NCBI GenBank assembly: GCA_026401035.1
Contig: JAPLNR010000053.1
Location: 1-64,000, forward strand
Source of the DNA: Planctomycetia bacterium
GTDB lineage: Bacteria > Planctomycetota > Planctomycetia > Pirellulales > UBA1268
DNA length: 64,000 bases
Direction: 5' to 3'
Shown here: positions 1 through 64,000 of the stretch, one piece after another
Numbering within the stretch: the first letter of the stretch is position 1
Layout of the letters: the number at the start of each line of letters is the position of its first letter
Translations under genes and position numbers: made by a program
The notes under the pieces: model-generated
What the model saw: the letters and a program-made list of their open reading frames with translations, nothing else
Told to the model about the DNA's origin: nothing
Database searches by the model: none

Positions 1-522
1 CGGGTCCGTACCTACCAGGTGTGCAAGATGGTCCCCGAGCAGCGTGTTCGCACCTGCTCGTACCAGGTCTGCCGCATGGTGCCGGAAGTGCAGGTCCGCC
101 ACTGCACCTACCAGGTGTGCAAGATGGTTCCGGAACAGCGCGTCCGGTGCTACAAGGTCTGCAAGATGGTGGCCGAGCAGCGGGTTCGCACCTGCTGCTA
201 CAAGGTCTGCAAGATGGTGAAGGAAGAACAGGTCCGCACCTGTGAGTACAAGGTCTGCACGATGGTTGCCGAGCAACGCGTGAAGACCTGCACCCACAAG
301 GTGTGCAAGATGGTGGCCGAGCAGTGCTCCCGCGAGGAGTGCTACAAGGTCTGCACCATGGTGAAGGAAACGTGCACCAAGCAGGTGCCCGTCTGCACCA
401 CGCGTCCTGTTCACTACACCAAGACGGTCGACGTCGTCCGCATGGTGCCGAAGAAGGTCGCCTACACGGTGACCAAGTGCGTGCCGAAGACGGTCTACCG
501 CGAAGTGCCTTGCTGCGAGTAA
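1..522 (+). CDS. Cys-rich tandem-repeat surface protein, 3' part
   Basis: The reading frame is open from the first base of the window, so the gene starts upstream and only the last 173 codons are present. The protein is made of about nine imperfect repeats of roughly 17-18 residues with the core VCKMVPEQRVRTC preceded by a Tyr, so cysteines and Arg/Lys recur at fixed spacing. The last 50 residues depart from the pattern and end in VPCCE. The regular Y-x-V-C-x-M-V pattern resembles the YTV-type repeats known from planctomycete cell-wall-associated proteins; assignment to that family is inference. A disulfide-linked envelope role would fit the cysteine periodicity. No catalytic motif is visible. 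A strong intrinsic terminator follows about 60 bases after the stop. Confidence 0.8.
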   Translation, partial: RVRTYQVCKMVPEQRVRTCSYQVCRMVPEVQVRHCTYQVCKMVPEQRVRCYKVCKMVAEQRVRTCCYKVCKMVKEEQVRTCEYKVCTMVAEQRVKTCTHKVCKMVAEQCSREECYKVCTMVKETCTKQVPVCTTRPVHYTKTVDVVRMVPKKVAYTVTKCVPKTVYREVPCCE

Positions 523-583
523 CGCCTCCGCGGCGAGTGATGACAGGCTGCTGAACGCGGCTGGAAACGATTGGGAACGAGGG

Positions 584-619
584 CGGCCCGGGTCGAAAGA
601 CCCGGGCCGTTCCTTTTTT
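584..619 (+). terminator. Rho-independent terminator
   Basis: A perfect 11-bp stem (584-594 with 599-609), GAAA tetraloop, followed by TTCCTTTTTT. It lies about 60 bases after the stop of the Cys-rich repeat gene and reads in its direction. Confidence 0.9.
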
Positions 620-724
620 GCTGCCCAGCTCGCCGCACTTTCCTCGCCCAACCCGCCGCCGAAACAACAGCAGGTTTCTGCGCGCTGAAATCTCTCCTTT
701 GACGACTTACGGAGCTGCAGCCTT

Positions 725-945
725 TCGCCACGGAAAACCTGAATGTTGCCGTGTTCTTCACGAGGTAGTTGTTGTTGTTGTTGAGGACTCCGTTGGGGTC
801 GATGTCGCCCCCTTGATAGATCCCGAAGTTGATGAAGTCGTTGTCCGAGGGGCCCACGACCGCGGGAGTGAAGCCATTGGGCGAAAGGAGACTGTTGGCG
901 GCCGCGCTGAATTCGAAGCTGCAGCCCTGTGCGGCTGCTCCGACT
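725..945 (-). pseudogene. Degraded fragment of a PEP-CTERM-type protein
   Basis: On the minus strand this stretch encodes LLSPNGFTPAVVGP, FINFGIYQGGDIDPNGVLNN and YLVKNTATF, which line up with the C-terminal third of the PEP-CTERM protein at 11781-12635 (NLSPNGFTPAIVGP, LNFAIYKGGDINPSGVLNN, RYLVKNKATF). The fragment has no matching start, an in-frame stop upstream, and loses the similarity just before where the PEP sorting signal should be. A run of five Asn codons (GTT/TTG triplet run on the plus strand near 770-783) sits where the intact copy has two. It is a paralogue fragment, not a recent copy, because DNA identity is only moderate. Boundaries are approximate. Confidence 0.65.
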
Positions 946-1399
946 GCGCATCCGCAACCCCACAGGGCTGGTCTGCTGATCGGCGAAACCCTAACTTGGG
1001 TCCGGCGTCATTCAGAGGTGCAGGTCAATGGCTCCTTTGACGTTGCTGGTGCCTAGACCTGACCGGTGTCCCCGCCCAAGGGGCGTGGACGTGTACGCGG
1101 CGAGGATTTCGGCCTGCCCGGTCGGGATTCGCTGACCGATTTGGCGGCGACCCATCTCGACCTTCAGGCTCGGCTCTGGCCGGAATTGGTAGACACCCCG
1201 CCATGTGGACAATGAAATGAAAAAGAACAAACCTTTGCATGCACCGCTCAAGGAAAGCCTGCCCTCTCCAGACAACAACTAAACGTTTGTCATGCTGGCA
1301 CAAAAGCATTCCCTCTTGAACACTCGCTTGCTACCCAATCACCTTTTCCTATCCATAGAAGATATTACCAGATCGCATTACCGAGTAAAAGAACCCCTT
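946..1399. other. Intergenic stretch, no gene recognised
   Basis: Several overlapping open frames exist on both strands, but none has a convincing start, ribosome binding site or recognisable family. Base composition changes sharply from GC-rich to AT-rich near 1200-1300, marking the upstream boundary of the foreign-looking glycosyltransferase gene. The frame of that gene is open back to 1292, but the extra 36 residues look non-membrane and non-native. Confidence 0.5.
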
Positions 1400-3004
1400 A
1401 TGAAAAATCACCTCTTCCCGGGGATTCTGATTGCTTTAACATTTTTTCTCTTCGCTATTATTACCATCTCACATTATGGCGTTGACTGGGACTCTCTCGA
1501 AAACTTTGATACCGGAGAGATCAACCTTCATTTCTTTGAAACCTTTGATCCTAAGTACCTTCACTATGATACGACTAACCCGCTCAACGGCCAGCTGCTG
1601 AACCCTGAATATAGCCTGAAACAGCCGGCTTCTTACCTCCCCGTTGCGAACATCTTTGCTGCGCTCACCAAACAGGTATTTCACGACACCCTTGGCTGGC
1701 TAGACAAATTCTCTGCCTACCATCTCAGCATTGTCCTGTTTGCCACTATGCTGCTCTTCTTACTCTACCTCTTTTCCTTAAGGTACTTCGATTTAATGAC
1801 TGCTGTTATCTCTACAGCATCCCTGGCACTATTCCCAAGCTTCGTCGGTTTCTCACATATTTTAGTCAAAGATATTCCCCTAGCCTTCTTCTTTTTCCTC
1901 TCGATCTTCTCTCTGCTCAGGGCCTACGAGACACAACGAACTACCTGGATTATTACAGCGGCCATAATATTTGGCTTGAGCATAAACGTAAAAATCAATG
2001 CTTTGTTTATCCCGCTTCTATTAATCGCCTGGCTGATCGTCGCAAACAAGAACTTAGATTGCCTTAAGATATTCCTGAACAAGAAGTGGCTTCTTTTACC
2101 TGGAATGACCCTCGCCACCATCTATGCCAGTTGGCCTTTTTTATGGCTTCATCCCATAAATCATTTCCGCGCTATGTTAAGACATTTCTTAAGAGATATC
2201 CCATTGCAAAGGATTGAAGTCTCTTATTTTGGGACAATATTCACCTCCGGCGTGAATGTCCCTTGGCATTATGCGCCTGGATGCCTTGGCATATCCGCGC
2301 CTTTGGTCATTCTTGCCTTCGCGGTTGTGGGATTCTTCTTGATGGCAAAAGACACCGTAGCCTCAAAAAACAAAATATCCCCTCTTGTACTTATTTGGTT
2401 TATTGTCGTCGTTGGTAAGTTTATGTTTACGAACGTTACTTACAGTGGAATACGGCTGTTTCTTGAAGCTGTCCCGGCCCTATGCATCATGGCTGGTTAC
2501 GGAGCTACATATGTATACATGCGGACATTCCACTTAATGGGTTCGCTCGCAGCTGTCTACAAACACGCCCTTCTTTCGCTTGTCTTGATAGCGCTTTATT
2601 TGCCCATACTCATTGCAAATATACAACTCCATCCTTATCAGTTCTGTTATTACAACGAGCTGGTCGGCGGGCCAAGGGGGGTTTATGCGAACAACATAAG
2701 TGATCTGTTTTATAGCCCGGCCTTCAAGGACGGGGCTGAGTGGCTCAATAAAAATGCGCCACCAAGAAGCATCGTGAAGATCGCGGAACCCGTTCACATT
2801 GCCAGGTTATATTTAAGAAATGATATCGCCATAGCGGATCACAACGCCGCGCGATACGATTACCTCATGTTACCGCATGAAATCGACAACAAAACACATC
2901 CTGCTTATATGTTCGTGCCGCATACCATGAGCCCAGAAATGAAACCTGTCTTTACAGCTTACGCCTTGGGCGCTCCGATTGTAGTTATCTATAAGAATCA
3001 CTAA
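1400..3004 (+). CDS. GT-C fold membrane glycosyltransferase (GT39/PMT-like)
   Basis: A 534-residue polytopic membrane protein with about a dozen hydrophobic segments. After the first membrane helix comes an acidic loop (FDTGEI, FETFDPKY), the place where GT-C enzymes carry the catalytic Asp/Glu; WPFLWLHP and PWHYAPG later in the chain are typical of the dolichyl/polyprenyl-phosphate-mannose transferase superfamily. The likely role is transfer of a sugar from a polyprenyl-phosphate donor to a glycan or protein on the outer face of the cytoplasmic membrane. ATG 1400 is preferred over the frame-open codon at 1292 because the hydrophobic N-terminus begins right after it; no clear Shine-Dalgarno is seen. 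The gene is markedly AT-rich, with A/T-ending codons unlike its neighbours, which points to recent horizontal acquisition. Donor and acceptor cannot be deduced. Confidence 0.8.
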   Translation: MKNHLFPGILIALTFFLFAIITISHYGVDWDSLENFDTGEINLHFFETFDPKYLHYDTTNPLNGQLLNPEYSLKQPASYLPVANIFAALTKQVFHDTLGWLDKFSAYHLSIVLFATMLLFLLYLFSLRYFDLMTAVISTASLALFPSFVGFSHILVKDIPLAFFFFLSIFSLLRAYETQRTTWIITAAIIFGLSINVKINALFIPLLLIAWLIVANKNLDCLKIFLNKKWLLLPGMTLATIYASWPFLWLHPINHFRAMLRHFLRDIPLQRIEVSYFGTIFTSGVNVPWHYAPGCLGISAPLVILAFAVVGFFLMAKDTVASKNKISPLVLIWFIVVVGKFMFTNVTYSGIRLFLEAVPALCIMAGYGATYVYMRTFHLMGSLAAVYKHALLSLVLIALYLPILIANIQLHPYQFCYYNELVGGPRGVYANNISDLFYSPAFKDGAEWLNKNAPPRSIVKIAEPVHIARLYLRNDIAIADHNAARYDYLMLPHEIDNKTHPAYMFVPHTMSPEMKPVFTAYALGAPIVVIYKNH

Positions 3005-3110
3005 TACAATGCACGAGTGCCTCGTCCGCAAATCTCCCGTGCCTGTGATTTCTAACGACAGGCCTTGATGACTGCCGCACGAACGAGAACCCCACTACTC
3101 AGTCAGCGCC

Positions 3111-3860
3111 ATGCCTCTTGTTTCTCTACGCCCCGACTCCGTCGCAGCATTGCTGAAATCGCCTTTGGCCATCGTCATCCCCGTTTTCAACGAGTCGGCC
3201 ACCATCGAGAGCGTTATCGGCTCGTGGATGCGACAGTTGGACAAGCAAGGCGTGGACTACCAGTTTATTCTTCTGAACGACGGGTCCTCCGATTCCACTA
3301 TGGAGGTGCTCAAGCGTCTTGAAGTGATTCATCCAAAGCGGATAGTTGTCGTCGATAAGACGAATTCAGGCCATGGTCGCACTTGTCGGCTGGGTTATGA
3401 CGCCGCGGTGGCATCCCCTCATGTTGAGTGGATTCTCCAAATCGACTCCGATGGCCAGTGCGATCCCGCTTATTTTCCGGAGTTCTGGATACAGCGGGAT
3501 AACGCTGATTGTGTTTTCGGAAAACGGGTGCGGCGCGATGACGGCCCCGCGCGGGCGTTCACTTCCAAACTATGCCGACTCGGCGCTACATTACTGAGCG
3601 GCCGCGACATGGTGGACCCAAATGTTCCTTATCGACTTATCCGTCGGGATACCATGGTCAATGCCCTCAATCGCATTCCTGCGTCTTTCAACATTCACAA
3701 CGTGGCTTTGACTTTCATCCTCAAGAAAACGCCGGACGTCAGGTGGGTCTACGTGCCCATTCGGTTTCGTGAGCGGCAAGGCGGCAGCAATAGCATCAAT
3801 CTGATGAATGTCGTCCACTGGGGCACGGACATGCTTTTGGAACTTCGGAAGCTGAAGTAG
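3111..3860 (+). CDS. Glycosyltransferase family 2, DPM1-like
   Basis: A 249-residue soluble GT-A enzyme. AIVIPVFNE (residues 20-28), LLNDGSSD (54-61) and the metal-binding DSDGQ (112-116) are the family 2 signature elements; GGSNSIN near residue 222 matches the C-terminal region of polyprenyl-phosphate mannosyl/glucosyl transferases. It probably loads a nucleotide sugar onto polyprenyl phosphate, which would supply the donor for the GT-C enzyme encoded 106 bases upstream. There is no C-terminal membrane domain, so it is the short DPM1 type rather than the ArnC/GtrB type. GC content is back to chromosomal level, so the two genes have different origins. Substrate specificity is unknown. Confidence 0.85.
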   Translation: MPLVSLRPDSVAALLKSPLAIVIPVFNESATIESVIGSWMRQLDKQGVDYQFILLNDGSSDSTMEVLKRLEVIHPKRIVVVDKTNSGHGRTCRLGYDAAVASPHVEWILQIDSDGQCDPAYFPEFWIQRDNADCVFGKRVRRDDGPARAFTSKLCRLGATLLSGRDMVDPNVPYRLIRRDTMVNALNRIPASFNIHNVALTFILKKTPDVRWVYVPIRFRERQGGSNSINLMNVVHWGTDMLLELRKLK

Positions 3861-3910
3861 GACGTGATGGGAAAGAGACCGGTTCCGCACAAATAGGTGG
3901 CTGTACAGGT

Positions 3911-5344
3911 ATGGTGACTGTCCGTTATCTCATTCTCGGTGCTGGCCCCACGGGGCTCGGGGCAGCACGACGGCTTCAGGAACTTGGGGTCCACGACTGG
4001 CAGATTGTCGAAGCTGCTCCTGAGCCAGGTGGCCTGGCGACGTCGTTCCTCGATGACAAAGGCTTCACATGGGACATCGGCGGCCATGTGCAGTTCTCGC
4101 ACTATGAATACTTCGACCGCGCCATGGTGGAGTTTCTCGGCACAGACGGCTGGCTGCATCATCAGCGCGAATCGTGGGTCTGGATGCGGGATCGGTTCAT
4201 CCCCTACCCGTTCCAAAACAACATTCGCCACCTGCCGCCCGAGGATCTCAACAAGTGCCTTCAGGGGCTCCTGCAGATCACACAGCATCCCCGGCCAAAG
4301 CCGCACAACTTTCGGGAATGGATCGACGCCACCTTCGGCCCGGGCCTCGCCGAGGTGTTCATGCTCCCATACAACTTCAAGGTATGGGCCTTTCCGCCGG
4401 AAATGATGAATGCCGTCTGGGTCGGGGAGCGGGTGGCTGTCACGGACCTGAGCCGCGTGCTCACCAATCTGGCCCTTGGCAAAGATGATCTGTCGTGGGG
4501 GCCCAACAACACGTTCCAATTTCCCAAGCACGGCGGCACGGGGGCGATATGGTCGGCGTGCGCCAAGCGGCTGCCTGCGGCGAGAATCAAGCTGAATGCC
4601 CGTGTCGTGAGCATCGACATGGGCAAGCGTGAGGTTGTCACGGAAAGTGGCGAACGTTTTGGCTACGAGCACCTGATTTCCACGGTTCCGCTCACCGAAC
4701 TGATCCGGCTCACCGGCCAGTCACGCTTGCAGCCGCTTGCGGACCGGGGGCTTTTGTATTCCGCGTCGCACATCTTCGGCCTCGGGCTGCGAGGGAAGCC
4801 CCGCGACGAACTGGCGACCAAATGCTGGATGTATTTTCCGGAGGACAATTGCCCGTTCTACCGCGTGACGGTGTTCAGCAACTATTCGCCCTACAACGTG
4901 CCCGATATTACCACGCACTGGTCGCTGATGACGGAGGTCTCCGAGTCGCCGCATAAGCCCGTCAACCAGGAGCAGCTACTCGAGGAGGTCATTCAAGGGG
5001 CCCTCAATACGCGGCTCATTGAAAAGCGGGAAGACATCGTCTCGACCTGGTCGTTTCGGGCGGGCTACGGCTATCCCACGCCGGGGCTGCATCGAGACGA
5101 GTCGCTGGCAGAGTTGATTCCGTTCTTTGAAGAGCGAGGAGTCTACTCCCGAGGCCGTTTCGGTACTTGGAAATACGAGGTCAGCAATCAGGACCATTCC
5201 TTCATGCAGGGGGTCGAAGTCGTCGATCGCCTCGTGAACGGCTCGCCGGAGATTACGGCCGCTGATCCTCATCACGCCAACTCGAAGAAACACCCCTGGC
5301 CCTTCGAGCAGTGGAGTGCGAAGCACGGGGAGGCTGTCCGTTGA
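3911..5344 (+). CDS. FAD-dependent amine-oxidase-fold protein, UDP-galactopyranose-mutase-like
   Basis: A 477-residue flavoprotein. The N-terminus has the dinucleotide-binding LILGAGPTGLGAARRL, an acidic strand end (VEAAPEPGG) and the GGLATS loop seen in UDP-galactopyranose mutases and protoporphyrinogen-oxidase-like enzymes. DIGGHV and FIPYPFQNN follow, where mutases position the sugar substrate. The C-terminal half has the typical closing FAD segment (YEVSNQDHSFMQG). It probably interconverts or oxidises a nucleotide sugar for the local polysaccharide. It lies 50 bases after the GT2 gene on the same strand and may be co-transcribed. The length is somewhat above the usual 370-400 residues of bacterial Glf, so the specific reaction is left open. 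Confidence 0.75.
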   Translation: MVTVRYLILGAGPTGLGAARRLQELGVHDWQIVEAAPEPGGLATSFLDDKGFTWDIGGHVQFSHYEYFDRAMVEFLGTDGWLHHQRESWVWMRDRFIPYPFQNNIRHLPPEDLNKCLQGLLQITQHPRPKPHNFREWIDATFGPGLAEVFMLPYNFKVWAFPPEMMNAVWVGERVAVTDLSRVLTNLALGKDDLSWGPNNTFQFPKHGGTGAIWSACAKRLPAARIKLNARVVSIDMGKREVVTESGERFGYEHLISTVPLTELIRLTGQSRLQPLADRGLLYSASHIFGLGLRGKPRDELATKCWMYFPEDNCPFYRVTVFSNYSPYNVPDITTHWSLMTEVSESPHKPVNQEQLLEEVIQGALNTRLIEKREDIVSTWSFRAGYGYPTPGLHRDESLAELIPFFEERGVYSRGRFGTWKYEVSNQDHSFMQGVEVVDRLVNGSPEITAADPHHANSKKHPWPFEQWSAKHGEAVR

Positions 5345-5514
5345 GTTCAAGGGGACTGACCTGCCTCCCTTAAACGGCACCGCCATTCGGAACGAGCTGG
5401 ATTTTCTCCGCACACATGCCGGGCCAGAAGATCTCGCGAAGGTGTGGGCCGAAGAAACAACGCCCTTGTTGAGCAGTGATGCACATTGCCGATTGGATAT
5501 TACATACTGACGCA

Positions 5515-6663
5515 CTATTTATTATTTGCCGTCCGATGCTCTGCCATCGCCGCTTTGCGGATGATTTCGCAGATTCGACTGACCGCCTCTTTCGCTACCG
5601 CCTGCCCGGTCGGTAACACAATGACGCGGGCGGCAATGCGTTCGGTTTCGGACAAGAGAAGTCCGGCGTTAGGCTGCAGGGAGCGATACGGTTCCATATT
5701 GTGACAACCGGGCCAGAAGTATTTTCTGGCAATAATGTTTTCCGCATGCAAGGTCTTGACAATATCATCGCGGCTGCGGCGGCACCTCTCCGGGTCCACC
5801 TCAATCACGACATACTGGTAATTGTTCCGCTCGGCGGGATCGTATTTGATTACGGAAATTCCTGGCACGTCAGTCAACCCAGATCGATACGCCTCGTAGT
5901 TCTGGCGGTTCACCGCGATGATATCGTTCACCGCCTCCAGATTGGTTAACCCCATGGCCGCAGAGATTTCATTCATCTTCCCATTGATGCCGAGATACTC
6001 CACCTGATCGTAGCCAGTGAAGCCAAAGTTCGTCATCATCCGCATGCGGTAGGCCAGGTCGTCGTTGTTCAGTGTAACGACTCCGCCTTCCAGACAATTT
6101 ATGAACTTAGTCGCATGGAAACTGAAGACCTCGCATTCGCCAAACGTACCGATCATCCGCCCCCCCTTGGAACACCCAAAGCCATGCGAGGCATCATACA
6201 TTACTTTCAGATTTCGACGCGTTGAGATTTCCTCGATGGCCTCTGTTTTGCATCCCCTGCCCCACACATGCACGCCGATGATCCCGGTTGTCCTCGGCGT
6301 AATGAGCCTCTCTATCTTGGTCGGATCGATATTGTGCGTCACTGGATCCATGTCGCAAAACACGGGCGTTATCTCTTGCCACTGCAAGGCATGGGGCGTG
6401 GCGACAAAGGTGTAGCTGGGAACGATCACCTCGCCTTTGAGGCCAAGAGCGCGGCACGCGATTTCAATGGCTGCCGTGGCGTTGCACATGGCAATTGCAT
6501 GTTTGACTCCGAGAAAGTCGGCTACTTTGCTCTCAAACTCCTGCACTACTGGCCCGTGGTTCGTCAACCATCTACGATCCAGAATCTCGTTGACTCGCTC
6601 GAGGAATCGCTCCCTGTTTCCCAAGTTTGGGCGGCCCACATGCAAGTGTTTCGTGGTATCCAT
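5515..6663 (-). CDS. DegT/DnrJ/EryC1/StrS-family aminotransferase
   Basis: A 382-residue PLP enzyme of the sugar aminotransferase family. VPSYTFVATP (81-90), MYDASHGFG (155-163, Asp contacting the PLP ring nitrogen) and SFHATKFINCLEGG with the Schiff-base Lys186 are all present, and the length is normal. Such enzymes make 4-amino- or 3-amino-deoxy nucleotide sugars from keto-sugars. The ATG directly abuts the TAA of the upstream gene (TAA at 6664-6666), so translation is probably coupled. With the NeuD-type acyltransferase at 9693-10373 it suggests that an N-acylated amino sugar is built here. The downstream convergent gap to 5344 has no clear terminator. Confidence 0.9.
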   Translation of the reverse strand: MDTTKHLHVGRPNLGNRERFLERVNEILDRRWLTNHGPVVQEFESKVADFLGVKHAIAMCNATAAIEIACRALGLKGEVIVPSYTFVATPHALQWQEITPVFCDMDPVTHNIDPTKIERLITPRTTGIIGVHVWGRGCKTEAIEEISTRRNLKVMYDASHGFGCSKGGRMIGTFGECEVFSFHATKFINCLEGGVVTLNNDDLAYRMRMMTNFGFTGYDQVEYLGINGKMNEISAAMGLTNLEAVNDIIAVNRQNYEAYRSGLTDVPGISVIKYDPAERNNYQYVVIEVDPERCRRSRDDIVKTLHAENIIARKYFWPGCHNMEPYRSLQPNAGLLLSETERIAARVIVLPTGQAVAKEAVSRICEIIRKAAMAEHRTANNK

Positions 6664-7611
6664 TTAGCTGGCGAGTGTGGCCCACCCGAACCCTTCTTTT
6701 CCAAAATAATTTCCGCAGTAAAACATGTGGATTTGACCGTTTAAATCAAATACATGCGGGTAAGCCACCATTTCTGAATCCCAGCCGCTTTGCGAGACCT
6801 CCAAACCGGCGTTGGAATCGTCTCGGTGCCAGGTTACGAGATCAGTCGAAGTGGCATAGCCGATTCGATAACCCTTTTCTGGTTTTTCTCGAAACCCGGC
6901 ACCATGCCTATAGGAAAAAAGCATGACATACCTCCCGTTCATCTGAAAAATGCTAGCACTTGTCTGGCATTCATCAGGCACAACTGGAGGAATAATCGCT
7001 CTTCCATCTCTCAGCCACTGTAAGCCATCCTGGGATCGGGCATGCATCAAAAGATACTGCGATTCCGGCTTGCCGGCATGCTCGAACCACTTAACCCCTG
7101 ACAGGTAAAACATGTGCCAGTCGTCTTCGGCAACCTTATAGACAAGAGGGGACGCCTGAAGAAATGGTTCATCTAAAGCAGGGCCGAGAAGCGGTCCGGG
7201 TCCGCATCGCTGAAACGTGAGTCCGTCCTGACTCGTCGCAAGACCTATTGCCCAATTGTAAGGCACCGAGTGGCACCGGGTCCACCCGCAATAATAGAGG
7301 CGATACTCCCCTGCGTGAAAAATAACTGAACCCGCCATCGAGCCGAACTCGTCAAATTCTCCCTTACCGCCTAACGGAACGATGGGCGATTGGCTTATAT
7401 TTATCACTTTACTCAAATCATTTTTGTCAAGATCGACAAATCCGCTGTAGCTTCGAAACATTCTCCGGTCATCGATTTGCTCCCTTGTCGCAAAATAAGT
7501 TCGGAGCACGTTTTCCAATTCAACCGTGTAGGGAACCTGTGCATGGGTTTTCATCCACGACCTTGACCCGTCCGGCTTGAAGATGAGACCTTTTTTAATC
7601 CACTTCAACAT
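6664..7611 (-). CDS. Five-bladed beta-propeller glycosidase-like protein (GH43/GH32/GH130-type fold)
   Basis: A 315-residue protein with repeated blade motifs: SMAGSVIFHAGEYRLYYCGW, IGLATSQDGLTF, HMFYLSG, YLLMHARSQDGLQW, RIGYATSTDLVTW and GQIHMFYCG. These D-G-x-x-W and F/Y-Y-x-G patterns are characteristic of the clan of inverting glycosidases and phosphorylases with five-bladed propellers. Similar proteins often sit in polysaccharide clusters without proven hydrolase activity. There is no signal peptide, so a cytoplasmic role is likely. It sits inside the minus-strand operon and its stop codon touches the start of the aminotransferase gene. Catalytic acids cannot be assigned safely from sequence alone. 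Confidence 0.65.
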   Translation of the reverse strand: MLKWIKKGLIFKPDGSRSWMKTHAQVPYTVELENVLRTYFATREQIDDRRMFRSYSGFVDLDKNDLSKVINISQSPIVPLGGKGEFDEFGSMAGSVIFHAGEYRLYYCGWTRCHSVPYNWAIGLATSQDGLTFQRCGPGPLLGPALDEPFLQASPLVYKVAEDDWHMFYLSGVKWFEHAGKPESQYLLMHARSQDGLQWLRDGRAIIPPVVPDECQTSASIFQMNGRYVMLFSYRHGAGFREKPEKGYRIGYATSTDLVTWHRDDSNAGLEVSQSGWDSEMVAYPHVFDLNGQIHMFYCGNYFGKEGFGWATLAS

Positions 7612-7638
7612 AAACGCATCAACTTTCCAGTTGTTTTT

Positions 7639-7922
7639 TTAGGCAGCTGCCCTGATGGCGGCATCTAGCCAGCGATACATGCTTTTGCCTGAGGCCTCTC
7701 TGGCTCGTGACGCCAATTCCTTAGCCTCCGGACTTACCCCTTCGATATGACCATAATATCGAGAGCGATGGGTATTCCAGACTTCACTGGGTAAGTGTTG
7801 TTGCCATCCGTTGAGCGAAACACTCCCTCCATAGGTTTTCCAAACGGGTCAAGGGCTCCCTCGAAAACAAGGCTGTGATGGGTTTCTGGGCAGCGATAGT
7901 GAGGATTTATTACAGGCGTCAT
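7639..7922 (-). pseudogene. Trm112-like small protein, apparently frameshifted
   Basis: The first 62 codons (7922 down to 7734) encode RCPETHHSLV, GVFRSTDGNNTYPV and GIPIAL, the pattern of Trm112-type domains that also begin some methyltransferases. The frame then stops. A second minus-strand frame, open across the same region and ending at 7639, encodes GVSPEAKELASRAREA and MYRWLDAAIRAAA, which looks like a natural C-terminus. A one-base shift around 7755-7775 would join them. A stop precedes the first ATG immediately and no good ribosome binding site is seen, so this is best read as a broken gene. The CxxC pair of a zinc-binding Trm112 domain is incomplete. Confidence 0.45.
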
Positions 7923-8072
7923 TGTCTATGCATTTCACTGGATGCGGATGAGACTGGGGACTCTGAGACCAAGACTGGGTTTGTATCGGCGCTTTCACAA
8001 CTCCGTTGAATCCTCAATGATTTCAACAGGAACACAGAACCGGACATGAAACCGTTTTCCAATATCATGCGA

Positions 8073-8777
8073 TTATGTGCGAATATGAAATTGCGACAAC
8101 GCCGTTTGGATGTCACCCAGGGGATTCATCATAAGGGTATCCAGCAAGGAAAGTGTTTCTCCACTACGCGATCCAGATTTTAACCCAAGTTCCATCTTTG
8201 GAGCATCCAGAAACAGTAACTCGATCCCGCTGTCGGCAAACAACACTGAATCGTAAAGATCTCGACCGCCGGGAGGGTTCAGATACTCGTCAGCTCCCAG
8301 CGTGGTGCAAATATCAAGAATTCGATGCTGTCCTTTGAGATCCCCCTTCGGAAAAATGTGGCTGGTCGGGATGATCTCGGTAGCCAATCCCAGCCGACCG
8401 CACATCCGCTGGATTGATCCGGCCACAAAAGCGCTCAGATTTCCTTGGGCGCATTCCATCAATTCCTGGAAGAGTCGCATCGTGGGCAGAAATGAAAGCT
8501 CCCCTTGATAGGAGGCTTCCACCTTCTTCATCAAGCGACTCTTCCAACCATCATCCGGAAGAAGGTCGATTTCCGAAATCAATTTATTCTGACTCGCTTT
8601 GACCAAGGGCAGGGTCATCCAACATGGCTCACCACTTACAGCAATCCGGTTCCGGTTGATCCAACCACGGTTGATGTAATTGACATCGTCTAAGACCACG
8701 AACGTGTCCACCGCTCGGAGTAGTTGCCAATATCCGATGTAGGGCAGGAAGTAAGGCTGCATGACTGCAATACGCAT
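8073..8777 (-). CDS. wbqC: WbqC-like family protein
   Basis: A 234-residue protein of the WbqC family found in O-antigen and capsule clusters. The diagnostic N-terminus IAVMQPYFLPYIGYWQL, then VDTFVVLDDV and NYINRGWINRNRI, match closely; length is normal. The biochemical role of the family is not firmly established, although members accompany amino-sugar and aminotransferase genes. It begins 24 bases after the stop of the frameshifted gene upstream. The gene symbol reflects family membership only. Confidence 0.85.
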   Translation of the reverse strand: MRIAVMQPYFLPYIGYWQLLRAVDTFVVLDDVNYINRGWINRNRIAVSGEPCWMTLPLVKASQNKLISEIDLLPDDGWKSRLMKKVEASYQGELSFLPTMRLFQELMECAQGNLSAFVAGSIQRMCGRLGLATEIIPTSHIFPKGDLKGQHRILDICTTLGADEYLNPPGGRDLYDSVLFADSGIELLFLDAPKMELGLKSGSRSGETLSLLDTLMMNPLGDIQTALSQFHIRT

Positions 8778-8800
8778 TAGATAGGATTACTCACGACCGC

Positions 8801-9402
8801 TTACCTTGCGACACATTGAGCCGTGTGATCTCGCGAGCATGAGCAGCCCATGGCCTGCTCCGGAATCCGGCTGTCGCCTTCAGGTTCCTCCCAGAGCCGC
8901 AATCGCGTCCTTATGAGCAACACGCGACTGACGCGGAGCGCGGCAGCGAGACAGCGATCTGGGCAGTGGGCTACGCCTGCCCATGACAGTGCCCTTAACG
9001 GCATCGAACGCACGAGCCGAGGAAACGTCTGACGGGAGAGTTCTCTCGCTTCCCCCGGCATTCCCTTGTACACAGGCCCGAGCCAGTATCCTGTTCCGAT
9101 CCGGTACTCGAGGAGATGCAACAAGGGCTGAAAGCTTCCGCCACAATGAAGATTTAGAAGATCAAATGTTCTCTGGTAAGCCATGGCTCTCGGAAGGAGC
9201 GACTTGCCCGTCCGGATTCCGACTTCGGGAATGCGATCGCACGACATGATCTCGTTCAAGTACCCCACGGGTCCCTTTTCAGCGTAAAGGGCAAAGATGC
9301 ACAAATCTGCATGAATGACCTCGCTGATCCATGCGGGCAGACGGCCTCTGCGTAAGCCAACGCCGTGCGCGGGATGCAGCTCATGGTGGCAACTACTTTC
9401 AT
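8801..9402 (-). pseudogene. Frameshifted gene of unknown function in the glycan operon
   Basis: A real start is marked by AAGGAG six bases before the ATG at 9402, opening MKVVATMSCIPRTALAYAEA. That frame soon loses coherence, while a second minus-strand frame takes over with LPAWISEVIHADLCIFALYA and runs to a stop at 8801, close to the wbqC start. The overlap of the two frames lies around 9320-9350, so a single-base indel there would restore a protein of about 200 residues. I do not recognise the family. It is either a pseudogene or a sequencing error. The remnant of an IS91-type terminus (9445-9506) sits just upstream and may have separated it from its promoter. Confidence 0.4.
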
Positions 9403-9444
9403 TGCTGACTCCTTGACCCTGGCGTCTGAAGTACCCCGGTTCAT

Positions 9445-9506
9445 GAAGGTTAGCCCGGTCGATGGCCCCTCCGCAACGGTGTTCCGACTGAGTAGCGCGC
9501 GTGAGC
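9445..9506 (-). repeat. IS91-type element terminus, copy A
   Basis: A 62-bp stretch beginning GAAGGTTAGCCCGGTCGATG. It aligns without large gaps to two other copies at 22054-22116 and, inverted, at 23688-23750. The similarity stops abruptly at GAAGG in all three, which should be the outer end of the element. No transposase is left near this copy. The 186 bases inward to 9692 contain no gene that I can identify, only weak similarity to the inner flank of the other copies. Confidence 0.6.
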
Positions 9507-9692
9507 GGAGTGATCAGCTCTCTCGTCCGTCCAAGGGCGGGCACTGGAGCGTTTCGGGGGAGTCCTCAAGCATGACCGCCCTGGGCACGCCGGGTGATCG
9601 AGGACCAGCGCGGTTGGCACCGGCGCATGGGAATAGGCGAAGGGGTGTGTGGCGGGATCAAGGATCTGGCCCTGAATGATCTAGGCCATGGA

Positions 9693-10373
9693 TCATATAT
9701 TTCTCAGCCGATGCGCAGGCACCCTACTGATCGGCGTGGCCTCGCCCATGAAGACAGAACCTTCGGGCGCAGATCCAAGAACAAGGGCTCCAGCGCCGAT
9801 GACAGATCCCGCACCGATGGAGACATTGTCCCTGAGGGTCGCATTGACGCCAATGAAGCAACGCTCGCCAATCCGGCAGTTGCCTGAAATCACAGCATGG
9901 GACGCCACGAACACATCATCCTCGATGACGGTGTGGTGCCCCACATGGTTTCCGGACCAAAGAATGCAGTTCCTGCCAATGGTGACGAACGGCTGAATGA
10001 CGTTGGCCTCCATGATCAGGCAGTTGGGTTGGACGGAAAAACCCCTCCAGACATGAGCCTTGGGGCTGACGAAACTGGCGAGGGTGTAACCCAAGGCCTC
10101 GAGCTCGCGGCATTTTTCGGCCCGCGGGCGGTTCACGCCACGGAAACTCATGGCGACAAAGGCGTCAGCCACCTGAGGAGGAAAGCGTCTGACGGCCTCA
10201 GCCAGGTCAAGAACCGGCCTGCCCAAAAGGGCATCGGTCTGCCGAAACGCCGGATCAACGACAAAAGCAACCACCTCCTGGCACGCTTCATCGGCGAAAT
10301 AGGCGCAGGCGACTTCTGCGATCTGGCCGGCCCCAAAAATGATGAGAGGTTTTTGTGGGGAAGATGGGTTCAT
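9693..10373 (-). CDS. NeuD/PglD-type sugar O/N-acyltransferase
   Basis: A 226-residue protein. The N-terminal Rossmann-like part has LIIFGAGQIAEVA; the C-terminal half is a left-handed beta-helix of hexapeptide repeats (VIQPFVTIGRNCILWSG, VFVASHAVISGNCRIG, VSIGAGSVIGAGALV). His residues in NHVGHHTVI occupy the place of the catalytic His in PglD-like acyltransferases. It would transfer an acetyl (or other acyl) group from CoA to an amino sugar, consistent with the DegT aminotransferase of the same operon. ATG 10373 is chosen; an upstream in-frame codon at 10391 would add six residues. Confidence 0.85.
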   Translation of the reverse strand: MNPSSPQKPLIIFGAGQIAEVACAYFADEACQEVVAFVVDPAFRQTDALLGRPVLDLAEAVRRFPPQVADAFVAMSFRGVNRPRAEKCRELEALGYTLASFVSPKAHVWRGFSVQPNCLIMEANVIQPFVTIGRNCILWSGNHVGHHTVIEDDVFVASHAVISGNCRIGERCFIGVNATLRDNVSIGAGSVIGAGALVLGSAPEGSVFMGEATPISRVPAHRLRNI

Positions 10374-10387
10374 ATCCAGCTCTCCGC

Positions 10388-10530
10388 TCAAAGCTTAAGA
10401 AGGACATCGATCGGGTAATTTCGCCTGCGCTCGAAACGCTCAATCGCCTGCGAGACATAGACACCGATATCGCGAGACAGGGCCGTCTGGTCGGTGAGTT
10501 CGGAGAGTCTGACGTGTGAACGCCGGTTGA
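10388..10530 (-). pseudogene. 3' remnant of a gene upstream of the acyltransferase
   Basis: Minus-strand coding-like sequence ending 15 bases before the acyltransferase start: SELTDQTALSRDIGVYVSQA and IERFERRRNYPIDVLLKL then stop. It reads like a natural helical C-terminus, but its 5' part is replaced near 10525 by direct repeats that look like an insertion-sequence end. The family cannot be identified from 40-45 residues. The 10571-10762 stretch beyond holds no recognisable gene. Confidence 0.35.
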
Positions 10531-10570
10531 AAAGTGCAGCGCGGGGCGGTCGAAAAGTGCAGCGCTGGGG
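10525..10570. repeat. Two 23-bp direct repeats (possible IS end)
   Basis: GGTTGAAAAGTGCAGCGCGG at 10525 recurs with period 23 as GGTCGAAAAGTGCAGCGCTG at 10548. Tandem copies of about 20 bp near an end are typical of IS21-family elements, whose transposase binds them. No istA or istB gene is present, so at most a terminal scar remains. Family assignment is inference. Confidence 0.4.
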
Positions 10571-10762
10571 TTGAATTGAATCTACTCCGGGGTAGCCGGT
10601 TGCTCCAAGGGTTGGTGGGTCAGGGAGTCCCTGCGGCCCGACTGTTGACGGTCCGGCGGCAGGGCGACACACTTTTTGGCACCATCACTCGGCCCAGAGC
10701 GTTTCGGGGAGTGGCGATCTGAGAAATCCCGGATCAACATGGCGTGTGAGGAGGTGCTAACC

Positions 10763-11872
10763 GTGTCGAAGGTTTCAACCGAACCACCAACGGATTACAC
10801 GCACGGTCTTCTCGCAATCGAAACGAGCATCGCCGACCAAGCGTGGCCCGAAGACGTCACGCCGGTTGTGAGCGTCCTTTGCTTCACCTTCAATCACGAG
10901 AGGTACATTCGGGACGCGCTCGAAGGCTTTCTGGCACAGACGACTCGCTTTCGCGTCGAGATCATCGTTCACGACGATGCGTCCACCGATTCGACGACGA
11001 CCATCGTACGACAATATCAGCAAAGATATCCAAGTCTGATCAAGACTATTACGCAGACGCAGAATCAGTACAGCCTTCGCGGCTACGCATTTGTTGGCGA
11101 CATGATATCTGCTGCCAAAGGTCGATACATCGCACTATGCGACGGCGACGATTACTGGACCGACCCGCTCAAGTTGCAAAGGCAAGTTGATTTGATGGAC
11201 GCGGATGCCGGATGTGTGCTGAGCTTTCACCCTTGCTCTTTCCGGGCAGAGGAGAGCGGGCTAACGCTCATCACTCCGCAGGACATGAAATATGTGCAGT
11301 ATGACTATACCGCAGAGAACGTGCTGGAGAGATGGGGAATTCCAACAGCCGCAATGGTCTTCCGAAACGTGCTACCGATTCTTCCTCCATGGTTCGCTAA
11401 GGTCGCGAGCGGCGATATCGCAATCGCGATGCTGCTCTACGAGCGCGGAACGTTCAGATGCCTTGAGGAACGAATGAGCGTCTATCGACTGACCGGCCTC
11501 GGCGCCTCGAGCTCGCATCATGGCGAGTTTATGCTCCAGAGCCGCGGCTATCTGTATGCAAAGCTGAACGAGCACTTCAACGGTCGATACGAGGACCAGA
11601 TTTCCCGGGCGCTCCTGCGCGTTGCCGAGTACCACGTAGCTCGGGACGGACTCTCGAGTGCGAGCGGCGATCCCAGGGAGGCAATGAATGCCACGCGGAA
11701 AGAAGGAACTGGGCAGATCATCCCCAATCTTCGAGAGATCGAGGTAGAGGTGGATAGGGGCAAGACCGTCCTGGAGGCGGTCAAGAAGATCGGCGTGACG
11801 GAGCAGGCCTACTATTGGATCGTCGCGAAATGGCTGCGCCGACGGCGGCCACAGCGGCGACCACCAGCGTGA
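10763..11872 (+). CDS. Glycosyltransferase family 2 with C-terminus replaced by an IS3 OrfA fragment
   Basis: Residues 1-310 are a GT2 enzyme: VSVLCFTFNHERYI, VEIIVHDDASTDST and ALCDGDDYWTDP (metal-binding DGDD), the type common in capsule and O-antigen clusters. GTG 10763 is chosen because GGAGG lies eight bases upstream. From about residue 313 the sequence becomes GQIIPNLREIEVEVDRGKTV and KKIGVTEQAYYW, the helix-turn-helix N-terminus of an IS3-family OrfA, then runs 13 further residues of out-of-context Arg/Pro-rich sequence. The transferase therefore probably lost its native C-terminus to an insertion, although the catalytic domain appears complete. It may still be active. Confidence 0.75.
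   Translation: MSKVSTEPPTDYTHGLLAIETSIADQAWPEDVTPVVSVLCFTFNHERYIRDALEGFLAQTTRFRVEIIVHDDASTDSTTTIVRQYQQRYPSLIKTITQTQNQYSLRGYAFVGDMISAAKGRYIALCDGDDYWTDPLKLQRQVDLMDADAGCVLSFHPCSFRAEESGLTLITPQDMKYVQYDYTAENVLERWGIPTAAMVFRNVLPILPPWFAKVASGDIAIAMLLYERGTFRCLEERMSVYRLTGLGASSSHHGEFMLQSRGYLYAKLNEHFNGRYEDQISRALLRVAEYHVARDGLSSASGDPREAMNATRKEGTGQIIPNLREIEVEVDRGKTVLEAVKKIGVTEQAYYWIVAKWLRRRRPQRRPPA
11698..11818 (+). mobile_element. Truncated IS3-family orfA fragment
   Basis: About 120 bases from the OrfA start codon (ATG 11698, MPRK-like in a shifted frame) to EQAYYW, the first helix-turn-helix of IS3 OrfA proteins. The rest of OrfA and all of OrfB are missing. The fragment is read on the plus strand as the tail of the glycosyltransferase, and antisense as the tail of the PEP-CTERM protein, so it joins two convergent genes at their 3' ends. 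Confidence 0.65.
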
Positions 11873-12635
11873 TGGTTGCCGGCTCCGGCACGATGATGAC
11901 CGAGTCGGGGCCGGTGCCAAGGCCAAACACGGCGGTGCTCCCGATATTCGCCTCGGTGAAGCCCGCGACCCCGCTGAAGGTGAACGTGGCCTTGTTCTTG
12001 ACGAGATACCTGTTGTTGAGCACGCCGCTGGGATTGATGTCGCCCCCCTTGTAGATCGCGAAGTTGAGAAACGTGTTGCCCGGCGGGCCGACGATCGCCG
12101 GCGTGAAGCCGTTTGGCGACAGGTTGGAGTTGCCCACCGTGCCGAGGCCGAAGCCAAGCCCCGGATGGAAGGCGGGATCCAGCGTGCGAAACTGCCACGA
12201 GGCATCGCCGTTGTTGACCGCCTTCAGGTTGCTGGCGATGCCACTGACCTGGGTGAAGGTCTGCGGTGTGTACTTGAATTCGAGGTCGTTGGTGCCATTC
12301 CGCACCTGGTAGACGAAGCCGGTCGCGCTCGTGTAGTTCAGGGTCGGCCGGCTCGTGCCGTTCCAGATGTCGAAATAAAAGCTGCTGAGGACGTCCGCAC
12401 CCTCCACCGAGTTGGTCGGCGACGTGTTCTCGAGGGTGACGGTCAGATTGCTGCCGCTGATCAAGAGTTTGGCCTTGAACTCGACGGGCCGTCCCGCACT
12501 CGACGTGCCGGAGCCGATGAAGACCACGTCGCCACGGGCGGGAAACGCGGCCAGAGCGACGACAACGACAGCGGCGATGACTGCCGTGAGGGTGGAAAAA
12601 AAGACGGAGCGGACGAGGATCGAAAGCGACGACAT
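11781..12635 (-). CDS. PEP-CTERM sorting domain protein
   Basis: A 284-residue secreted protein. ATG 12635 is supported by AAGGAG eight bases upstream; a longer in-frame opening to 12824 lacks such support. Residues 1-34 form a signal peptide with a long hydrophobic core ending in FPARG. The middle is an all-beta, Asn/Thr-rich domain. The C-terminus has VPEPATITLVVAAVAAVGAA followed by ISRR, the Pro-Glu-Pro motif, membrane helix and basic tail recognised by exosortase systems, often linked to extracellular polysaccharide. The final dozen residues come from the antisense strand of the IS3 fragment. The basic cluster itself is intact, so sorting could survive. A degraded paralogue lies at 725-945 in the same orientation. 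Confidence 0.8.
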   Translation of the reverse strand: MSSLSILVRSVFFSTLTAVIAAVVVVALAAFPARGDVVFIGSGTSSAGRPVEFKAKLLISGSNLTVTLENTSPTNSVEGADVLSSFYFDIWNGTSRPTLNYTSATGFVYQVRNGTNDLEFKYTPQTFTQVSGIASNLKAVNNGDASWQFRTLDPAFHPGLGFGLGTVGNSNLSPNGFTPAIVGPPGNTFLNFAIYKGGDINPSGVLNNRYLVKNKATFTFSGVAGFTEANIGSTAVFGLGTGPDSVIIVPEPATITLVVAAVAAVGAAISRRSNSRPAPSRRSS

Positions 12636-13043
12636 GCCACACACTCCTTGAGGGAGCGACGGATCGGTGGCGTCCGGTGCGCCTGCAGGCGCGCCAAAGT
12701 GCTTTTCGGCGCAACAAAAAGGCCGCTGTGGGGAAACGCCAGTCGGCGTTGATCCACGTCGGCCTACGCTGCGCCGGGGCTCCGCAAAGCGGCGGAGCGC
12801 CCAGCAACTCGTCTTCCGAAACAAGACCGCCAGGGGCCTTCGGGCGAGCGGGGACCGCTCTCACGACTGCCTCGGCGGAGCAACCCTTCGCCGCCGCACG
12901 CGATTCGGCAAGGGGGGCAGGGGAGAAACTGCGAAACCCCATCCTTTCCGGGCGTTGATCCGAGTGGACACCCCCCGGGCCGCACGGTTCCTGGCGAACG
13001 GGATCGTCTTCCGCAGACTTTTTTCACTGGTACAACCTCCCGC
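12636..13043. other. Intergenic region between divergent genes, nothing assigned
   Basis: About 400 bases separating the PEP-CTERM gene (leftward) and rdgB (rightward). Long frames without stops cross it on both strands, as expected in GC-rich DNA. No family, no tRNA and no clear terminator are visible. Both promoters should be located here; I see no convincing -35/-10 pair. Confidence 0.4.
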
Positions 13044-13682
13044 ATGACTGCCATCCCTCCGCCACTGCTCGTGCTCGGCACCACGAATGCCGGCAAACTT
13101 CGGGAACTGACCCTGCTGCTCGAACCGCTGGGCATCGCCTGCCGGTCGCTCGCGGATGAACCGCTGGCCGTCGAGGTCGAGGAGACCGGCACATCCTTCG
13201 CTGAGAATGCGGCGTTGAAGGCGAGCCTGCAGGCCCGGGCCCTTGGGGCCTGGGTGCTCGCCGAAGACAGCGGCCTGGTCGTGCCCGCGCTCGGCGGGGC
13301 GCCGGGCATCTTTTCGGCGCGGTTCGCCGGGGCCGGCAACGGCGACGGCAGGGCCGACGAACGCAACAATGCGCTCCTGCTCGAGCGGCTCGCGCGGCAT
13401 CGGGACGCCGACCGTGCTGCCCACTACGCCTGCCATGCGGCGCTCGCCGATCCGTCAGGCGCGATCGTGGCCACCGCGGAGGGCGTCTGCGGTGGCCTGC
13501 TCGCCGAGGCGCCCCAGGGCGCCGGCGGCTTCGGCTACGACCCGCTCTTCATCGTGCCGGAATATCACCGCACGTTCGGCGACCTCGCCCCGGATGTGAA
13601 ATCGGTGATCAGCCACCGCGGCCGGGCCATGCGGGCCATCATCCCGGCGATCGTGCGGCATCTGGCTCCGCGGCCGCGCTGA
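13044..13682 (+). CDS. rdgB: RdgB/HAM1 non-canonical purine NTP pyrophosphatase
   Basis: A 212-residue protein that hydrolyses dITP, ITP and XTP to the monophosphates, keeping deaminated purines out of nucleic acids. LGTTNAGKLREL (substrate-binding TNxxK, residues 11-22), AEDSGLVVPALGG, ARFAG, GFGYDPLFIVPE and SVISHRGRAM are the family motifs in the usual order, and length is typical. The last 44 bases overlap the 3' end of the convergent glycosyltransferase gene, so the two transcripts are antisense to each other at their tails. Confidence 0.92.
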   Translation: MTAIPPPLLVLGTTNAGKLRELTLLLEPLGIACRSLADEPLAVEVEETGTSFAENAALKASLQARALGAWVLAEDSGLVVPALGGAPGIFSARFAGAGNGDGRADERNNALLLERLARHRDADRAAHYACHAALADPSGAIVATAEGVCGGLLAEAPQGAGGFGYDPLFIVPEYHRTFGDLAPDVKSVISHRGRAMRAIIPAIVRHLAPRPR

Positions 13683-14790
13683 CCGCCCCGTCGACATGCT
13701 GGGCGAGCCTGTGCTCGATGACCCGCACGACGTCGCGCGTGCCGTCCATCCGGCCCGCCACGCCCGCCAGCGACGGTGAAAACCGCTCCAGCCCGTCGAG
13801 AAATGACCGCACCCGCTCGCGGGTGACCTGCTCGAGCAGCGTGAAGTCGCCACAGCCCATGTCGGTGAGGAAGTGGCTGTTCATCAGCTGCTCGGCATGT
13901 GCCCGCTCAGGCAGCAGCAGCATCGGCTTGCCGAGATGCAGGGCCTCGCCGATCAACTGATTGCCGGCGGCCGAGACCATGCAGCGGCAGGCAGCGAGGT
14001 CCTCCACGAACTGCCGCTCGTCGATCGCGTGAAACGACACGTTGCCGACACGCTCGCGATGGCCGAGGCCATAGACCTTCACCGGCAGGCCGCAGTCGGC
14101 CAGGGCCGTGACCGCCTCGAACGGCGTGTGGCGGCGGAGGTAGCTGAGAATGAAGCCATCGTCACGCGGACGGGCGTGGAGAATCTCCGGGCGCAACAGC
14201 GGCCCCACCTGCACCACGTGCTCCCAGCCGCGGCGGAGGGGAGGCCGAAAAAACGCCGACACCACCGTGTCGGTCGCACCGTTGACATACATCCACACTG
14301 CCTGGCTCATGAACCAGGCCTGCCACTTGAGCGTCAGCGGCAACGCGCCGAGATCGTAGGCCAATAGAAAGTGCTGGTGGTCGACGCTGACCAGCGGGAT
14401 CTCCTGACGGGCGGCCGCCCGCGGCAGCGCCGGCTCGAAGTCGGTCACAGCCAGGTCGGCGCCGAATGCATCGAGTTCGCGGATCAGCCTGTCGACGAGC
14501 GGCCCCACCTGCCGGGCCTGGTAGTCGAGCCCGGCAGCGATCGACCGCGGCACGTCGAGCCGGCCGCCCGAGTATTGGAAGACGATGCCGGGAATCTCGA
14601 CCAGCCGCACGCGCGGTCGGCCCGCACCCGGTGAACCAGCCTCAGAAAACCGCCGTGACAGAAATTCCAGCGCATCGGCCGACGTGAAAATCAGAATTTC
14701 ATGCTCGGTCTGCAGGTGCTCCACGAGCGTGGCGATGCGGGTGGCATGGCCACGGCCTTCACCGCAGAGGCTGATAGCGATTTTTGCCAT
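13639..14790 (-). CDS. GT-B fold glycosyltransferase (MurG/UGT-like)
   Basis: A 383-residue protein. MAKIAISLCGEGRGHATR opens with the glycine-rich loop of GT-B enzymes that act on lipid or glycan acceptors. The C-terminal half has CMVSAAGNQLIGEALHLGKP and MLLLPERAHAEQ, matching the donor-binding region in which macrolide/UGT-type transferases read GG-x-x-x-x-E-A-x-x-x-G-x-P and P-x-x-x-x-Q. The start at 14790 is chosen because the conserved N-terminus begins there; the frame is open a further 121 codons antisense to the next gene, which I treat as spurious. Substrate unknown. Confidence 0.75.
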   Translation of the reverse strand: MAKIAISLCGEGRGHATRIATLVEHLQTEHEILIFTSADALEFLSRRFSEAGSPGAGRPRVRLVEIPGIVFQYSGGRLDVPRSIAAGLDYQARQVGPLVDRLIRELDAFGADLAVTDFEPALPRAAARQEIPLVSVDHQHFLLAYDLGALPLTLKWQAWFMSQAVWMYVNGATDTVVSAFFRPPLRRGWEHVVQVGPLLRPEILHARPRDDGFILSYLRRHTPFEAVTALADCGLPVKVYGLGHRERVGNVSFHAIDERQFVEDLAACRCMVSAAGNQLIGEALHLGKPMLLLPERAHAEQLMNSHFLTDMGCGDFTLLEQVTRERVRSFLDGLERFSPSLAGVAGRMDGTRDVVRVIEHRLAQHVDGAVSAAAEPDAARSPG

Positions 14791-14876
14791 ACTGTTGAGT
14801 CGGTGGTCGCGACGGAAATCCTGCCGCACTGCTCGAGTGCATGGTCTACCAGGCATTGTGGCTGGAAGAGTCTCAC

Positions 14877-15989
14877 GTGACCAGAAACGAAACACTTTTG
14901 CCGATCTGTGGCCGCCTCGCGGCGGTCGCACTGCTGGCTGCCGCCTGCTGCCCGGCCGCGCGGGCTCAGACTGCCGCCCCGGCGGAGGCCGTACCGCCGG
15001 CGGAAGCCGCACCTGCGGCAGAGGCCGGGCCTTCAGCGGCGGCCGCGCCCGCGGTGCACCGTCTCGTGCAGGCGCTCGGGTCGGGGTCGCTGGCGACTCG
15101 TGATGCCGCCGAGCGGGCGCTGGTGGCGCTGGGGCCGACGGCGCTGCCGGCAATCACGGAAGCCGGGAGGGACACGGTCGGCGAGGCGGCGTTTCGCCTG
15201 CGCGGGATCCGCCGGGAATTAGAGGGACAGGCGGCGGCCATGGCCGTCGACGGCGGGCACGTCGACGTGACGGTCGCCGGAGTCGAGCCGATCGGCGGCA
15301 CGCAGGCAGCGGCCACGGGCGTGCGGGTCAGGTTGCGAATGGCCTGGCAAGACGGCCCCGCGCCGCTGGTGGTGAAGTTGCCGCTGAAGTCGATCGTGGC
15401 CGAGGGAGCCAACGGCGAAGTGATGCCCCCGGCACAGCGGGCTGCCGTCCTCGAGGCGGCCGTGCCGAAGAATCGTCGCTGGCTCGAACTGCCGGTGGCC
15501 CTCGCACAGCCGGCACTCCCTTTAGAGTCACTCGCCATCCTGCGTGGCACGGTCATGGTCTGGGTGACCGGCATGGAGCACGCGTTCGAGTTTGCGGGCA
15601 TCGAGCGGCCGCAGGATCTCCCCTGGCAGCCGCGGACCCTGCGGCTGGGGGAGGCACGTGTGATTCTCGATGACGTCGCCGTGCGACAGGAAAGGCTTCT
15701 GGTCACGGCGACGATCGCCTACGATTCGCCGACGGAAGCATTGGCATCGCACCGGACGTGGCTCGGCGAGCGGCCGCTGGAACTCGTGGCCGCCGATGGC
15801 ACCGCGACCAGACCGCTCGTGCAGACCGTGCGAAACCGGAGCGACCAGGGGCTGACCGCGACGGCGGAGTTTGCCCGGCCGGCGTCCGTGGCAAAGGGTG
15901 GCCTTCGGGTGCGCTGGAAACTGCCGATTGCGATCCATGAAGTGCCGATTGATTTTGCGATCCACGATGTTTTGCTGCCACCACGCTGA
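14877..15989 (+). CDS. Secreted hypothetical protein with HEAT-like N-terminal segment
   Basis: A 370-residue protein with a signal peptide (RLAAVALLAAACCPAARAQ) and an Ala/Pro/Glu-rich linker, then a short segment VQALGSGSLATRDAAERALVALGPTALP that resembles one HEAT-type repeat. The remainder is beta-rich with no recognisable catalytic motif. GTG 14877 is preferred because GGAAGAG lies just upstream; ATG 14841 in the same frame is the alternative. The architecture (signal, repeat, beta domain) is common among uncharacterised planctomycete exported proteins. It precedes the parvulin gene by 12 bases and is probably co-transcribed with it. Confidence 0.6.
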   Translation: MTRNETLLPICGRLAAVALLAAACCPAARAQTAAPAEAVPPAEAAPAAEAGPSAAAAPAVHRLVQALGSGSLATRDAAERALVALGPTALPAITEAGRDTVGEAAFRLRGIRRELEGQAAAMAVDGGHVDVTVAGVEPIGGTQAAATGVRVRLRMAWQDGPAPLVVKLPLKSIVAEGANGEVMPPAQRAAVLEAAVPKNRRWLELPVALAQPALPLESLAILRGTVMVWVTGMEHAFEFAGIERPQDLPWQPRTLRLGEARVILDDVAVRQERLLVTATIAYDSPTEALASHRTWLGERPLELVAADGTATRPLVQTVRNRSDQGLTATAEFARPASVAKGGLRVRWKLPIAIHEVPIDFAIHDVLLPPR

Positions 15990-16001
15990 CGCCACACCAC
16001 C

Positions 16002-17123
16002 ATGACCAGCTTCGGCCCCATCCCCGCCGCGTTTCTTCCCCGGACTGCCATGCTGCGGCGTTCCATGCTGCGGCGTTCCATGCTGCGGGCGGTTGTCCTG
16101 CTGGCTCCGCTCGTCCTGACGGCGGGCACGCACCGGCTCCGAGCCGCCGACGATCCCCGGCCCCCGACCGCCACCGTCATCGCCCGGATCGGCAACCTGC
16201 CGATCTACCGCTCGGAACTCGACGTCGCCCTCCGCCGCGCCGGTGCGGAACGGATCCGGTCGCCCGAACAAAGCCTCCGGGTGGAGGCCGAGGCACTGGA
16301 GCAGTTGGTGAACGAGCGGCTGCTCAAAAAGGTGATCGAGGCGGAAAAGATCGAGGTCGATGCGGACGAGGTGTCGACGGTCATGGTGCGCATGCGGTCG
16401 GAATTGACGGACCGGAAGATTCCGTTCGAGGCCTTCCTCACGCAGTCGGGCCGCGACGAGCAGTCGCTTCGCAGCCAGATCGAACTGGAACTGGCGCTCA
16501 ATAAACTGCTCACACCACAACTCACGAGCGACGCCCTGGCGGCCATGTTCGCGAAGTACCGTCGCGAACTCGACGGCACGCGGGTGCGGGCCAGCCACAT
16601 CATCCTGCGGCCTGATCCGGCCCGCGGCGCGGATGCCGTGCCGGAGATGATGCGTCGGGCCACGGCGATTCGCCAGCAGATCCTGCAGGGCACGATCACG
16701 TTTGCCGAGGCGGCCAAAAAATATTCCGTGGGCCCGAGCCGCCGCCACGGGGGCGACGTCGGATATTTCCCGCGAACCGGCGGGCTGAACGAGGACTTTG
16801 CCCGCGAGGCGTTTGCGCTGGCGAAGGGGGAGCTGTCGAAGCCGTTCGTGACGCCGTTCGGTGTGCATGTGGTCGTGGTGACGGGCATCGAGCCCGGAAA
16901 CGTCACCGCGGGATCGCTGCGGCCGCAACTCGAAAAACTGGTCGTGCAGCAGGCGATCCGGGGGCTCTTGGAAAACGGCCGCAAATCGACCCCGGTCACC
17001 TATGCGCCGGGGGTTGCCCATTTCGACGGGCCCCCGCCGGAAACAGCCGACGGCGGCCAGCTCAAGCAACGCCCGATCGTGGTTGCCACTCCGGCGGAAG
17101 CGGCTGCGTCAGCGGGGGAATGA
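16002..17123 (+). CDS. Exported parvulin-type peptidyl-prolyl isomerase (PpiC/SurA-like)
   Basis: A 373-residue periplasmic folding factor. After the signal sequence comes a SurA-like N-terminal helical domain (ARIGNLPIYRSELDVALRR, EALEQLVNERLLKK), then a rotamase domain of about 95 residues beginning RASHIILRP and containing FAEAAKKYSVGPSRRHGGDVG, GGLNEDFAREAFALAKGE and TPFGVHVV. The role is chaperoning and cis-trans proline isomerisation of exported proteins. The N-terminus carries a 15-base tandem repeat (near 16050-16090) that encodes MLRRS twice and MLRA; which ATG starts translation is therefore uncertain. A Pro-rich tail of about 45 residues ends the protein. Confidence 0.85.
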   Translation: MTSFGPIPAAFLPRTAMLRRSMLRRSMLRAVVLLAPLVLTAGTHRLRAADDPRPPTATVIARIGNLPIYRSELDVALRRAGAERIRSPEQSLRVEAEALEQLVNERLLKKVIEAEKIEVDADEVSTVMVRMRSELTDRKIPFEAFLTQSGRDEQSLRSQIELELALNKLLTPQLTSDALAAMFAKYRRELDGTRVRASHIILRPDPARGADAVPEMMRRATAIRQQILQGTITFAEAAKKYSVGPSRRHGGDVGYFPRTGGLNEDFAREAFALAKGELSKPFVTPFGVHVVVVTGIEPGNVTAGSLRPQLEKLVVQQAIRGLLENGRKSTPVTYAPGVAHFDGPPPETADGGQLKQRPIVVATPAEAAASAGE

Positions 17124-17194
17124 GGCTGGGACGGGCTTGCAGGCCAGTTGCATCCCCCACTACCCTCCCGCCCCCCCAAGCAAAGCCATCCGCC

Positions 17195-17728
17195 ATGAAA
17201 ATTCGCTCGTCGCTGCTCTTTGCGTGCATGCTGGTGGTGCCGCTCATCGCGATGTTCTCCCACAAGATTCCGCCCGACCTGCGGCTGTCCGCGCGGCGGC
17301 ACATCTGGGATCCGGCGCGAAAATCGATCCTGCACGCCTTCGGCGGCGCCGCGGAAACGCCCGTCGTTCCGTCGCCCACCATCCTGGCGGTCAGCCCGGC
17401 TGAGCCGGCGCCGGTCGACGTGGCACGCGTCCAACGGGCCGCTCGGTCCCTCGGCACGCGGAAAGAGATCGAGGATCGTCTCGTGGAGCTCGGGGCCTTC
17501 TCGCTGGAATGTGCGCCAGGCACCGATGCCGGAGGGCTGCAGCGTTGCTCCTGCCGCGTCGCTGCCGATCCCTCCGGGCAGTTGCAGCGGGTCTTTCAAG
17601 CGTCGGAGCCCGATCCAGTTTCGGCCCTGCACAACCTGCTCGAGCAGGTGCAGCTTTGGAAGCAGCGGATGGCCGCGGCTCCCCCGGCGGGGCAGTCTCC
17701 GCCGGCCCAGACACGGCGTTTCCAGTAA
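17195..17728 (+). CDS. Small exported or membrane-anchored hypothetical protein
   Basis: A 177-residue protein with an N-terminal hydrophobic helix (LLFACMLVVPLIAMF) that probably anchors it in the membrane. The middle contains RKEIEDRLVELGAFSLECAP and two closely spaced Cys (RCSCRV), the end a Gln/Pro-rich tail. ATG 17195 is chosen since the hydrophobic segment follows immediately; an upstream in-frame ATG at 17120 overlaps the previous stop by four bases and cannot be excluded. It lies between the parvulin and scpB genes on one strand, with nine bases to scpB. I do not recognise the family. Confidence 0.55.
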   Translation: MKIRSSLLFACMLVVPLIAMFSHKIPPDLRLSARRHIWDPARKSILHAFGGAAETPVVPSPTILAVSPAEPAPVDVARVQRAARSLGTRKEIEDRLVELGAFSLECAPGTDAGGLQRCSCRVAADPSGQLQRVFQASEPDPVSALHNLLEQVQLWKQRMAAAPPAGQSPPAQTRRFQ

Positions 17729-17737
17729 GGTCGCACT

Positions 17738-18493
17738 ATGCGCCGCAAGCCAACAGCCTCGCTGCGAATGCCCCAGCAACTCGGCCGCACCCGCGGCCAG
17801 ACGGCCCTTAGGATCTGGACGCCGCCCGTGGCGACCCCCGCCAAACCCCGCCGCCGGCCGGCTCGCCGCCGCAAGCCGGCCGTGGATGCCGGGGCCGAGA
17901 TCGCTCCGGGGCCCTACCTCCGGTCGGAGGAACTGGCCCGACTGGAAGCCGCGCTCACCGTTGCCCGCGAGCCACTGTCGCCGCGGAGACTCGCAAAACT
18001 GGCCCGGCTCACGGATGGCACCCGCGCCCGTTCGCTGCTCAAGGAACTCAAAAAACTGCAGGAGTCGTCCGGTTCGGCCTTTCGCGTCGAACAGCTCGCC
18101 GGCGGATTTCAGCTGCTCACCCGCGGCCCATTTGGCCCGTGGGTGCGGCGGCTTCTGGCAACGCCTCCGGAAACGCGGCTCTCCGCGGCGGCCCTCGAAA
18201 CGCTCGCCATCGTCGCCTATCGACAGCCCGTCACTCGGGCGGAAGTCGAGGCCATTCGGGGAGTTGGGTGCGAGGAGATGCTTCGGCACCTTCTGGACAG
18301 GGATTTCGTGGCGATCGGGGGCCGGACGGAGGAATTGGGCCGTCCGAACGTCTATCAGACGACCAGTCGGTTTCTACGGGCTTTCGGACTCGCTCGCATC
18401 GAGGACCTGCCGCAACTGCCGGACGCCGCTTTTCAGGCGGCTGAATCTCGCGTTGCCGAGCCCGCCGAGCAGGGCGACCTCCCCTCCACGTGA
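17738..18493 (+). CDS. scpB: ScpB-like segregation and condensation protein B
   Basis: A 251-residue winged-helix protein. LEAALTVAREPLSPRRLAKL begins the first winged helix and LSAAALETLAIVAYRQPVTR followed by AEVEAIRGV is the strongly conserved second one. ScpB works with ScpA and Smc in chromosome condensation and segregation. No scpA is adjacent in this window. The first 55 residues are a basic, Pro/Arg-rich extension absent from most ScpB proteins, and the C-terminal tail is acidic. The basic extension could bind DNA, which is inference. Confidence 0.88.
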   Translation: MRRKPTASLRMPQQLGRTRGQTALRIWTPPVATPAKPRRRPARRRKPAVDAGAEIAPGPYLRSEELARLEAALTVAREPLSPRRLAKLARLTDGTRARSLLKELKKLQESSGSAFRVEQLAGGFQLLTRGPFGPWVRRLLATPPETRLSAAALETLAIVAYRQPVTRAEVEAIRGVGCEEMLRHLLDRDFVAIGGRTEELGRPNVYQTTSRFLRAFGLARIEDLPQLPDAAFQAAESRVAEPAEQGDLPST

Positions 18494-18796
18494 CACCGGC
18501 TGCCGCGGCTGCGAAAAACACTTGCACTCCCCGCGGACTGTGGACACACTTTCCCGTCCCAGTCGGGCGATTTTCGGTCTGCTGCAGCGCTGAAATTATT
18601 TTTCGGCCAGGCGGTTTGACGATTTCGCACGATCGGGTACAGAAATGACCGAAGATAGGGCTCCGACAAGAGGCGCCGCGGTGTGAAAGCACCGGCGGAT
18701 TCCGCGGACCCGATGTTCGGATAGTGTCGTGTTTTTGTTCCGTTTTTCGTTCGCCGCCGCTCACCCTGCGGCGAACAGACTCGAGGAGGTTTTGCC
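18494..18796 (+). promoter_or_regulatory. Upstream region of the acidic protein gene, weak promoter candidate
   Basis: About 300 bases without a gene. TTGACG at 18616-18621 is followed at 17 bases by ACAGAA (18639-18644), a fair -35 with a poor -10. A strong ribosome binding site (GAGGAGG) lies eight bases before the GTG at 18797. The region is noticeably richer in A and T than the flanking genes, as is common for regulatory DNA. No conserved operator or riboswitch fold is recognised. Confidence 0.3.
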
Positions 18797-19246
18797 GTGA
18801 CGATTGTTACGAGTCCCAGAGGGAAGCAGGACGTGATGACCGCCGACGTGTTCTCCTGGAACGAACTTCCCGAACTGATGGCTGCAGAGGAGCTTTTCGA
18901 CACCGCGGTTTCCCCCGGTGCCGACAGGTCTTCGCTCGCCGCCCAGGCCGACGAGGATGATTTCGAGGATGACGACGACGACGATGACGAGGAAGAAGAC
19001 GACGACTTCGAGGACGACGAGGAAGAGGACGAGGACGAAGACGAGGAAGAAGAAGACGACGAGTGGGAGGAAGTCGAAGACGAAGACGAAGAAGAGGATG
19101 AGGAAGAGGAAGAAGACGAAGCAGAAGAGGAAGAAGAGGAAGAGGACGAGGAGGAAGACGACGACGAAGACTGGGAAGACGACGACGAGGAGTGGGAGGA
19201 TGAAGACGAGGAAGAGGAAGAGGAAGAAGACGACGACGACGACTGA
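18797..19246 (+). CDS. Extremely acidic Asp/Glu low-complexity protein
   Basis: A 149-residue protein. Residues 1-50 are ordinary sequence (VFSWNELPELMAAEELFDTA); residues 51-149 are almost exclusively Asp and Glu, broken only by a few Phe, Trp, Val and Ala. GTG 18797 follows a strong GAGGAGG. The isoelectric point must be very low and the tail disordered. Such tails can bind cations, histone-like or ribosomal proteins, or act as DNA mimics; none of this can be shown here. The codon pattern alternates GAC/GAT and GAG/GAA, which argues for selection on protein composition rather than a simple DNA repeat. The start and ribosome binding site make it a believable gene. Confidence 0.75.
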   Translation: MTIVTSPRGKQDVMTADVFSWNELPELMAAEELFDTAVSPGADRSSLAAQADEDDFEDDDDDDDEEEDDDFEDDEEEDEDEDEEEEDDEWEEVEDEDEEEDEEEEEDEAEEEEEEEDEEEDDDEDWEDDDEEWEDEDEEEEEEEDDDDD

Positions 19247-19270
19247 GGTCGTGTCCTCGCAGAACGCCCT

Positions 19271-20587
19271 CTACTTGTTCGTTTCGACCGCCACGCCGGC
19301 CTCAATGGCTGGCTCAAGCCTCACGACTCGTCCCTTGCGGTCGACCTCGAGAGTCACGCGGTCTTCCGCCGCCGCCAGCTTCGCAAGCATGTCGGCCTGA
19401 CTGGCGATTTCCATCCCATCGATTGCGATCACCCGGTCGCCGAGAAGCACGCCGGCCCTGGCCATTGGCGAGCCGGGAGTGACCCGCACGATGACCGGAG
19501 CCGTGGGCTCGCCTGGATCGCTTCGCGTGCCCATGCCCCACCGCGGCCGCTGTCCCCCGGCCATCGGTGCCGCGACGGCGGGCGCTTCGATGGCCTGTCG
19601 CTGGGCGGCCGACTCCTTGCGGCAGTCGGGGCGAAATGCCCGCGCCGGCTGTGGGTCATCGGCGATTGCCGTCACGAAGTCGAGCGTGAGCCGCGTCACC
19701 GGCTCGATGCCGGCGAAGTTGATGAGATGGGTGTCGTCGCTGGGACGGTGATACTGGTCATGGAGACCCGTGTGGAACATCACGGTCGGAATCTCCGCGG
19801 CGATAAAGGGATAGTGGTCTGAGTCGTCGGTGATCTCCCAGTCGTAGACGAGTTCGAGATTCACTGTCTGGTTGGCCCGCAGGGCCGCCATCCGCAGGCC
19901 CGCAGAGGTTCGAGTGCCAAATACCTCAACCCGCTGGCCGCGGAGCCGGCCGATCATGTCGAGGTTCACGGAAAACACGATCTTGGCTTGGGACAGCGCC
20001 GCCGGCCGCACCCGCAGGAAGTGATATGAGCCGAGCAATCCCTTCTCCTCGCCGTCCCAAAATGCGAATAGGACCGACCGCCGCGGCCGGCTGGGCAGGT
20101 GCTGGAAGGCCTCGGCGATCTCGATCAGGCCGGCCACGCCGGACGCGTTGTCGTCGGCCCCGTTGTGGATAAAGCCGGTGGGGCCGTAGCTGTTGTTCGC
20201 ATTCCCGTAGCCGACATGGTCGTAATGGGCTCCCACGATCACCAGTTCGTGGGCCACGGAGGGATCGCTCCCCGGCAGCAGGGCGAGGATGTTCCGCATC
20301 CCGCCGAAGCTCTGGAAGAAGGTGCCGTTGTCGCCGGCCGGCTGGAGACCGAGTTTTTCGATCGTTCCCACGATGTAGGTGCCGGCCGCCCGGCCACCGC
20401 GGCGGCCCCCTTCACGCCCCTCGAATGCATCGTCGGCCAGGGCGTGGACGTGGCGGCTGGCATCGGCCGCCTGGATGCTCGCGTGGGCCGCCGACATCCG
20501 CTCCGCCGCGGGAGCGCTGACGGAAATGAAGCCGGCAAAACAGAGCGCGGCGGCACAGGCGGCCGCGGTGCGGGCGTGAATCGACAT
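19271..20587 (-). CDS. Exported M28-family zinc peptidase with C-terminal PDZ domain
   Basis: A 438-residue protein. ATG 20587 begins a signal peptide (AAACAAALCFAGFISVSAPA). The M28 catalytic core has VIVGAHYDHVG, GADDNASGVAG, FWDGEEKGLLGS, VNLDMIG and QYHRPSDD, which supply the His, Asp, Glu and His ligands of two zinc ions and the general base Glu. Residues about 350-438 form a PDZ domain (VTPGSPMARAGVLLGDRVIAI). It is probably a periplasmic or secreted aminopeptidase. The DNA frame is open farther upstream across the tandem duplication and the tRNA, which is not coding. Confidence 0.9.
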   Translation of the reverse strand: MSIHARTAAACAAALCFAGFISVSAPAAERMSAAHASIQAADASRHVHALADDAFEGREGGRRGGRAAGTYIVGTIEKLGLQPAGDNGTFFQSFGGMRNILALLPGSDPSVAHELVIVGAHYDHVGYGNANNSYGPTGFIHNGADDNASGVAGLIEIAEAFQHLPSRPRRSVLFAFWDGEEKGLLGSYHFLRVRPAALSQAKIVFSVNLDMIGRLRGQRVEVFGTRTSAGLRMAALRANQTVNLELVYDWEITDDSDHYPFIAAEIPTVMFHTGLHDQYHRPSDDTHLINFAGIEPVTRLTLDFVTAIADDPQPARAFRPDCRKESAAQRQAIEAPAVAAPMAGGQRPRWGMGTRSDPGEPTAPVIVRVTPGSPMARAGVLLGDRVIAIDGMEIASQADMLAKLAAAEDRVTLEVDRKGRVVRLEPAIEAGVAVETNK

Positions 20588-20607
20588 GATGCGAGGCGCC
20601 TCCTTGC

Positions 20608-20729
20608 GGGACTCGGCTTTGGCGTCCAGAATAGTGCCCTGCATTGCCCCCCACGTCCATGGGGATTTGGGACTCGGCTTTGGCGTCCAGAATAGTGCCC
20701 TGCATTGCCCCCCACGTCCATGGGGATTT
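20608..20729. repeat. Exact 61-bp tandem duplication
   Basis: The unit beginning GGGACTCGGCTTTGGCGTCC at 20608 is repeated without change from 20669 to 20729. It lies between the M28 peptidase start and tRNA-Ser, only ten bases from the tRNA 5' end. The identity of both copies indicates a recent event. It could duplicate a promoter element of the tRNA. Confidence 0.95.
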
Positions 20730-20739
20730 GTGCGAGTGA

Positions 20740-20829
20740 GGAGAGGTGGCAGAGTGGTCGAATGCGCGTCTTTGCTAAAGACGTGTCCGGTCAAAAGCTG
20801 GACCGCGGGTTCGAATCCCGCCCTCTCCG
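20740..20829 (+). tRNA. tRNA-Ser (anticodon GCT)
   Basis: A 90-base class II tRNA. The acceptor stem pairs GGAGAGG (20740-20746) with CCTCTCC (20822-20828), discriminator G. The anticodon loop contains TTGCTAA, and the long variable arm (GTGTCCGGTCAAAAGCTGGAC) and T-loop GGTTCGAATCC are typical for serine tRNA. The CCA end is not encoded. Its 3' end serves as the attachment site of the adjacent island. Confidence 0.95.
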
Positions 20830-20856
20830 TTGGTTGGTAAACGTCGAATCGAACGG
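20813..20856 (+). other. Island attachment site, tRNA-proximal (attL)
   Basis: The last 17 bases of tRNA-Ser and 27 bases beyond it recur at 25657-25700 with two mismatches in 44 positions. Flanking bases on both sides do not match, so the repeat is sharply delimited. The location and structure are those of a tRNA-targeted genomic island. Confidence 0.8.
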
Positions 20857-20939
20857 GCCTGCTTTTCAAGCCGGAATCCAAGGCTCATTGCACAGCGAGT
20901 CATTGTTGACCTCCATGACTGTGCTGAAACTTTGTTGAG

Positions 20940-20965
20940 CCACCCGCCGCCGGGTGGGTTTTGTC
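20940..20965 (+). terminator. Possible intrinsic terminator
   Basis: A 7-bp stem CCACCCG / CGGGTGG with a CCGC loop is followed by GTTTTGT. It could end tRNA-Ser transcription on the plus strand. The T-run is short and interrupted. Confidence 0.4.
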
Positions 20966-20972
20966 ACGGGTA

Positions 20973-21854
20973 TCAGCTCCCACGTCGCCGGCGACTCGGC
21001 CCGCCTTCCCCTTCCCCTTGCCGGCGGCACGGGCCCGGCTTCGGCTTCACGGGCTTCGTGCCGGCCAACGGGCTCATGGTGAGCATCCGGCGGGTGACGG
21101 CGAAGTTGAGCCACTGCCGAACGATCGTCAGCTCGGTAGAGACCGTCTTGGCGGCCATGCCGTCCCGCCGCCGCCGCACGGCGAAGTCTTCGAGGTTCTG
21201 CACGGAGATCGCGCACATGAGCCGCACGCCGGCGATGTCGAACGTACCGGCCTGCCGAGGCACGGCGCCGGAGAGTTCACCCCTCGGGATCATCGAGCAG
21301 TGCGGACGCAGCGGCTCCGGATACCGGTCGAGCCACGAAGCGTCGATCATGCCCAGCGAAAGCATGTCCCTGACGTGTACACGATCCTTGTCACGAAACG
21401 CGTTGAGCTTCATCCGCACGAGCGTCTCCAACGCGACCGTCTGAAGGTCATCCGTGCGAACCCCAGGAACGATATCGGGATTGGGCTCGCCCCCCCGCTC
21501 CACCGTACCGACAAGCAGCACATACACCGCGTCGCGGGCCGAAGCATCGGGGTGCTCAACGAACATGTCGAGACCGGAGGTGTTGCGATGATGAAACCCG
21601 GCGGCTGTCATGGCGGACACCATCGCGGGTAGATCGGCCGGGCGAACGAGAATGTCGACGTCTCGCGTGGTCCGCATCGCGGCCTCGTCGACCTGCGCCA
21701 CCCAGGCCCGCACGGCGTGGCCGCCGATCACGGCGTAGGGCACACCGGCTGCCTCGAGGACACCGACTGTCTTTCGCAGCCGCTCATTGACTTTTTCCAC
21801 TGCTCGCCCCATTCGGGTCCAGAATTCCTCGCCCCGAATCGTGAATTCAACCAT
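20973..21854 (-). CDS. Nucleotidyltransferase fused to a tyrosine-integrase N-terminal fragment
   Basis: A 293-residue chimera. Residues 1-185 form a nucleotidyltransferase-fold protein: VPYAVIGGHAVRAW and TRDVDILVRPADL are the G-G and D-x-D motifs, like minimal nucleotidyltransferases of toxin-antitoxin type. From about residue 215 the sequence changes to NLEDFAVRRRRDGMAAKTVS and LTIVRQWLNFAVTRRMLTMS, then PLAGTKPV, the core-binding (SAM-like) domain of tyrosine recombinases. It stops where the catalytic domain should begin, so the integrase is dead. The position next to attL is where the island integrase belongs. The N-terminal domain may still be functional; the fusion is probably a deletion scar. 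Confidence 0.7.
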   Translation of the reverse strand: MVEFTIRGEEFWTRMGRAVEKVNERLRKTVGVLEAAGVPYAVIGGHAVRAWVAQVDEAAMRTTRDVDILVRPADLPAMVSAMTAAGFHHRNTSGLDMFVEHPDASARDAVYVLLVGTVERGGEPNPDIVPGVRTDDLQTVALETLVRMKLNAFRDKDRVHVRDMLSLGMIDASWLDRYPEPLRPHCSMIPRGELSGAVPRQAGTFDIAGVRLMCAISVQNLEDFAVRRRRDGMAAKTVSTELTIVRQWLNFAVTRRMLTMSPLAGTKPVKPKPGPCRRQGEGEGGPSRRRRGS

Positions 21855-22053
21855 GGATAACGTCCTCTGAGCATTCCACCTAAATCAGAATAACCATTCG
21901 ATTATCAACACCCATATACACTTCCGCGCTTCGATGTCGCGCGGCAGCGCCGCTCATCGCCGATCGACGCCGCCGTCGAGTTTGGCTGGCCACAGGGAAA
22001 GATCGTACGGCGTATTGAAATGGGCGTGATACCACGCCAGTCCCCACATTCGC

Positions 22054-22116
22054 GAAGGATAGCCCGGTCAATGGAACGGCCGCCAGCATTGCCCGGCAGA
22101 TGAGCGGCTCGTGAGC
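22054..22116 (-). repeat. IS91-type element terminus, copy B
   Basis: A 63-bp terminus beginning GAAGGATAGCCCGGTCAATG. It is inverted relative to copy C (23688-23750) and parallel to copy A (9445-9506). Similarity to C continues inward for roughly 90 more bases, through the shared GTGGCGTTTTTCTG. Confidence 0.7.
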
Positions 22117-22400
22117 CGCGTGCTCCAGTCTCCCGGGCCCCAGCAGGCCGTTCCCAGAACGCGTGCCTTCCCCCTGCAGTGGCGTTTTTCTGAAGGATAG
22201 GACGGCCAACAACACTTCCGCATGCGTTTGAAGGGCGACGAGCGTTCGATGGGGTGTGGCTCTGGGCCCGTCTCGGCACCGCTGGCTGTTTGGCGACCGC
22301 ACAACAGGCCTTCGCCCGCTTGCGAACCAGGCATTGCAGCGGGAACTCCTCGCCCACCCGGGCCATGAGCTTGGCCTTTGGCGTCGAGAGGTGTCGTAGA
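22117..22400 (-). mobile_element. Remnant of a second IS91-type element
   Basis: Reading leftward, this stretch starts with a piece of transposase C-terminus (AKLMARVGEEFPL, the same residues as in the copy ending at 23546) and then jumps to the non-coding 3' end shared with copy C. Most of the transposase has been deleted. The element therefore faced away from the better preserved one at 22500-23750. It contains no open frame that I consider coding. Confidence 0.5.
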
Positions 22401-22499
22401 CAGAACGATTCCGGTTTCTCGGGCGTGAGCACCGGAAGCGCTAGCGGCCTGGATCGCTGCGCTCCGGGGGGCCCGCTGGCGGAGAGCGGCATCCCGCAA

Positions 22500-23546
22500 A
22501 GGCGGAGCGTCCCGTGCCGGGCTACGTCGAGGAGGAACTCCGCGGGTATCTCGAGTGCGGCATCCTCTGCTTCTCACTTCGGCCGTGCCCTCTGCACGGG
22601 CTGCGGCCAGGGGTTTGACCGGCGTTCCTGCCGGCCCGACCGATCAACCAGGCCGATCTGGCCGCGCTCACCGAGCGGGTGCGCCGCCGCGTGATCCGCT
22701 TTCTTCAGGCTCACTCGCCTGCTCGACACCGCTGCCGCCGCCGACATGCTCGCCTGGGAGAACAGCGGGTTTTCAGTCGATGCCAGTGTTCGGATCACGC
22801 TCATCGACCGCGACGTGCCGAGCTACTTTCAGAGCTTGGAGCACCTGCTGCGGTATTGCGCCCGGCCACCCTTTGCGCTCGAGCGACTCTCTGTGACACG
22901 TGACGCAAGCGGCCGCGTAACCAAAGTCCGCCACGTGCTCCCCCGACACAAAGCCGCCAACTGGGTCGGCCCGGGCCGCTCGCGAACGTCCACGCGACCG
23001 GGGGCGAACGGCGTCGTTGACCTCTCGCCGTTTGAGTTTCTCGACCGGCTCGCCGATCTCGTGCCGCCGCCGCGCAAGCATCGGCACAGGTATCACGGGG
23101 TGTTTGCACCCAACCACAAGCTCAGGCGGGCCGTCACGTCGCTTGCGATCGGGAACGTCGGAAAGCGCCAAGAGGCGGTGACCGGCGGGCATGGGGGCGA
23201 CGGTCATGCCACGGAAGGATGCTGCGACGCAAATCCGAGTCACAAGCCCCGCTCGCACGACACGTCTCGGATTGCCTGGGCCAAGCTGATGGCCCGGGTG
23301 GGTGAGGAGTTTCCACTTGCGTGCCCCACCTGCGGCGGCGACATCCGGCTGATCGCATTCATCACCGATCCGGGGCCGATCCGGAAGATCCTGACACACC
23401 TCGGCGAACCACTCGAACCACCGCCCCTCTCTCCCGCCCGTGGCCCGCCGACCGACTGGGGAGAGTTCGTGCAGGTCCATGACGACCGGGCAATCTTTCA
23501 GGGATGGATAGACGAGCTGTCCGTGATCGACATCCACAGCCTCTGA
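22500..23546 (+). pseudogene. IS91-family transposase, catalytic core deleted
   Basis: The N-terminal zinc-finger part is recognisable near 22520-22620 (YVEEELRGYLECGILCF, FGRALCTGCGQGF), but is frameshifted. It is joined directly to VRRRVIRF and, after another shift, to ENSGFSVDASVRI, LLRYCARPPFALERL, KHRHRYHGVFAPNHKLR, WAKLMARVGEEFPLACPTCGG and RLIAFITDPGPIRKIL, which form the C-terminal third of IS91-type transposases. The segment that should hold the HUH and tyrosine motifs is missing, so the protein cannot nick DNA. The final 266 codons from 22746 are intact and could be mistaken for a gene. The element may only move if a transposase is supplied in trans. Confidence 0.75.
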
Positions 23547-23687
23547 CCGGCGTCGGACGCGAGGCGTCGAAGCCCCGGGAACGGCCGACTGGGACGCGGT
23601 CTGCGCAGACGCCAGAAAAACGCCACCGAAGCGGGTGCGGGGCGTTTCGAGAAACCCGCTCCGGACGCCCGGGCCGCTCCTCCCGAG

Positions 23688-23750
23688 GCTCACAAGTCGC
23701 TCATCAGCCGGAAGACCGGTGCGGAGGTGCCATTGACCGGGCTATCCTTC
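23688..23750 (+). repeat. IS91-type element terminus, copy C
   Basis: A 63-bp end ending ...CATTGACCGGGCTATCCTTC at 23750, about 140 bases after the transposase stop. It is the inverted counterpart of copy B and matches copy A. The abrupt loss of similarity after CCTTC marks the element boundary. This is the expected place for the replication terminus or origin of an IS91-type rolling-circle element. Confidence 0.7.
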
Positions 23751-23825
23751 GGCCTCGAGATTCCGGCAATCGATTCTGACTGCCCGTTTTCTGCGACAGT
23801 TCGGCAAAACACCGCAGGCATAGGG

Positions 23826-23875
23826 AACCGGGAATAAGCGAGTTACCCGTTCGGAAAAGTCGCTTATTCCCGGTT
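23826..23875. other. Perfect 16-bp inverted repeat with 18-base loop
   Basis: AACCGGGAATAAGCGA (23826-23841) pairs with TCGCTTATTCCCGGTT (23860-23875). It lies about 75 bases outside the IS91-type terminus C. It might be a rolling-circle hairpin, a protein-binding palindrome or a terminator; there is no T-run, so a terminator is least likely. Confidence 0.6.
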
Positions 23876-23906
23876 GCTTACGGCTTCAAAAACAGCGGCT
23901 TTTTCG

Positions 23907-24131
23907 TCACCCACAACAGCGCCGGGCGAGTTGCCTGGCTTGGGCCCGCGGCGTCGCGTGGCTTTCCAACAAATAGATACCGCGGCCCGCCAGCCACTGG
24001 GCCAGCGATACGCGGAGATGACGAGCGCGGCCGCTGGGCCGCCGCTCGTAGAGTTTCAGAATCACCGTGCCGTCTGGCCTGTAGCGAACATGCCGCACCG
24101 GCCGGCCGTTGAACGTGGTGATTTTCACCAT
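23907..24131 (-). CDS. Small basic hypothetical protein
   Basis: A 74-residue frame starting at ATG 24131 with GGAAGG four bases upstream. The sequence ITTFNGRPVRHVRYRPDG and TVILKLYERRPSGRARHLRV is beta-rich and basic, and looks like real coding sequence, but I recognise no family. It lies inside the island, downstream of the MNT/HEPN pair. A second ATG at 24143 in the same frame is possible. Confidence 0.35.
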   Translation of the reverse strand: MVKITTFNGRPVRHVRYRPDGTVILKLYERRPSGRARHLRVSLAQWLAGRGIYLLESHATPRAQARQLARRCCG

Positions 24132-24183
24132 GGAACCTTCCATGAAAAAAAGAAGGCAGGAATGGCGCCGCCCCTGCCGTGTG

Positions 24184-24222
24184 AAAACAAAAACGCCGGT
24201 CGAGCTTCCACGCCCGGCCGGC
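24184..24222 (-). terminator. Terminator after the HEPN gene
   Basis: On the minus strand GCCGGCCGGGC pairs with GCTCGACCGGC (one C/A mismatch and one G-T pair), followed by GTTTTTGTTTT. It lies 44 bases after the HEPN stop and reads in its direction. Confidence 0.7.
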
Positions 24223-24265
24223 TTTCATCGACGATTCAACGCATCGCTACAGAAGCGTCAAGAAA

Positions 24266-24646
24266 TCAGTCCATTGCGGCCTCGACGAATGCTCGTAGGC
24301 CCCGAATCCAACCGAGCCATCTCGAACGATCCTGCCCGCCCTGCGGAAGCACCTCGTCATACCGAAACACGGTGCCGAACGGCGTGAGTCGATCGATATC
24401 CGCTAGGTCAGCCGGCAGCGTGACGCCGGCATCGGAGAGCAACTCGATCAACACCCCGAGATTATGGGTTCGCGGATAGTCAGCTTTGCGGGACACCAAC
24501 GCAGCCTTGAGCAGCTTCTCGGCAGCCTGCTGCGCGTGAAAACCAAGCGTGTCGTCATCGACGTCGCGATCGTCGAGCAACCGCTCCAAGACGAGCTCAT
24601 CCTGTTTCGCCTTGCGGAGCAGGACGTCGTGGCGATCAAGCGGCAT
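24266..24646 (-). CDS. HEPN-domain protein (toxin partner of MNT)
   Basis: A 126-residue all-helical protein. GFHAQQAAEKLLKAALV followed by YPRTHNLGVLIELL is the core of HEPN domains, many of which are RNases of toxin-antitoxin pairs. The conserved Arg and His of the R-x4-6-H motif are only approximately present (RKADYPRTH), so RNase activity is uncertain. ATG 24646 is chosen because the family N-terminus begins there and overlaps the end of the MNT gene by 11 bases, which indicates translational coupling. A terminator follows at 24184-24222. Confidence 0.8.
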   Translation of the reverse strand: MPLDRHDVLLRKAKQDELVLERLLDDRDVDDDTLGFHAQQAAEKLLKAALVSRKADYPRTHNLGVLIELLSDAGVTLPADLADIDRLTPFGTVFRYDEVLPQGGQDRSRWLGWIRGLRAFVEAAMD

Positions 24647-24974
24647 ACAACACTCGGCCTTCGCGACGGGCGGTGTGCTCAACGGTGCCGGGCGTGCTCG
24701 ATCGTTGCTCAAACTCCTGCTCGCTCACCACGAGAAGATCGACCGGCATCAACAGACCCTTCAAGGCCCGATTGAGCCTGACCATCTCCTCGTAGCGATC
24801 GCTCACGGCTGGTTCGACGACGAGCAGATCGACGTCGCTGTGGTCGTCAGCATCTCCGCGGGCGTGGGAACCGAAAAGAATGATCCGGCTTGGCTGTGTC
24901 GCCGCCACCAGCCGCTTTACGGCCGTGCTGAGACGATCGGCTGTCGGAGCCCACGGGGCTGATGCGTTTGCCAT
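24636..24974 (-). CDS. MNT-type minimal nucleotidyltransferase (antitoxin)
   Basis: A 112-residue protein. RIILFGSHARGDADDHSDVD is the complete G-S-x-x-x-G and D-x-D nucleotidyltransferase motif. In characterised MNT/HEPN systems the nucleotidyltransferase silences the HEPN toxin by AMPylation; it is inferred to do so here from the overlapping partner gene. It is the first gene of the pair. Length is typical. The pair is probably cargo that stabilises the island. Confidence 0.85.
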   Translation of the reverse strand: MANASAPWAPTADRLSTAVKRLVAATQPSRIILFGSHARGDADDHSDVDLLVVEPAVSDRYEEMVRLNRALKGLLMPVDLLVVSEQEFEQRSSTPGTVEHTARREGRVLYAA

Positions 24975-24983
24975 ACTGGAATC

Positions 24984-25400
24984 TTACCTCCAGCCGCATC
25001 CGGCAGCCACGCCTGGAGAGCCGCGGCCGCCTCTACCCTGCCCGACGGCGGCACCACGGGCCCACAAGCCGTCATGGGCTCGCTCGATCCGCTGCCGGGT
25101 GTAGAAGTTCGACCGCGCGTGCTGCATCTGGCACATATTCAGCCGATCCGGCCAGTCGTCGTCGGCGGTGTCGATGTAGTCCGACGGGCAGATCACCCGT
25201 ACGCCGGCGTCCACGGCCGACTCGAACAGCTCCCCGGCCTTCGTGTGGTGTCGGTAGAGGCCGCTCGTGAGGAAGGCCCGGCAGGCGGTGATCTGGTCGT
25301 CGATGCTGGACTGCCGCTGCTCCTCGGTGGAGAACCGGGCATGGATCAGGACGGCGAGCGGCCGTTCCTTGGGAGGCACAATCGGTTGGCGAAGGTGCAT
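24984..25400 (-). pseudogene. Serine recombinase remnant
   Basis: AVLIHARFSTEEQRQSSIDD carries the catalytic serine segment of serine recombinases (usually Y-A-R-x-S), followed by QITACRAFL. After GELFESAVDAGVRVICPSDY and DIDTADDDW-like sequence it continues with RIERAHDGLWARGAAVG, which in full-length proteins lies just before the recombinase domain. The chain is internally shortened and stops after about 138 residues, while functional members have over 450. The start at 25400 is approximate. The DNA-binding and coiled-coil parts are absent. Confidence 0.65.
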
Positions 25401-25656
25401 CATGTCGCACCCCCTTTCGCCGCCGACACCGGCACGACCGCGGGACCACAGGTTCCGCGAAAACCCCGAGCGGAGAGGGCAACCCTCTCCGGCATGGCCC
25501 CGGAAGACGTTGCTGAAACGTTGCTGAAGGGTCCTGACTTTGCCCCAAGCGGGCCGCTTCGATCCAACGCCAGCCAACGATCACAAGTCGTTGACAGGCA
25601 TGGACATTGCGTCAGGAATCGCCGAAAATCCGAAACGGTCGAGAAGAGGCCCGAAA

Positions 25657-25700
25657 GAATCCCGCCCTCTCCGTTGGTTAGTGAACGTCGAATCGAACGG
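25657..25700 (+). other. Island attachment site, distal (attR)
   Basis: A 44-bp copy of the tRNA-Ser 3' end and its flank (compare 20813-20856), two mismatches. No other part of a tRNA precedes it. It closes the island of about 4.8 kb. Confidence 0.8.
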
Positions 25701-25740
25701 TGCACGAGTTCGCCCCAGTCGGTGGGTGGGCCGCGGGCGT
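25700..25740 (-). mobile_element. Tiny IS91 transposase C-terminal fragment
   Basis: On the minus strand this reads ARGPPTDWGELV, equal to the ARGPPTDWGEFV near the end of the transposase at 22500-23546. The match breaks off precisely at the attR repeat. It shows that an IS91-type element was once next to, or split by, the attachment site. No other element part is visible up to 25960. Confidence 0.5.
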
Positions 25741-25965
25741 GCGGCTGCGAGGGCGGCGGCGTCAATCGTTACGCCTGCCGCAGCGCACAGCAGCCGCTCG
25801 ATCTCCTGGCATTGGTCTACGACGGGAACCAAACGCAGCTTGTGCTCCAGAGGCTGCCGCTTGTCGCGTTGCTGGAACCCGGGCGGTGGTGAAAAAGGGG
25901 CACGGCGATCCGGCCGGACTCTCAATGAGATCCTGGGGAGCATCGAGCCGCGGTGAAGCACTTCG

Positions 25966-26206
25966 TTTTTCGGCCCCCGAGGCTGACGAAAAGCTTCTAT
26001 CGCTGATTCGTGGCATGGACGAGGCCAGTGATCTCATTCGCGGTGTCAGGGAGATCGATGTTTGGCTGGCTCGTGATCCGCTCGACTTTGGTGAGTCACG
26101 TTAGGACACGGTGCGGCTGGGCGTTGTGGCTCCGCTCGCAGTACTGTTCGACGTTCTGGACGACCCGCCCACGGTCATAGTGCTCGACATCTGGCGTTTC
26201 ACCTGA
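25966..26206 (+). pseudogene. RelE/ParE-like toxin gene interrupted by a stop
   Basis: The plus-strand frame encodes REIDVWLARDPLDFGESR, a TAG at 26102-26104, and then VRLGVVAPLAVLFDVLDD and VIVLDIWRF before the final TGA at 26204. The two halves together match small planctomycete proteins of RelE/ParE type, in which the same motif order occurs. The TAG removes the core strands, so it is inactive unless the stop is suppressed. The start is unclear and no antitoxin gene is next to it. The stretch 26207-26281 is empty. Confidence 0.5.
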
Positions 26207-26281
26207 ACGCCCACATCCCGGCACTCACGACGTTCCTTGCCGGTCATGATGAAGGCGAACAAGGGGAGTGGTGTGAGACCG

Positions 26282-27220
26282 CTATGGTCTGGGGCGTGAT
26301 CGCCCCTGCGAATCGAGATCGCCCCGAAACAGACGCTGCTTGGCGGCCTGGGAGATTGCCACCACGGCGGGATGCTTGAGCCGCTTCTCGATGGAAATGG
26401 CGTAGAAGCGTTCCCGAATCGACTCCTCCCGGCCCACGACGCTCACACCATACATTCGCCTGACGTCGTCTTCGACAACCGTCGGTGTGGCAAAGATGCC
26501 GTCGCCGGCAGCCCCGAATGACTTGAGCAGCGCGCTATCGGCAAATTCTCCGCTGATTCGGGGTCGGATGCCGCGCTCGTCAAACCACTGCTCCAGTGAT
26601 CGGCGCAGCGTCGTATTACCGATCGGCAGCAGCATCGGGGCCCCGGTCAACGATGCCGGAAATCCCTTGCGGTATTCACGCGCCAGATCGTCACGTGCAA
26701 AGAACGTGACTCCGCAGCCTCCGAGCGCATGCGTGAACGCTTTCATGCCAAGACGTGGACTCGCGGGAAAGTCGCTGATTACAAGATCGAGTTCGTGGAG
26801 CGCGAGTTGGGCCAGCAGGGATTCAGGGTTGCCGTCGATGCAGGTCACACGCACGGGTTCCTTGATCTCGCGGGCGGGGGCAAGCAGTCGATGCACGAGC
26901 ACCTTTGGCAGGGCATCGGCCACACCGACGGCAAATCGCACGGGCTGACCGGTTGGTCGGTCATGCAGCGCATCCTGCAACTCGCGTCCAATCGCGAAGA
27001 TCTCGTCGGCGTAACGGAACACGATCCGCCCCGTGTCGGTGAGGGCGATCGAGCGACCGGAGCGATCGAACAGCTTGGCCCGCAAGGACTTTTCGAGCGC
27101 CTGGATCTGCCCGCTCACCGTCGGCTGCGTGAGGTGAAGTTTCTTGCAGGCCTTGGTGATGCTGCCCTCGCGGGCAGCCACCCAGAAATACAGCAGGTGG
27201 TGGTAGTTGATCCAGTCCAT
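26282..27220 (-). CDS. nhaR: LysR-family regulator, NhaR type
   Basis: A 312-residue LysR protein. The N-terminal winged helix INYHHLLYFWVAAREGSITK, KLHLTQPTVSGQI and LFDRSGRSIALTDTGR matches NhaR, which activates sodium/proton antiporter genes under sodium or pH stress in proteobacteria. The substrate-binding domain follows with normal length. No nhaA gene is in the window, so its target is unknown. It is divergent from the hibernation-factor-like gene at 27346; the 125-base gap should hold both promoters. The N-terminal match is strong, the functional name is by similarity. Confidence 0.85.
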   Translation of the reverse strand: MDWINYHHLLYFWVAAREGSITKACKKLHLTQPTVSGQIQALEKSLRAKLFDRSGRSIALTDTGRIVFRYADEIFAIGRELQDALHDRPTGQPVRFAVGVADALPKVLVHRLLAPAREIKEPVRVTCIDGNPESLLAQLALHELDLVISDFPASPRLGMKAFTHALGGCGVTFFARDDLAREYRKGFPASLTGAPMLLPIGNTTLRRSLEQWFDERGIRPRISGEFADSALLKSFGAAGDGIFATPTVVEDDVRRMYGVSVVGREESIRERFYAISIEKRLKHPAVVAISQAAKQRLFRGDLDSQGRSRPRP

Positions 27221-27345
27221 GGTGCCAACCTAATCATAGGTATTTTCGATGCTACGGCAAGGAATTATCGGCTCTGCCAATCTGCAGGCGGAGCCTATGA
27301 ATGTCGATGTATCGGGTTACTCGCTGACATACACAGGAGGCACGC

Positions 27346-27711
27346 ATGATCTGGGAACTGAAAGACAAGGGCGCGCGGCGGCCCAAGGACCTGCCGGACC
27401 ACATCGAACGGCGACTGCGATTTGCGCTGTCGCGATTCGGGGAACGCATCCAGAAGACGGTCGTGTTTCTCCAGGACCACAACGGCCCCAAGGGCGGCGT
27501 CGACAAGGTCTGCCGGATCCTGGTGAAAACGAGAGGGTGCGGCATGATCGTGGCTGCCGTGATCGACTCCGACTGGATCGCAGCCGTGGATCGGGCAACG
27601 ACGCGGATCGGTCACAATGTCGCCCGCCAGATTGCCCGCCAGCGGGATCGGCAGGAGCTTACCCAGCGTCTGTCCCATCAGGCGTTCCGCTCGCTTCGAG
27701 GGACCGGATAA
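27346..27711 (+). CDS. HPF/RaiA-like ribosome-associated protein
   Basis: A 121-residue protein with AGGAGG six bases before ATG 27346. HIERRLRFALSRFGERIQ, TVVFLQDHNGPKGGVDKVCR and DRATTRIGHNVARQI follow the beta-alpha-beta-beta-beta-alpha layout of the ribosome hibernation / sigma-54 modulation family. Members bind the small subunit and inactivate ribosomes under stress. The basic residues that contact rRNA are partly replaced by neutral ones, so a related function is possible. It is divergent from the nhaR-like gene, which may control it. Confidence 0.7.
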   Translation: MIWELKDKGARRPKDLPDHIERRLRFALSRFGERIQKTVVFLQDHNGPKGGVDKVCRILVKTRGCGMIVAAVIDSDWIAAVDRATTRIGHNVARQIARQRDRQELTQRLSHQAFRSLRGTG

Positions 27712-27798
27712 GGCACGTCCGACTGGCGGCTTTACGATTGGCGATCCTGTTTCCATTTCGAGCCGCCGGTTCTGCTTTCATGAAGTCGATGCGCCCGG

Positions 27799-28080
27799 AT
27801 GCCGCGACAGCCGACGATCCTGGAACGCCGACGGTGTTCGAGATCCCATTCGACTCCGAGCGGAAGCCGCGTGCTGGAGACCAAGGGGGCTCCCGAGGCG
27901 GTGCTGCCCTACCGCATCTCCGAACTGCGGGAGGGCGCAGCCGTGCCGCTCACCGCCGACCGCCGGCGCCAGATTCTCGCGGCGAGCACAGCCCTCGCCG
28001 ACGGCGCGCTTCGCGTGCTGTCGCTGGTGCCGGTGACGATCATCGAGGTGGTGAAGTATTTTTTTACACCAGCCCCATGA
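27799..28080 (+). pseudogene. P-type cation ATPase remnant
   Basis: VFEIPFDSERK in one frame and LETKGAPEAVLPYRISELRE plus RRRQILAASTALADGALRVL in the next belong to the nucleotide-binding domain of calcium/magnesium-type P-ATPases. The sequence then jumps to VPVTIIEVVKYFF, a typical P-ATPase C-terminus. Thus a frameshift and a large internal deletion (transmembrane and phosphorylation domains) are visible in under 300 bases. It ends just before the convergent DUF1501 gene. Confidence 0.6.
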
Positions 28081-28086
28081 CCATGC

Positions 28087-29520
28087 TTAGGACAGTATGC
28101 CCTTCACCACGTGGCCATGCACGTCGGTGAGCCGGAAGTCGCGGCCCTGGTAGCGGTAGGTGAGCCGCTCGTGGTCGAGGCCGAGGCAGTGCATGATCGT
28201 GGCCTGCAGGTCGTGCACATGCACCTCGTCCCGCGCGATGTGGAAGCCGAGTTCGTCGGTTTCACCGTAGGAGATGCCCCCCTTGATGCCGCCGCCGGCC
28301 AGCCACATCGTGAAGGCATTGGGATGATGGTCGCGGCCCTTGGAGCGGTTGAGCACGGCGCTGGCCTCCACCATCGGCGTCCGCCCAAACTCGCCCCCCC
28401 AGACCACGAGCGTCTCGTCGAGCAGGCCGCGACGCTTCAAATCCATCACCAGTGCGGCCGACGCCTGGTCGGTCTTCGCGCAGTTGCCCTTCACGTTGCC
28501 GGAGACGTCGGAATGGCCGTCCCAGCCCTCGTGGTAGATGGTGATGAACCGCACGCCCCGCTCCACGAGCCGGCGGGCGATCAGGCAGGCCCGGGCGAAG
28601 CTCGCCTCCTCGGGCTTGCAGCCATAGAGCGCGAGCGTCTCTGACGACTCATCGGCCAGACTCATGAGCTCCGGCGCCGAAGTCTGCAGCCGGTGGGCCA
28701 TCTCGTAGTTGGCGATCCGCGTGGCGATCTCGGGATCACCGTCGACGGCAAGGCGGCGGCGGTTGAGCGCTGAAACGACGTCGAGCGTGTCGACTGCGAG
28801 CCGCCGGTCGGCCCCGTCGGGGGAATCGACGTTCAGGATCGGCGAACCGGCGTTGCGAAAGCGGGTGCCGGTGTAGAGGCTCGGGAGGAAGCCGCTCGAC
28901 CAGTTGGCGCTACCGCCGCTGATTCCCGCGCCCGTGCTCATCACGATGAAAGCCGGCAGATCGCGACTCTCGCTGCCGAGGCCGTAGGTCACCCACGACC
29001 CGAGGCTCGGCCGGCCGGGCTGCGCAAAACCGCAGTTCATGAAGACCTGCGCGGGGGCATGGTTGAACTGGTCGGTGCGGCAGCTCTTCACGAACGCGAT
29101 GTCGTCGACCACCTTGGCCAGATGCGGCAGCACCTCGGAGATCTCGGCACCGCTCTGGCCGTGCTTCGCAAACTTGAACTGCGGCCCGAGCACGGCGGCA
29201 TCGGGACGGATGAACGCATACCGCTGGCCGCCGATCACCTCGGGCGGGATCGGCTTCCCCTCGATCGCCGCCAACTGCGGCTTGTAGTCGAACATGTCGA
29301 GCTGGCTCGGCGCTCCCGCCATGAAGAGCTGGATCACGGCCTTCGCGCGGCCCGGAAAATGAGCCGGATGCGGCGCCAGCGGCGAGCGCCCGAGATCGAG
29401 GCCGCCCGCCTGAGCAGGTCGGCCCAGCGACTCGGCCAAGAGGCCCGCCAGCGCCATCTTGCCGACGCCGATGCCGCAGTCCTTGAAGAAATGGCGGCGG
29501 GTAATGTCGAGAGGATTCAT
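28087..29520 (-). CDS. DUF1501 (sulfatase-fold) exported protein
   Basis: A 477-residue protein of the DUF1501 family, highly expanded in planctomycetes. The N-terminus MNPLDITRRHFFKDCGIGVG carries an RRxFF twin-arginine-type motif, so export by Tat is likely. Further motifs are IQLFMAGAPSQLDMFDYKP, FVMNCG-like AQVFMNCGF, GEFGRTPMVEAS and GRDHHPNAFTMW, including His and Asp residues in alkaline-phosphatase-like positions. It pairs with the PSCyt1/PSD1 gene, whose stop lies four bases upstream; the two-gene unit recurs in planctomycetes and is thought to act on complex substrates, without proof of reaction. Confidence 0.92.
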   Translation of the reverse strand: MNPLDITRRHFFKDCGIGVGKMALAGLLAESLGRPAQAGGLDLGRSPLAPHPAHFPGRAKAVIQLFMAGAPSQLDMFDYKPQLAAIEGKPIPPEVIGGQRYAFIRPDAAVLGPQFKFAKHGQSGAEISEVLPHLAKVVDDIAFVKSCRTDQFNHAPAQVFMNCGFAQPGRPSLGSWVTYGLGSESRDLPAFIVMSTGAGISGGSANWSSGFLPSLYTGTRFRNAGSPILNVDSPDGADRRLAVDTLDVVSALNRRRLAVDGDPEIATRIANYEMAHRLQTSAPELMSLADESSETLALYGCKPEEASFARACLIARRLVERGVRFITIYHEGWDGHSDVSGNVKGNCAKTDQASAALVMDLKRRGLLDETLVVWGGEFGRTPMVEASAVLNRSKGRDHHPNAFTMWLAGGGIKGGISYGETDELGFHIARDEVHVHDLQATIMHCLGLDHERLTYRYQGRDFRLTDVHGHVVKGILS

Positions 29521-29524
29521 GGGT

Positions 29525-32500
29525 TCACCGTTTTACGATCGATTCGTCGAGGTTCATCACAGCCCGGGCGGCGAGCATCCACGCGGCGCGTTCGGCGGCG
29601 TCGGGGGCGGCGCCGCCGGCGAGCTCCGCGGCGTTGATTTCACCCGTCGCCAACCGCTGCCGCTGAATGGCCAGATACCTTGTGATGGCCTCGGTCTCCT
29701 CGGCGTCGAACTCCCTGGAGAGCAGGCGGCGGGCGAGTTCCCGCAGCCGTGCGGCATCGTCGGGCCCGGCCTGCATCACGGCCCTGCCCAGGGCCTGGGC
29801 CACCTCCACGAACATCGGATCGTTCAGGAGCGTGAGGGCCTGGAGCGCCGAGTTGGAGATGTCGCGCCGGGGCAGACAGGCCTCGCCAGTCGGCCCGTCG
29901 AACGTGGTGGTCATCGCGAACGGCGCCGTCCGTTTCTGAAAGGTGTAGATGCTGCGGCGATGGCGATCTTCGCCGCCGCTCGCGTTCCACTTGGGGGATC
30001 CATAGGCCACCTCCGTCACGCCCTCGGGCTGCGGCGGACGGACGCCGGGGCCATACATCTTTTCCGACAGGAGCCCTGCGGACTTGAGCAGCGAATCCCT
30101 GATCACCTCCGCCTCCAGACGCACCCGCGGCCCGCGGGCGAGCAGCCCGTTCTTCGGGTCCCGCTCGACGAGTTGCGGCGGCACTACGGAAGCCTGACGG
30201 TAGGTGGCGCTCGTGACGATCAGCCGGTGGAGCTTCTTCATCGACCAGCCGTAATCGTTCGCGAATGTGACGGCGAGCCAGTCGAGCAGGCCCGGGTGGC
30301 TGGGGGTCTCGCTCTGGTAGCCGAAGTCGTCGAGCGTCGGCACGATGCCGCGGCCGAAGAAGGCCTGCCAGTGGCGGTTGACCGTCACGCGGGCGGTGAG
30401 CGGATTCTCGGCCGAGACGAGCCACTTCGCCAGCGCGAGCCGGTTGGCAGGTGCGTCGGCAGGCAGTTGCGGGAGGAAGGCGGGCACGGCGGCCGCGACC
30501 TCCTGCTTCGGCTGCGTGAACTCGCCGCGGTGGTGGAGGAATGTCTTGCGCGGATTGTCGGCCGGCCGCTCCCGCAGCACGAGCGACTTCGTGCCGTCGC
30601 GCAGGCTGTTTTCGAGCTGCCGGATCTGTTTGACGGGCTCGGCGAGTTCCGGGGCCGCCGCGAGAAACCCGCGGAAGATGAGTTCACGCTCCTCCGGCGT
30701 CCGCGCATCTGGCGATTTCAGGAGCACCGCCTCCTCGTGCGCTGCATGGCCGCGGGCCTCGGCGGCCTCCTCGTCGGTGACCGAGATGCGGAAACACCCG
30801 AGCGGGCAGGCGAAGTGCCGCTCGAACCGCATGGTGACCTTCAGCGGCGTGCCGGCTGCCGCCGGTTCGGCCAGTTCGAAGACGGCGGCATGGGGCCGCC
30901 CCTGCCCGCCATTGGTGCTCCACCCGCTCGACATATTGCCGTCGACCGCGGCCGCCGCGCTGCTCGCGCTCTTGCTGTGCGCGGCATGGCCGCCGAATGA
31001 ATCCGTGGCCTTCGCGATCCTGGACCGGGCGTCACCCACGTTCACCTCGAACTCGGAAAGGAAGAAATCGCCCTTCGGTCCCTCGTAGGCGCAGAGGCCA
31101 GGCCCATGGTTTGGCAAGCTCGGATCGGGCAACACCTCCAGCCGAATCGCCCGCACCGGGCGGTCGGTCGCCGGCAGCACGATCTCGTAGACATCGCTCT
31201 TCGTGATGTCGCCGCTGCCGAGGATCGAGCCGTCGTCGCGAAGCACGAGGTGCGGCATGTTCGTCTCAAGCGCCGACGGCCGCACGACCTGCCAGTTCAC
31301 GGCCCACGCGGATTCCTCGCGATTCCAGGCATCGAACCGCGCGGCCAACAGCACCGCCCGCTTGGATTCATCGGGCGGTGTTTGCGGCGTGGGCGCATCC
31401 GAACCTCCGGCCACCTGTTCGGGGGCGACCGCCGCGGGCAGCGGCCACTTGCCGGGCAGCGTCTTCCAGAGGCCCTCGATCTGCCCGGTGATCGCCGCCC
31501 GCCGCGTGTCGAGATCCGCGCTCGGGATGAGCCACTCCGGCTCGTCGGCGTTGTTCAACAGACCCATCAGCGCGAAGTAGTCGGTGTGGGTGATGGGGTC
31601 GAACTTGTGCGTGTGGCACTGGGCGCAGGCGGTGGTGAGCCCCAGCCAGGCGGCGCCGGTCGTGCCGACACGATCGACCATCGCGAGATAGCGGAACTCG
31701 AGCGGGTCGATGCCCCCCTCCTCGTTGAGCATCGTGTTGCGGTGGAAGCCGGTTGCGATGACGTCGTCGGTGGCGGCATTGGGCAAAAGGTCGCCCGCGA
31801 TCTGCCGGACCGTGAACTGGTCGAACGGCATGTCGGCGTTGAGGGCGCGGATCACCCAGTCGCGGTAGGGCCAGATCGGCCGATCGCGGTCCTTCTCATA
31901 CCCGTTGGTGTCGGCGTAGCGGGCAAGGTCGAGCCAACGGCGGGCCCAGCGTTCGCCATACCGCGGGCTGGCGAGCAGTCTTTCCACCAGCCGCTCGTAG
32001 GCATCGGGTGCAGTGTCGGCGCTGAAGGCATCGAGTTCGGCGGGCGACGGCGGCAGGCCGACGAGATCGAGATGAACGCGGCGGCAGAGCGTGGCCCTGT
32101 CGGCCTCCGCGCTCGGCGCGAGCCCCTCCTTTTCGAGCCGTTCGAGGACGAAGCGGTCGATCTCGTTCTTCGGCCAGCCGGTCTGCGGCGCGTCAGCCTT
32201 GGCTTCCGGCACGGCTGGTCGCGCGGGCTTCTGAAACGCCCAGTGCGGCGCATAGTCGGCGCCGGCGGCGACCCATTCCGCGAGAATCCGCTTTTCGTTG
32301 TCGGTGAGCGCTACCTTCGTGTGCGGCGGCGGCATCACGAGGTCGGGATCGGTGCTGGTGATCCGGGCGACGAGTTCGCTGTCGTCAGGGTGGCCCGGCA
32401 CGACCGCCCGGGTGCCGCTATCGAGTTCCCGCAGGGCCTCGTCGCGGAGGTCGAGCCGCAGGCCGGCCTCGCGGTTGCCCTCGTCGGGGCCATGGCACTT

Positions 32501-32617
32501 GAAGCAGCGGTTGGAGAGGACCGGACGGACCTCCCGGGCGAAGTCGGGAGCCGCCGCGGCAGCCGCCGAGGCACCGGCCATCCACAGCAACGCTCCACAC
32601 ACCGCTTGCTTGCTCAT
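29525..32617 (-). CDS. PSCyt1-DUF1549-DUF1553 exported cytochrome-like protein
   Basis: A 1030-residue protein. The signal peptide is followed by VLSNRCFKCHGPDEGNREAG, a C-x-x-C-H heme-binding motif of planctomycete cytochrome C (PSCyt1). Then come PSCyt2/DUF1549 (WPKNEIDRFVLERLEKEGL, RRVHLDLVGLPPSP, RYADTNGYEKDRDRPIWPYR, CAQCHTHKFDPI with a second C-x-x-C-H) and C-terminal PSD1/DUF1553 (NRHWQAFFGRGIVPTLDDFG, SATYRQAS, MVFVEVA-type end). A middle domain of about 200 residues looks lectin/CBM-like and beta-rich. It probably works with the DUF1501 product encoded immediately downstream, perhaps in polysaccharide oxidation. Confidence 0.92.
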   Translation of the reverse strand: MSKQAVCGALLWMAGASAAAAAAPDFAREVRPVLSNRCFKCHGPDEGNREAGLRLDLRDEALRELDSGTRAVVPGHPDDSELVARITSTDPDLVMPPPHTKVALTDNEKRILAEWVAAGADYAPHWAFQKPARPAVPEAKADAPQTGWPKNEIDRFVLERLEKEGLAPSAEADRATLCRRVHLDLVGLPPSPAELDAFSADTAPDAYERLVERLLASPRYGERWARRWLDLARYADTNGYEKDRDRPIWPYRDWVIRALNADMPFDQFTVRQIAGDLLPNAATDDVIATGFHRNTMLNEEGGIDPLEFRYLAMVDRVGTTGAAWLGLTTACAQCHTHKFDPITHTDYFALMGLLNNADEPEWLIPSADLDTRRAAITGQIEGLWKTLPGKWPLPAAVAPEQVAGGSDAPTPQTPPDESKRAVLLAARFDAWNREESAWAVNWQVVRPSALETNMPHLVLRDDGSILGSGDITKSDVYEIVLPATDRPVRAIRLEVLPDPSLPNHGPGLCAYEGPKGDFFLSEFEVNVGDARSRIAKATDSFGGHAAHSKSASSAAAAVDGNMSSGWSTNGGQGRPHAAVFELAEPAAAGTPLKVTMRFERHFACPLGCFRISVTDEEAAEARGHAAHEEAVLLKSPDARTPEERELIFRGFLAAAPELAEPVKQIRQLENSLRDGTKSLVLRERPADNPRKTFLHHRGEFTQPKQEVAAAVPAFLPQLPADAPANRLALAKWLVSAENPLTARVTVNRHWQAFFGRGIVPTLDDFGYQSETPSHPGLLDWLAVTFANDYGWSMKKLHRLIVTSATYRQASVVPPQLVERDPKNGLLARGPRVRLEAEVIRDSLLKSAGLLSEKMYGPGVRPPQPEGVTEVAYGSPKWNASGGEDRHRRSIYTFQKRTAPFAMTTTFDGPTGEACLPRRDISNSALQALTLLNDPMFVEVAQALGRAVMQAGPDDAARLRELARRLLSREFDAEETEAITRYLAIQRQRLATGEINAAELAGGAAPDAAERAAWMLAARAVMNLDESIVKR

Positions 32618-32849
32618 GAAGATCGACCGCTCTATGACGACATCCGAGACGTCCGGAATATCCGGGACTGCTGCCGGAAATTCACGACGGAACTACTCTA
32701 CTTTACTATCATGCCCGTCGCGCGGCCACGCAATTGGCTGGAAACCAAGCCCTGTCACTGATTTGCTGACAGCGTTTTGTTTCCGTTCTTCGCACCGGGC
32801 CTTTGTGCCGCATGGCTGACCAGAATCCGTCATCGGAAAGATCGATTTC

Positions 32850-33830
32850 ATGAAAATCCTCGTCACCGGCGGTGCTGGTTTCATTGGTAGTCACATCGTT
32901 GACGGCCTGCTCGCGGCGGGCCATGCCGTGGCCGTGATCGACGATCTCTCCAGCGGCTCTCGCGACAACCTGCCGCCAGGGGTGCCGCTGCACGTGGTCG
33001 ACATCGTCGACTCCAAGGCCGTCGCGCGGGTCTTCGAACAGGAGCGGCCCGCTGCCGTCTGCCATCAGGCTGCCCAGATGTCGGTCAGCCGGTCGGTGCG
33101 GGAACCGCTCTTCGACGCCCAGGTCAACTGCATCGGACTGATCAACGTGCTCGACGCGGCGGCCAAACAGGGCTGCAGGCGGGTCGTATTCGCCTCGAGC
33201 GGCGGCGTGCTCTATGGCGACGTGACGTCACCCGCCCCCGAGTCGACGCCCGCCAATCCGGTCAGTCCCTACGGCATCACGAAGTGGGTGGGGGAGCGAT
33301 ATTTGAAATTCTTCGCCACCGAGCACGGGCTCGCGACCGTGGCGCTCCGCTACTCGAATGTCTACGGGCCGCGGCAAAACCCGCACGGCGAGGCGGGCGT
33401 GGTCGCGATTGTCTGCAAGAAGCTCCTCGCCGGACAGGCGGCCACGATCAACGGCGATGGAAAATACATCCGCGACTACGTCTACGGCCCCGACGTCGCG
33501 CGGGCCAACGTGATCGCGCTCACGGGCGACCTGCCGCAGGTGCAGCCGCAGACGCTCACGAGCCTCAACATCGGCACGGGGATCGGCACCGATGTCAACG
33601 AACTGGAGACGCTGATCCGCGCGGCCGTGGCCACGACGCTGGCCCGCCACGGTCACTCCGCCACACTGCCACAGCCCCTGTACGGGCCCGCGCGTCCGGG
33701 TGATCTGCGGTCGAACCTCGTCGACGCCGCGCTCGCCGGGCAGGTGCTCGGCTGGCGGCCGACCGTGTCGCTCACCGAGGGCATCGCGAAGACGGCCGAG
33801 TGGTTCGCAGAGCAGGCGAAGACCGGCTGA
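32850..33830 (+). CDS. NAD-dependent sugar epimerase/dehydratase, GalE-like
   Basis: A 326-residue short-chain dehydrogenase of the extended type. KILVTGGAGFIGSHIVDGL is the NAD-binding loop, VFASSGGVLYGD holds the catalytic Ser region and YGITKWVGERYL the Y-x-x-x-K pair. Length fits UDP-glucose/UDP-N-acetylglucosamine 4-epimerase or related enzymes; the substrate-binding tail LYGPARPGDLRSNLVD agrees. It may serve surface polysaccharide synthesis, but no such genes are next to it. Palindromic repeats begin nine bases after its stop. Confidence 0.88.
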   Translation: MKILVTGGAGFIGSHIVDGLLAAGHAVAVIDDLSSGSRDNLPPGVPLHVVDIVDSKAVARVFEQERPAAVCHQAAQMSVSRSVREPLFDAQVNCIGLINVLDAAAKQGCRRVVFASSGGVLYGDVTSPAPESTPANPVSPYGITKWVGERYLKFFATEHGLATVALRYSNVYGPRQNPHGEAGVVAIVCKKLLAGQAATINGDGKYIRDYVYGPDVARANVIALTGDLPQVQPQTLTSLNIGTGIGTDVNELETLIRAAVATTLARHGHSATLPQPLYGPARPGDLRSNLVDAALAGQVLGWRPTVSLTEGIAKTAEWFAEQAKTG

Positions 33831-33838
33831 GAAAGTGG

Positions 33839-33903
33839 GACAGGCTTTAGCCTGTTCGACACGACGATTGCACTCCGGAAAGTAGGACGGGCTTTAGCCT
33901 GTC
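33839..33903. repeat. Two GACAGGCT-type palindromes
   Basis: GACAGGCTTTAGCCTGTT (33839-33856) and GACGGGCTTTAGCCTGTC (33886-33903) lie between the convergent epimerase and hydrolase genes. Each can fold into an 8-bp hairpin. They belong to a family present at three other convergent junctions in this window. Confidence 0.85.
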
Positions 33904-34068
33904 ATCTTCTGGCATGAGCAGACCGGCCGCATTGCTCGCCGGCGGTGACATGCTCGGAGCCGCGGAAATTGCTACAGGAGGCTCGTGGGTGATTGGGAAT
34001 CGTCCGTGAGTCGCAATTGTCTGCGGCTCCTGCGCGTGCCCCCGACCGTCTCCTCAGCATCGGGAGCC
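33883..34068. repeat. 186-bp dispersed repeat, copy 1
   Basis: Aligned without gaps to 62112-62297 with roughly nine in ten bases identical. It starts with the palindrome at 33886 and includes ATGCTCGGAGCCGCGGAAAT and CGTGAGTCGCAATTGTCTGC in both. Internal inverted segments (AATTGC with GCAATT, CAGGAG with CTCCTG) allow a branched fold. It contains no open frame worth calling. Confidence 0.85.
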
Positions 34069-34117
34069 GAAGATACCGCGGCGTCTTGCGATGGCAGCAG
34101 ATGCACCGTCGCCCAGC

Positions 34118-35272
34118 CTACTCGGCATTCAAACCGCACGCTGCGGCGGTGCAGAGCCGTTTCGTCAGCGACGGCGACGAGAGATAGAGCGGCAGGCCGT
34201 GGTTCCGGCCGATGATGTTGCCGCCGTCGACTGCCGAAAACTCCACGTGGTCCGGCAGCCACCGCCGCGGCATGCCCACGTAGCCCAAGGCATCGACGTT
34301 GGTGTTGCGATCGAGCAGGTGGAAGAACCGCAGGGCGTCGTCGCTGGAATTGGTGATCAGCGACACGCGGTCGACGCAGTCGAGCGTGTGACGATACGGG
34401 CCGCGCGGGGCGAAGGCATCGCACCGCACGGCGGCCGCGATAAACACGAGGTTCGTCGGCGCCGGCCGATCGAGCCAGGGCTGCAGGTCGGTGCGGCCCG
34501 CCTGCTCGGCGGTGATGAGATTCTTCAGGCCCTCGAGCGTGATCAGGGCGCCGTAGCTGTAACCGACGATCGCCACCGGCCGCAGGGGATCGATCTGACC
34601 GAGGAGCCAGGCCATGTAACGGCCCTCGGAAAACGCCCGCTCGTATTTTGCCCGGCCGTCCTTCAGAAGGAGCCCCTGCTGCTCGCTCGGCCAGGAGAAA
34701 ACCACCGTTCGCACCCCACCCGTCCCCGGGCAGGCTGCCGCACAGTGCCGAGCCATGAGCAGCCCCTGCTGCTTGGCCGACGCCGGATCATAACGGTTGC
34801 CATGAATGAAGATGACGAGCGGCTTCCGACCTTCGCTGCCGTCGTTGCCAAGCAGCCGCGTCAGATCGGACCGCTCCCAGCGACCGCGGCCACAGCTCCG
34901 CTCGGTTCCTTGTCCGACGAACTGTTCGATGCCGAGATTTGGCGACAGCGGCACTCGGCAGGTGTCCGGCAGGCGGCGGGTGCTCACGCACCAGACGTCG
35001 GGCTCGGCGGATTCCGGCACACTCTCGTGCGGCATCGGATCGATCGTGCGCAGTGCTCGTGAGCCGGGCTGTGAGAGCGACACCAATGTCGCTACGCCGG
35101 TCGACGCTTCTGCCGACGCAGCATCAGCACCGTGAGATGGCCGCGGACTCCACACGACCAGCATCACGGTCGCGATCAACGCGACCACGGCCGCAAACCA
35201 ATACCCCCGCGTGAACGGCCGCACCGAGCCACGCCCGTGCCCGCTGGAAAGAGAAGGATGCTGAATCGCCAT
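34118..35272 (-). CDS. Membrane-anchored alpha/beta hydrolase
   Basis: A 384-residue protein with a single N-terminal membrane helix (YWFAAVVALIATVMLVVW). The domain from about residue 150 has PLVIFIHGNRYDP (oxyanion region), the nucleophile elbow VAIVGYSYGALITLEG with the Ser in G-Y-S-Y-G, and a late His in GRNHGLPLY. It resembles lipase/DUF900-type hydrolases. ATG 35272 with AGGAC upstream is favoured over GTG 35290. Substrate unknown; location is probably periplasmic face of the cytoplasmic membrane. It ends 50 bases after copy 1 of the 186-bp repeat. Confidence 0.75.
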   Translation of the reverse strand: MAIQHPSLSSGHGRGSVRPFTRGYWFAAVVALIATVMLVVWSPRPSHGADAASAEASTGVATLVSLSQPGSRALRTIDPMPHESVPESAEPDVWCVSTRRLPDTCRVPLSPNLGIEQFVGQGTERSCGRGRWERSDLTRLLGNDGSEGRKPLVIFIHGNRYDPASAKQQGLLMARHCAAACPGTGGVRTVVFSWPSEQQGLLLKDGRAKYERAFSEGRYMAWLLGQIDPLRPVAIVGYSYGALITLEGLKNLITAEQAGRTDLQPWLDRPAPTNLVFIAAAVRCDAFAPRGPYRHTLDCVDRVSLITNSSDDALRFFHLLDRNTNVDALGYVGMPRRWLPDHVEFSAVDGGNIIGRNHGLPLYLSSPSLTKRLCTAAACGLNAE

Positions 35273-35572
35273 CGAATTGTCCTGTTTCACCGCCTGCGTC
35301 GACCGTCCTGCGACCGAAGTCCAACAACACTAGCATGGAATTTTTCCGGATGCCGAACGCAGGCGGCCACGATTCGGCACCGTCAACACGCTGGAAGACG
35401 CATGTCGCGCACAGCCGGCGCAACCGCTACCAACGGCCTCCCGAGGCAAAAAATTTCCTGGCGTTTCGACGCCCCGCGCCTGAACGTGAGCTAGGTTTCT
35501 TGAGCGTCGTCTCGGACGACGCATCACGTCGTCGCGGCCGTCCGGCCGTGGAAGCGGTGGAGTTTTGTAATC

Positions 35573-35899
35573 ATGTCGCGTACCGTCTGTTTGGCACTCG
35601 TCCTCGGCAGCCTCGTGGCCGCCCCCGGATGCACCAGTTGTTTCGGCGGCTCTGGCAGCGGCTGCCGCAGCCCCTCGTTCATGGAGTTTCGCTCGCCGTG
35701 CGGCGGTGCCGGTGGCGGCTGCGGCCGTGGCGCAGCGCCGATGATGGCCGCGCCGATGGCCCCGCCCTGTGGCGCACCGGCCTGTGCTCCCGCCTGCGAT
35801 CCCTGTGGAACGCCCGCCCCGTGCTGCGAGCAGGGGGGCACGATCATGTCGTCCCCTTCGTCGCTGCCGGTGATGGGCGAGCCGGGCACGTTCAGCTGA
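35573..35899 (+). CDS. Cys/Gly/Pro-rich small lipoprotein
   Basis: A 108-residue protein starting MSRTVCLALVLGSLVAAPGC; the L-x-x-x-P-G-C end is a plausible lipobox, with Cys20 becoming lipidated. The mature part contains about a dozen further cysteines in short Pro/Gly/Ala stretches (CGAPACAPACDPCGTPAPCC). It is similar in style to the small lipoprotein at 41443-41904. No family is recognised. The 294 bases after it, up to ffh, contain nothing assignable. Confidence 0.6.
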   Translation: MSRTVCLALVLGSLVAAPGCTSCFGGSGSGCRSPSFMEFRSPCGGAGGGCGRGAAPMMAAPMAPPCGAPACAPACDPCGTPAPCCEQGGTIMSSPSSLPVMGEPGTFS

Positions 35900-36193
35900 T
35901 CGTTCAAAAAACCATTCGAACCTGCGGCCGCTCGTTCCCAGGCGGCCCGCAGGCCTTCGCCCCTCCGGTGATGCGCCGCTCTTGCCGGCCACGCATCGGG
36001 CAAGCGGCACGTTGTGTGCCCGCTCCCGATTCGAGCGGTTCATCACCGGGGGGGCGATGGTTTTTTCGCGGCTGGTCGTCTCCCACCGCGTCGGGAGATC
36101 GACGGGCATGACGCTGGGGCGGGCCTTCAGTCCGCCCCCGTCCCGGCACGGCTATAATCGGCTGCTCCATACGCCGTCTTTTCCGGAGCCGCC

Positions 36194-37666
36194 ATGTTCG
36201 AATCGCTGTCCGCCTCGCTGTCGTCCGCCTTCAACTCGCTCCGGGGCCGCGGGCGGCTGACCGAGGCGAACATGCGGGAGGGGCTCGCCGGCGTCCGCAC
36301 CGCACTCCTCGAGGCCGACGTCGCCTATGACGTCGTCGACCAGTTTCTCGACCGCGTGGCCGAGGAGGCCGTCGGCGCGAAGGTGCTCGAGTCGCTCGAC
36401 CCGGCGCAGCAACTCATCGGCATCGTGCACCGCGAACTCATCAATTTGATGGGGCCCGTGGACCACTCGCTCCACCTCGAGGACGGCAAGACGACGATCC
36501 TCATGCTTTGCGGCCTGCAGGGCTCCGGCAAGACGACCTCCTGCGCGAAGCTCGCCCGCAAGATCAAGGAACAGGGCCGCGGCGTGATGCTCGTGGCGGC
36601 GGACCTGCAGCGACCGGCGGCCATCGAGCAGTTGGCTGTGCTCGGGCGACAACTCGACGTGCCGGTGCACACGCCGGATGGCGTCACCGATCCGGTCGCA
36701 GTCTGCAAGGCTGGCGTGGCCCGCGCGCAGAAGGAGGGCATCTCCGTCGTCATTCTCGACACGGCCGGCCGCCTCTCGATCGACGAGGCGCTGATGCAGG
36801 AACTCTCGCGGATCGACCGCACCGTCGGCCCGGACCAGGTCTATCTGGTGGTCGACGCCATGACCGGCCAGGACGCCGTGAAAAGCGCAAAGGCCTTCAA
36901 CGAGGCGCTCGAGCTCAACGGCGTGATCATGACGAAGCTCGATGGCGACGCCCGCGGCGGAGCGGCGCTGTCCGTGAAGAGCGTGACGGGCGTGCCGATC
37001 AAATTCATCGGCACAGGCGAGCAGATCGAGGCCCTCGAGGACTTCCACCCCGACCGCATGGCGGGGCGGATTCTGGGCATGGGCGACGTCGTCTCGCTCG
37101 TCGAGGAGGCCCAGCGGAAGTTCGACCAGGAGGAGATGCAGGAGCAGGAGGAGCGGCTGCGGGCCGGCGAATTCACGCTCGACGACTTCAAGAAGATGCT
37201 CCTGCAGACCCGGCGGCTCGGCCCGCTCGGCAAGGTGCTCGGCATGATCCCCGGCATGGGCGGCATGCAGGAGATGCTCGCGGGCGCCGACCTCGAGAAA
37301 GACATGAACCGGCTCTTCGGCATCATCGATTCGATGACGCCCGGCGAGCGCCGCAACCCCTCCCGCACGATCGACCAGCAGCGCCGCCGCCGGATCGCCA
37401 CCGGTGCGGGCGTGCAGCCCAACGAGGTGAGCGACCTCGTGAAGCAGTTCGACGGCATGGCGGCGATGATGAAGGGCATGGCGGGGCTCGGCATGCGGGA
37501 CCGAATGCGGGAAGTGCAGAAACTGCAGGCCGGTCTCACCAATCCCGCCGCCCGCCTCGGCCGGCCCAAGGGCGACACCGGCAAGCGTCTCTCGGCCGAA
37601 GACCGGCGGAAGCAAAAGAAACAGCGGGAGAAGGAACTCCGCCGCAAGAAGCGCGAGACCCGCTGA
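36194..37666 (+). CDS. ffh: Signal recognition particle protein Ffh
   Basis: A 490-residue SRP54 GTPase that delivers nascent membrane proteins to FtsY. The N-domain is followed by the G-domain motifs [17 protein letters not shown] (P-loop), [24 protein letters not shown] and [14 protein letters not shown]; the C-terminal M-domain has the Met-rich [18 protein letters not shown] for signal-peptide and 4.5S RNA binding. Length is slightly above the usual 450. It opens the translation cluster continued by rpsP, 204 bases downstream. Confidence 0.97.
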
Positions 37667-37870
37667 TCGCCAGGGGCGGCCTCTCTCCGGACCAGACCGG
37701 GACCAATCTGGGTCCATTCTGGGACCAAACCGGGTGGCAATCCGCGGGCCGGAGCCCGCCCTGTCTCCAAAAAGCAGCGAAAAAAAGCCGCTCCGGGAGG
37801 TGGGCTTGGGTTTGGGGCCGCGTCGGGTACGCTGAAAGGCTCGAAATTCCCTCCCGAGGAGAGCCTGAAC

Positions 37871-38353
37871 GTGTCTGTGGCGATTCGAATGAAGCGGATG
37901 GGCCGGAAGAACCGCCCCTTTTACAGAATTTGTGCAACCGACAAGCGGAGCCCGCGTGACGGCCGCGAGATCGAGGTCATCGGCACCTATGATCCGTTCG
38001 TGCCCGATACCGACGCGCGTTGCCTCCTCAACGGCCCCCGCCTCGAGCACTGGCTGTCCGTCGGCGCCCAGCCGAGCGTGGCGGTTCGCGTGCTGATCAA
38101 GAAGTATGGTCCCAAGGGAACTCATCTCAAGGAGATGGAACTGGCCCGCGCGAAGCTTGCGATGCCACGGATTGTTCCCGACCCGGGCCCGCCGGCGTTT
38201 GTCCCCGAGGTGAAGGCCGAGCCGTCGGCCGAACAGCCAGCGGAAGCCGCGCCGGCCGTTGAGCAGGCTGCCGAAGTCGTCGTGGCCGCAGAAGCCGCTC
38301 CTGAAGCGACACCGCCCGAAGCCGCACCGACCGAGGATTCGCCGGCATCCTGA
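37871..38353 (+). CDS. rpsP: 30S ribosomal protein S16 with long C-terminal extension
   Basis: A 160-residue protein; residues 1-80 are S16 ([42 protein letters not shown]). GTG 37871 follows GAGGAG at nine bases. The last 70 residues are an Ala/Pro/Glu-rich acidic tail absent from most bacterial S16 proteins (about 80-90 residues). S16 stabilises the 5' domain of 16S rRNA. In many bacteria the next gene is rimM; here trmD follows directly. Confidence 0.95.
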
Positions 38354-38378
38354 TGCTGCCGCCTTCCGACGCTGCCCC

Positions 38379-39083
38379 ATGTCCATGCGCATCGACATCC
38401 TGACGCTGTTTCCGGAGATGTTCACGAGCTTCCTCGAAGGGAGCCTGCTCGGGGCCGCGCAGGCCAACGGCCTGCTCGACATCCGCGTCGTGAACATTCG
38501 CGATTACGCCGAAGGCGTGCATCGGCAGGTAGATGACCGACCGTTCGGTGGTGGCCCTGGCATGCTGCTGATGCCCGGCCCGGTCGTCGACTGCGTGGAA
38601 GCGGTGCGAAAGCAGGCCGCCGATGCGGGGCACCTCGTGATGCTCACCCCGGCGGGACGGCGGCTCGATCAGTCGGTCGTCGAGGAACTTGCCCGCCGCG
38701 ACAGGATCGTCTTGCTCTGCGGACGCTACGAGGGCTTCGACGAGCGGATCCGCGAGACGCTCGAGCCCGACGAAATCTCGATCGGCGATTATGTGCTCTC
38801 CGGTGGCGAGGTGGCGGCGATGGTGATCGTCGATGCCGTCGCGCGGCTCGTGCCGGGCGTGCTCGGCGACGAGGAGAGCGCCCGCCAGGATTCCTTCTCG
38901 GGAGCCGAGCGGCTCGTGGAAGGCCCCCAATACACACGGCCGCGTGAGTTTCGCGGCCTGCAAGTGCCCGACGTGCTGCTGTCGGGCGATCACGCGCGGA
39001 TCGCAAAGTGGCGGCACGATCAGGCCCTGGTTGCGACCGAGCGGCGAGCCCATAGCATTCATTCCCCAAGGAGTATCCCGTGA
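38379..39083 (+). CDS. trmD: tRNA (guanine-N1)-methyltransferase TrmD
   Basis: A 234-residue SPOUT methyltransferase that makes m1G37 in tRNAs. [46 protein letters not shown] and [16 protein letters not shown] (trefoil-knot SAM site) are all canonical. ATG 38379 is chosen; ATG 38385 is possible. Its stop overlaps the rplS start by four bases (GTGA), a sign of coupled translation. Confidence 0.96.
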
Positions 39084-39514
39084 GCCAGAAAATCCTTTCC
39101 CATGTCGAAGCCTCGAGCCTGAAGGCCGACGTCGACGCGTTTTCGATCGGCGACACCGTCGACGTCCACACCCGCATTCTCGAGGGCGAGAAGGAGCGTG
39201 TGCAGATTTTCAACGGCGTGGTGATCGCCCGCAGCGGCTCGGGCAGCCGCGAGATGTTTACCGTGCGGCGGATCGTGTCGGGCGAGGGCGTCGAGCGCAA
39301 GTTTCCCCTCCACTCGCCCAAGATCGCCAAGATCGAGGTGAAGCGGTCGGGCGTGGCGCGTCGCGCGAAGCTCTACTATCTCCGTGATCGTGTCGGCAAG
39401 TCGGTGCGACTCCGTGAAAAGCGTGACGATCTGGTGGGCGACAAGGCCAACGCGAAGAAGCCCGCCAAGAAGGCGGCCAAGAAGGCGGCCAAGAAGGCGA
39501 CCGCGAAGTCCTGA
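39080..39514 (+). CDS. rplS: 50S ribosomal protein L19
   Basis: A 144-residue protein. [36 protein letters not shown] and [16 protein letters not shown] are the L19 signature. GTG 39080 overlaps the trmD stop. A Lys/Ala-rich tail of about 25 residues ([19 protein letters not shown]) extends beyond the usual 115 residues and is probably disordered and RNA-binding. Confidence 0.96.
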
Positions 39515-39531
39515 ACCGGGCGGGTTTGGCC

Positions 39532-39903
39532 ATGGCTTCACGCGACGAACTCGGCCGTCGTGGAGAAGACGAGGCGGCCAAATACCTGCGCGGCATCGGC
39601 TACCGGATCATCTCCCGACGGGAACCCGTGCTCCGCGGAGACATCGATCTGATCGTGCTCGACGACCGCACGGTGGTGTTTGTCGAGGTCCGAACCCGCA
39701 GCGACACCGCCCACGGGCATCCGGCGGAGACGGTCGGCCACCAGAAGCAGCGGCGCATCGCCCAACTCGCCAACGCCTACATCCGGCGGCATCGGCTCGA
39801 AGACTGCCGGGTGCGGATCGACGTCGTCACCGTGACGTTCAACGGGCCGGAAGGCCGGCCGGTGCTGGAACACTTCCAGAACGCATTCGACAGCCCCTGG
39901 TAA
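39532..39903 (+). CDS. yraN: YraN/UPF0102 family protein
   Basis: A 123-residue protein of the endonuclease-like YraN family, typically encoded near rplS and rnhB. RDELGRRGEDEAAKYLRGIG, GDIDLIVLDDRTVVFVEVRT (restriction-endonuclease-like D...E-x-R/K core) and DVVTVTF are present. The cellular role is poorly defined. ATG 39532 is used. Its TAA directly touches a GACAGGCTTCAGCCTGTC palindrome. Confidence 0.92.
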   Translation: MASRDELGRRGEDEAAKYLRGIGYRIISRREPVLRGDIDLIVLDDRTVVFVEVRTRSDTAHGHPAETVGHQKQRRIAQLANAYIRRHRLEDCRVRIDVVTVTFNGPEGRPVLEHFQNAFDSPW

Positions 39904-39995
39904 GACAGGCTTCAGCCTGTCGAATCTGGCACTGGTCGGCGACAGGCTGAAGCATTTCGAATCCGGCACTGGTCGGCGACAGGCTGAAGCCTGTC
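39904..39995. repeat. Array of GACAGGCT-type palindromes
   Basis: Intact palindromes at 39904-39921 and 39978-39995 plus a half copy at 39941-39953. The stretch between contains a 37-base near-duplicate (CGAATC-GGCACTGGTCGGCG unit at 39921 and 39958). It fills the whole gap between the convergent yraN and App1 genes and touches both stop codons. Confidence 0.9.
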
Positions 39996-41066
39996 CTACA
40001 GCGGCGACACGTCGGCCAACTCCTCGGCCTCCACGAACACCCGGAACGTGCCGGCGGGCAGACGGCGGGCGAGGCGGTCGAGACGGAAGCGGATCTTCTC
40101 TCGCGGTGCCTTGCCCTCCACCTGCCGGATCACGATGCCGGCCACCTGCTCGGGCCGGCGCCGGGCGATGGCGGCATAGACCTCCGGATCCCGTTCACCC
40201 GAATCACCGACCAGCAGGAAACGGCGGCCGGGAAACTCCTCCATGATCTGCTCGATCGCCCGACGCTTCGACCGCTTCCGCAACGGCAGACGGCCCAGCG
40301 GCGTCGAATCCTTGAGCCGGAAGAGCTTGAGGTGCATCGAGCCCGCGGGGAGTCCCGTGGCGCCAAGAAATCCACCGAGGCACGTGGCCAACTGCCAGGG
40401 ACTGGCGGAGACGTAGTGAAACGCGGTGCCCCCGTCCTGCCAGCGACGGTAGACATCGACCATGCCGGGCACCGCCTGGAATTCCCGCACGAACGTGTTG
40501 GCGAGCAGCTCGCGGCGATTGGCGACGTTCGTCACCTTCACGGTGTCGTCGATATCGCTGACCACCGACAAGCCCTGCGGATCGATCAGTTGGATGCGGC
40601 CTCCGACCGGCGTCGCTCCGGGATCGGCGGCCGCCGCCCCGACGTCGGCCGGCCCGATCGATTCCTCGTCGTCGATCAAACCTTCGTAGGTGATCCAGTC
40701 GCAATGGGCCGCGCCCGTCGCGGCAGTGGCTGCGTCGAGTTCGAACGTAGTGCGGAAATGTCCGGTCCGGTCGGTATGGCCGGCATCGATGATCTGGCCG
40801 CCAAGCCTGATCCGCACCGGCTGCCCGGCCACCCGCTGGAAGAGAAAGGCGTCGGCGCGGCGCTGAAAAACCTCCGACTCGACCTGCACATCGTCCAGGT
40901 CCAGGAGCCGCTTCAGCACCGCCATCGCCAGCGCCCGCCGCCGACTCCGGAGCGGCAGGGGCCGGGTCACCATGCCTGCCACGGTGGCCTGCCAGCGACC
41001 CTCGCCGGGCATGCGCCGCGCGTAGGTGGGAAAGAAAACGATCATGCGGCTGCTGCCGGGTGCCAT
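39996..41066 (-). CDS. App1-like phosphatidate phosphatase domain protein
   Basis: A 356-residue protein. The C-terminal 180 residues form an App1/DUF2183 HAD-like phosphatase: VVSDIDDTVKVTNV (catalytic D-x-D-x-T), FHYVSASPWQL and RRFLLVGDSGERDPEVYAAI. The N-terminal half is a beta-rich domain. Yeast App1 dephosphorylates phosphatidate; bacterial members are uncharacterised. ATG 41066 is preferred to the codon at 41084. The stop TAG is contiguous with the repeat at 39978-39995. Confidence 0.85.
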   Translation of the reverse strand: MAPGSSRMIVFFPTYARRMPGEGRWQATVAGMVTRPLPLRSRRRALAMAVLKRLLDLDDVQVESEVFQRRADAFLFQRVAGQPVRIRLGGQIIDAGHTDRTGHFRTTFELDAATAATGAAHCDWITYEGLIDDEESIGPADVGAAAADPGATPVGGRIQLIDPQGLSVVSDIDDTVKVTNVANRRELLANTFVREFQAVPGMVDVYRRWQDGGTAFHYVSASPWQLATCLGGFLGATGLPAGSMHLKLFRLKDSTPLGRLPLRKRSKRRAIEQIMEEFPGRRFLLVGDSGERDPEVYAAIARRRPEQVAGIVIRQVEGKAPREKIRFRLDRLARRLPAGTFRVFVEAEELADVSPL

Positions 41067-41180
41067 GAGACGATGCTCCCCCAACTTCGCCGCGGGAGGC
41101 CGGTCCTTGCAAGTGGGGAGCCCCGCATTCTACAACTTCACCGCAGCGACATTGGATTTTCAAGGAGTCTGGAGACGAGC

Positions 41181-41270
41181 ATGGGTGTTAAGAAAACGGG
41201 CAAGGGTCGGCGCAAACTTGGCCAGAAGAAGCGCCGCATGAGGGCCCGTATCCGCCATCGCAAGGGCTGA
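41181..41270 (+). CDS. 29-residue basic protein, COX24/bS22-like
   Basis: GGAG lies six bases before ATG 41181, and the frame encodes MGVKKTGKGRRKLGQKKRRM plus RARIRHRKG before TGA 41270. Half of all residues are Lys or Arg. The K/R-K-R-x-K-M-x-x-x-K/R-H-R pattern resembles the AURKAIP1/COX24 domain (mitochondrial mS38, bacterial bS22), which sits in the small ribosomal subunit. That assignment is inference from a very short sequence. The gene lies alone between App1 (divergent) and a lipoprotein gene. Confidence 0.6.
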   Translation: MGVKKTGKGRRKLGQKKRRMRARIRHRKG

Positions 41271-41442
41271 TCCGGCACGACCCTCAAGGTTTCCCAACGG
41301 GCCGCCGCGCCCGCTCCCTTGCGGCCCGAATTTTTCTTGCTGCGCGCCTGCCGTGGGGTAGGGTTGCGAGTCCCGGGAATGTGCCCGGGGCGCGGCTCGC
41401 CGGACGGTCACGTTCGGCAGGACTATTCAGGGAGACTGGTCG

Positions 41443-41904
41443 ATGCGTACGACGGAGTGGAACAGACGCGCGCTGCTCGGAACTGCGGTGCTGATCGCCG
41501 CGGGATTCACCGGCTGCAAATCGCTCAACGAGCGGTATATCGCCCTCGAGGTCTGGAAGTACGAGAAGTGCTTCGGTCACCTGCCGCCGGGATTCGTGCC
41601 ACCGGGCGCGCAGGCGGCGATGGCCCCGGCCATGCGGCCCTGCGGTCAGCCCGCCACCTGCGGTCAGGCGACGCCGTGCCAATCGGCATCGTTCGCGCCG
41701 GGTGGTCATGTCGCGGGCGGTGACTGCAACGAATGCCAGGGTGCCGTGGTCGAAGGCGGAATGCCGATGGGTGCCGGCGGCACGGTGGTGCCGGGTCTGC
41801 CCGCCGGACCGGGCGGCGCACCGGGACCGATGCCGAGCAATCTGCCCTCGCCGGTGTCGACGAGCAAGCCCGTGATCATCTCGGACGAAGTCGTCCTGCC
41901 GTAA
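41443..41904 (+). CDS. Small lipoprotein, Pro/Gly/Cys-rich
   Basis: A 153-residue protein. GGGAG lies eight bases before ATG 41443. The N-terminus RALLGTAVLIAAGFTGC gives a plausible lipobox (GFTGC). ERYIALEVWKYEKCFGHLPP follows, then a Pro/Gly/Ala/Cys-rich disordered tail ending in KPVIISDEVVLP. This resembles other planctomycete lipoproteins without known function. It is convergent with panB, with 36 bases between the stops and no evident terminator. Confidence 0.6.
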   Translation: MRTTEWNRRALLGTAVLIAAGFTGCKSLNERYIALEVWKYEKCFGHLPPGFVPPGAQAAMAPAMRPCGQPATCGQATPCQSASFAPGGHVAGGDCNECQGAVVEGGMPMGAGGTVVPGLPAGPGGAPGPMPSNLPSPVSTSKPVIISDEVVLP

Positions 41905-41940
41905 CGCTCGCCTCGCGGAGGGCCGCCGACGGAGCCTCCG

Positions 41941-42741
41941 CTATCCGAGCGTTTCGGATTGCCCGGGAAACAGTCGCGCCTCGACATCCGCACGCCAGCG
42001 GGCCAGACCGTCGGCGATTGCCGTCTTCGTGTCGGCGTAGGCGCGGACGAACTTCGGCACATGATCGAGCGACAGGCCGACGAGGTCGTGCAGCACGAGC
42101 ACCTGCCCGTCGCAATCCGGCCCGGCACCGATCCCGATGGTGGGCGCCGCGATCGCGGCCGTGATCTGCCGCGCGATCTCCCGCGGGATGCATTCCAGGA
42201 CGACGGCACACGCGCCGGCGTCGGCGGCGGCACGGGCGTCGGCCATCAGGTGCTCGACGTCCCGCTGCATCCGGTAGCCGCCCAACTGATGCACCGCCTG
42301 CGGCCGCAGGCCCACATGCCCCATCACCGGAATCCCCGCGGCGGCGATCCCCGCGATGACGTCGGCCTGGCCGGCGGTACCCTCGAGCTTCACCGCCTGG
42401 CAGCCCGTCTCCTTGAGGATTCGAGCGCACGACTCGACCGCCGTCCGCACGCCCAGATGCTGCAGCGGGAACGGCAGATCGACGACGACCAGCGCTCGGG
42501 ATGCGGCCCGCGCGACGATCTCGCCGTGGTAGATCATCTGCTCGAGCGTGGCGGGGATCGTGGAGGATCGGCCGGCCACGACCATCGCCACGCTGTCGCC
42601 GACCAGCACGCAATCGACGCCGGCGGCATCGACGAGCCGGCCGGTCGGCCAGTCGTAGGCCGTGACCATCGTGATCGGTCGCCCGTCGCGCTTGGCGGCT
42701 GCAAGGTCGAGGGTCGTGACGCGGCGAGCGGGGCTTTTCAC
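41941..42741 (-). CDS. panB: 3-methyl-2-oxobutanoate hydroxymethyltransferase
   Basis: A 266-residue TIM-barrel enzyme making ketopantoate in pantothenate and CoA synthesis. ITMVTAYDWPTGRLVDAAGV, CVLVGDSVAMVV, KLEGTAGQADVI, VMGHVGLRPQ and IGIGAGPDCDGQVLVLHDL are typical, with metal-binding Asp in GDS and AYD. GTG 42741 overlaps the FHA gene stop by four bases (GTGA). No panC follows in this window. Confidence 0.95.
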   Translation of the reverse strand: MKSPARRVTTLDLAAAKRDGRPITMVTAYDWPTGRLVDAAGVDCVLVGDSVAMVVAGRSSTIPATLEQMIYHGEIVARAASRALVVVDLPFPLQHLGVRTAVESCARILKETGCQAVKLEGTAGQADVIAGIAAAGIPVMGHVGLRPQAVHQLGGYRMQRDVEHLMADARAAADAGACAVVLECIPREIARQITAAIAAPTIGIGAGPDCDGQVLVLHDLVGLSLDHVPKFVRAYADTKTAIADGLARWRADVEARLFPGQSETLG

Positions 42742-43484
42742 TTGAGTCCCTTAAAGAAGTCGCCGAGCTCTTCGTCGTCGGCCGGGCCATCATCGGCAGC
42801 GGCAGCTTCACCTGGCCAGGCGGGGCTTTCCTCGGCCGCTGCTTCGGCCACCGGCTCCGCCGCCAGAAAATCGAAGCCTTTGCCGGCAGGCTTCTTCGTC
42901 GACGCATCTTTCTGGTGCTCGGGGTTCGCTGCCGGCACATCGACGGCCGCGCTTTCTTCGGCGACGGCGTCCTCCGCTTCCGCGGCGTTCTCCGTGTCCG
43001 GCTGAAAGCCGTCCTCCGGCAGCACTTGATCCGGCAGCGTTTGAGCCGGCACGCCCGAATCGACCACGGACTCGACGGCATGCTCGACCCGCAGATGCTC
43101 GGAATCTGCTGCCTGCTTCATCCCGACCGTCACATCGGATGCATCACGGTCCGCTCGCCGCACTGCGGCGGTTCGCGTGCCGGGAGCCGCCGCGTATTCG
43201 ACACGAAATGTAAGGCTGCCGACGCGAACGATAGCCCCGGATGCCACCGGAGTCTTCACGCTCGTCTCGACCTGTTCGTCTTCCAGAAAAGTGCCGTTCG
43301 TCGAGCCGAGGTCGCGAATGAACACTTCGCCATCCGTCGCGAAGAACTCACAGTGCTTGCGGCTGACGCGATCCTGCTGGATGCGAAACTTCGCCTCTTC
43401 GCTGCGTCCGACAACGACCGGGAGCCGCACGGTGAAAGTGCCCTCCTTGGATTTGGGGGCAATGACGACGAACAGGACATTCAT
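42738..43484 (-). CDS. FHA-domain protein
   Basis: A 248-residue protein. Residues 10-95 are a forkhead-associated domain that binds phosphothreonine: VVGRSEEAKFRIQQDRVSRK, HCEFFATDGEVFIRDLGSTN and GTFLEDEQV contain the G-R, S-R-x-H and N-G-T residues. The remaining 150 residues are an acidic Ala/Glu-rich tail ending in ELGDFFKGLK. It is probably a signalling adaptor for Ser/Thr kinases, which are numerous in planctomycetes. It is translationally coupled to panB, an unusual pairing. Confidence 0.88.
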   Translation of the reverse strand: MNVLFVVIAPKSKEGTFTVRLPVVVGRSEEAKFRIQQDRVSRKHCEFFATDGEVFIRDLGSTNGTFLEDEQVETSVKTPVASGAIVRVGSLTFRVEYAAAPGTRTAAVRRADRDASDVTVGMKQAADSEHLRVEHAVESVVDSGVPAQTLPDQVLPEDGFQPDTENAAEAEDAVAEESAAVDVPAANPEHQKDASTKKPAGKGFDFLAAEPVAEAAAEESPAWPGEAAAADDGPADDEELGDFFKGLK

Positions 43485-43673
43485 GGAGGCAACACCACAA
43501 AAAAGGGCGATGCACCGATTCTAACCCACCGGAAGGGGTGTCCAATTCGATCCCCCCAGATTCCGCAGAAAACCACGTTTACCCAGAGGGTGATCTTGCG
43601 GCGACCCCGGGTGCCTCTATAATCGCCGGGTTCCAAGGCGGTCATGACCTCGGTCATGCACGTCGTTTCGTTC

Positions 43674-43746
43674 GCGGGTGTAGCTCAGTTGGTAGAGCAC
43701 CACGTTGCCAACGTGGTTGTCGTGGGTTCGAATCCCATCACCCGCT
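43674..43746 (+). tRNA. tRNA-Gly (anticodon GCC)
   Basis: A 73-base tRNA. GCGGGTG pairs with CACCCGC, D-loop AGCTCAGTTGGTAGAGC, anticodon GCC at 43707-43709 in the loop TTGCCAA, T-loop GGTTCGAATCC. CCA is not encoded. It lies about 100 bases before tig. Confidence 0.96.
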
Positions 43747-43843
43747 TCCTTTCCTCCGTTCTTCAGCTCTGGCTCGACGTCGTGAGATGCGTGCCGGGCG
43801 GCGATCTCACCTCCATCCTCCTCGCCCCTGCCGGGAAATTTTC

Positions 43844-45337
43844 ATGTCTGATTCCGCAACTGCCCTCGCCCCTTCCGATGCCGCCGCCGACGAGTCCGCC
43901 CGTCAGCCGCTCAAACTCGATGTCGCAATCGAGAAGGTGTCGACCTGCCAGCGGCGGGTGAAGGTGACGATCCCGCGGGAGGACATCAATCGCCATCTGG
44001 AAGAGGCGGTCGCCGAACTGATGCCCAGCGCCCTGCTGCCGGGCTTCCGTCCCGGCCGCGCACCGCGGTCGCTGGTCAGCAGCCGCTTCAAGACCGAACT
44101 GGCCGACCAGATTCGCTCAAAGCTGCTCACGGAGGCGATGTCGCAGGTGACGGAGCAGGAGAAGCTCTCGCCGATCAGCGAACCAGACATCGACATCGGC
44201 GCCGTCGTGCTGCCCGACGAAGGCCCGATGACCTTTGAATTCTCGATCGAGGTCCGGCCCGAATTTGAAATGCCCACGTGGAAGGGGCTGTCGATCAAGC
44301 GGCCCTCGCGGACGATTTCCACGGACGACGTCACCGAGGCGCTCGGCAACATCCTCCGCGAGCGCAGCCGGCTCGTGCCGCACGACGGAGCTCCGGCCCC
44401 GGGCGACATGATCGTCGCCAATCTCCGGTTTCTGGACGGCGACAAACTGCTCTCCGAGGCCAACGAACTCGAAATCGTGATCCGCCCCAAGCTCTCGTTC
44501 GCCGATGCCGAACTGCCCGGTTTCGATGCGCTCGTGAAGAAGGCCAAGGCCGGTACGACCGTCACCGCCGGTGTGAAGGTTTCGAACGAGGCCGCTGTCG
44601 AGACGTTGCGCGGCAAGGACGTCACGCTGGAACTCACGGTTCTCGAGGTGAAGAAACTCGAACTGCCCGAACTCACGCCGGAACTGCTCGAGGAGCTCGG
44701 CGGCTTCGAATCGGCCGACGCCCTCCGCGACGCGGTCCGCAAGCAGTTGGAAAGCCAGCTGGAATGGCATCGCCGCCGCCAGGTGCGACAGCAGGTCTCC
44801 AGCGCCCTCACCTCCTCGGCGAACTGGGATCTGCCCCCCGATCTGCTGCGTCGGCAGAGCCAGCGGGAATTGGAGCGTTCGATCCTCGAACTCCGCCGCA
44901 GCGGTTTTGACGACGATTCGATCCGCCGCCATGTCAACGAATTACGGCAGTCCGTGATGGCGAGCACGGCACGGGCGCTCAAGGAACACTTCATTCTCGA
45001 GCGGATCGCGGAGGAACAGTCGATCGCCGATTCGGCGGCCGACTACGACGAAGAAATTCGCGCGATCGCCGCCCAATCGGGTGAACCGCCCCGCCGCGTG
45101 CGGGCCAGCCTCGAGAAGCGGGGCCTGATGGACGTGCTCCGCAACCAGATCATCGAGCGGAAGACGCTCGACGTCGTCACCGAAAACGCGAAGTTCACCG
45201 ACATGCCGTTCGAGTTTCCCCGTCCCGACACCGATGCCGTCGACCATGCGGTCTGCGGGATGCTCGTCGGCGAGGAGGAGATTCCGACGGCCCTGCACGC
45301 CGAGGCGGTCGTCCGCACTCCGGGCAAAAGGGCATAA
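43844..45337 (+). CDS. tig: Trigger factor
   Basis: A 497-residue ribosome-associated chaperone. The N-terminal ribosome-binding domain has [20 protein letters not shown] (the GFRxGxxP signature). The middle PPIase domain is divergent ([20 protein letters not shown]) and may lack isomerase activity. The C-terminal helical arms follow ([20 protein letters not shown]). It is longer than the typical 430 residues, mainly at the C-terminus. It leads the tig-clpP-clpP cluster. ATG 43844 starts the conserved part; the frame is open upstream through the tRNA and is not coding there. Confidence 0.93.
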
Positions 45338-45354
45338 GGGGAAGCGAGACACAC

Positions 45355-45996
45355 ATGCAAAGGCAGCCCCGACACTCCATGGCCAACGACCCGCAAAACT
45401 CCAGCGCGAGCCGCGACTACCAGCGGCAGCGGCAGATGACGCTGGGCGATCTGCTCCTGGAAAACAGGATCATCCTGCTGCAGGGCGAGATCTACGACGG
45501 CAACGCCAACGAACTGGTGATGAAACTCCTCTACCTGCAGAGCGAGAACCGTCGCAAAGACATCCACTTCTACATCAACTCGCCCGGCGGCAGCGTCACG
45601 GCGACGATGGCGATCTACGACACGATGCAGATTCTCTCCTGCCCGGTGGCCACCTACTGCGTTGGTCTGGCCGCGAGCGGCGGAGCGGTGCTGCTGGCTG
45701 GCGGCGCCAAGGGCAAGCGCTACGTGCTGCCGCATGCCAAGGTGATGATCCACCAGCCCTACGGCCAGGTGGGCGGCCAGGTGAGCGACATCGAGATCCA
45801 GGCCGACGAGATCATCAAGACCCGTTCGGTTCTGAACGAGATCCTGGCAAGCCACACCGGCCAACCCTTGGACCGCATCGCCAAAGACACCGACCGCGAC
45901 CGCTACCTCACAGCGTCCGAAGCCAAGGAATACGGGCTCGTCGACGAGATTCTGAGCAAGCCGCCCGTGGCCGAAGACGAAAAAGAGAAGGACTGA
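45355..45996 (+). CDS. clpP: ATP-dependent Clp protease proteolytic subunit, first copy
   Basis: A 213-residue serine protease subunit. [20 protein letters not shown], the nucleophile loop [20 protein letters not shown] with the catalytic His and [12 protein letters not shown] with the Asp region are present. The residue after the catalytic Ser is Gly where most ClpP proteins have Met. ATG 45355 is used; ATG 45379 would remove eight residues. It lies 17 bases after tig and three before the second clpP. Confidence 0.93.
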
Positions 45997-45999
45997 TCC

Positions 46000-46614
46000 A
46001 TGCCGCTGATCCCCTATGTCATCGAGAAGAGCGGCCGCGAAGAGCGGGCCATGGACATCTACAGCCGCCTGCTCAAGGACCGCATCGTGTTCCTGGGCTC
46101 GCAGGTGAACGACGAGGTCGCCAACGCGATCGTCGCGCAGATGCTGTTTCTGCAATCGGACGACCCGAAGTCCGACATTCACCTCTACATCAACTCTCCC
46201 GGCGGCAGCGTCACGGCGGGCCTCGCCATCTACGACACGATGCAGTTCGTGACCTGCGACGTGGCGACCTACTGCATCGGCCAGTGTGCCTCGATGGGGG
46301 CCGTGCTGCTCACCGCCGGCGCCCATGGCAAGCGGCGGGCGTTGCCCAACTCGCGGATCATGATCCACCAGCCGCTCGCCGGCATGGAGGGCACGGCGGA
46401 GGAGATCATGATCCACGCCAAGGAATTCAAGAACATCAAGCACAAGCTCAATGCGATCCTGCTCAAGCACACCGGGCACCCGCTCGAGAAGATCGAGCAG
46501 GACACGGATCGCGACCGGTTCATGTCGGCGCAGGAAGCGTGCGACTACCGGCTGATCGACCAGGTCATCGAACACATGCCGGCCGCCAAGGCCGACGTGA
46601 AGAGCATCGGCTGA
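46000..46614 (+). CDS. clpP: ATP-dependent Clp protease proteolytic subunit, second copy
   Basis: A 204-residue ClpP with the canonical [30 protein letters not shown] and [18 protein letters not shown] lies seven bases before ATG 46000. Its sequence is closer to the standard ClpP than the first copy. Paired ClpPs often form mixed heptameric rings with different specificity (known in cyanobacteria and actinobacteria); the same is inferred here. The ATPase clpX is not in the window. Confidence 0.95.
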
Positions 46615-46662
46615 GACTGAGACTGAGACCAGTTCGACCGTCTGACGCGCAGGAGGCGCATC

Positions 46663-47610
46663 ATGACCAGAATCGCGAATGGAATCGCAGCGGTCCTCGT
46701 TCTGTCGGTCGTGCCATTCATGGCCGGCTGCAAGACCGACATCAGCCAGCAGTTGCTCGAACGCGAACTGCGGATGCAGGAGGACCAGATCTACCTCCTT
46801 CAGGATGAACTGCAGGAGAAGTGCGCCCGGCTCGACCGTGTCGCGGGCGAGAACACGAGCCTCAAGAAGCAACTGGGGATCGTCGATCCAAACGCGTCGC
46901 TGCCCACGCGGATCGATCTGCCCCCCGGCATTGCCAGCCCCGCCCGGTCGCTCCTCGGCGCGCCGACGATCGCTCCCCCGCCACTGAAACTGAAGCTGCC
47001 GGAGCCGGTGGGGGTGCCGCCGGTCGGCCCCGTGGGTGCCGGATCCGGTTCCGCCGATGGCCCCCGGTTCGGGCCGCCTGCCGGCGATCCCGCCGCCCCG
47101 GCCACGCTTCTTCCCCCCGCGCTCGAAGGCGTGCCGCCGCCGCTGCCCGCCGCCCCTGGTGATCGCGGCGCCGCTGCCCCTGCCATCAAGCGGCTCTCGC
47201 ACGAGGAAAGCCTCGCCGTCGAAGGGCAGATCACGCACCTCGTGATCAATCCCGGGAAGACCGAATGCTTCGACGGCGACGGCGATGGCACGACCGACGG
47301 GCTGGCCATCGTCTTCGAGCCGCGCGACGGCGACGAGCGGCTGGTGTCTGCGGCCGGCGACGTGACGATCTCGGCATTCGACCCCGCCGGCGGCGGTGGC
47401 ACGGGCGAGGGGGCGTGCATCGCCAAGTGGGAGATCGCCTCGGCCGACGCGCTCGCCCACTTCCGGCGGACCTCGCGGGCCCGCGGTCTGCACTTCCGGC
47501 TGCCCTGGCAGGGCACGCCGCCCGCGGCCGACCACGTGCGGCTCTTCGTGCGGCTCACCACGTTCGACGGCCAGTCATTCGAGACCGACGCGACGGTGCG
47601 AACCCGGTAG
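46663..47610 (+). CDS. Lipoprotein with coiled coil and beta domain
   Basis: A 315-residue protein. AGGAGG lies six bases before ATG 46663. VLVLSVVPFMAGC is a lipoprotein signal. Residues 25-75 form a coiled coil (LERELRMQEDQIYLLQDELQ), then comes a 100-residue Pro/Gly/Ala linker and a beta-rich C-terminal domain of about 140 residues with a DGDGDGTTDG calcium-binding-like loop. It could bridge the outer membrane and another envelope component. No family recognised. Confidence 0.65.
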   Translation: MTRIANGIAAVLVLSVVPFMAGCKTDISQQLLERELRMQEDQIYLLQDELQEKCARLDRVAGENTSLKKQLGIVDPNASLPTRIDLPPGIASPARSLLGAPTIAPPPLKLKLPEPVGVPPVGPVGAGSGSADGPRFGPPAGDPAAPATLLPPALEGVPPPLPAAPGDRGAAAPAIKRLSHEESLAVEGQITHLVINPGKTECFDGDGDGTTDGLAIVFEPRDGDERLVSAAGDVTISAFDPAGGGGTGEGACIAKWEIASADALAHFRRTSRARGLHFRLPWQGTPPAADHVRLFVRLTTFDGQSFETDATVRTR

Positions 47611-47635
47611 GCCGCTGCCCCCGGAGGCGGTCAGG

Positions 47636-47657
47636 GTCTGCTCGCGGAGCGAGCAGA

Positions 47658-47658
<1 letters not shown>
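47636..47658. terminator. Bidirectional terminator-like hairpin
   Basis: GTCTGCTCGC (47636-47645) and GCGAGCAGAC (47649-47658) form a perfect 10-bp stem with a GGA loop between the convergent lipoprotein and gapA genes. No T-run follows. Its last base is the final base of the gapA stop codon. Confidence 0.6.
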
Positions 47659-48674
<1,016 letters not shown>

Positions 48675-48918
48675 GGCAGTTCTCCTAGGGCGGGACGAAC
48701 GTGGGGGCAGGCCGGCGCCGCGACGATGCGAGCAAAACGGCCCCCGGGGGGCGGCGGAATATACACCGCGTGAACGCGGCTGCTCAATTGCCCCGCAAAT
48801 CGCAGGCAGTTTTCGCCTCCGCGGCGCACCGCTCCGCGAGCTTCCGCCGATCCCGGCTCCCGGCAGCGATCACGGGTACGCTTTGACAATCGGCAGCGAT
48901 CCCTTCATTCTCAGTTCC

Positions 48919-49614
48919 ATGCCCGCCCCCGTCATCGAACTTCACGACGTCCGCAAATCGTTCCCCCTCCCCGGTGGCGAGACGGTGCGGGTGCTCGATG
49001 TCGACTCCTTCGTGATGACCGCCGGCGAGCAGTGCGCCCTCGAAGGCCAGAGCGGCTCGGGCAAGTCGACGCTGCTGCACGTGATCTCCGGGATCATGCG
49101 GCCCGACAGCGGCCGCGTGGTCGTCGACGGGATCGACCTGACGCGGCTCGACGAGGCCCGCCGCGACCGGGTGCGGGCCGACCAGCTCGGCCTCGTGTTC
49201 CAGCAGTTCAATCTCCTGCCCGGATTCACCGCCTTGGAAAACGTGCTCGTGGCGATGTCGTTCGGGTCGGGCCGCCCCGACCGCGACCGGGCCGCGGGGC
49301 TGCTCGCGGCCGTCGGGCTCGCCGACCGGCTCCACCACAAGCCCGCCGCGCTCTCCATCGGCCAGCAGCAGCGGGTGGCGGTGGCCCGGGCGTTGGCCAA
49401 CCGACCGCGGGTGATCCTCGCCGACGAGCCGACGGCCAGCATCGATCCGGCCCACCAGCAGCAGGTGATCGATCTGCTCAAAAACACCTGCGCCGAGGAG
49501 CGGGTGGCCCTCCTGGTGGTGACCCACGCGCCGGAGGTGGCCGGCCAGTTTCCCCGCCGCCTGCGGCTCGAGGACTTCAACCGCGCCGCCCGCGCCGCCG
49601 TGAGGCCCGCATGA
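48919..49614 (+). CDS. ABC transporter ATP-binding protein, LolD/MacB type
   Basis: A 231-residue ATPase. EGQSGSGKSTLLHVISGI is Walker A, VILADEPTASIDP Walker B. The signature reads LSIGQQQRVAVARAL, with Ile instead of the usual Gly after LS, and the D-loop-like and H-loop (VTHAPEV) follow. Its stop overlaps the permease start (ATGA). Together they should form a type VII (mechanotransmission) ABC system such as those that move lipoproteins or envelope material, rather than a classical importer. Confidence 0.92.
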   Translation: MPAPVIELHDVRKSFPLPGGETVRVLDVDSFVMTAGEQCALEGQSGSGKSTLLHVISGIMRPDSGRVVVDGIDLTRLDEARRDRVRADQLGLVFQQFNLLPGFTALENVLVAMSFGSGRPDRDRAAGLLAAVGLADRLHHKPAALSIGQQQRVAVARALANRPRVILADEPTASIDPAHQQQVIDLLKNTCAEERVALLVVTHAPEVAGQFPRRLRLEDFNRAARAAVRPA

Positions 49615-50933
49615 GCCTGCTCGGCATCGCCTGGCGCAACATCCGGCAGCGGCTGCTCACCAGCGGCCTCACGGCGCTCTCGCTCGCGCTCGGCGTGGCG
49701 CTCGTCGTCGCCACGCTCGTCACCGGCAGCATCGTCAACAAGGCGTTCGAGTCGGGCTCCGGGCTCGGCTACAACATGATCGTCGGCGCGAAGGGGAGCC
49801 CGCTGCAGCTCGTCCTGAACAGCGTCTACTTCATCAGCCGGCCGATCGAAAACATCTCCTGGCCGTTCTATCAGCAGTTCCTGCCGGCAGCGGAGCGGGC
49901 CGACGGCGTCGACGGCACCTATGCGGCCAGCACGCAGACAGCCGTGCCGATCTGCATGGGGGACTATTACCGCAGCTACCGCGTGGTCGGCACCAACGCC
50001 GCCTTCTTCGACCGGCTGAAACGCGGCACGGGCGAGGCCTACCGTTTCTCAGGCGGCGGCAACTTCCGCGACGAGGACTTCTTCGGCGGCGTGCTCGGCG
50101 CCACCGTGGCGGCGAACCTCGGGCTGAAGGTCGGTGATGACTTCGCCCCCACGCACGGCGCCGACGACGGCAAGGTGCACGATCCCTTCAAGGTGGTCGG
50201 GATCCTCGCGCGAACCGACACGCCGATCGACCGCGGTGTGTTCGTGAACATGGAGGGCTTCTATCTGCAGGATGGCCACGCCAAGCCGCTGCCCGAAGAC
50301 GCTGCGGCGCAGCCGGAGCCGGCCCCTGCCGCCGTGCATCCCTCCGGCCACGCGCCGTTGCCGGAGGCGCAGCGCGAAGTGACGGCGATCCTCCTCGAAA
50401 CCGCATCGCTGCCGGGCCTGCCGGCGGAACTGACGGCCATGGGGCTGCGGACCGCGATCAACGAGGGCCGCGACGGGCAGGCGGCCCTGCCCATCGCCGA
50501 GATCCGTCAGCTCCTCGATCTCTTCGTGCGACCGCTGGAGTTGCTGCTGCTGCTTGTCACCGCGCTGGTCGTGCTCGTCTCCGCGATCGGCATCCTCGTC
50601 AGCATGGTGGGCTCGTCGCTCGAGCGCAGCCGCGACGTGGCGATCATGCGGGCGCTCGGCGCCCGCCGCGGGCACGTGCTCGCCACCGTGCTCATCGAGG
50701 CGGTGCTCCTCGCCGTCGGCGGCGGCCTGGCCGGCTGGCTGCTCGGCCACCTGCTCGTGGGGGCGATCGGCCCCCTGATCACGACCAACGCCGGCGTCTC
50801 GGCGAGCATCTTCTCGGCTGCGCCCCTGGCCGAAGCCCTGCTCGTGCCATTCCTCGTGATCCTCGCCATCGCCGCCGCGCTGCTGCCCGCGATCGCCGCC
50901 TACCGCACCGACGTGGCCAAGTGGCTGGGATGA
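49611..50933 (+). CDS. FtsX/MacB-like ABC permease
   Basis: A 440-residue protein with an N-terminal membrane helix (LTALSLALGVALVVATLV), a periplasmic domain of about 270 residues and three C-terminal membrane helices. SLERSRDVAIMRALGARRGH is the conserved FtsX-domain coupling motif. The periplasmic part contains a His/Pro-rich loop (DGHAKPLPED, HPSGHAPLPE), which might bind metal. It is translationally coupled with the ATPase gene. Substrate is not evident; DUF3299 genes downstream recall operons linked to zinc in other bacteria, an inference. Confidence 0.85.
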   Translation: MSLLGIAWRNIRQRLLTSGLTALSLALGVALVVATLVTGSIVNKAFESGSGLGYNMIVGAKGSPLQLVLNSVYFISRPIENISWPFYQQFLPAAERADGVDGTYAASTQTAVPICMGDYYRSYRVVGTNAAFFDRLKRGTGEAYRFSGGGNFRDEDFFGGVLGATVAANLGLKVGDDFAPTHGADDGKVHDPFKVVGILARTDTPIDRGVFVNMEGFYLQDGHAKPLPEDAAAQPEPAPAAVHPSGHAPLPEAQREVTAILLETASLPGLPAELTAMGLRTAINEGRDGQAALPIAEIRQLLDLFVRPLELLLLLVTALVVLVSAIGILVSMVGSSLERSRDVAIMRALGARRGHVLATVLIEAVLLAVGGGLAGWLLGHLLVGAIGPLITTNAGVSASIFSAAPLAEALLVPFLVILAIAAALLPAIAAYRTDVAKWLG

Positions 50934-50957
50934 GCGGCCGCCGGTAGAATGACGGGC

Positions 50958-52541
50958 ATGCATAAAACGCTCCGCTTCCTCATGGCGATGGTGGTGCTGG
51001 CGGCGACTCTCGTCGGCCAGATTCCCCGCGCCCAGGCCTGCCCATTCTGCTCCGCCGTGTCGCTCACCTTTGCGCAGGAGATCGCGCAGAGCCAGGCGGC
51101 CGTGATCGCCAGGCTCGTCGAGCCGCCGGCGGCGGGTTCGCTCTCGCCGCGGGCCGAGGGGCCGCTGCCGAAGGGGAAATTCGCGGTCGTCGAGGTGCTC
51201 AAGGGCGCTCCGCTCGTCGACGACGCCGGGCTGCTCGGGGCCGACGGCAAGCCGATCGAGACGATCATGCTCGAGGAGAAGCCGGTGGGATCGCTCTTCC
51301 TGCTCATGGGGATCGAGCCGCCAAACCTCGTCTGGTCGAGCCCGATTCAGTTGAGCGAGAAGGCCGTCGCCTACCTGAGGAAACTCGGCGACCTGCCGGA
51401 GAAGGGGCCCGACCGGCTGGCGTTCTTCCAGCAGCACCTGGAGGACCCCGACGAGACGCTGGCACGCGATGCCTACGATGAATTCGCCGTCGCGCCCTAT
51501 GACGATGTGCGCGGGCTCGAAAGCCGCATGGATCCGACCCAACTCCTGGCGTGGATCGAAAACCCGAAGGTGCAGGCCAACCGCCGCCGGCTCTACGCCA
51601 CGATGCTCGGCGCCTGCGGCACCAAGGCGGATGCGGAACGGATTGCGGCGATCCTCAAGGGGGAGAATATCTCCGAGGCCAATGCCGAGGTGCGGTCGGG
51701 GCTCGATGCGCTCATCGCCTGCTACGTGACGCTCCGCGGCACGGAAGGCCTCGATCTCGTCGATGACCTGTTTCTCGACCGGAAGGACCGTGACGTGCCC
51801 TTCACCGAGACCTATGCGGCGGTGATGGCGCTGCGGTTCCTCGGCGAGGAGTCCGACAGCGTGCCGCGGGAGCGAGTGCTCCAGTCGCTGCGGCTCCTGC
51901 TCGACGAGCCGAAACTTGCCGATCTCGTCATCGCCGACCTCGCCCGCTGGGAAGATTGGTCGGTGGTCGGGCGGCTGACGCTGCTTTTCGAGCAGGCGAC
52001 CGCCGACAACATCTTCGTGCGGGAGCCGGTGGTGAACTACCTCAAGGCCTGTCCGCTTCCGGAGGCCGCCGTCGCCATCACGAAACTCGAACAGATCGAT
52101 CCGGAGGCCGTGCGGCGGGCGGCGACGCTCGCCGGCTTTGCGGGGGCGCTGGCACCGCAGTCGGGCGGCAAGGATGCCCCGGCCGGCGCTGCGGCCAGCG
52201 CCGACGACGCAGACGGCGACGCCGGCGAGCCGCCGGGCGGACGCTCGCCGGCCGTAGACACAGCCGCCGCTCCATCCGCGGACGACGCGGCGTTGGCGGC
52301 TCGGATCGCGCCGGTGATCGCCGACGAGGATGCCACCGACGACGAAACGGCCACGGTGGCGGCGGCCGACGCCACCCTGCCTGCGGCGTCCCCCGCCGCT
52401 CTGGACCGCTGGAAGGCGATCAAGTGGGCCGCGTGGACAGTGATCGTGCTGGCGATCGCCGTCTTTTCCCGATCGGCGCTGACCTCACGACCGCCCCCGG
52501 GTCCGCGATCCGCATCCGGATCCACCACAGCTCCCAAATAA
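50958..52541 (+). CDS. Secreted ACPFC-motif protein with C-terminal membrane helix (paralogue 1)
   Basis: A 527-residue protein. A signal peptide ending in RAQACPFCSAV leaves a C-P-F-C motif at the mature N-terminus, recalling thioredoxin-like or metal-binding pairs. The middle region is helical with HEAT-like spacing (FFQQHLEDPDETLARDAYDE). An Asp/Glu/Ala-rich linker precedes a membrane helix (WAAWTVIVLAIAVFSRSAL) close to the C-terminus. It is paralogous to 56775-57980. ATG 50949 three codons earlier is the alternative start. No enzyme family is recognised. Confidence 0.65.
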   Translation: MHKTLRFLMAMVVLAATLVGQIPRAQACPFCSAVSLTFAQEIAQSQAAVIARLVEPPAAGSLSPRAEGPLPKGKFAVVEVLKGAPLVDDAGLLGADGKPIETIMLEEKPVGSLFLLMGIEPPNLVWSSPIQLSEKAVAYLRKLGDLPEKGPDRLAFFQQHLEDPDETLARDAYDEFAVAPYDDVRGLESRMDPTQLLAWIENPKVQANRRRLYATMLGACGTKADAERIAAILKGENISEANAEVRSGLDALIACYVTLRGTEGLDLVDDLFLDRKDRDVPFTETYAAVMALRFLGEESDSVPRERVLQSLRLLLDEPKLADLVIADLARWEDWSVVGRLTLLFEQATADNIFVREPVVNYLKACPLPEAAVAITKLEQIDPEAVRRAATLAGFAGALAPQSGGKDAPAGAAASADDADGDAGEPPGGRSPAVDTAAAPSADDAALAARIAPVIADEDATDDETATVAAADATLPAASPAALDRWKAIKWAAWTVIVLAIAVFSRSALTSRPPPGPRSASGSTTAPK

Positions 52542-52568
52542 ACGCCGCCTTCGCCCGCTGATCCCGCC

Positions 52569-53261
52569 ATGGCCACCGGTCTCTTCGAAACACCCCGCCA
52601 GCTTCCCGACCCGGAGGCCGGCCCTCCGGATGCCACCGACCGCTACCGCGCGCTGGGCGGCGCGACGATCGCTGCGGCGGTGCTCGCGCTCTTGTCGCCG
52701 CTGGCCTTGCTCGATTGGTGGCTGCTGGTGGTGCCGGTGCTCGGAACGGTGCTCGGCGTGGTCGCGCTTCGCGACATCGCCGCGCGGCCCGAGGATCTCA
52801 CCGGCAGGCCGCTGGCACTGGCCGCGATCGTGCTGTCGGCGGCCTGCTTCGTCGGTGGGATCGTCCGTCTCTCGATGGTCTATGCCGCCGAACTGCCGGC
52901 CGGCCATGAGCGGCTCAACTACACGTCGCTCCAGCCGCTGGACGGGGATCCGCCCGACGCGGTGCCTGATTCAGCCCGCGCCATGGACGGCCACAACGTG
53001 CTGCTCAAGGGCTACATGTATCCCGGCAAGCAGCAGCAGGGGATCACGCAGTTTCTGCTCGTCCGCGATCAGGGAGACTGCTGCTTCGGCGGCAATCCAA
53101 AGATCACCGACCGAGTGCTCGTGCAGCTCAGCGATCCCCGCGGAATTCCGTTCTCGCCCCGGCTCACGAAGATCGCCGGCCGGTTCGCGGTGCGGCCCGC
53201 CGGCACGTCTGCGCTCGACGGTGGCGTGCTCTACCATCTGGAGGACGCGAGTGCACGGTAG
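52569..53261 (+). CDS. DUF3299-type protein with N-terminal DUF4190-like membrane domain
   Basis: A 230-residue protein. Residues 25-110 contain two or three membrane helices (AAAVLALLSPLALLDWWLLV, LAAIVLSAACFVGGIV). The C-terminal domain has VLLKGYMYPGKQQQGITQFL and DCCFGGNPKITD, matching DUF3299, whose C-C-F-G motif is conserved. It overlaps the next gene, another DUF3299 protein, by 11 bases. Placement downstream of an ABC exporter-type pair is seen for DUF3299 elsewhere. Function is unproven. Confidence 0.7.
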   Translation: MATGLFETPRQLPDPEAGPPDATDRYRALGGATIAAAVLALLSPLALLDWWLLVVPVLGTVLGVVALRDIAARPEDLTGRPLALAAIVLSAACFVGGIVRLSMVYAAELPAGHERLNYTSLQPLDGDPPDAVPDSARAMDGHNVLLKGYMYPGKQQQGITQFLLVRDQGDCCFGGNPKITDRVLVQLSDPRGIPFSPRLTKIAGRFAVRPAGTSALDGGVLYHLEDASAR

Positions 53262-53871
53262 CTTCACGCGGAACACGCCGGCTGGGAATTTTGTCCGCCC
53301 GCAAATCCTTCGCTCCTCGGCGCCAGGCCTCACGGCCAGCGGTGCGCTGCTGGTGGGTGTCGCGATTGTTCTGGGCGGCACCGCCGGCTGTGGATCGCCG
53401 GCGGCCCCCACGCCCGTGGCAAAGCAGGCCTCAGTGTCGCCGGGGGCAGCGGCGTCCAGCGAGCGTTCCACGCTGGCCTTGCCTCCGGTACGAACCGGCC
53501 AGCCGCGGGAGGTCTCCTTCGACGACATCAAGTTCGACATGGAGAAGGGGGCCCCGTTCACCGGCGATCTACTGCCGAAGCGGGTGACGGCGCTGGAGCA
53601 GGAACGGATCCGGATCCGCGGCTACATCCTCCCCAGTTTCCAGCAGACGGGCCTCACACAGTTCGTGCTCGTGCGTGACAATATGGAGTGCTGTTTCGGC
53701 CCGGGGGCCGCCCTCTACGACTGCATCGTGGTCCGCATGCAGCCCGGTAAAACCGCGAATTTTTCGATCCGTCCAGTGGCCGTCTCGGGCGTGTTTCGCC
53801 TCGAAGAGCTCCGCGGTCCCGACGGCAAGCATCTGGCGATCTACGCGCTCGACGGCGAGGCCGTGCAGTAA
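53251..53871 (+). CDS. DUF3299-type lipoprotein
   Basis: A 206-residue protein. GTG 53251 has GGAGG six bases upstream and overlaps the previous stop. The N-terminal hydrophobic stretch LLVGVAIVLGGTAGC gives a lipobox. The DUF3299 domain has RIRGYILPSFQQTGLTQFVL and ECCFGPGAALYDCIVV, aligning with the C-C-F-G region of the preceding gene. The pair may be a membrane protein and a lipoprotein acting on the same ligand. Confidence 0.72.
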   Translation: MHGSFTRNTPAGNFVRPQILRSSAPGLTASGALLVGVAIVLGGTAGCGSPAAPTPVAKQASVSPGAAASSERSTLALPPVRTGQPREVSFDDIKFDMEKGAPFTGDLLPKRVTALEQERIRIRGYILPSFQQTGLTQFVLVRDNMECCFGPGAALYDCIVVRMQPGKTANFSIRPVAVSGVFRLEELRGPDGKHLAIYALDGEAVQ

Positions 53872-54010
53872 TCATGCGGGGCTGAATCATGCCGGCACGC
53901 AACACGTCCGTCGAAAAGATGCACGAACCGGAGGCCGCTGGTACCATCCTGCTCCGAGGCGGCAATGGTGGCGGCCTCGCTTTCCAGCGACAGAAGGTCA
54001 GCGGCCGCAC

Positions 54011-54805
54011 ATGAACATGGATTTCTCCTGGCTCTACGAGATCCCCACTCGGAACCTCGCGCTGCTCTCGATCGCGGTGTTCGTCGGCTTCTACTGGCTG
54101 GGGGCGATCTTTCTGCGGCCCATCCTTCGGCAGTTCGTCAAGCACACCGCCGGCTCCAACGACATCGTCGGCTACGTGCTCTCCTGCTTCTGCGTGTTCT
54201 ACGGCCTCCTCCTCGGTCTGATCGCCGTCACCGCCTACCAAAACGTCGCCGACGCGGGCTCGAATGTCACCCGCGAAGCCGCGGCTCTCTCGGCGCTCTA
54301 CGAAGACGTCTCCCGCTACCCGGATCCCTACGGACAAAACCTGCGGTGGCTGCTGCGGGATTACACCCGCTACGTGATCAAGTATGCCTGGCCGCTCCAG
54401 CAGAAGGGGATCGTTCCGGAAGAGGGCACGATTCGCGCCGAGGCGTTCCACGATCGGCTCCTCGACTTTCAGCCCACGACCCCTGCGGAGGAGATCCTCC
54501 ACGCCGAGGCGATGCGGCAGCTCAACCACTTCCTCGAGTGCCGGCGGATGCGGCTCTTTTCGGTCCGGTCGGCCCTGCCCGCCTCGATGTGGTACGTGAT
54601 GATCCTCGGTGCGGTCCTCAACCTCGCCATTTGCTGGCTCTTCGACATGCGATTTCTCACGCAGCTCGTGCTCGGTGGAATTCTCGCCGCTTATCTCGGC
54701 ACGATGATATTTCTGATCGTCGACATGAACCAGCCGTTTCGCGGCGACGTGAGCGTATCGTCGGAGGCGTTCGAAACACTCTACCGCCGGATGAACGAGG
54801 ACTGA
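54011..54805 (+). CDS. DUF4239 (bestrophin-like) membrane protein
   Basis: A 264-residue protein with four hydrophobic segments: IPTRNLALLSIAVFVGFYWL, YVLSCFCVFYGLLLGLIAVT, MWYVMILGAVLNLAICWLF and LVLGGILAAYLGTMIFLIV. The domain between helices 2 and 3 is helical and contains VTREAAALSALYEDVSRYP, the typical DUF4239 segment. The family is thought to resemble bestrophin-type channels. It follows the DUF3299 genes after 139 bases and is two bases before the binding-protein gene. Confidence 0.75.
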   Translation: MNMDFSWLYEIPTRNLALLSIAVFVGFYWLGAIFLRPILRQFVKHTAGSNDIVGYVLSCFCVFYGLLLGLIAVTAYQNVADAGSNVTREAAALSALYEDVSRYPDPYGQNLRWLLRDYTRYVIKYAWPLQQKGIVPEEGTIRAEAFHDRLLDFQPTTPAEEILHAEAMRQLNHFLECRRMRLFSVRSALPASMWYVMILGAVLNLAICWLFDMRFLTQLVLGGILAAYLGTMIFLIVDMNQPFRGDVSVSSEAFETLYRRMNED

Positions 54806-54807
54806 CC

Positions 54808-56109
54808 ATGACGACGACTTCGATCTCCCGACGGTCTGCGGTCAAGAGCGGCGTGGCGGCGACACTCGCGGCCGCCCGGGCGCTATCGCCGGCTCTGTTC
54901 GTAGGCTGCTCGCTGGGAATTCCTCCGCGGGCCCGGAAAGTTACCGTCGGCATGCTCCATTCGCAGACCGGTCCGCTGGCGATCAGCGCGACGTCGCTCC
55001 GCGACATCGAACTCTTCTCCTTTGAAAAGATCAATGCGGCCGGCGGCCTGCTCGGCTGCCAGATCGATGCCCTTGCCCCGGATCCGCGGTCGCGCACCGA
55101 CCTCTTCGAGAAGCGCAGCCGACAAGTGCTCGACGCGGGGGCGGTCGCCGTCTTCGGCTGCTGGACGAGCCTGAGCCGCAAGGCCGTGCTGCCACTCTTC
55201 GAGGAACGCGACAATCTCCTCTTCTATTCAGTGCAGTACGAGGGCAACGAGTCGTCGAAAAACGTCGTCTACGGCGGCCTCGTGCCCAACCAGCAGGTGC
55301 TGCCGACGATCGACTGGCTGACGGGCGCCGGCGGCGGCATGAAAAAGAAAATCTTCCTGCTCGGCTCCGACTACGTGTTCCCCCGCACGGCCAACTTCAT
55401 TGCCAAGAAATACCTCGCGCTCAAGGGCCTGAAGCCGGCGGGCGAGGCCTACTACCCGCTCGGCCATGCCGACTTCGGTCCGGCCGTGAAGACAATCCTC
55501 GCCTCCGGCGCCGACTGCGTGCTCAACACGGTCAACGGCGACTCGAACCTCGGGCTCTTCGCGGCCCTCCACGCGGCAAAGATCGACCCCGCCAAGGTGC
55601 CGGTCGTATCAACGAGCATCGCCGAGGACGAGCTCCGCAGCCTGTTGCCGGAGCAGGTGACGGGGCATTACGCCGCCTCCTGCTACTACCAGAGCCTGCC
55701 GAGCGAGAACAATCGGCGGTGGGTCGCTGATTTTCGCAACGAGTTTGGCTCCGACCGCGTCACGGGCGATCCGATGGAGCCGGACTATTGCCTCGTGCAG
55801 CTCTGGAAGCAGGCAGTCGAGCGGGCGGGGTCGTTTGAGACCGAGGCGGTGCGACAGGCATTTCGTGACGGACTCACATTCGACGGCCCGGGCGGCCAGG
55901 TCCGACTCGACCCGAAAACACAGCACACCACGAAGTATTTCCGGCTCGGAAAGATTCGCGCCGACCGGCAATTCGACATCGTCCATGAGTCGGAGAGCCC
56001 GATCGATCCCGATCCCTACCCGCAGATCGCCTTCCCCGGCTGGAGCTGCGACTGGACGAAGAACGGCGTCACCCGCGGAGCAGAGGTGGACATCAATGGC
56101 AACGTTTGA
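54808..56109 (+). CDS. UrtA-like periplasmic binding protein, orphan
   Basis: A 433-residue type I periplasmic binding protein. GMLHSQTGPLAISATSLRDI, FGCWTSLSRKAVLPLFEERD, LFYSVQYEGNESSKNVVYGG and VLNTVNGDSNLG align with urea/short-chain-amide binding proteins UrtA/FmdD. The signal region has twin arginines (SRRSAVKSG) and a possible lipobox (FVGC). No UrtBCDE permease or ATPase genes are near. It may act as a sensor or have another partner, such as the DUF4239 protein encoded two bases upstream. GAGGA lies six bases before the ATG. Confidence 0.85.
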   Translation: MTTTSISRRSAVKSGVAATLAAARALSPALFVGCSLGIPPRARKVTVGMLHSQTGPLAISATSLRDIELFSFEKINAAGGLLGCQIDALAPDPRSRTDLFEKRSRQVLDAGAVAVFGCWTSLSRKAVLPLFEERDNLLFYSVQYEGNESSKNVVYGGLVPNQQVLPTIDWLTGAGGGMKKKIFLLGSDYVFPRTANFIAKKYLALKGLKPAGEAYYPLGHADFGPAVKTILASGADCVLNTVNGDSNLGLFAALHAAKIDPAKVPVVSTSIAEDELRSLLPEQVTGHYAASCYYQSLPSENNRRWVADFRNEFGSDRVTGDPMEPDYCLVQLWKQAVERAGSFETEAVRQAFRDGLTFDGPGGQVRLDPKTQHTTKYFRLGKIRADRQFDIVHESESPIDPDPYPQIAFPGWSCDWTKNGVTRGAEVDINGNV

Positions 56110-56770
56110 GGTCGAGCACTCCGAGGGAATGCGCTGGGTGAAGGTGGGGCTCGTCGACGACGACGTCCGCACCGAGCGGGGCGCCCTCAACCACATGCAG
56201 GGCACCGTCACGATGGACGTGCCACTGCCCTCGCTCAAGTCGTGGTGGGTGTCGCTCTTCTCCGATGAATCGGCGCTGCGGCCCCGCTACAGCGGCACCG
56301 GCACCGTGTATCTCGATTCATCGCTCGGCGGCTACCACCTCATGGCGGTGAAGCCGGGCGAGCGTTGGATCCTCGACACGAAATGCTTCTGGGCGAGTGA
56401 CGGCGAAGTGAAGCTCTCCGTGCACCGCGAACGGACGTGGACCGCGTATTGGGCCGATCAGGGTTTCTTCTGGTACAAGACCGCCCTCAAGGGGGATGGC
56501 CAGGTGGTGCTCGCCGTCGACGGCCCCGTGGAGGAGGTCGATCTGGTGGATGACCAGCTCATCGCCGACGGCCCGTTCGTCATCGCCCACACCAGCGGTG
56601 TCTCGCTGTCGGTCCGCAGGCCCGCCAAGTCGTGGTTCAGCTACCTTCTCTCCGGACAAAAGTGGGCCTACGTCTACCGGGGCACGGGAAAATTGCTGCT
56701 CTGCACCACGCCCTACTGGCGGCAGCGGATGCAGAAGGAGCGGCCGGGCAACGCCGCAACGTACGCTTGA
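56096..56770 (+). CDS. AIM24-family protein
   Basis: A 224-residue beta-rich protein that overlaps the UrtA-like gene by 14 bases. LNHMQGTVTMDVPLPS, GTGTVYLDSSLGGYHLMAVK, VAVDGP-like AVDGPVEEVDL and SGQKWAYVYRGTGKLLLCT are the repeats of the AIM24/TRAP-like family. The family is named for a yeast mitochondrial factor; bacterial function is unknown. The tight overlap suggests that it works with the binding protein. Confidence 0.75.
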   Translation: MATFEVEHSEGMRWVKVGLVDDDVRTERGALNHMQGTVTMDVPLPSLKSWWVSLFSDESALRPRYSGTGTVYLDSSLGGYHLMAVKPGERWILDTKCFWASDGEVKLSVHRERTWTAYWADQGFFWYKTALKGDGQVVLAVDGPVEEVDLVDDQLIADGPFVIAHTSGVSLSVRRPAKSWFSYLLSGQKWAYVYRGTGKLLLCTTPYWRQRMQKERPGNAATYA

Positions 56771-56774
56771 GGGC

Positions 56775-57980
56775 ATGGTCACCCGGCATGCCCTTCACGT
56801 CATCGATCACCACGTCGCCCGCTTCCGGCGGCAGGCCGCTGGCCGCCGCATTGCGATCCTGTTGACACTCTGCCTGCCGCCATGGGCCGCACCAGCTTCC
56901 GCCTGCCCGTTCTGCGGCGTCGTCGGCCAGTCGCTGGCCGAGCGGCGTGATGCCGCGGCGGTCGTGGCCGTGGGCGAGTCGGATGGAGGTGCGGCGGCGG
57001 ATGCAGCCGGGTTCCCCACGCAGCGGTTTCAGATTCATCAGGTGCTGCGCGGGCTACAGCCCAAGGCACGGGATCGCGCCGGAGAAATGGTGGCGGCCCG
57101 CGTGGCCGGCCCGGTGGCGGGAACGGCGGTGCTGTTCGCCACGGCGGACGCGCCGCCGCGCTGGACCGCACTCGCGGCCAATGAAGCGGTGCTCGCCCAC
57201 ATAGTCACGGCGCCGGCCATGACGGCGCCGGCAGCCGAGCGGCTCCGGTGGTTTGCCCAGCGGCTCGAACATCCAGAACCCGCTATCGCGGAGGATGCGT
57301 TCACGGAGTTTGGCCTTGCCCCCTTCGAGGCGGTGCGGGAAGCCGCCGACGCGTTCGACAGGAAAAAACTTCGCGGGTGGGTCGGTGAGCCCGGCATCGA
57401 CCAACGGCGGCGCGGCTTTTATGGACTCGCGCTCGGCCTCGTGGCGGCGAGCGTCGATGACGCGGCCGAACGGGCTGCCTGCCTCGACGTCCTGCATCGC
57501 GCCCTGGAGGCGCCGGGCGACGATTTTCGTGCGGGCTTCGACGGCCTGATGGGGGGCATCCTCGTGGCCGAAGGGCCGCGCGGCCTCGAGCATCTCGACA
57601 GCCGCGGCCTGTTTGGGCCGGACGCCCGGCCCGTCGACCAGAGGCACCTGCTCTCCGCGTTGCGGTTCGCCTGGGAAAACCTCGGCGGCTCGATCCCGCG
57701 CGATCGGATCGCGGCGGCAACGGCCGCGCTGCTCGCCCGGCCCGTGGTGGCCGCCGCCGCGGCGATCGATCTTGCCCGGTATCAGGCATGGGACGCCGTC
57801 GACGACGTGGCGAATCTCTGGGACACGCTCGGCGCGGAGGATCCGCTCGTTCGCCGGGCCGTCGCGGGGTATCTGTCCGCCTGTCCGACACCGGCGGCCA
57901 GAGAGCAGGCGGCGCGGATCCGACGGCAGAACCCTGCCGCCTTCCAGCAGGCGGTCGAGGCAGTGGCGTTGCCACAGTAG
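56775..57980 (+). CDS. Secreted ACPFC-motif protein (paralogue 2)
   Basis: A 401-residue protein. The signal peptide ends in APASACPFCGVVGQS, placing a C-P-F-C motif at the mature N-terminus as in 50958-52541. The two also share WFAQRLEHPEPAIAEDAFTE with FGLAPFEAVRE, the matching segment of the first being FAVAPYDDVRG. Overall helical, HEAT-like, no catalytic residues recognised. It lacks the C-terminal membrane helix of its paralogue. Its TAG stop is directly followed by a GACAGGCTTCAGCCTGTC palindrome. Confidence 0.65.
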   Translation: MVTRHALHVIDHHVARFRRQAAGRRIAILLTLCLPPWAAPASACPFCGVVGQSLAERRDAAAVVAVGESDGGAAADAAGFPTQRFQIHQVLRGLQPKARDRAGEMVAARVAGPVAGTAVLFATADAPPRWTALAANEAVLAHIVTAPAMTAPAAERLRWFAQRLEHPEPAIAEDAFTEFGLAPFEAVREAADAFDRKKLRGWVGEPGIDQRRRGFYGLALGLVAASVDDAAERAACLDVLHRALEAPGDDFRAGFDGLMGGILVAEGPRGLEHLDSRGLFGPDARPVDQRHLLSALRFAWENLGGSIPRDRIAAATAALLARPVVAAAAAIDLARYQAWDAVDDVANLWDTLGAEDPLVRRAVAGYLSACPTPAAREQAARIRRQNPAAFQQAVEAVALPQ

Positions 57981-58046
57981 GACAGGCTTCAGCCTGTCGG
58001 ATGGCATGCCACGTTTTTGCCGATCGGCGACAGGCTGAAGCCTGTC
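57981..58046. repeat. Pair of GACAGGCT-type palindromes
   Basis: GACAGGCTTCAGCCTGTC at 57981-57998 and, inverted, at 58029-58046, separated by 30 bases. They exactly fill the gap between two convergent genes and touch the TAG stop of each. The pair can also form one long stem. Confidence 0.95.
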
Positions 58047-60377
58047 CTACTTCAATTGCGTCGCCGCGGCGACGTCGGGCGACGTGACCGCGTTGGCCGA
58101 CGGCAGGGCATCCTGTGTCCAGTGGGCGACGGCCCGCAGCGCTTCGTCGCGACCTCCCACCGCCGGCGGCAGGCTCGCGCTCGTGCCGGGGATCGTTCCG
58201 GGGATCGCCATCGGGGGCGGCGTGGGGAGCAGTTCGGGAGCTCCATATCCAGACCTTTCCTGCGGCGTGCCGGGGAACACCCGTGGCACCTGCTGCTCGG
58301 TTTCGCGGGTCGACGGGTCACGGGGTGGCAACTGCACGGCCTGGGCGTCGGCACCGACCGACTCGAAGTTTTGCGTGATCGCTCCGCGGCTGAAGACACC
58401 CGGCCGCGAGTGGCCGTAGTCGAGGTAGATGCTCGCATCGCGCTGACGGGCCCGACGGTGGGCGTCGAAGTAGGCCTTCCCCGGCCACGGACCCTCGGCG
58501 AGAAACACGCCGTTGTATTCGAGCAGCGAACCCTTGCGGTAATGGAGCTGCGAGATCGAGCGGTTGTAGTCGACCAGGGCGCGGTAGTAGGAGCTCTCCG
58601 CCTCGGCCCGCCGCCGCTGGGCGTCGAGCAGTTGGTCGAGCGTGACGGTGCCGGCGTCATAGGCGGCCTGCACCGCCTCCACCTGCCGCTCGGCGGCCAC
58701 GCGGCGGTTGAAGTTGGTCTGCGAGAGAGAGAAGTTGGTGTCGACATTTCGCACCGCCTCGACCAGCGCGTGCGAGGCCTCGAGTTCCTCGTCCTGCAGC
58801 CGTGCCCGTTCGCGGGCCAGGCTTAACTGGAAGTGACGCACGGTCGCCATTTCGCGGCGGAAGCCGAGCGGCATCAGGAACTGGGCCCCTGCCTGCCACT
58901 CCTGATACTTGCCGCTCAAGAGTGAGGAATAGGCATCGGTACCCTCGAGGCTGTCAGTGACTTGTCCGCCGACGATCGGCCCGGGCTGCGGAAAAGGCTG
59001 GTAATCCTGATTGATCAATTCCTTGCCCGTGCCGAGGAACCGCCAGCGGCCGACGAGGTCGAGCCGCGGGAGCAGCAGGTTCTTGGCCGCCGTGAGCTCG
59101 AGTTCACGCTGCTTGATCACCCACTTCTGCTTGCGGAGTTCGGCCGACCGCGACAGGGCCTCGACGAGCGACTGCTGCCAGTCGAAGGCGATCCGGGCCG
59201 TGGTCGGCTCGTCGGCGGGCCGGATCAGCCGGCCGTCGCTGGCGGTGATGCCCATCATGTAACGGAGTCGATTTTCGCAGCGGTAGACGTCCGTGAGCGC
59301 CTGCTCCACTTCGCTACGGAAGAAGAAATACTGCTCGCGGGCCTGAGCCTCCTTGTCGGCCTCGCCACCCCGCGACTGCTCCACGTAGAGGGCATGCACC
59401 TTCCGCCAAGCCTCGAGCGAACTGTCGCGGCCGGCCTTGCGGGCCTCGAGGTTGCGGTAGGCGAAGTACAGTTCCCAGTATGACTGCTCGGTATCGCTGA
59501 CGAGGTTGCGGACGCCGGACTCGAATTCGGCCAGCGAGATGTCGGCATTGATCCGCGCCAGGAGGACACCGCGGAAGTTGGGCCTGCCGAAGACGTTGTC
59601 AAACGTGTCGGGGCCGGCAATGCGGTTGTAGGTGACACCCGCCCCCTGCAAGAGCGGCTGGTTGAAGCTGAAGTCGTAGGCGGTGGTCCACGTCGTATCG
59701 ACGTCGCGGAAGGCGTTGTTCGTATTGGCGGCCGTAATGCTGTTCGACACGCCGAACTGCGCACCGGTCGCCGTGCGCTTGGTCAGGCCGACTGAATTGG
59801 TGCCGTTGACGGTCTTCAGCACCGGCACGAACAGAAATGTCTGGAATATCGGATCGACGTTCTGTGGACGATTCCCCGATTCCCAGGTCGAACTGGCGGA
59901 CACTTGGGCATCGAATGCGGCCAGCGCGCTCTCGACTCCGCGGAACGGATCGGTCTCTGCGATCGCCGGGTCGTAGATGCTCGGCGTCTGAGCCGGCGCC
60001 GTCAGCAGCGACACCGGCGGCTCGCCGGTCTGCGGCCGCGGCCCGCCGAAGCTTGCGAAGCGGCCGCCGAGGTTACGGAGCACCTTGCCGTTTTCGAGTG
60101 CGGTGCGGATCGCCTCCTCGAGCGAGAGTTCCCAGATCTGGTCGAACTTCGCGTTGGTGAGCGTCAGCGGTTCGGTCGTGCCGGCCGCCTCGTCGAGCGG
60201 CTGCTGCTCCGTATCCGGATATTCGAGTTTTTGAATCGCCCCGACGTAGTGCGAGAGGTCGCCGTCCTCGAAGAAGTAGAACGGCTGCCGCGGCGCACAT
60301 CCTCCCGCGAGCAGCGAAACGCTCGTCAGGATCACCCAGGTTGTTCGGATGGTGCGATGCACGGGGGGCAGTTCCAA
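58047..60377 (-). CDS. TolC-family outer membrane efflux protein
   Basis: A 776-residue protein with a lipobox-like signal (VSLLAGGC). Two OEP repeats of helical hairpin and beta strands are visible: FDFSFNQPLLQGAG-type sequence, SDTEQSYWELYFAYRNLEAR, EVEQALTDVYRCENRLRYMM and DAGTVTLDQLLDAQRRRAEA with ESSYYRALVDYNRSISQLHY. It is longer than the usual 450-500 residues, with N- and C-terminal Pro/Gln-rich extensions. It would form the exit duct of a tripartite efflux or secretion system; inner components are not in the window. Confidence 0.88.
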   Translation of the reverse strand: MELPPVHRTIRTTWVILTSVSLLAGGCAPRQPFYFFEDGDLSHYVGAIQKLEYPDTEQQPLDEAAGTTEPLTLTNAKFDQIWELSLEEAIRTALENGKVLRNLGGRFASFGGPRPQTGEPPVSLLTAPAQTPSIYDPAIAETDPFRGVESALAAFDAQVSASSTWESGNRPQNVDPIFQTFLFVPVLKTVNGTNSVGLTKRTATGAQFGVSNSITAANTNNAFRDVDTTWTTAYDFSFNQPLLQGAGVTYNRIAGPDTFDNVFGRPNFRGVLLARINADISLAEFESGVRNLVSDTEQSYWELYFAYRNLEARKAGRDSSLEAWRKVHALYVEQSRGGEADKEAQAREQYFFFRSEVEQALTDVYRCENRLRYMMGITASDGRLIRPADEPTTARIAFDWQQSLVEALSRSAELRKQKWVIKQRELELTAAKNLLLPRLDLVGRWRFLGTGKELINQDYQPFPQPGPIVGGQVTDSLEGTDAYSSLLSGKYQEWQAGAQFLMPLGFRREMATVRHFQLSLARERARLQDEELEASHALVEAVRNVDTNFSLSQTNFNRRVAAERQVEAVQAAYDAGTVTLDQLLDAQRRRAEAESSYYRALVDYNRSISQLHYRKGSLLEYNGVFLAEGPWPGKAYFDAHRRARQRDASIYLDYGHSRPGVFSRGAITQNFESVGADAQAVQLPPRDPSTRETEQQVPRVFPGTPQERSGYGAPELLPTPPPMAIPGTIPGTSASLPPAVGGRDEALRAVAHWTQDALPSANAVTSPDVAAATQLK

Positions 60378-60578
60378 CGGTCAACAGTTGTCGAGCCAAA
60401 AACCGGCTCAAAATGCCGCCGCTGCGCCCAGGGGGAACAGGTCGCGGAGACGCGACCATTCCCAGCGTGGGGCCCCCCGACTCCACGTCTGCAACTCGTG
60501 CACCCAGGCGCAGCGACAGCACAAGGGATATCGGCGTCACAGCCGGCAAACTTCGGGGAATCGTCAAAGTCGGCCCAG

Positions 60579-61604
60579 TTACTCGGCGGTCTGGGAAGCC
60601 TGGGTGGGCCAGTTGGGGGAGCGGGTTTCGCGGGGGTTTCCCGCCTCCAGCCAGACAAACCGGGCGGCGCAGCCCGGTTCCGCCGCGACCGCGCGGAGCC
60701 CCGCCTCGGGCCCGAGAACGCTCGCCGCCGTGGCGAGCGCGTCGGCCGTCGCGCAATCGGGGGCGATCACCGTGACGGCCGCAGGCCCCACCACGCCGAG
60801 GCCGGTTCGCGGATCGACGATGTGGCTGTAGCGAATGCCCGCGATCTCCACGCCCTGAAAGGCATCGCCCGAGGTCGTGACCGCCGCGTTCACAAGCAGC
60901 AGCGTCTCCTGTGCCCCGGTCGTCGCCGCTGGGTCGAGTGCCGCCACATCGATCCGCCAACCGGCGGTGCCGGGCGGTGGACCAGACACGGCGACGTCGC
61001 CCGAGGCGTCGATCATCGCCGCGCGGATGCCCCGACTGCGAAGCAGTTCCAAGACGCGATCGATCGCATACCCCATGCCGATCCCACCGAGATCGAGCCG
61101 CATGCCGGGCCGCTCGAGCGCCACGGCCTTACGACCCCGGTCGAGCCGCAGGGCATCCGGTCCCACCGCCTCCCTGGCGGCGGCCAGTTTTTCCGGCAGC
61201 GGCATCACCCCCGACCGCCGCGACTGACGCCAGAGCGTGGTGAGCGGCCCGACCGTCGGATCGAAGGCGCCGTCGGTGGCATCGCGGATCTCGACGGCGC
61301 GGTCGAGCACCCGCCAGAGGTCGGCGCTCACCGGCAGCACCGCGGCCGTCGGCGCCGCAGCGGACAGCCGCGAGAGTTCGCTCTCGGGCTTGTAGTCGGA
61401 GAGGATCGCTTCGAGCCTCTCCACCTCGGCAAACGCCTCGCCAAGCACCTGCTCTCCGGCGGTTGCCGAGGCGGCATGGAGCGTGATCGTCCAGGGCACG
61501 CCCATCAGCCGACGGGTTTCGCTGACGCGCACCGGACCGCCCAGCGTGCAGCCGGCGGCCATGGCGAGCAGGCACGCGACACAGGCTGCCAGCCTGAGGA
61601 TCAT
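60579..61604 (-). CDS. apbE: FAD:protein FMN transferase ApbE
   Basis: A 341-residue lipoprotein (LAACVACLLAMAAGC) that flavinylates target proteins on Thr. RRLMGVPWTITLHA, LSDYKPESELSRLS, DPTVGPLTTLWR, LDLGGIGMGYAIDRVL, IDASGDVAVSG and YSHIVDPRTGLG with the metal-binding Asp are typical. Start ATG 61604 is used because the signal begins there. The 201 bases before tolC contain nothing assignable. Its targets, such as Nqr/Rnf subunits, are not seen here. Confidence 0.93.
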   Translation of the reverse strand: MILRLAACVACLLAMAAGCTLGGPVRVSETRRLMGVPWTITLHAASATAGEQVLGEAFAEVERLEAILSDYKPESELSRLSAAAPTAAVLPVSADLWRVLDRAVEIRDATDGAFDPTVGPLTTLWRQSRRSGVMPLPEKLAAAREAVGPDALRLDRGRKAVALERPGMRLDLGGIGMGYAIDRVLELLRSRGIRAAMIDASGDVAVSGPPPGTAGWRIDVAALDPAATTGAQETLLLVNAAVTTSGDAFQGVEIAGIRYSHIVDPRTGLGVVGPAAVTVIAPDCATADALATAASVLGPEAGLRAVAAEPGCAARFVWLEAGNPRETRSPNWPTQASQTAE

Positions 61605-61622
61605 CGGATAGACTCTGATTCC

Positions 61623-62114
61623 ATGAGTGAGAATGATGTGCATCCTTCCGTCGCGATCACGTTCGACTGCACGCCGCTCCGCGGTGTGCCGCGGCTCGAC
61701 ATTCCGCTCGACGCCTCGCCGGTGTTTCGGGCCCGGCTCGAACGGATGCAGCGGGCCGTTGCCAGCCACGGCACCCGCAACGCCTATTATCTCACGAATG
61801 CCCGCTGTCGGTTTCACTTCACCAACGACCCGGCCATTGGCTGGGTGCAGTTCACGTTCGAGGGCACGCTCCTGACCGACGAACTCGATCGCAAGACGGT
61901 CGGCAGCGATCTCGACATCCGGCTCGAAAAGGAGACCTGCGACTGGCTCACGCAGCCGGCCGTGCAGTGGCTCACGCTCTCGGTGAAGCATGCGGTGGAG
62001 GTGGAGTTTGACCGCTACATCGCCGCGGGCGATCTCTCGCGGGCCCTCGAGCGGCTCGCCCGTGAGCAGGCCGCCAGCGACGCCGCCGGCGGCTTCCTCG
62101 GCATGAACCTGTAG
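61623..62114 (+). CDS. Conserved-looking hypothetical protein
   Basis: A 163-residue cytoplasmic protein, divergent from apbE with only 18 bases between the starts. ITFDCTPLRGVPRLDIPLDA, SHGTRNAYYLTNARCRFHFT and IGWVQFTFEGTLLTDELDRK suggest a beta-rich fold. I recognise no family. Its TAG stop begins copy 2 of the 186-bp repeat. Confidence 0.65.
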   Translation: MSENDVHPSVAITFDCTPLRGVPRLDIPLDASPVFRARLERMQRAVASHGTRNAYYLTNARCRFHFTNDPAIGWVQFTFEGTLLTDELDRKTVGSDLDIRLEKETCDWLTQPAVQWLTLSVKHAVEVEFDRYIAAGDLSRALERLAREQAASDAAGGFLGMNL

Positions 62115-62297
62115 GACAGGCTTCAGCCTGTCATCTTCTTGCATGAGCCGGCTGGCCGTATTGTTCGCCGGCGGTGACATGCTCGGAGCCGCGGAAATTG
62201 CTACAGGAGGCCCGTGGACGATGGCGAATCGTCCGTGAGTCGCAATTGTCTGCGTCTCCTGCGCGTGCCCCCGACCGCCTCCTCAGCATCGGGAGTC
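62112..62297. repeat. 186-bp dispersed repeat, copy 2
   Basis: Matches 33883-34068 over its full length. It starts with the palindrome GACAGGCTTCAGCCTGTC (62115-62132) and lies between convergent genes, like copy 1. GGACGAT (62217-62223) can pair with ATCGTCC after a short loop, nested inside AATTGC / GCAATT. Confidence 0.88.
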
Positions 62298-62351
62298 GCA
62301 GGTCTTAAAAGTCGGACAGGCTTCCGCCGACCGCCTCCCCAGAGAGCAGCG

Positions 62352-63338
62352 TCACCAGCGGTGATGCACGAGCGGCCGGATGGCTTCGTCGTAGATCACT
62401 TGCACCGCGGCCAGCGTGTCGGCGTCGAGTGGCCCGAGATCGGAGGCCCGGGCGTTGTCCTCCACCTGCGACGGCCGCCGCGCGCCGGGGATCACGCACG
62501 ACACCGCCTCGAACGACAGGATCCACTTGAGCGCGAATTCCGCGAGCGTGGCCCCCCGCGGCACGAGGGATTTCAGCCGTTCGACGGCCGCAAGGCCCAC
62601 CTCATAATCGACACCCGAAAAGGTCTCCCCCTTGTCGAACATCGCGCCCTCGCGATTGAACGCCCGGTGGTCCCCCGCCGCAAACTCGCTCTGCTGAGAA
62701 AACTTGCCGCTCAAGAGGCCGCTCGCCAGCGGCACCCGCGCGATCACGGCCACCTGCCGCCGCAGCGCCTCCTCGAAGAAGAGCTGCGCAGGCCGCAGCC
62801 GGAAGAGATTGAATATGATCTGTACAGACTGCACGTTTGGAAATTCGATCGCCTTGAGCGCCTCCTCCACCCTTTCGACGCTCACGCCGTAGAAGCGGAT
62901 CTTTCCGGCCGTCACCAGATTATCGAGCGCCTGGAAGACTTCGGGCCGGTAGTAGACCTCGGTCGGCGGGCAGTGGAGCTGCAGGAGGTCGAGCCGTTCC
63001 ATCTCGAGGTTCTGCAGGCTGCGATCGACGAATGCCCGGAGGTTTTCCGCCGAATAACCCGCCGCGGTGTGCGGGTTGAGCCGGCGGCCCGCCTTCGTGG
63101 CCACGTAGAACGGCTCCTTCCGCTCGCGGCGCAGGCGGGCGATGAGCCGCTCGGAAAGGCCGTCGCCGTAGACGTCGGCCGTGTCAAAAAAATTGATGCC
63201 GCAATCGAGGGCCGTGTGGAGGGCGGCCATCGATTCGGTGTCGTCGGCACCGCCCCACTGGCCGCCGCCGATGCCCCAGGCGCCGAAGCCAATTTCGGAA
63301 ACCTGCCAGCCCGTCCGTCCGAAGGTGCGTGTTTTCAT
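62352..63338 (-). CDS. Aldo/keto reductase
   Basis: A 328-residue NADPH-dependent oxidoreductase. FFDTADVYGDGLSERLIARL (Asp, Tyr), FYVATKAG (Lys) and DLLQLHCPP (His) give the catalytic tetrad; VIPGARRPSQVEDNARASDL binds the cofactor. ATG 63338 starts at the conserved MKTRTFGRTGWQVSEIGFGA. Substrate cannot be predicted. Confidence 0.93.
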   Translation of the reverse strand: MKTRTFGRTGWQVSEIGFGAWGIGGGQWGGADDTESMAALHTALDCGINFFDTADVYGDGLSERLIARLRRERKEPFYVATKAGRRLNPHTAAGYSAENLRAFVDRSLQNLEMERLDLLQLHCPPTEVYYRPEVFQALDNLVTAGKIRFYGVSVERVEEALKAIEFPNVQSVQIIFNLFRLRPAQLFFEEALRRQVAVIARVPLASGLLSGKFSQQSEFAAGDHRAFNREGAMFDKGETFSGVDYEVGLAAVERLKSLVPRGATLAEFALKWILSFEAVSCVIPGARRPSQVEDNARASDLGPLDADTLAAVQVIYDEAIRPLVHHRW

Positions 63339-63379
63339 GCCGAGCAGTGTTGCCGAGAACCGCCTACACTTCCAGCAGC

Positions 63380-64000
63380 ATGCATGCCGACGCACATTCT
63401 TCCGCTGACTCCCGCTGGTGGCACGACCGCCGCGCGTGGCCGCTGGCCATCGTCGGCCTGATCCTCGTCGCCAGCGGCCTGGCACACGCGGCTGTCTGGG
63501 CGGCGGTCGGTGGCCCCTGGGAGGGGCCTGTGACCTGGCGGAAGCCGATCCTCTTCGGCATCTCCGGTGGTCTCACGTGCCTGTCCGCGGGCTGGGTCTG
63601 GTCGCAGCTGCCGTGGCGGCGCGGTGATGGCTGGCTGGCGGCGGCCACGGCCTGGGCGCTGCTCATCGAGGTCGGGCTGATCGACCTGCAGCGGTGGCGG
63701 GGAGTGGCCAGCCACTTCAACCGGCAGACGCCGCTCGACTCGTTTCTTTATGACCTGATGGGAGGATTGATCCTCTTTGTGACGCTCGTCATCCTCGACC
63801 TCACGATCCGTTTCTTCCGGCAGCCAACGCCGCTCCCCGCCGACATGCTCTTGGCCGCCCGCGCGGGGCTCGTGCTCCTCGCGATCTCCTGCCTGCTCGG
63901 CATCTGGATCAGCGCGTACGGCGACCTGCGGGTGGCCGCGGGCCTGTCGCCCGAGATCTATGGTGAGGCCGGGGTGGTGAAGTTTCCGCACGGCGTCGTG
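63380..64000 (+). CDS. Polytopic membrane protein, 5' part
   Basis: An open frame from ATG 63380 to the end of the window (207 codons, no stop). Hydrophobic segments: WPLAIVGLILVASGLAHAAV, ILFGISGGLTCLSAGWVW, GWLAAATAWALLIEVGLI, LMGGLILFVTLVILDL and LLAARAGLVLLAISCLLGIW. GPVTWRKPILFGIS resembles sequences near the N-terminus of uncharacterised bacterial membrane proteins. It is divergent from the aldo/keto reductase gene with 41 bases between starts. Confidence 0.6.
   Translation, partial: MHADAHSSADSRWWHDRRAWPLAIVGLILVASGLAHAAVWAAVGGPWEGPVTWRKPILFGISGGLTCLSAGWVWSQLPWRRGDGWLAAATAWALLIEVGLIDLQRWRGVASHFNRQTPLDSFLYDLMGGLILFVTLVILDLTIRFFRQPTPLPADMLLAARAGLVLLAISCLLGIWISAYGDLRVAAGLSPEIYGEAGVVKFPHGVV

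Follow-up and report, generated by a model that had tools for sequence, protein, structure and literature searches.

An IS3-family orfA remnant at the convergent 3′ ends of a glycosyltransferase gene and a PEP-CTERM protein gene

At approximately 11.7 kb in the window, the 64,000-nucleotide stretch analysed (bases 1–64,000 of contig C71, 191,681 bp long, in a draft genome of 3.77 Mb and 82 contigs), a plus-strand GT2 glycosyltransferase gene faces a minus-strand XDD4-family PEP-CTERM gene. The two open reading frames (ORFs) converge, their 3′ ends sharing 92 bp (11781–11872), and a terminator scan of 11500–12100 found none. The locus raises the question of where these two C-termini come from, and whether they are useful additions or debris. 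The features considered are listed below.

10515–10624, minus strand: IS21-type relic, the 3′ end of istB and what comes after it (90–92% to the best copies in related genomes)
10763–11872, plus strand: GT2 glycosyltransferase ORF, 369 aa, with a chimeric C-terminus (PF00535, E = 9.9e-20)
10763–11671, plus strand: native part of GT2, residues 1–303 (alignments of homologues L024 and L122 extend to residue 303)
11672–11814, plus strand: IS3-family remnant, 143 bp (IS positions ~58–205, orfA start to mid-HTH, 4-bp deletion after 11712)
11672–11713, plus strand: GT2 residues 304–317 (14 aa), IS read in a non-OrfA frame (the frame ends in TGA in five close IS copies)
11714–11815, plus strand: GT2 residues 318–351 (34 aa), OrfA frame (61% over 46 aa to the OrfA on contig C24)
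11816–11872, plus strand: GT2 residues 352–369 (18 aa) and stop, antisense to the XDD4 PEP-CTERM region (from the sequence)
11781–12635, minus strand: XDD4-family PEP-CTERM protein, 284 aa (NF045504, E = 5e-50, 170.2 bits against a cut-off of 40)
11781–11813, minus strand: IS-derived last 10 codons and stop of XDD4 (from the sequence and the IS alignment)

The IS3-family fragment and its edges

A preliminary description had placed an IS3 orfA remnant at 11698–11818. The remnant was recovered, with its coordinates corrected to 11672–11814. In DNA searches, the fragment was 76% identical to an orfA on contig C24 of its own genome (E = 3.4e-22) and 88–89% identical to the closest same-family IS copies in related genomes (E down to 8e-50). 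Matches at E ≤ 1e-6 were obtained in 29 of the 146 family genomes, own genome included, with at most five candidates scored per genome. Nine of the ten best non-self matches started at query base 113 (11672) and the tenth at 118, and all ten ended at query 254–256 (11813–11815). In a 15-copy alignment, 131 of 147 columns inside the fragment agreed with the majority of seven close copies. Agreement fell to 9/25, 8/25 and 12/25 on the left flank and to 4/16 and 17/45 on the right, and flank identity to the IS consensus was 25–48% overall. Since identity was high inside and low on both flanks, the breakpoints are placed at 11671/11672 and 11814/11815, within the uncertainty that shared bases leave. 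By these alignments the IS match is far beyond chance and both breakpoints are sharp. A gap-tolerant alignment to the C24 copy reached 11641; homology left of 11672 was rejected on the basis of the 12/25 agreement with the closest copies, lower agreement further left, and two GT2 relatives that align to residue 303.

A whole relative of the element was present in locus L055 of genome G006, with an OrfA containing HTH_Tnp_1 (49.3 bits), an OrfB containing rve (75.4 bits) and TGACCTGCCCCC ends on both sides, approximately 1.29 kb apart. The fragment was 85% identical to this IS and corresponded to its positions ~58–205. It is without the left ~57 bp and everything past mid-orfA and has no terminal repeats of its own, which makes it a fragment, not an element. 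By DNA homology to an IS with terminal inverted repeats, an HTH OrfA and an rve OrfB, it is classified as an IS3-family orfA remnant. The best-preserved orfA of the genome (L007/L049, contig C24) has a 112-aa frame, and only a truncated frame resembling orfB follows it. The own genome showed no complete copy of this IS, but some may be hidden at contig ends. Among 11 orfA places fetched (listed open frames of 152–446 aa), inspection by eye revealed no clear chimera with a host domain; these were IS copies with internal deletions or interruptions, or frames in which no host text could be recognised. Four IS copies (L210, L213, L214 and L216) carried internal deletions that, by eye, fused orfA and orfB text in one frame. 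The junction of IS, GT2 and XDD4 was not found in a second genome by the homologue and IS-copy searches.

Composition of the two C-termini

The tail of GT2 (residues 304–369, 66 aa) is a mosaic of three sources. The last ~60 residues had been read as orfA in sense; the IS origin of the C-terminus held, but the all-OrfA reading was rejected. Comparison with the C24 OrfA gave 61% identity over 46 aa, yet only 34 of the 66 residues lie in the OrfA frame and 32 outside it. In five of the 15 IS copies tried (L080, L081, L082, L083 and L108), the frame of GT2 reads PREATNATRKEGTG and then TGA; the remaining ten were indel-shifted, diverged or not located by the script. Four bases are missing from the window after 11712, where six of seven close copies have CTGA and the seventh TTGA. 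A 4-bp deletion would therefore have cost the GT2 frame its TGA and switched reading to the OrfA frame for the next 34 residues, a two-step frame history that we infer from the sequence of one genome. A look for selection by codon position across 11712–11814 had nine substitutions to draw on, too small a number to carry a signal and one that includes divergence of the IS.

On the opposite strand, XDD4 ends with 10 whole IS-derived codons (11813–11784) and one split codon, and its TGA (11783–11781) lies inside the IS, in agreement with the earlier claim that the orfA remnant read in antisense ends the PEP-CTERM protein. The Pfam PEP-CTERM model scored XDD4 at 19.9 bits, 0.8 bits under the cut-off of 20.7, and Exosortase_EpsH was present on contig C77 of the same genome. 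Based on NF045504, the PEP motif, the helix, the basic cluster and the exosortase in the genome, XDD4 is a predicted exosortase-dependent surface protein. It has 32 residues after PEP, and 17 of 18 homologues have 23–88; for L032, the remaining one, the script picked up a second PEP near the end. By this comparison its tail length is normal for the family, in which tails are naturally variable, and no conserved downstream sequence was seen by eye in the homologues. In the PEP-CTERM model of PMC1569441, the helix and basic cluster form an anchor that is likely cleaved off. By analogy, the IS-derived tail of XDD4 should matter little because such an anchor is likely removed. Elsewhere in the window, a piece at 714–938 (minus strand), 60% identical to XDD4 residues 155–227, lies in a 170-aa open frame without PEP-CTERM at its end, a partial XDD4 paralogue, and a 167-aa cysteine-rich repeat ORF (19–522, plus strand) contains four Pfam YTV repeat stretches (69.2 bits).

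The GT2 ORF as listed starts at TTG 10676; a GTG at 10763 is preceded by AGGAGG, and the stop codon is at 11870–11872. The AlphaFold2 model, built with 37 sequences, had a mean pLDDT of 82.6, with 210 of 369 residues at ≥90 and most of the GT-A core at >90. Predicted native helices run to residue 295, beyond which confidence drops. Foldseek returned GT-A enzymes such as chondroitin polymerase and SpsA among the best PDB matches. In the 37-row alignment 15 columns were invariant, including residues of the GDDYW motif (D129, D130 and W132). PF00535, the predicted GT-A fold and the DxD-type motif identify the protein as a GT2 glycosyltransferase, with a GT-A core that is predicted to be intact.

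GT2 was compared with 85 homologue ORFs, five from the initial search and the best 80 of at least 555; ten further loci fell outside the comparison. A BLASTP match to residues 1–303 was obtained for 83 of the 85, with alignment ends ranging from 155 to 303, and L024 and L122 aligned right up to residue 303, where the IS begins. With the full-length query, four homologues aligned weakly past this point (to 304, 309, 314 and 323; 32–39% identity overall). The tail matched the 85 ORFs only three times, at chance level (E = 0.77–9.9) and never as a shared C-terminus. An orthologous GT2 with the same C-terminus outside an IS context, the case named beforehand as speaking against the chimera, was not found among these ORFs. 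The chimeric protein had no relative in the searched genome contigs, and a plasmid search gave 22 records, all below 60% identity. Downstream of R242, homologues had a median of 103 residues (quartiles 87–115; 79 of 85 measurable), whereas native GT2 has 61, and fewer were present in just five of the 79. Since this part is shorter than in most homologues, a native C-terminal piece has probably been lost from GT2, and the enzyme may already be impaired because of its short native end.

Decay of the element and rival explanations

We consider it likely that both new C-termini are a passive, non-adaptive scar of IS decay. An IS3-family element (~1.29 kb when whole) would once have lain between GT2 and XDD4, oriented as GT2. 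On the left, deletion would have taken ~57 bp of the element and, with them, the 3′ end native to GT2; on the right, ~1.1 kb of it would have gone along with the stop codon of XDD4. Each gene would then have been read into the remaining 143 bp up to the next in-frame stop, over 14 codons for GT2 and 10 for XDD4. The later 4-bp deletion would have removed this stop of GT2 and let reading continue in the OrfA frame and, past it, antisense across the 3′ end of XDD4. The new ends would have been tolerated because the working parts were kept, namely the GT-A core in GT2 and the PEP motif, membrane helix and first arginines in XDD4. The fragment, its edges, the 4-bp difference, the frames and the comparison with homologues are direct observations; we infer the order of these events, the expression of both genes and the neutrality of their ends. 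Several points count against a scar: the steps have left no trace in the form of an empty site, a target duplication or a sister genome; the one 4-bp indel could be a sequencing error; the tails are open for 66 and 10 codons, as a functional reading would also predict; and the short native end of GT2 may mean that the enzyme was impaired already.

G+C content in 400-base windows was ~0.52–0.60 over GT2 and 0.62–0.67 over XDD4. The IS21-type relic at 10515–10624 lies on the 5′ side of GT2 and carries repeated GAAAAGTGCAGCG motifs; in L204, the stretch matching it abuts an ORF with IstB_IS21 (254 bits). The gene rdgB was present in five of six genus genomes, own genome counted, and together with an adjacent glycosyltransferase-like gene it was conserved in the four sister loci fetched. 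Neither GT2 nor XDD4 was found in the fetched 3.3–4.0 kb upstream of rdgB in these four sister genomes, an absence that covers these two genes alone, since genes further left fell outside the fetched stretch. The region of GT2 and XDD4 looks like an accessory segment carrying mobile relics. In L024 (genome G093), the closest GT2 homologue found in the initial search, the gene lies 160 bases after a DegT-type aminotransferase gene. The DegT/DnrJ/EryC1/StrS aminotransferases of the window (5518–6663, minus strand) and of L024 (3–1331) were 54% identical over 379 positions. Because L024 adjoins an aminotransferase gene related to that of the window, GT2 probably arrived with a polysaccharide cluster.

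GT2 could be a pseudogene, truncated, laterally acquired and either not made or inactive, with a tail that is a meaningless reading. The absence upstream of rdgB, mobile relics on both sides of the gene, 74 of 79 homologues at least as long after R242, and a single weak match (40% over 129 residues) at E ≤ 1e-20 in the other 71 family genomes searched are all consistent with this. The core, however, has neither a stop nor a frameshift, its GT-A fold was predicted confidently, the GDDYW residues fall in invariant columns, and AGGAGG stands ahead of GTG 10763; we regard a pseudogene as unlikely.

The preliminary description had interpreted the junction as C-terminal innovation. Under a corresponding exaptation, GT2 would have gained a contact to a membrane or to another protein through helices derived from OrfA and an end rich in arginine (RRRRPQRR). 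The model does draw helices at 304–313, 321–331, 336–343 and 347–360, and the frame stays open across three different sequence sources. These helices were of low confidence, with pLDDT at 40–67 per ten-residue block of the tail, and PF01527 (HTH_Tnp_1) gave no match at E ≤ 1 to GT2 tails of 62 and 66 residues. The tail was common to none of the 85 homologue ORFs, no second genome was available to reveal selection, and the length of the XDD4 tail is within the homologue range. Innovation was therefore not upheld, and exaptation of the GT2 tail appears very improbable. Slightly less credit still is given to the broader proposal that one 143-bp IS fragment was captured as a shared bidirectional coding end, with a helical, arginine-tipped GT2 tail of OrfA and antisense PEP-CTERM sequence now in use. 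An artefact of assembly or sequencing, whether a wrong join within the IS fragment or a 4-bp deletion that is not real, is the least probable explanation of all: the draft has 82 contigs, IS repeats cause misjoins, the GT2 tail hangs on a single indel that could be a sequencing error, and up to 48 bases identical to loci of other genomes mean that DNA of a relative in the same sample could conceivably have been joined in through a short shared word, but the identical stretches between the region and the copies of its own genome reach no more than 11 bases (C24) and 25 bases (C82), and the contig spans 191,681 bp.

Comparison with known systems and significance

Mobile DNA that supplies C-termini is already known. 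An RU-1 repeat is fused to the 3′ end of the Erwinia carotovora ECA3499 amidase (Delihas 2007, PMC2759123), where, as here, a small mobile sequence lies beyond the conserved domain, the normal stop is removed and a C-terminus is supplied. RU-1, as described there, is a MITE-like repeat acting on one gene, whereas here a truncated IS3 orfA serves a convergent gene pair, with one gene on each strand. Rickettsia palindromic elements are read inside protein-coding genes (review PMC10969869), so that mobile DNA is read as part of a host protein, as in the tails of GT2 and XDD4. According to that review, they are frequent, in-frame and give a conserved peptide, in contrast to the one degraded IS fragment seen here. 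By their sequences, both ORFs belong with mobile-element-derived C-termini of the RU-1 and Rickettsia kind, since each predicted protein ends in or beyond element sequence past its conserved domain. Among convergent overlaps of more than 60 bp, a length also exceeded by GT2 and XDD4, 124 were attributed to 3′-end extension through a frameshift or a mutated stop, which left 54 as possibly genuine (PMC2478687); the abstract of that study does not mention IS-derived sequence. A light literature search, judged by titles and abstract starts, gave no earlier case of a single element that provides the tails of both members of a convergent gene pair, which is weak evidence of absence.

If the tails were functional, the locus would be a rare double recruitment. 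As a probable scar, it is a compact and dissectable case in which IS decay resets C-termini and makes long convergent overlaps, with the stop-removing deletion still visible. It also serves as a warning for drafts with many IS relics, where residues at a protein's C-terminus can be transposon scrap or the product of antisense reading.

Follow-up and report, generated by a model that had tools for sequence, protein, structure and literature searches.

The window, the whole stretch of 64,000 nucleotides analysed here, contains two copies of a dispersed repeat at 33882-34072 (+) and 62111-62301 (+), which lie 28.2 kb apart and were aligned to each other by blastn within the window without gaps, at 174 of 191 identical positions (91%, E=3e-74). 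These values agree with the initial annotation, which had described two full-length copies of high identity and equal length 28 kb apart, with coordinates that proved accurate to a few bases. It had also defined a unit of 186 bp that starts with a palindrome. Such a stretch does exist in the window and both copies begin with a GTAG-tagged palindrome (GTAG followed by GAC(G/A)GGCTT(T/C)AGCCTGTC), but copy 1 reads GACGGGCT rather than exactly GACAGGCT, and the boundary of the 186-bp unit is that of a composite, not that of the repeat family. The composite consists of a REP palindrome, a linker and a separate core of ~142 bp, and the features in the window are as follows.

33835..33856 (+): extra degenerate REP GTGGGACAGGCTTTAGCCTGTT, upstream of copy 1
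33882..33903 (+): GTAGGACGGGCTTTAGCCTGTC, a GTAG-tagged REP palindrome at the left end of copy 1
33904..33925 (+): linker of copy 1, common to most copies in the window genome and absent from the copies of other genera
33926..34066 (+): core element of copy 1, a 5′ motif GCCGCATTG (33926-33934) followed by a 132-nt hairpin
33935..34066 (+): hairpin of copy 1, with a basal stem, a middle stem GGAGCCGCGGAAATTGC/GCAATTGTCTGCGGCTCC and a variable apical hairpin (covariance model match, 138 bits)
62111..62132 (+): GTAGGACAGGCTTCAGCCTGTC, the REP palindrome at the left end of copy 2
62155..62295 (+): core element of copy 2 (covariance model match at 62164-62295, 134 bits)

A sequence related to the degenerate REP at 33835..33856 occupies the same place in most copies of the window genome (G000; 3.77 Mb in 82 contigs), where the REP and another REP-like sequence stand ahead of the core. 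Among relatives within the family, similarity was confined with few exceptions to query positions ~43-187 and the upstream neighbours differed: another repeat precedes the core in G018, and parts of the core recur in clusters of other palindromes in G013. The unit of the family is therefore the ~142-bp core, and the succession of REP, linker and core is an arrangement typical of the window genome. The ends of the core are sharp; among 36 copies with full flanks from genus g9, conservation opened at CCGNATTGG, nine bases ahead of the model, and ended after TCAGCATCTGGAG, with unrelated sequence further out on both sides. Cores in the genera seen start with CCGNATTGG/TTCGCCGG or CCGNATTC/GGAG, and none of them carries GTAG at the base of its palindrome.

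The GTAG REPs, their RAYTs (REP-associated tyrosine transposases) and their occurrence in Planctomycetes have been described previously (PMC3733652), and the left 22 bp of both window copies resemble them by tag and palindrome. This segment combines a 5′ GTAG with a short imperfect palindrome and a high copy number, as its motif returned 182 matches per strand in the window genome at up to three mismatches, compared with 0 for a reversed control pattern. Elsewhere in the window (39900-39999 and 57977-58050), GTAG REPs also form two head-to-head inverted pairs, a BIME-like arrangement.

Using copy 1 as a blastn query, we found 45 matches in the window genome, 17 of which spanned most of the query and eight of which stopped exactly at contig ends, mid-element, indicating copies broken by the assembly. 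A covariance model placed the number of core copies in this genome at about 32. Across the family the model detected the element in 30 of 72 genomes, with one to at least 46 core copies per genome; the positive genomes belonged to genera g1 (6/6), g9 (5/5), g4 (17/22), g10 (1/2) and g11 (1/1), and seven other genera had none. Beyond those 30 genomes, no match was found among 397 genomes of the order. The element is restricted to one planctomycete family, in five of its 12 genera. Searches of viral contigs, plasmids and phages gave no match, and the named records among the listed matches to the exact core motif were all planctomycete metagenome assemblies, some with doubtful species names. The initial annotation had advised a search of the genome and its relatives for further copies, and its counter-case of only two copies with disrupted stems does not apply: copies are many, and their stems carry compensatory changes.

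The nested inverted segments claimed inside the repeat are present, and they fold. The core is a single long hairpin of ~133 nt with a variable tip, in which pairing has been kept by compensatory change, and the covariation check proposed for the internal fold gave positive results in two alignments. The structure was first drawn on A2, a set of 32 sequences gathered by sequence similarity alone, in which 85% of cells pair compared with 37-46% when the partners are slid. A2 contained 52 double-change cells (21 in shuffles) and had a covariation score of 0.144 (0.079 in shuffles); none of 500 shuffles matched its cells paired, double-change cells or covariation score, while the counts of double-change pairs (reached by 42 of 500 shuffles) and of pair types (386 of 500) were unexceptional. 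The second alignment, A4, comprised 49 more divergent copies aligned with MAFFT without reference to structure. In A4, the extra members of which came from a model search that biases towards the structure, 24 of 40 pairs showed double compensatory changes against 14.4 ± 2.0 in shuffles, together with 114 double-change cells (35.2 in shuffles), 60 further pair types (48.2) and a covariation score of 0.203 (0.106), and not one of 500 shuffles attained any single measure. Paired cells again amounted to 85% among these 49 diverse copies, falling to 34-44% when slid. By way of example, columns 37-93 held U-A in 26 copies, C-G in 15 and A-U in 6, columns 38-91 held U-A in 39, A-U in 5 and C-G in 2, and columns 18-115 held A-U in 45, G-C in 3 and C-G in 1. 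Sequence and fold were both variable in the apical part, and RNA folding z-scores for eight copies ranged from -1.4 to -5.2.

This extended pairing bears on the suggestion of a MITE, in the classical sense of an element derived by deletion from a DDE transposon and bounded by terminal inverted repeats and target duplications. The element is dispersed, non-coding and short, and an inverted repeat (in some copies GGAGYCGG...CCGRCTCC) forms the base of its hairpin, but the inverted repeat of the basal stem runs on continuously into the remaining hairpin, and pairing extends over the full element, with covariation far into its interior and not at the ends alone. Neither a target duplication nor a parent transposon was found: an autonomous parent with the same ends was absent from the Y1_Tnp and IS91-type Y2_Tnp loci examined, and at the loci inspected with the model it never matched an element interrupted by a gene. 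A classical MITE is therefore very unlikely. A small protein gene is more improbable by far; copies 1 and 2 are each traversed by an ORF (MSRPAALLAGGDMLGAAEIATGGSWVIGNRP in copy 1, a similar one in copy 2), and frames are open in some copies from several genomes, yet closely related copies carry frame-shifting indels and stops while base pairing is kept, an indel pattern that refutes a protein-coding reading. An integron attC site was also rejected, as the R″ and R′ boxes (RYYYAAC / GTTRRRY) were absent at the ends by inspection and the copies are scattered, with no cassette arrays.

Gene neighbourhoods were assessed with a simple, heuristic codon-usage gene caller, and background gaps were drawn from the same loci and the window. 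All but one of 93 copies lay between predicted genes, the exception (L005) involving a doubtful call on a short contig. Where both neighbouring genes were known, 51 pairs were co-directional, 27 convergent and 3 divergent. In a larger set, gaps containing the element were co-directional in 63 cases, convergent in 41 and divergent in 4, compared with 80, 16 and 61, respectively, for gaps without it, showing that divergent gaps are depleted of the element (4 vs 61 in the background, p=3e-12). Gene 3′ ends lay at a median distance of 82 nt, compared with 156 nt for 5′ ends.

Comparison of sites between close species showed turnover, the direction of which was apparent in some cases and not in others. 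At one site that is filled in G022, the related genome G059 lacks the element and has 62 bp in place of 258 bp between flanks that are 95% and 93% identical, and a second empty site was found in G018 (L247/L136 comparison). Within genus g9, 14 comparisons were made of sites occupied in two species, and the element had opposite orientations in 3 of them. One orthologous site showed a complete swap of the middle stem (ATTCTGC/GCAGAAT vs ACTTTGC/GCAAAGT) between flanks of 94-96% identity, consistent with conversion or with another copy having taken its place. Target-site duplications were not visible at the filled and empty pairs, where intergenic divergence is too great to exclude short ones. 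An ancestral copy shared by genera was considered for a gap adjoining a gene that resembles tRNA-guanine transglycosylase (L015/L106/L088/L107) and was rejected, as the elements occupy differing positions in that gap. The proposal of a mobile intergenic element is supported by the many copies at unrelated intergenic sites, and by presence/absence and inverted occupancy between close species.

The copies might instead be kept for a working RNA hairpin, as a selected structured non-coding RNA such as a multi-copy sRNA or a 3′-UTR/terminator-type element. The strong covariation in A2 and A4 would be expected of such an RNA, as would a U-G pair that is nearly invariant (47 of 49 copies in A4) and the position near gene 3′ ends. 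Some orthologous copies outdo their coding flanks in conservation (100% vs ~90% identity), which could reflect selected function rather than mere mobility. In addition, the fold of the + strand was stabler than that of the - strand in 121 of 141 copies, by a mean of 4.5 kcal/mol compared with 2.8 kcal/mol in composition-matched shuffles; since composition alone yields 96 of 141, strand specificity of the fold is no more than suggested. Against a structured RNA, a conserved promoter-like sequence was not found upstream of the core, and copies in co-directional gaps showed no orientation preference (28 with the genes, 23 against) and therefore have no fixed relation to host transcripts. G-T and A-C mismatches were equally frequent in helix 2 (44 vs 46), the sites of copies shift between close species, and there was no Rfam match to the element, the window returning two tRNAs only and a best sub-threshold match at copy 1 of E=3.8. 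The structured RNA that the initial annotation had listed is possible, but with neither promoter-like sequence nor orientation preference found we regard it as rather unlikely.

Candidate mobilising enzymes were sought in the same genomes. Movement of a BIME/REP composite by a RAYT, a transposase of the IS200/IS605 superfamily, would be in keeping with the left end, a very abundant GTAG-tagged palindrome typical of RAYT-linked REPs (PMC3733652), with the only Y1_Tnp match in the window genome, a truncated relic of 60 positions, and with the class 3 TnpAY1 genes and atypical repeated structures of planctomycetes (PMC6006769). However, other genera have the core without GTAG REPs, neither the core nor the window REP occurs near RAYT loci, and RAYT presence does not track core presence. 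When 72 genomes were searched with the Y1_Tnp profile (PF01797), element-bearing G018, G003 and G060 had no match, an absence that is no proof since these assemblies are 72-96% complete. No significant element match was found near Y1_Tnp loci, and the window REP did not occur in the flanking sequence of 30 such loci, taken to about 1.5 kb unless the contig ended sooner. We consider a RAYT-moved composite unlikely, and the case for applying it to the core is weak. A link to reverse transcriptase was rejected, as PF00078 was present in just 12 of 72 genomes and in none of genus g9. The IS91-type Y2_Tnp (PF04986) is widespread, but this link was also rejected: the element was absent from the ends at the 20 PF04986 loci fetched, and on the lone contig with both element and IS91-type gene (G015:C148) several kb separate them.

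As an observation on the IS91-type genes themselves, the window encodes at 22746-23546 (+) a 266-aa ORF that contains a C-terminal fragment of a Y2_Tnp (IS91-type HUH transposase), and many similar fragments occur in the window genome and its relatives. IS91-like elements at L384, L391, L399 and other Y2_Tnp loci have a common sharp end, AAGGATAGCCCGGYCAATGGCAC, with unrelated flanks, and those with this end appear to form a multi-copy family in the same planctomycetes.

Taken together, we consider that the copy in the window is probably a member of a lineage-restricted, non-coding family of interspersed hairpin repeats, REP/BIME-like and evolutionarily mobile, that is fused here to a REP. This reading follows from the copy number, the family restriction, the REP-less cores in relatives, the compensatory changes, the filled/empty and inverted sites, the unrelated flanks, the intergenic placement and the modular fusions with other hairpin repeats; the lack of a linked transposase at the loci examined, the lack of a visible target-site duplication and the orthologous copies that are better conserved than their coding flanks count against it. 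The core would spread, or would have spread, non-autonomously, and a mobilising enzyme, presumably supplied in trans, would recognise it by the fold of its single strand. Insertions would be tolerated mainly behind gene 3′ ends and eliminated between divergent promoters, recombination may partly homogenise the copies, and the adjoining REP would be a separate hitch-hiking module. As to the class of element, we tentatively suggest a so far undescribed kind of mobile DNA made up solely of a single ~133-nt hairpin, which an enzyme of neither known RAYT nor known IS91 type could copy via the folded single strand, as DNA or as RNA, its fold being selected across five genera; this is a possibility to which we give limited credence.

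Among known systems, GTAG REPs and BIMEs (PMC3733652) are similar in being high-copy intergenic palindromes found in mosaic clusters near gene 3′ ends, but the core differs in its length of ~133 nt, its one long, nearly continuous hairpin, its lack of GTAG and its occurrence without REPs in relatives. A survey of 40 bacterial genomes (PMC2267715) has made families of stem-loop repeats a familiar kind of element, likewise interspersed and intergenic with a common predicted secondary structure; judged by description, the present family is set apart from them by its hosts, uncultured freshwater planctomycetes, and by compensatory changes across genera. The class 3 TnpAY1 genes described in planctomycetes, which are accompanied by atypical repeated structures (PMC6006769), and the TIRtrons (PMC6006769, PMC3733652) also involve repeated structured planctomycete elements, but theirs are HUH-linked, whereas no HUH gene (Y1 or Y2) was flanked by our element in the loci examined. 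By the features tested, the core fits neither GTAG REPs nor class 3 TnpAY1 structures. The enterobacterial 127-bp RU-1 and 168-bp RU-2 repeats (PMC2759123, PMC2229807), likened here by description and from a different phylum, are comparable in size, intergenic location, largely non-coding nature and MITE-like dispersal. A description of the element was not found in the open-access literature searched, which covers few subscription papers. The repeats form a genuine family that is interspersed, structured and restricted to one lineage; the family is new, its kind already known. It adds a well-delimited hairpin repeat family and a usable covariance model to a phylum with poorly described intergenic repeats, and the compensatory change seen throughout this dispersed family opens to testing a general question, namely whether interspersed palindromes of bacteria stay folded for a mobilising enzyme that reads the fold or for a working RNA.

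The element also accounts for several contig breaks in the metagenome-assembled genome of the window. Contigs C3, C42, C43, C46, C59, C61 and C78 terminate 83-101 bp inside copies, and the repeat therefore limits the assembly of this genome. Variant cores were observed as well: three in the window genome (L009, L013 and L014) have a middle-stem region enlarged by a 24-nt insertion (within GTGAGGTCTCCGACCCACCTGCGGTGTGC), an insert that also adjoins other core fragments, and one copy (L008, G000:C14:53089 region) has tandem CTGTCATGAG / CTGACATGAG decamers at its left end. On the reverse strand of G013:C16 (L148) we found a miniature derivative from which the hairpin has been cleanly deleted, leaving TGGTTCGCCGGCTGCGGCATGCTCCGCAGCATCTGGAG.
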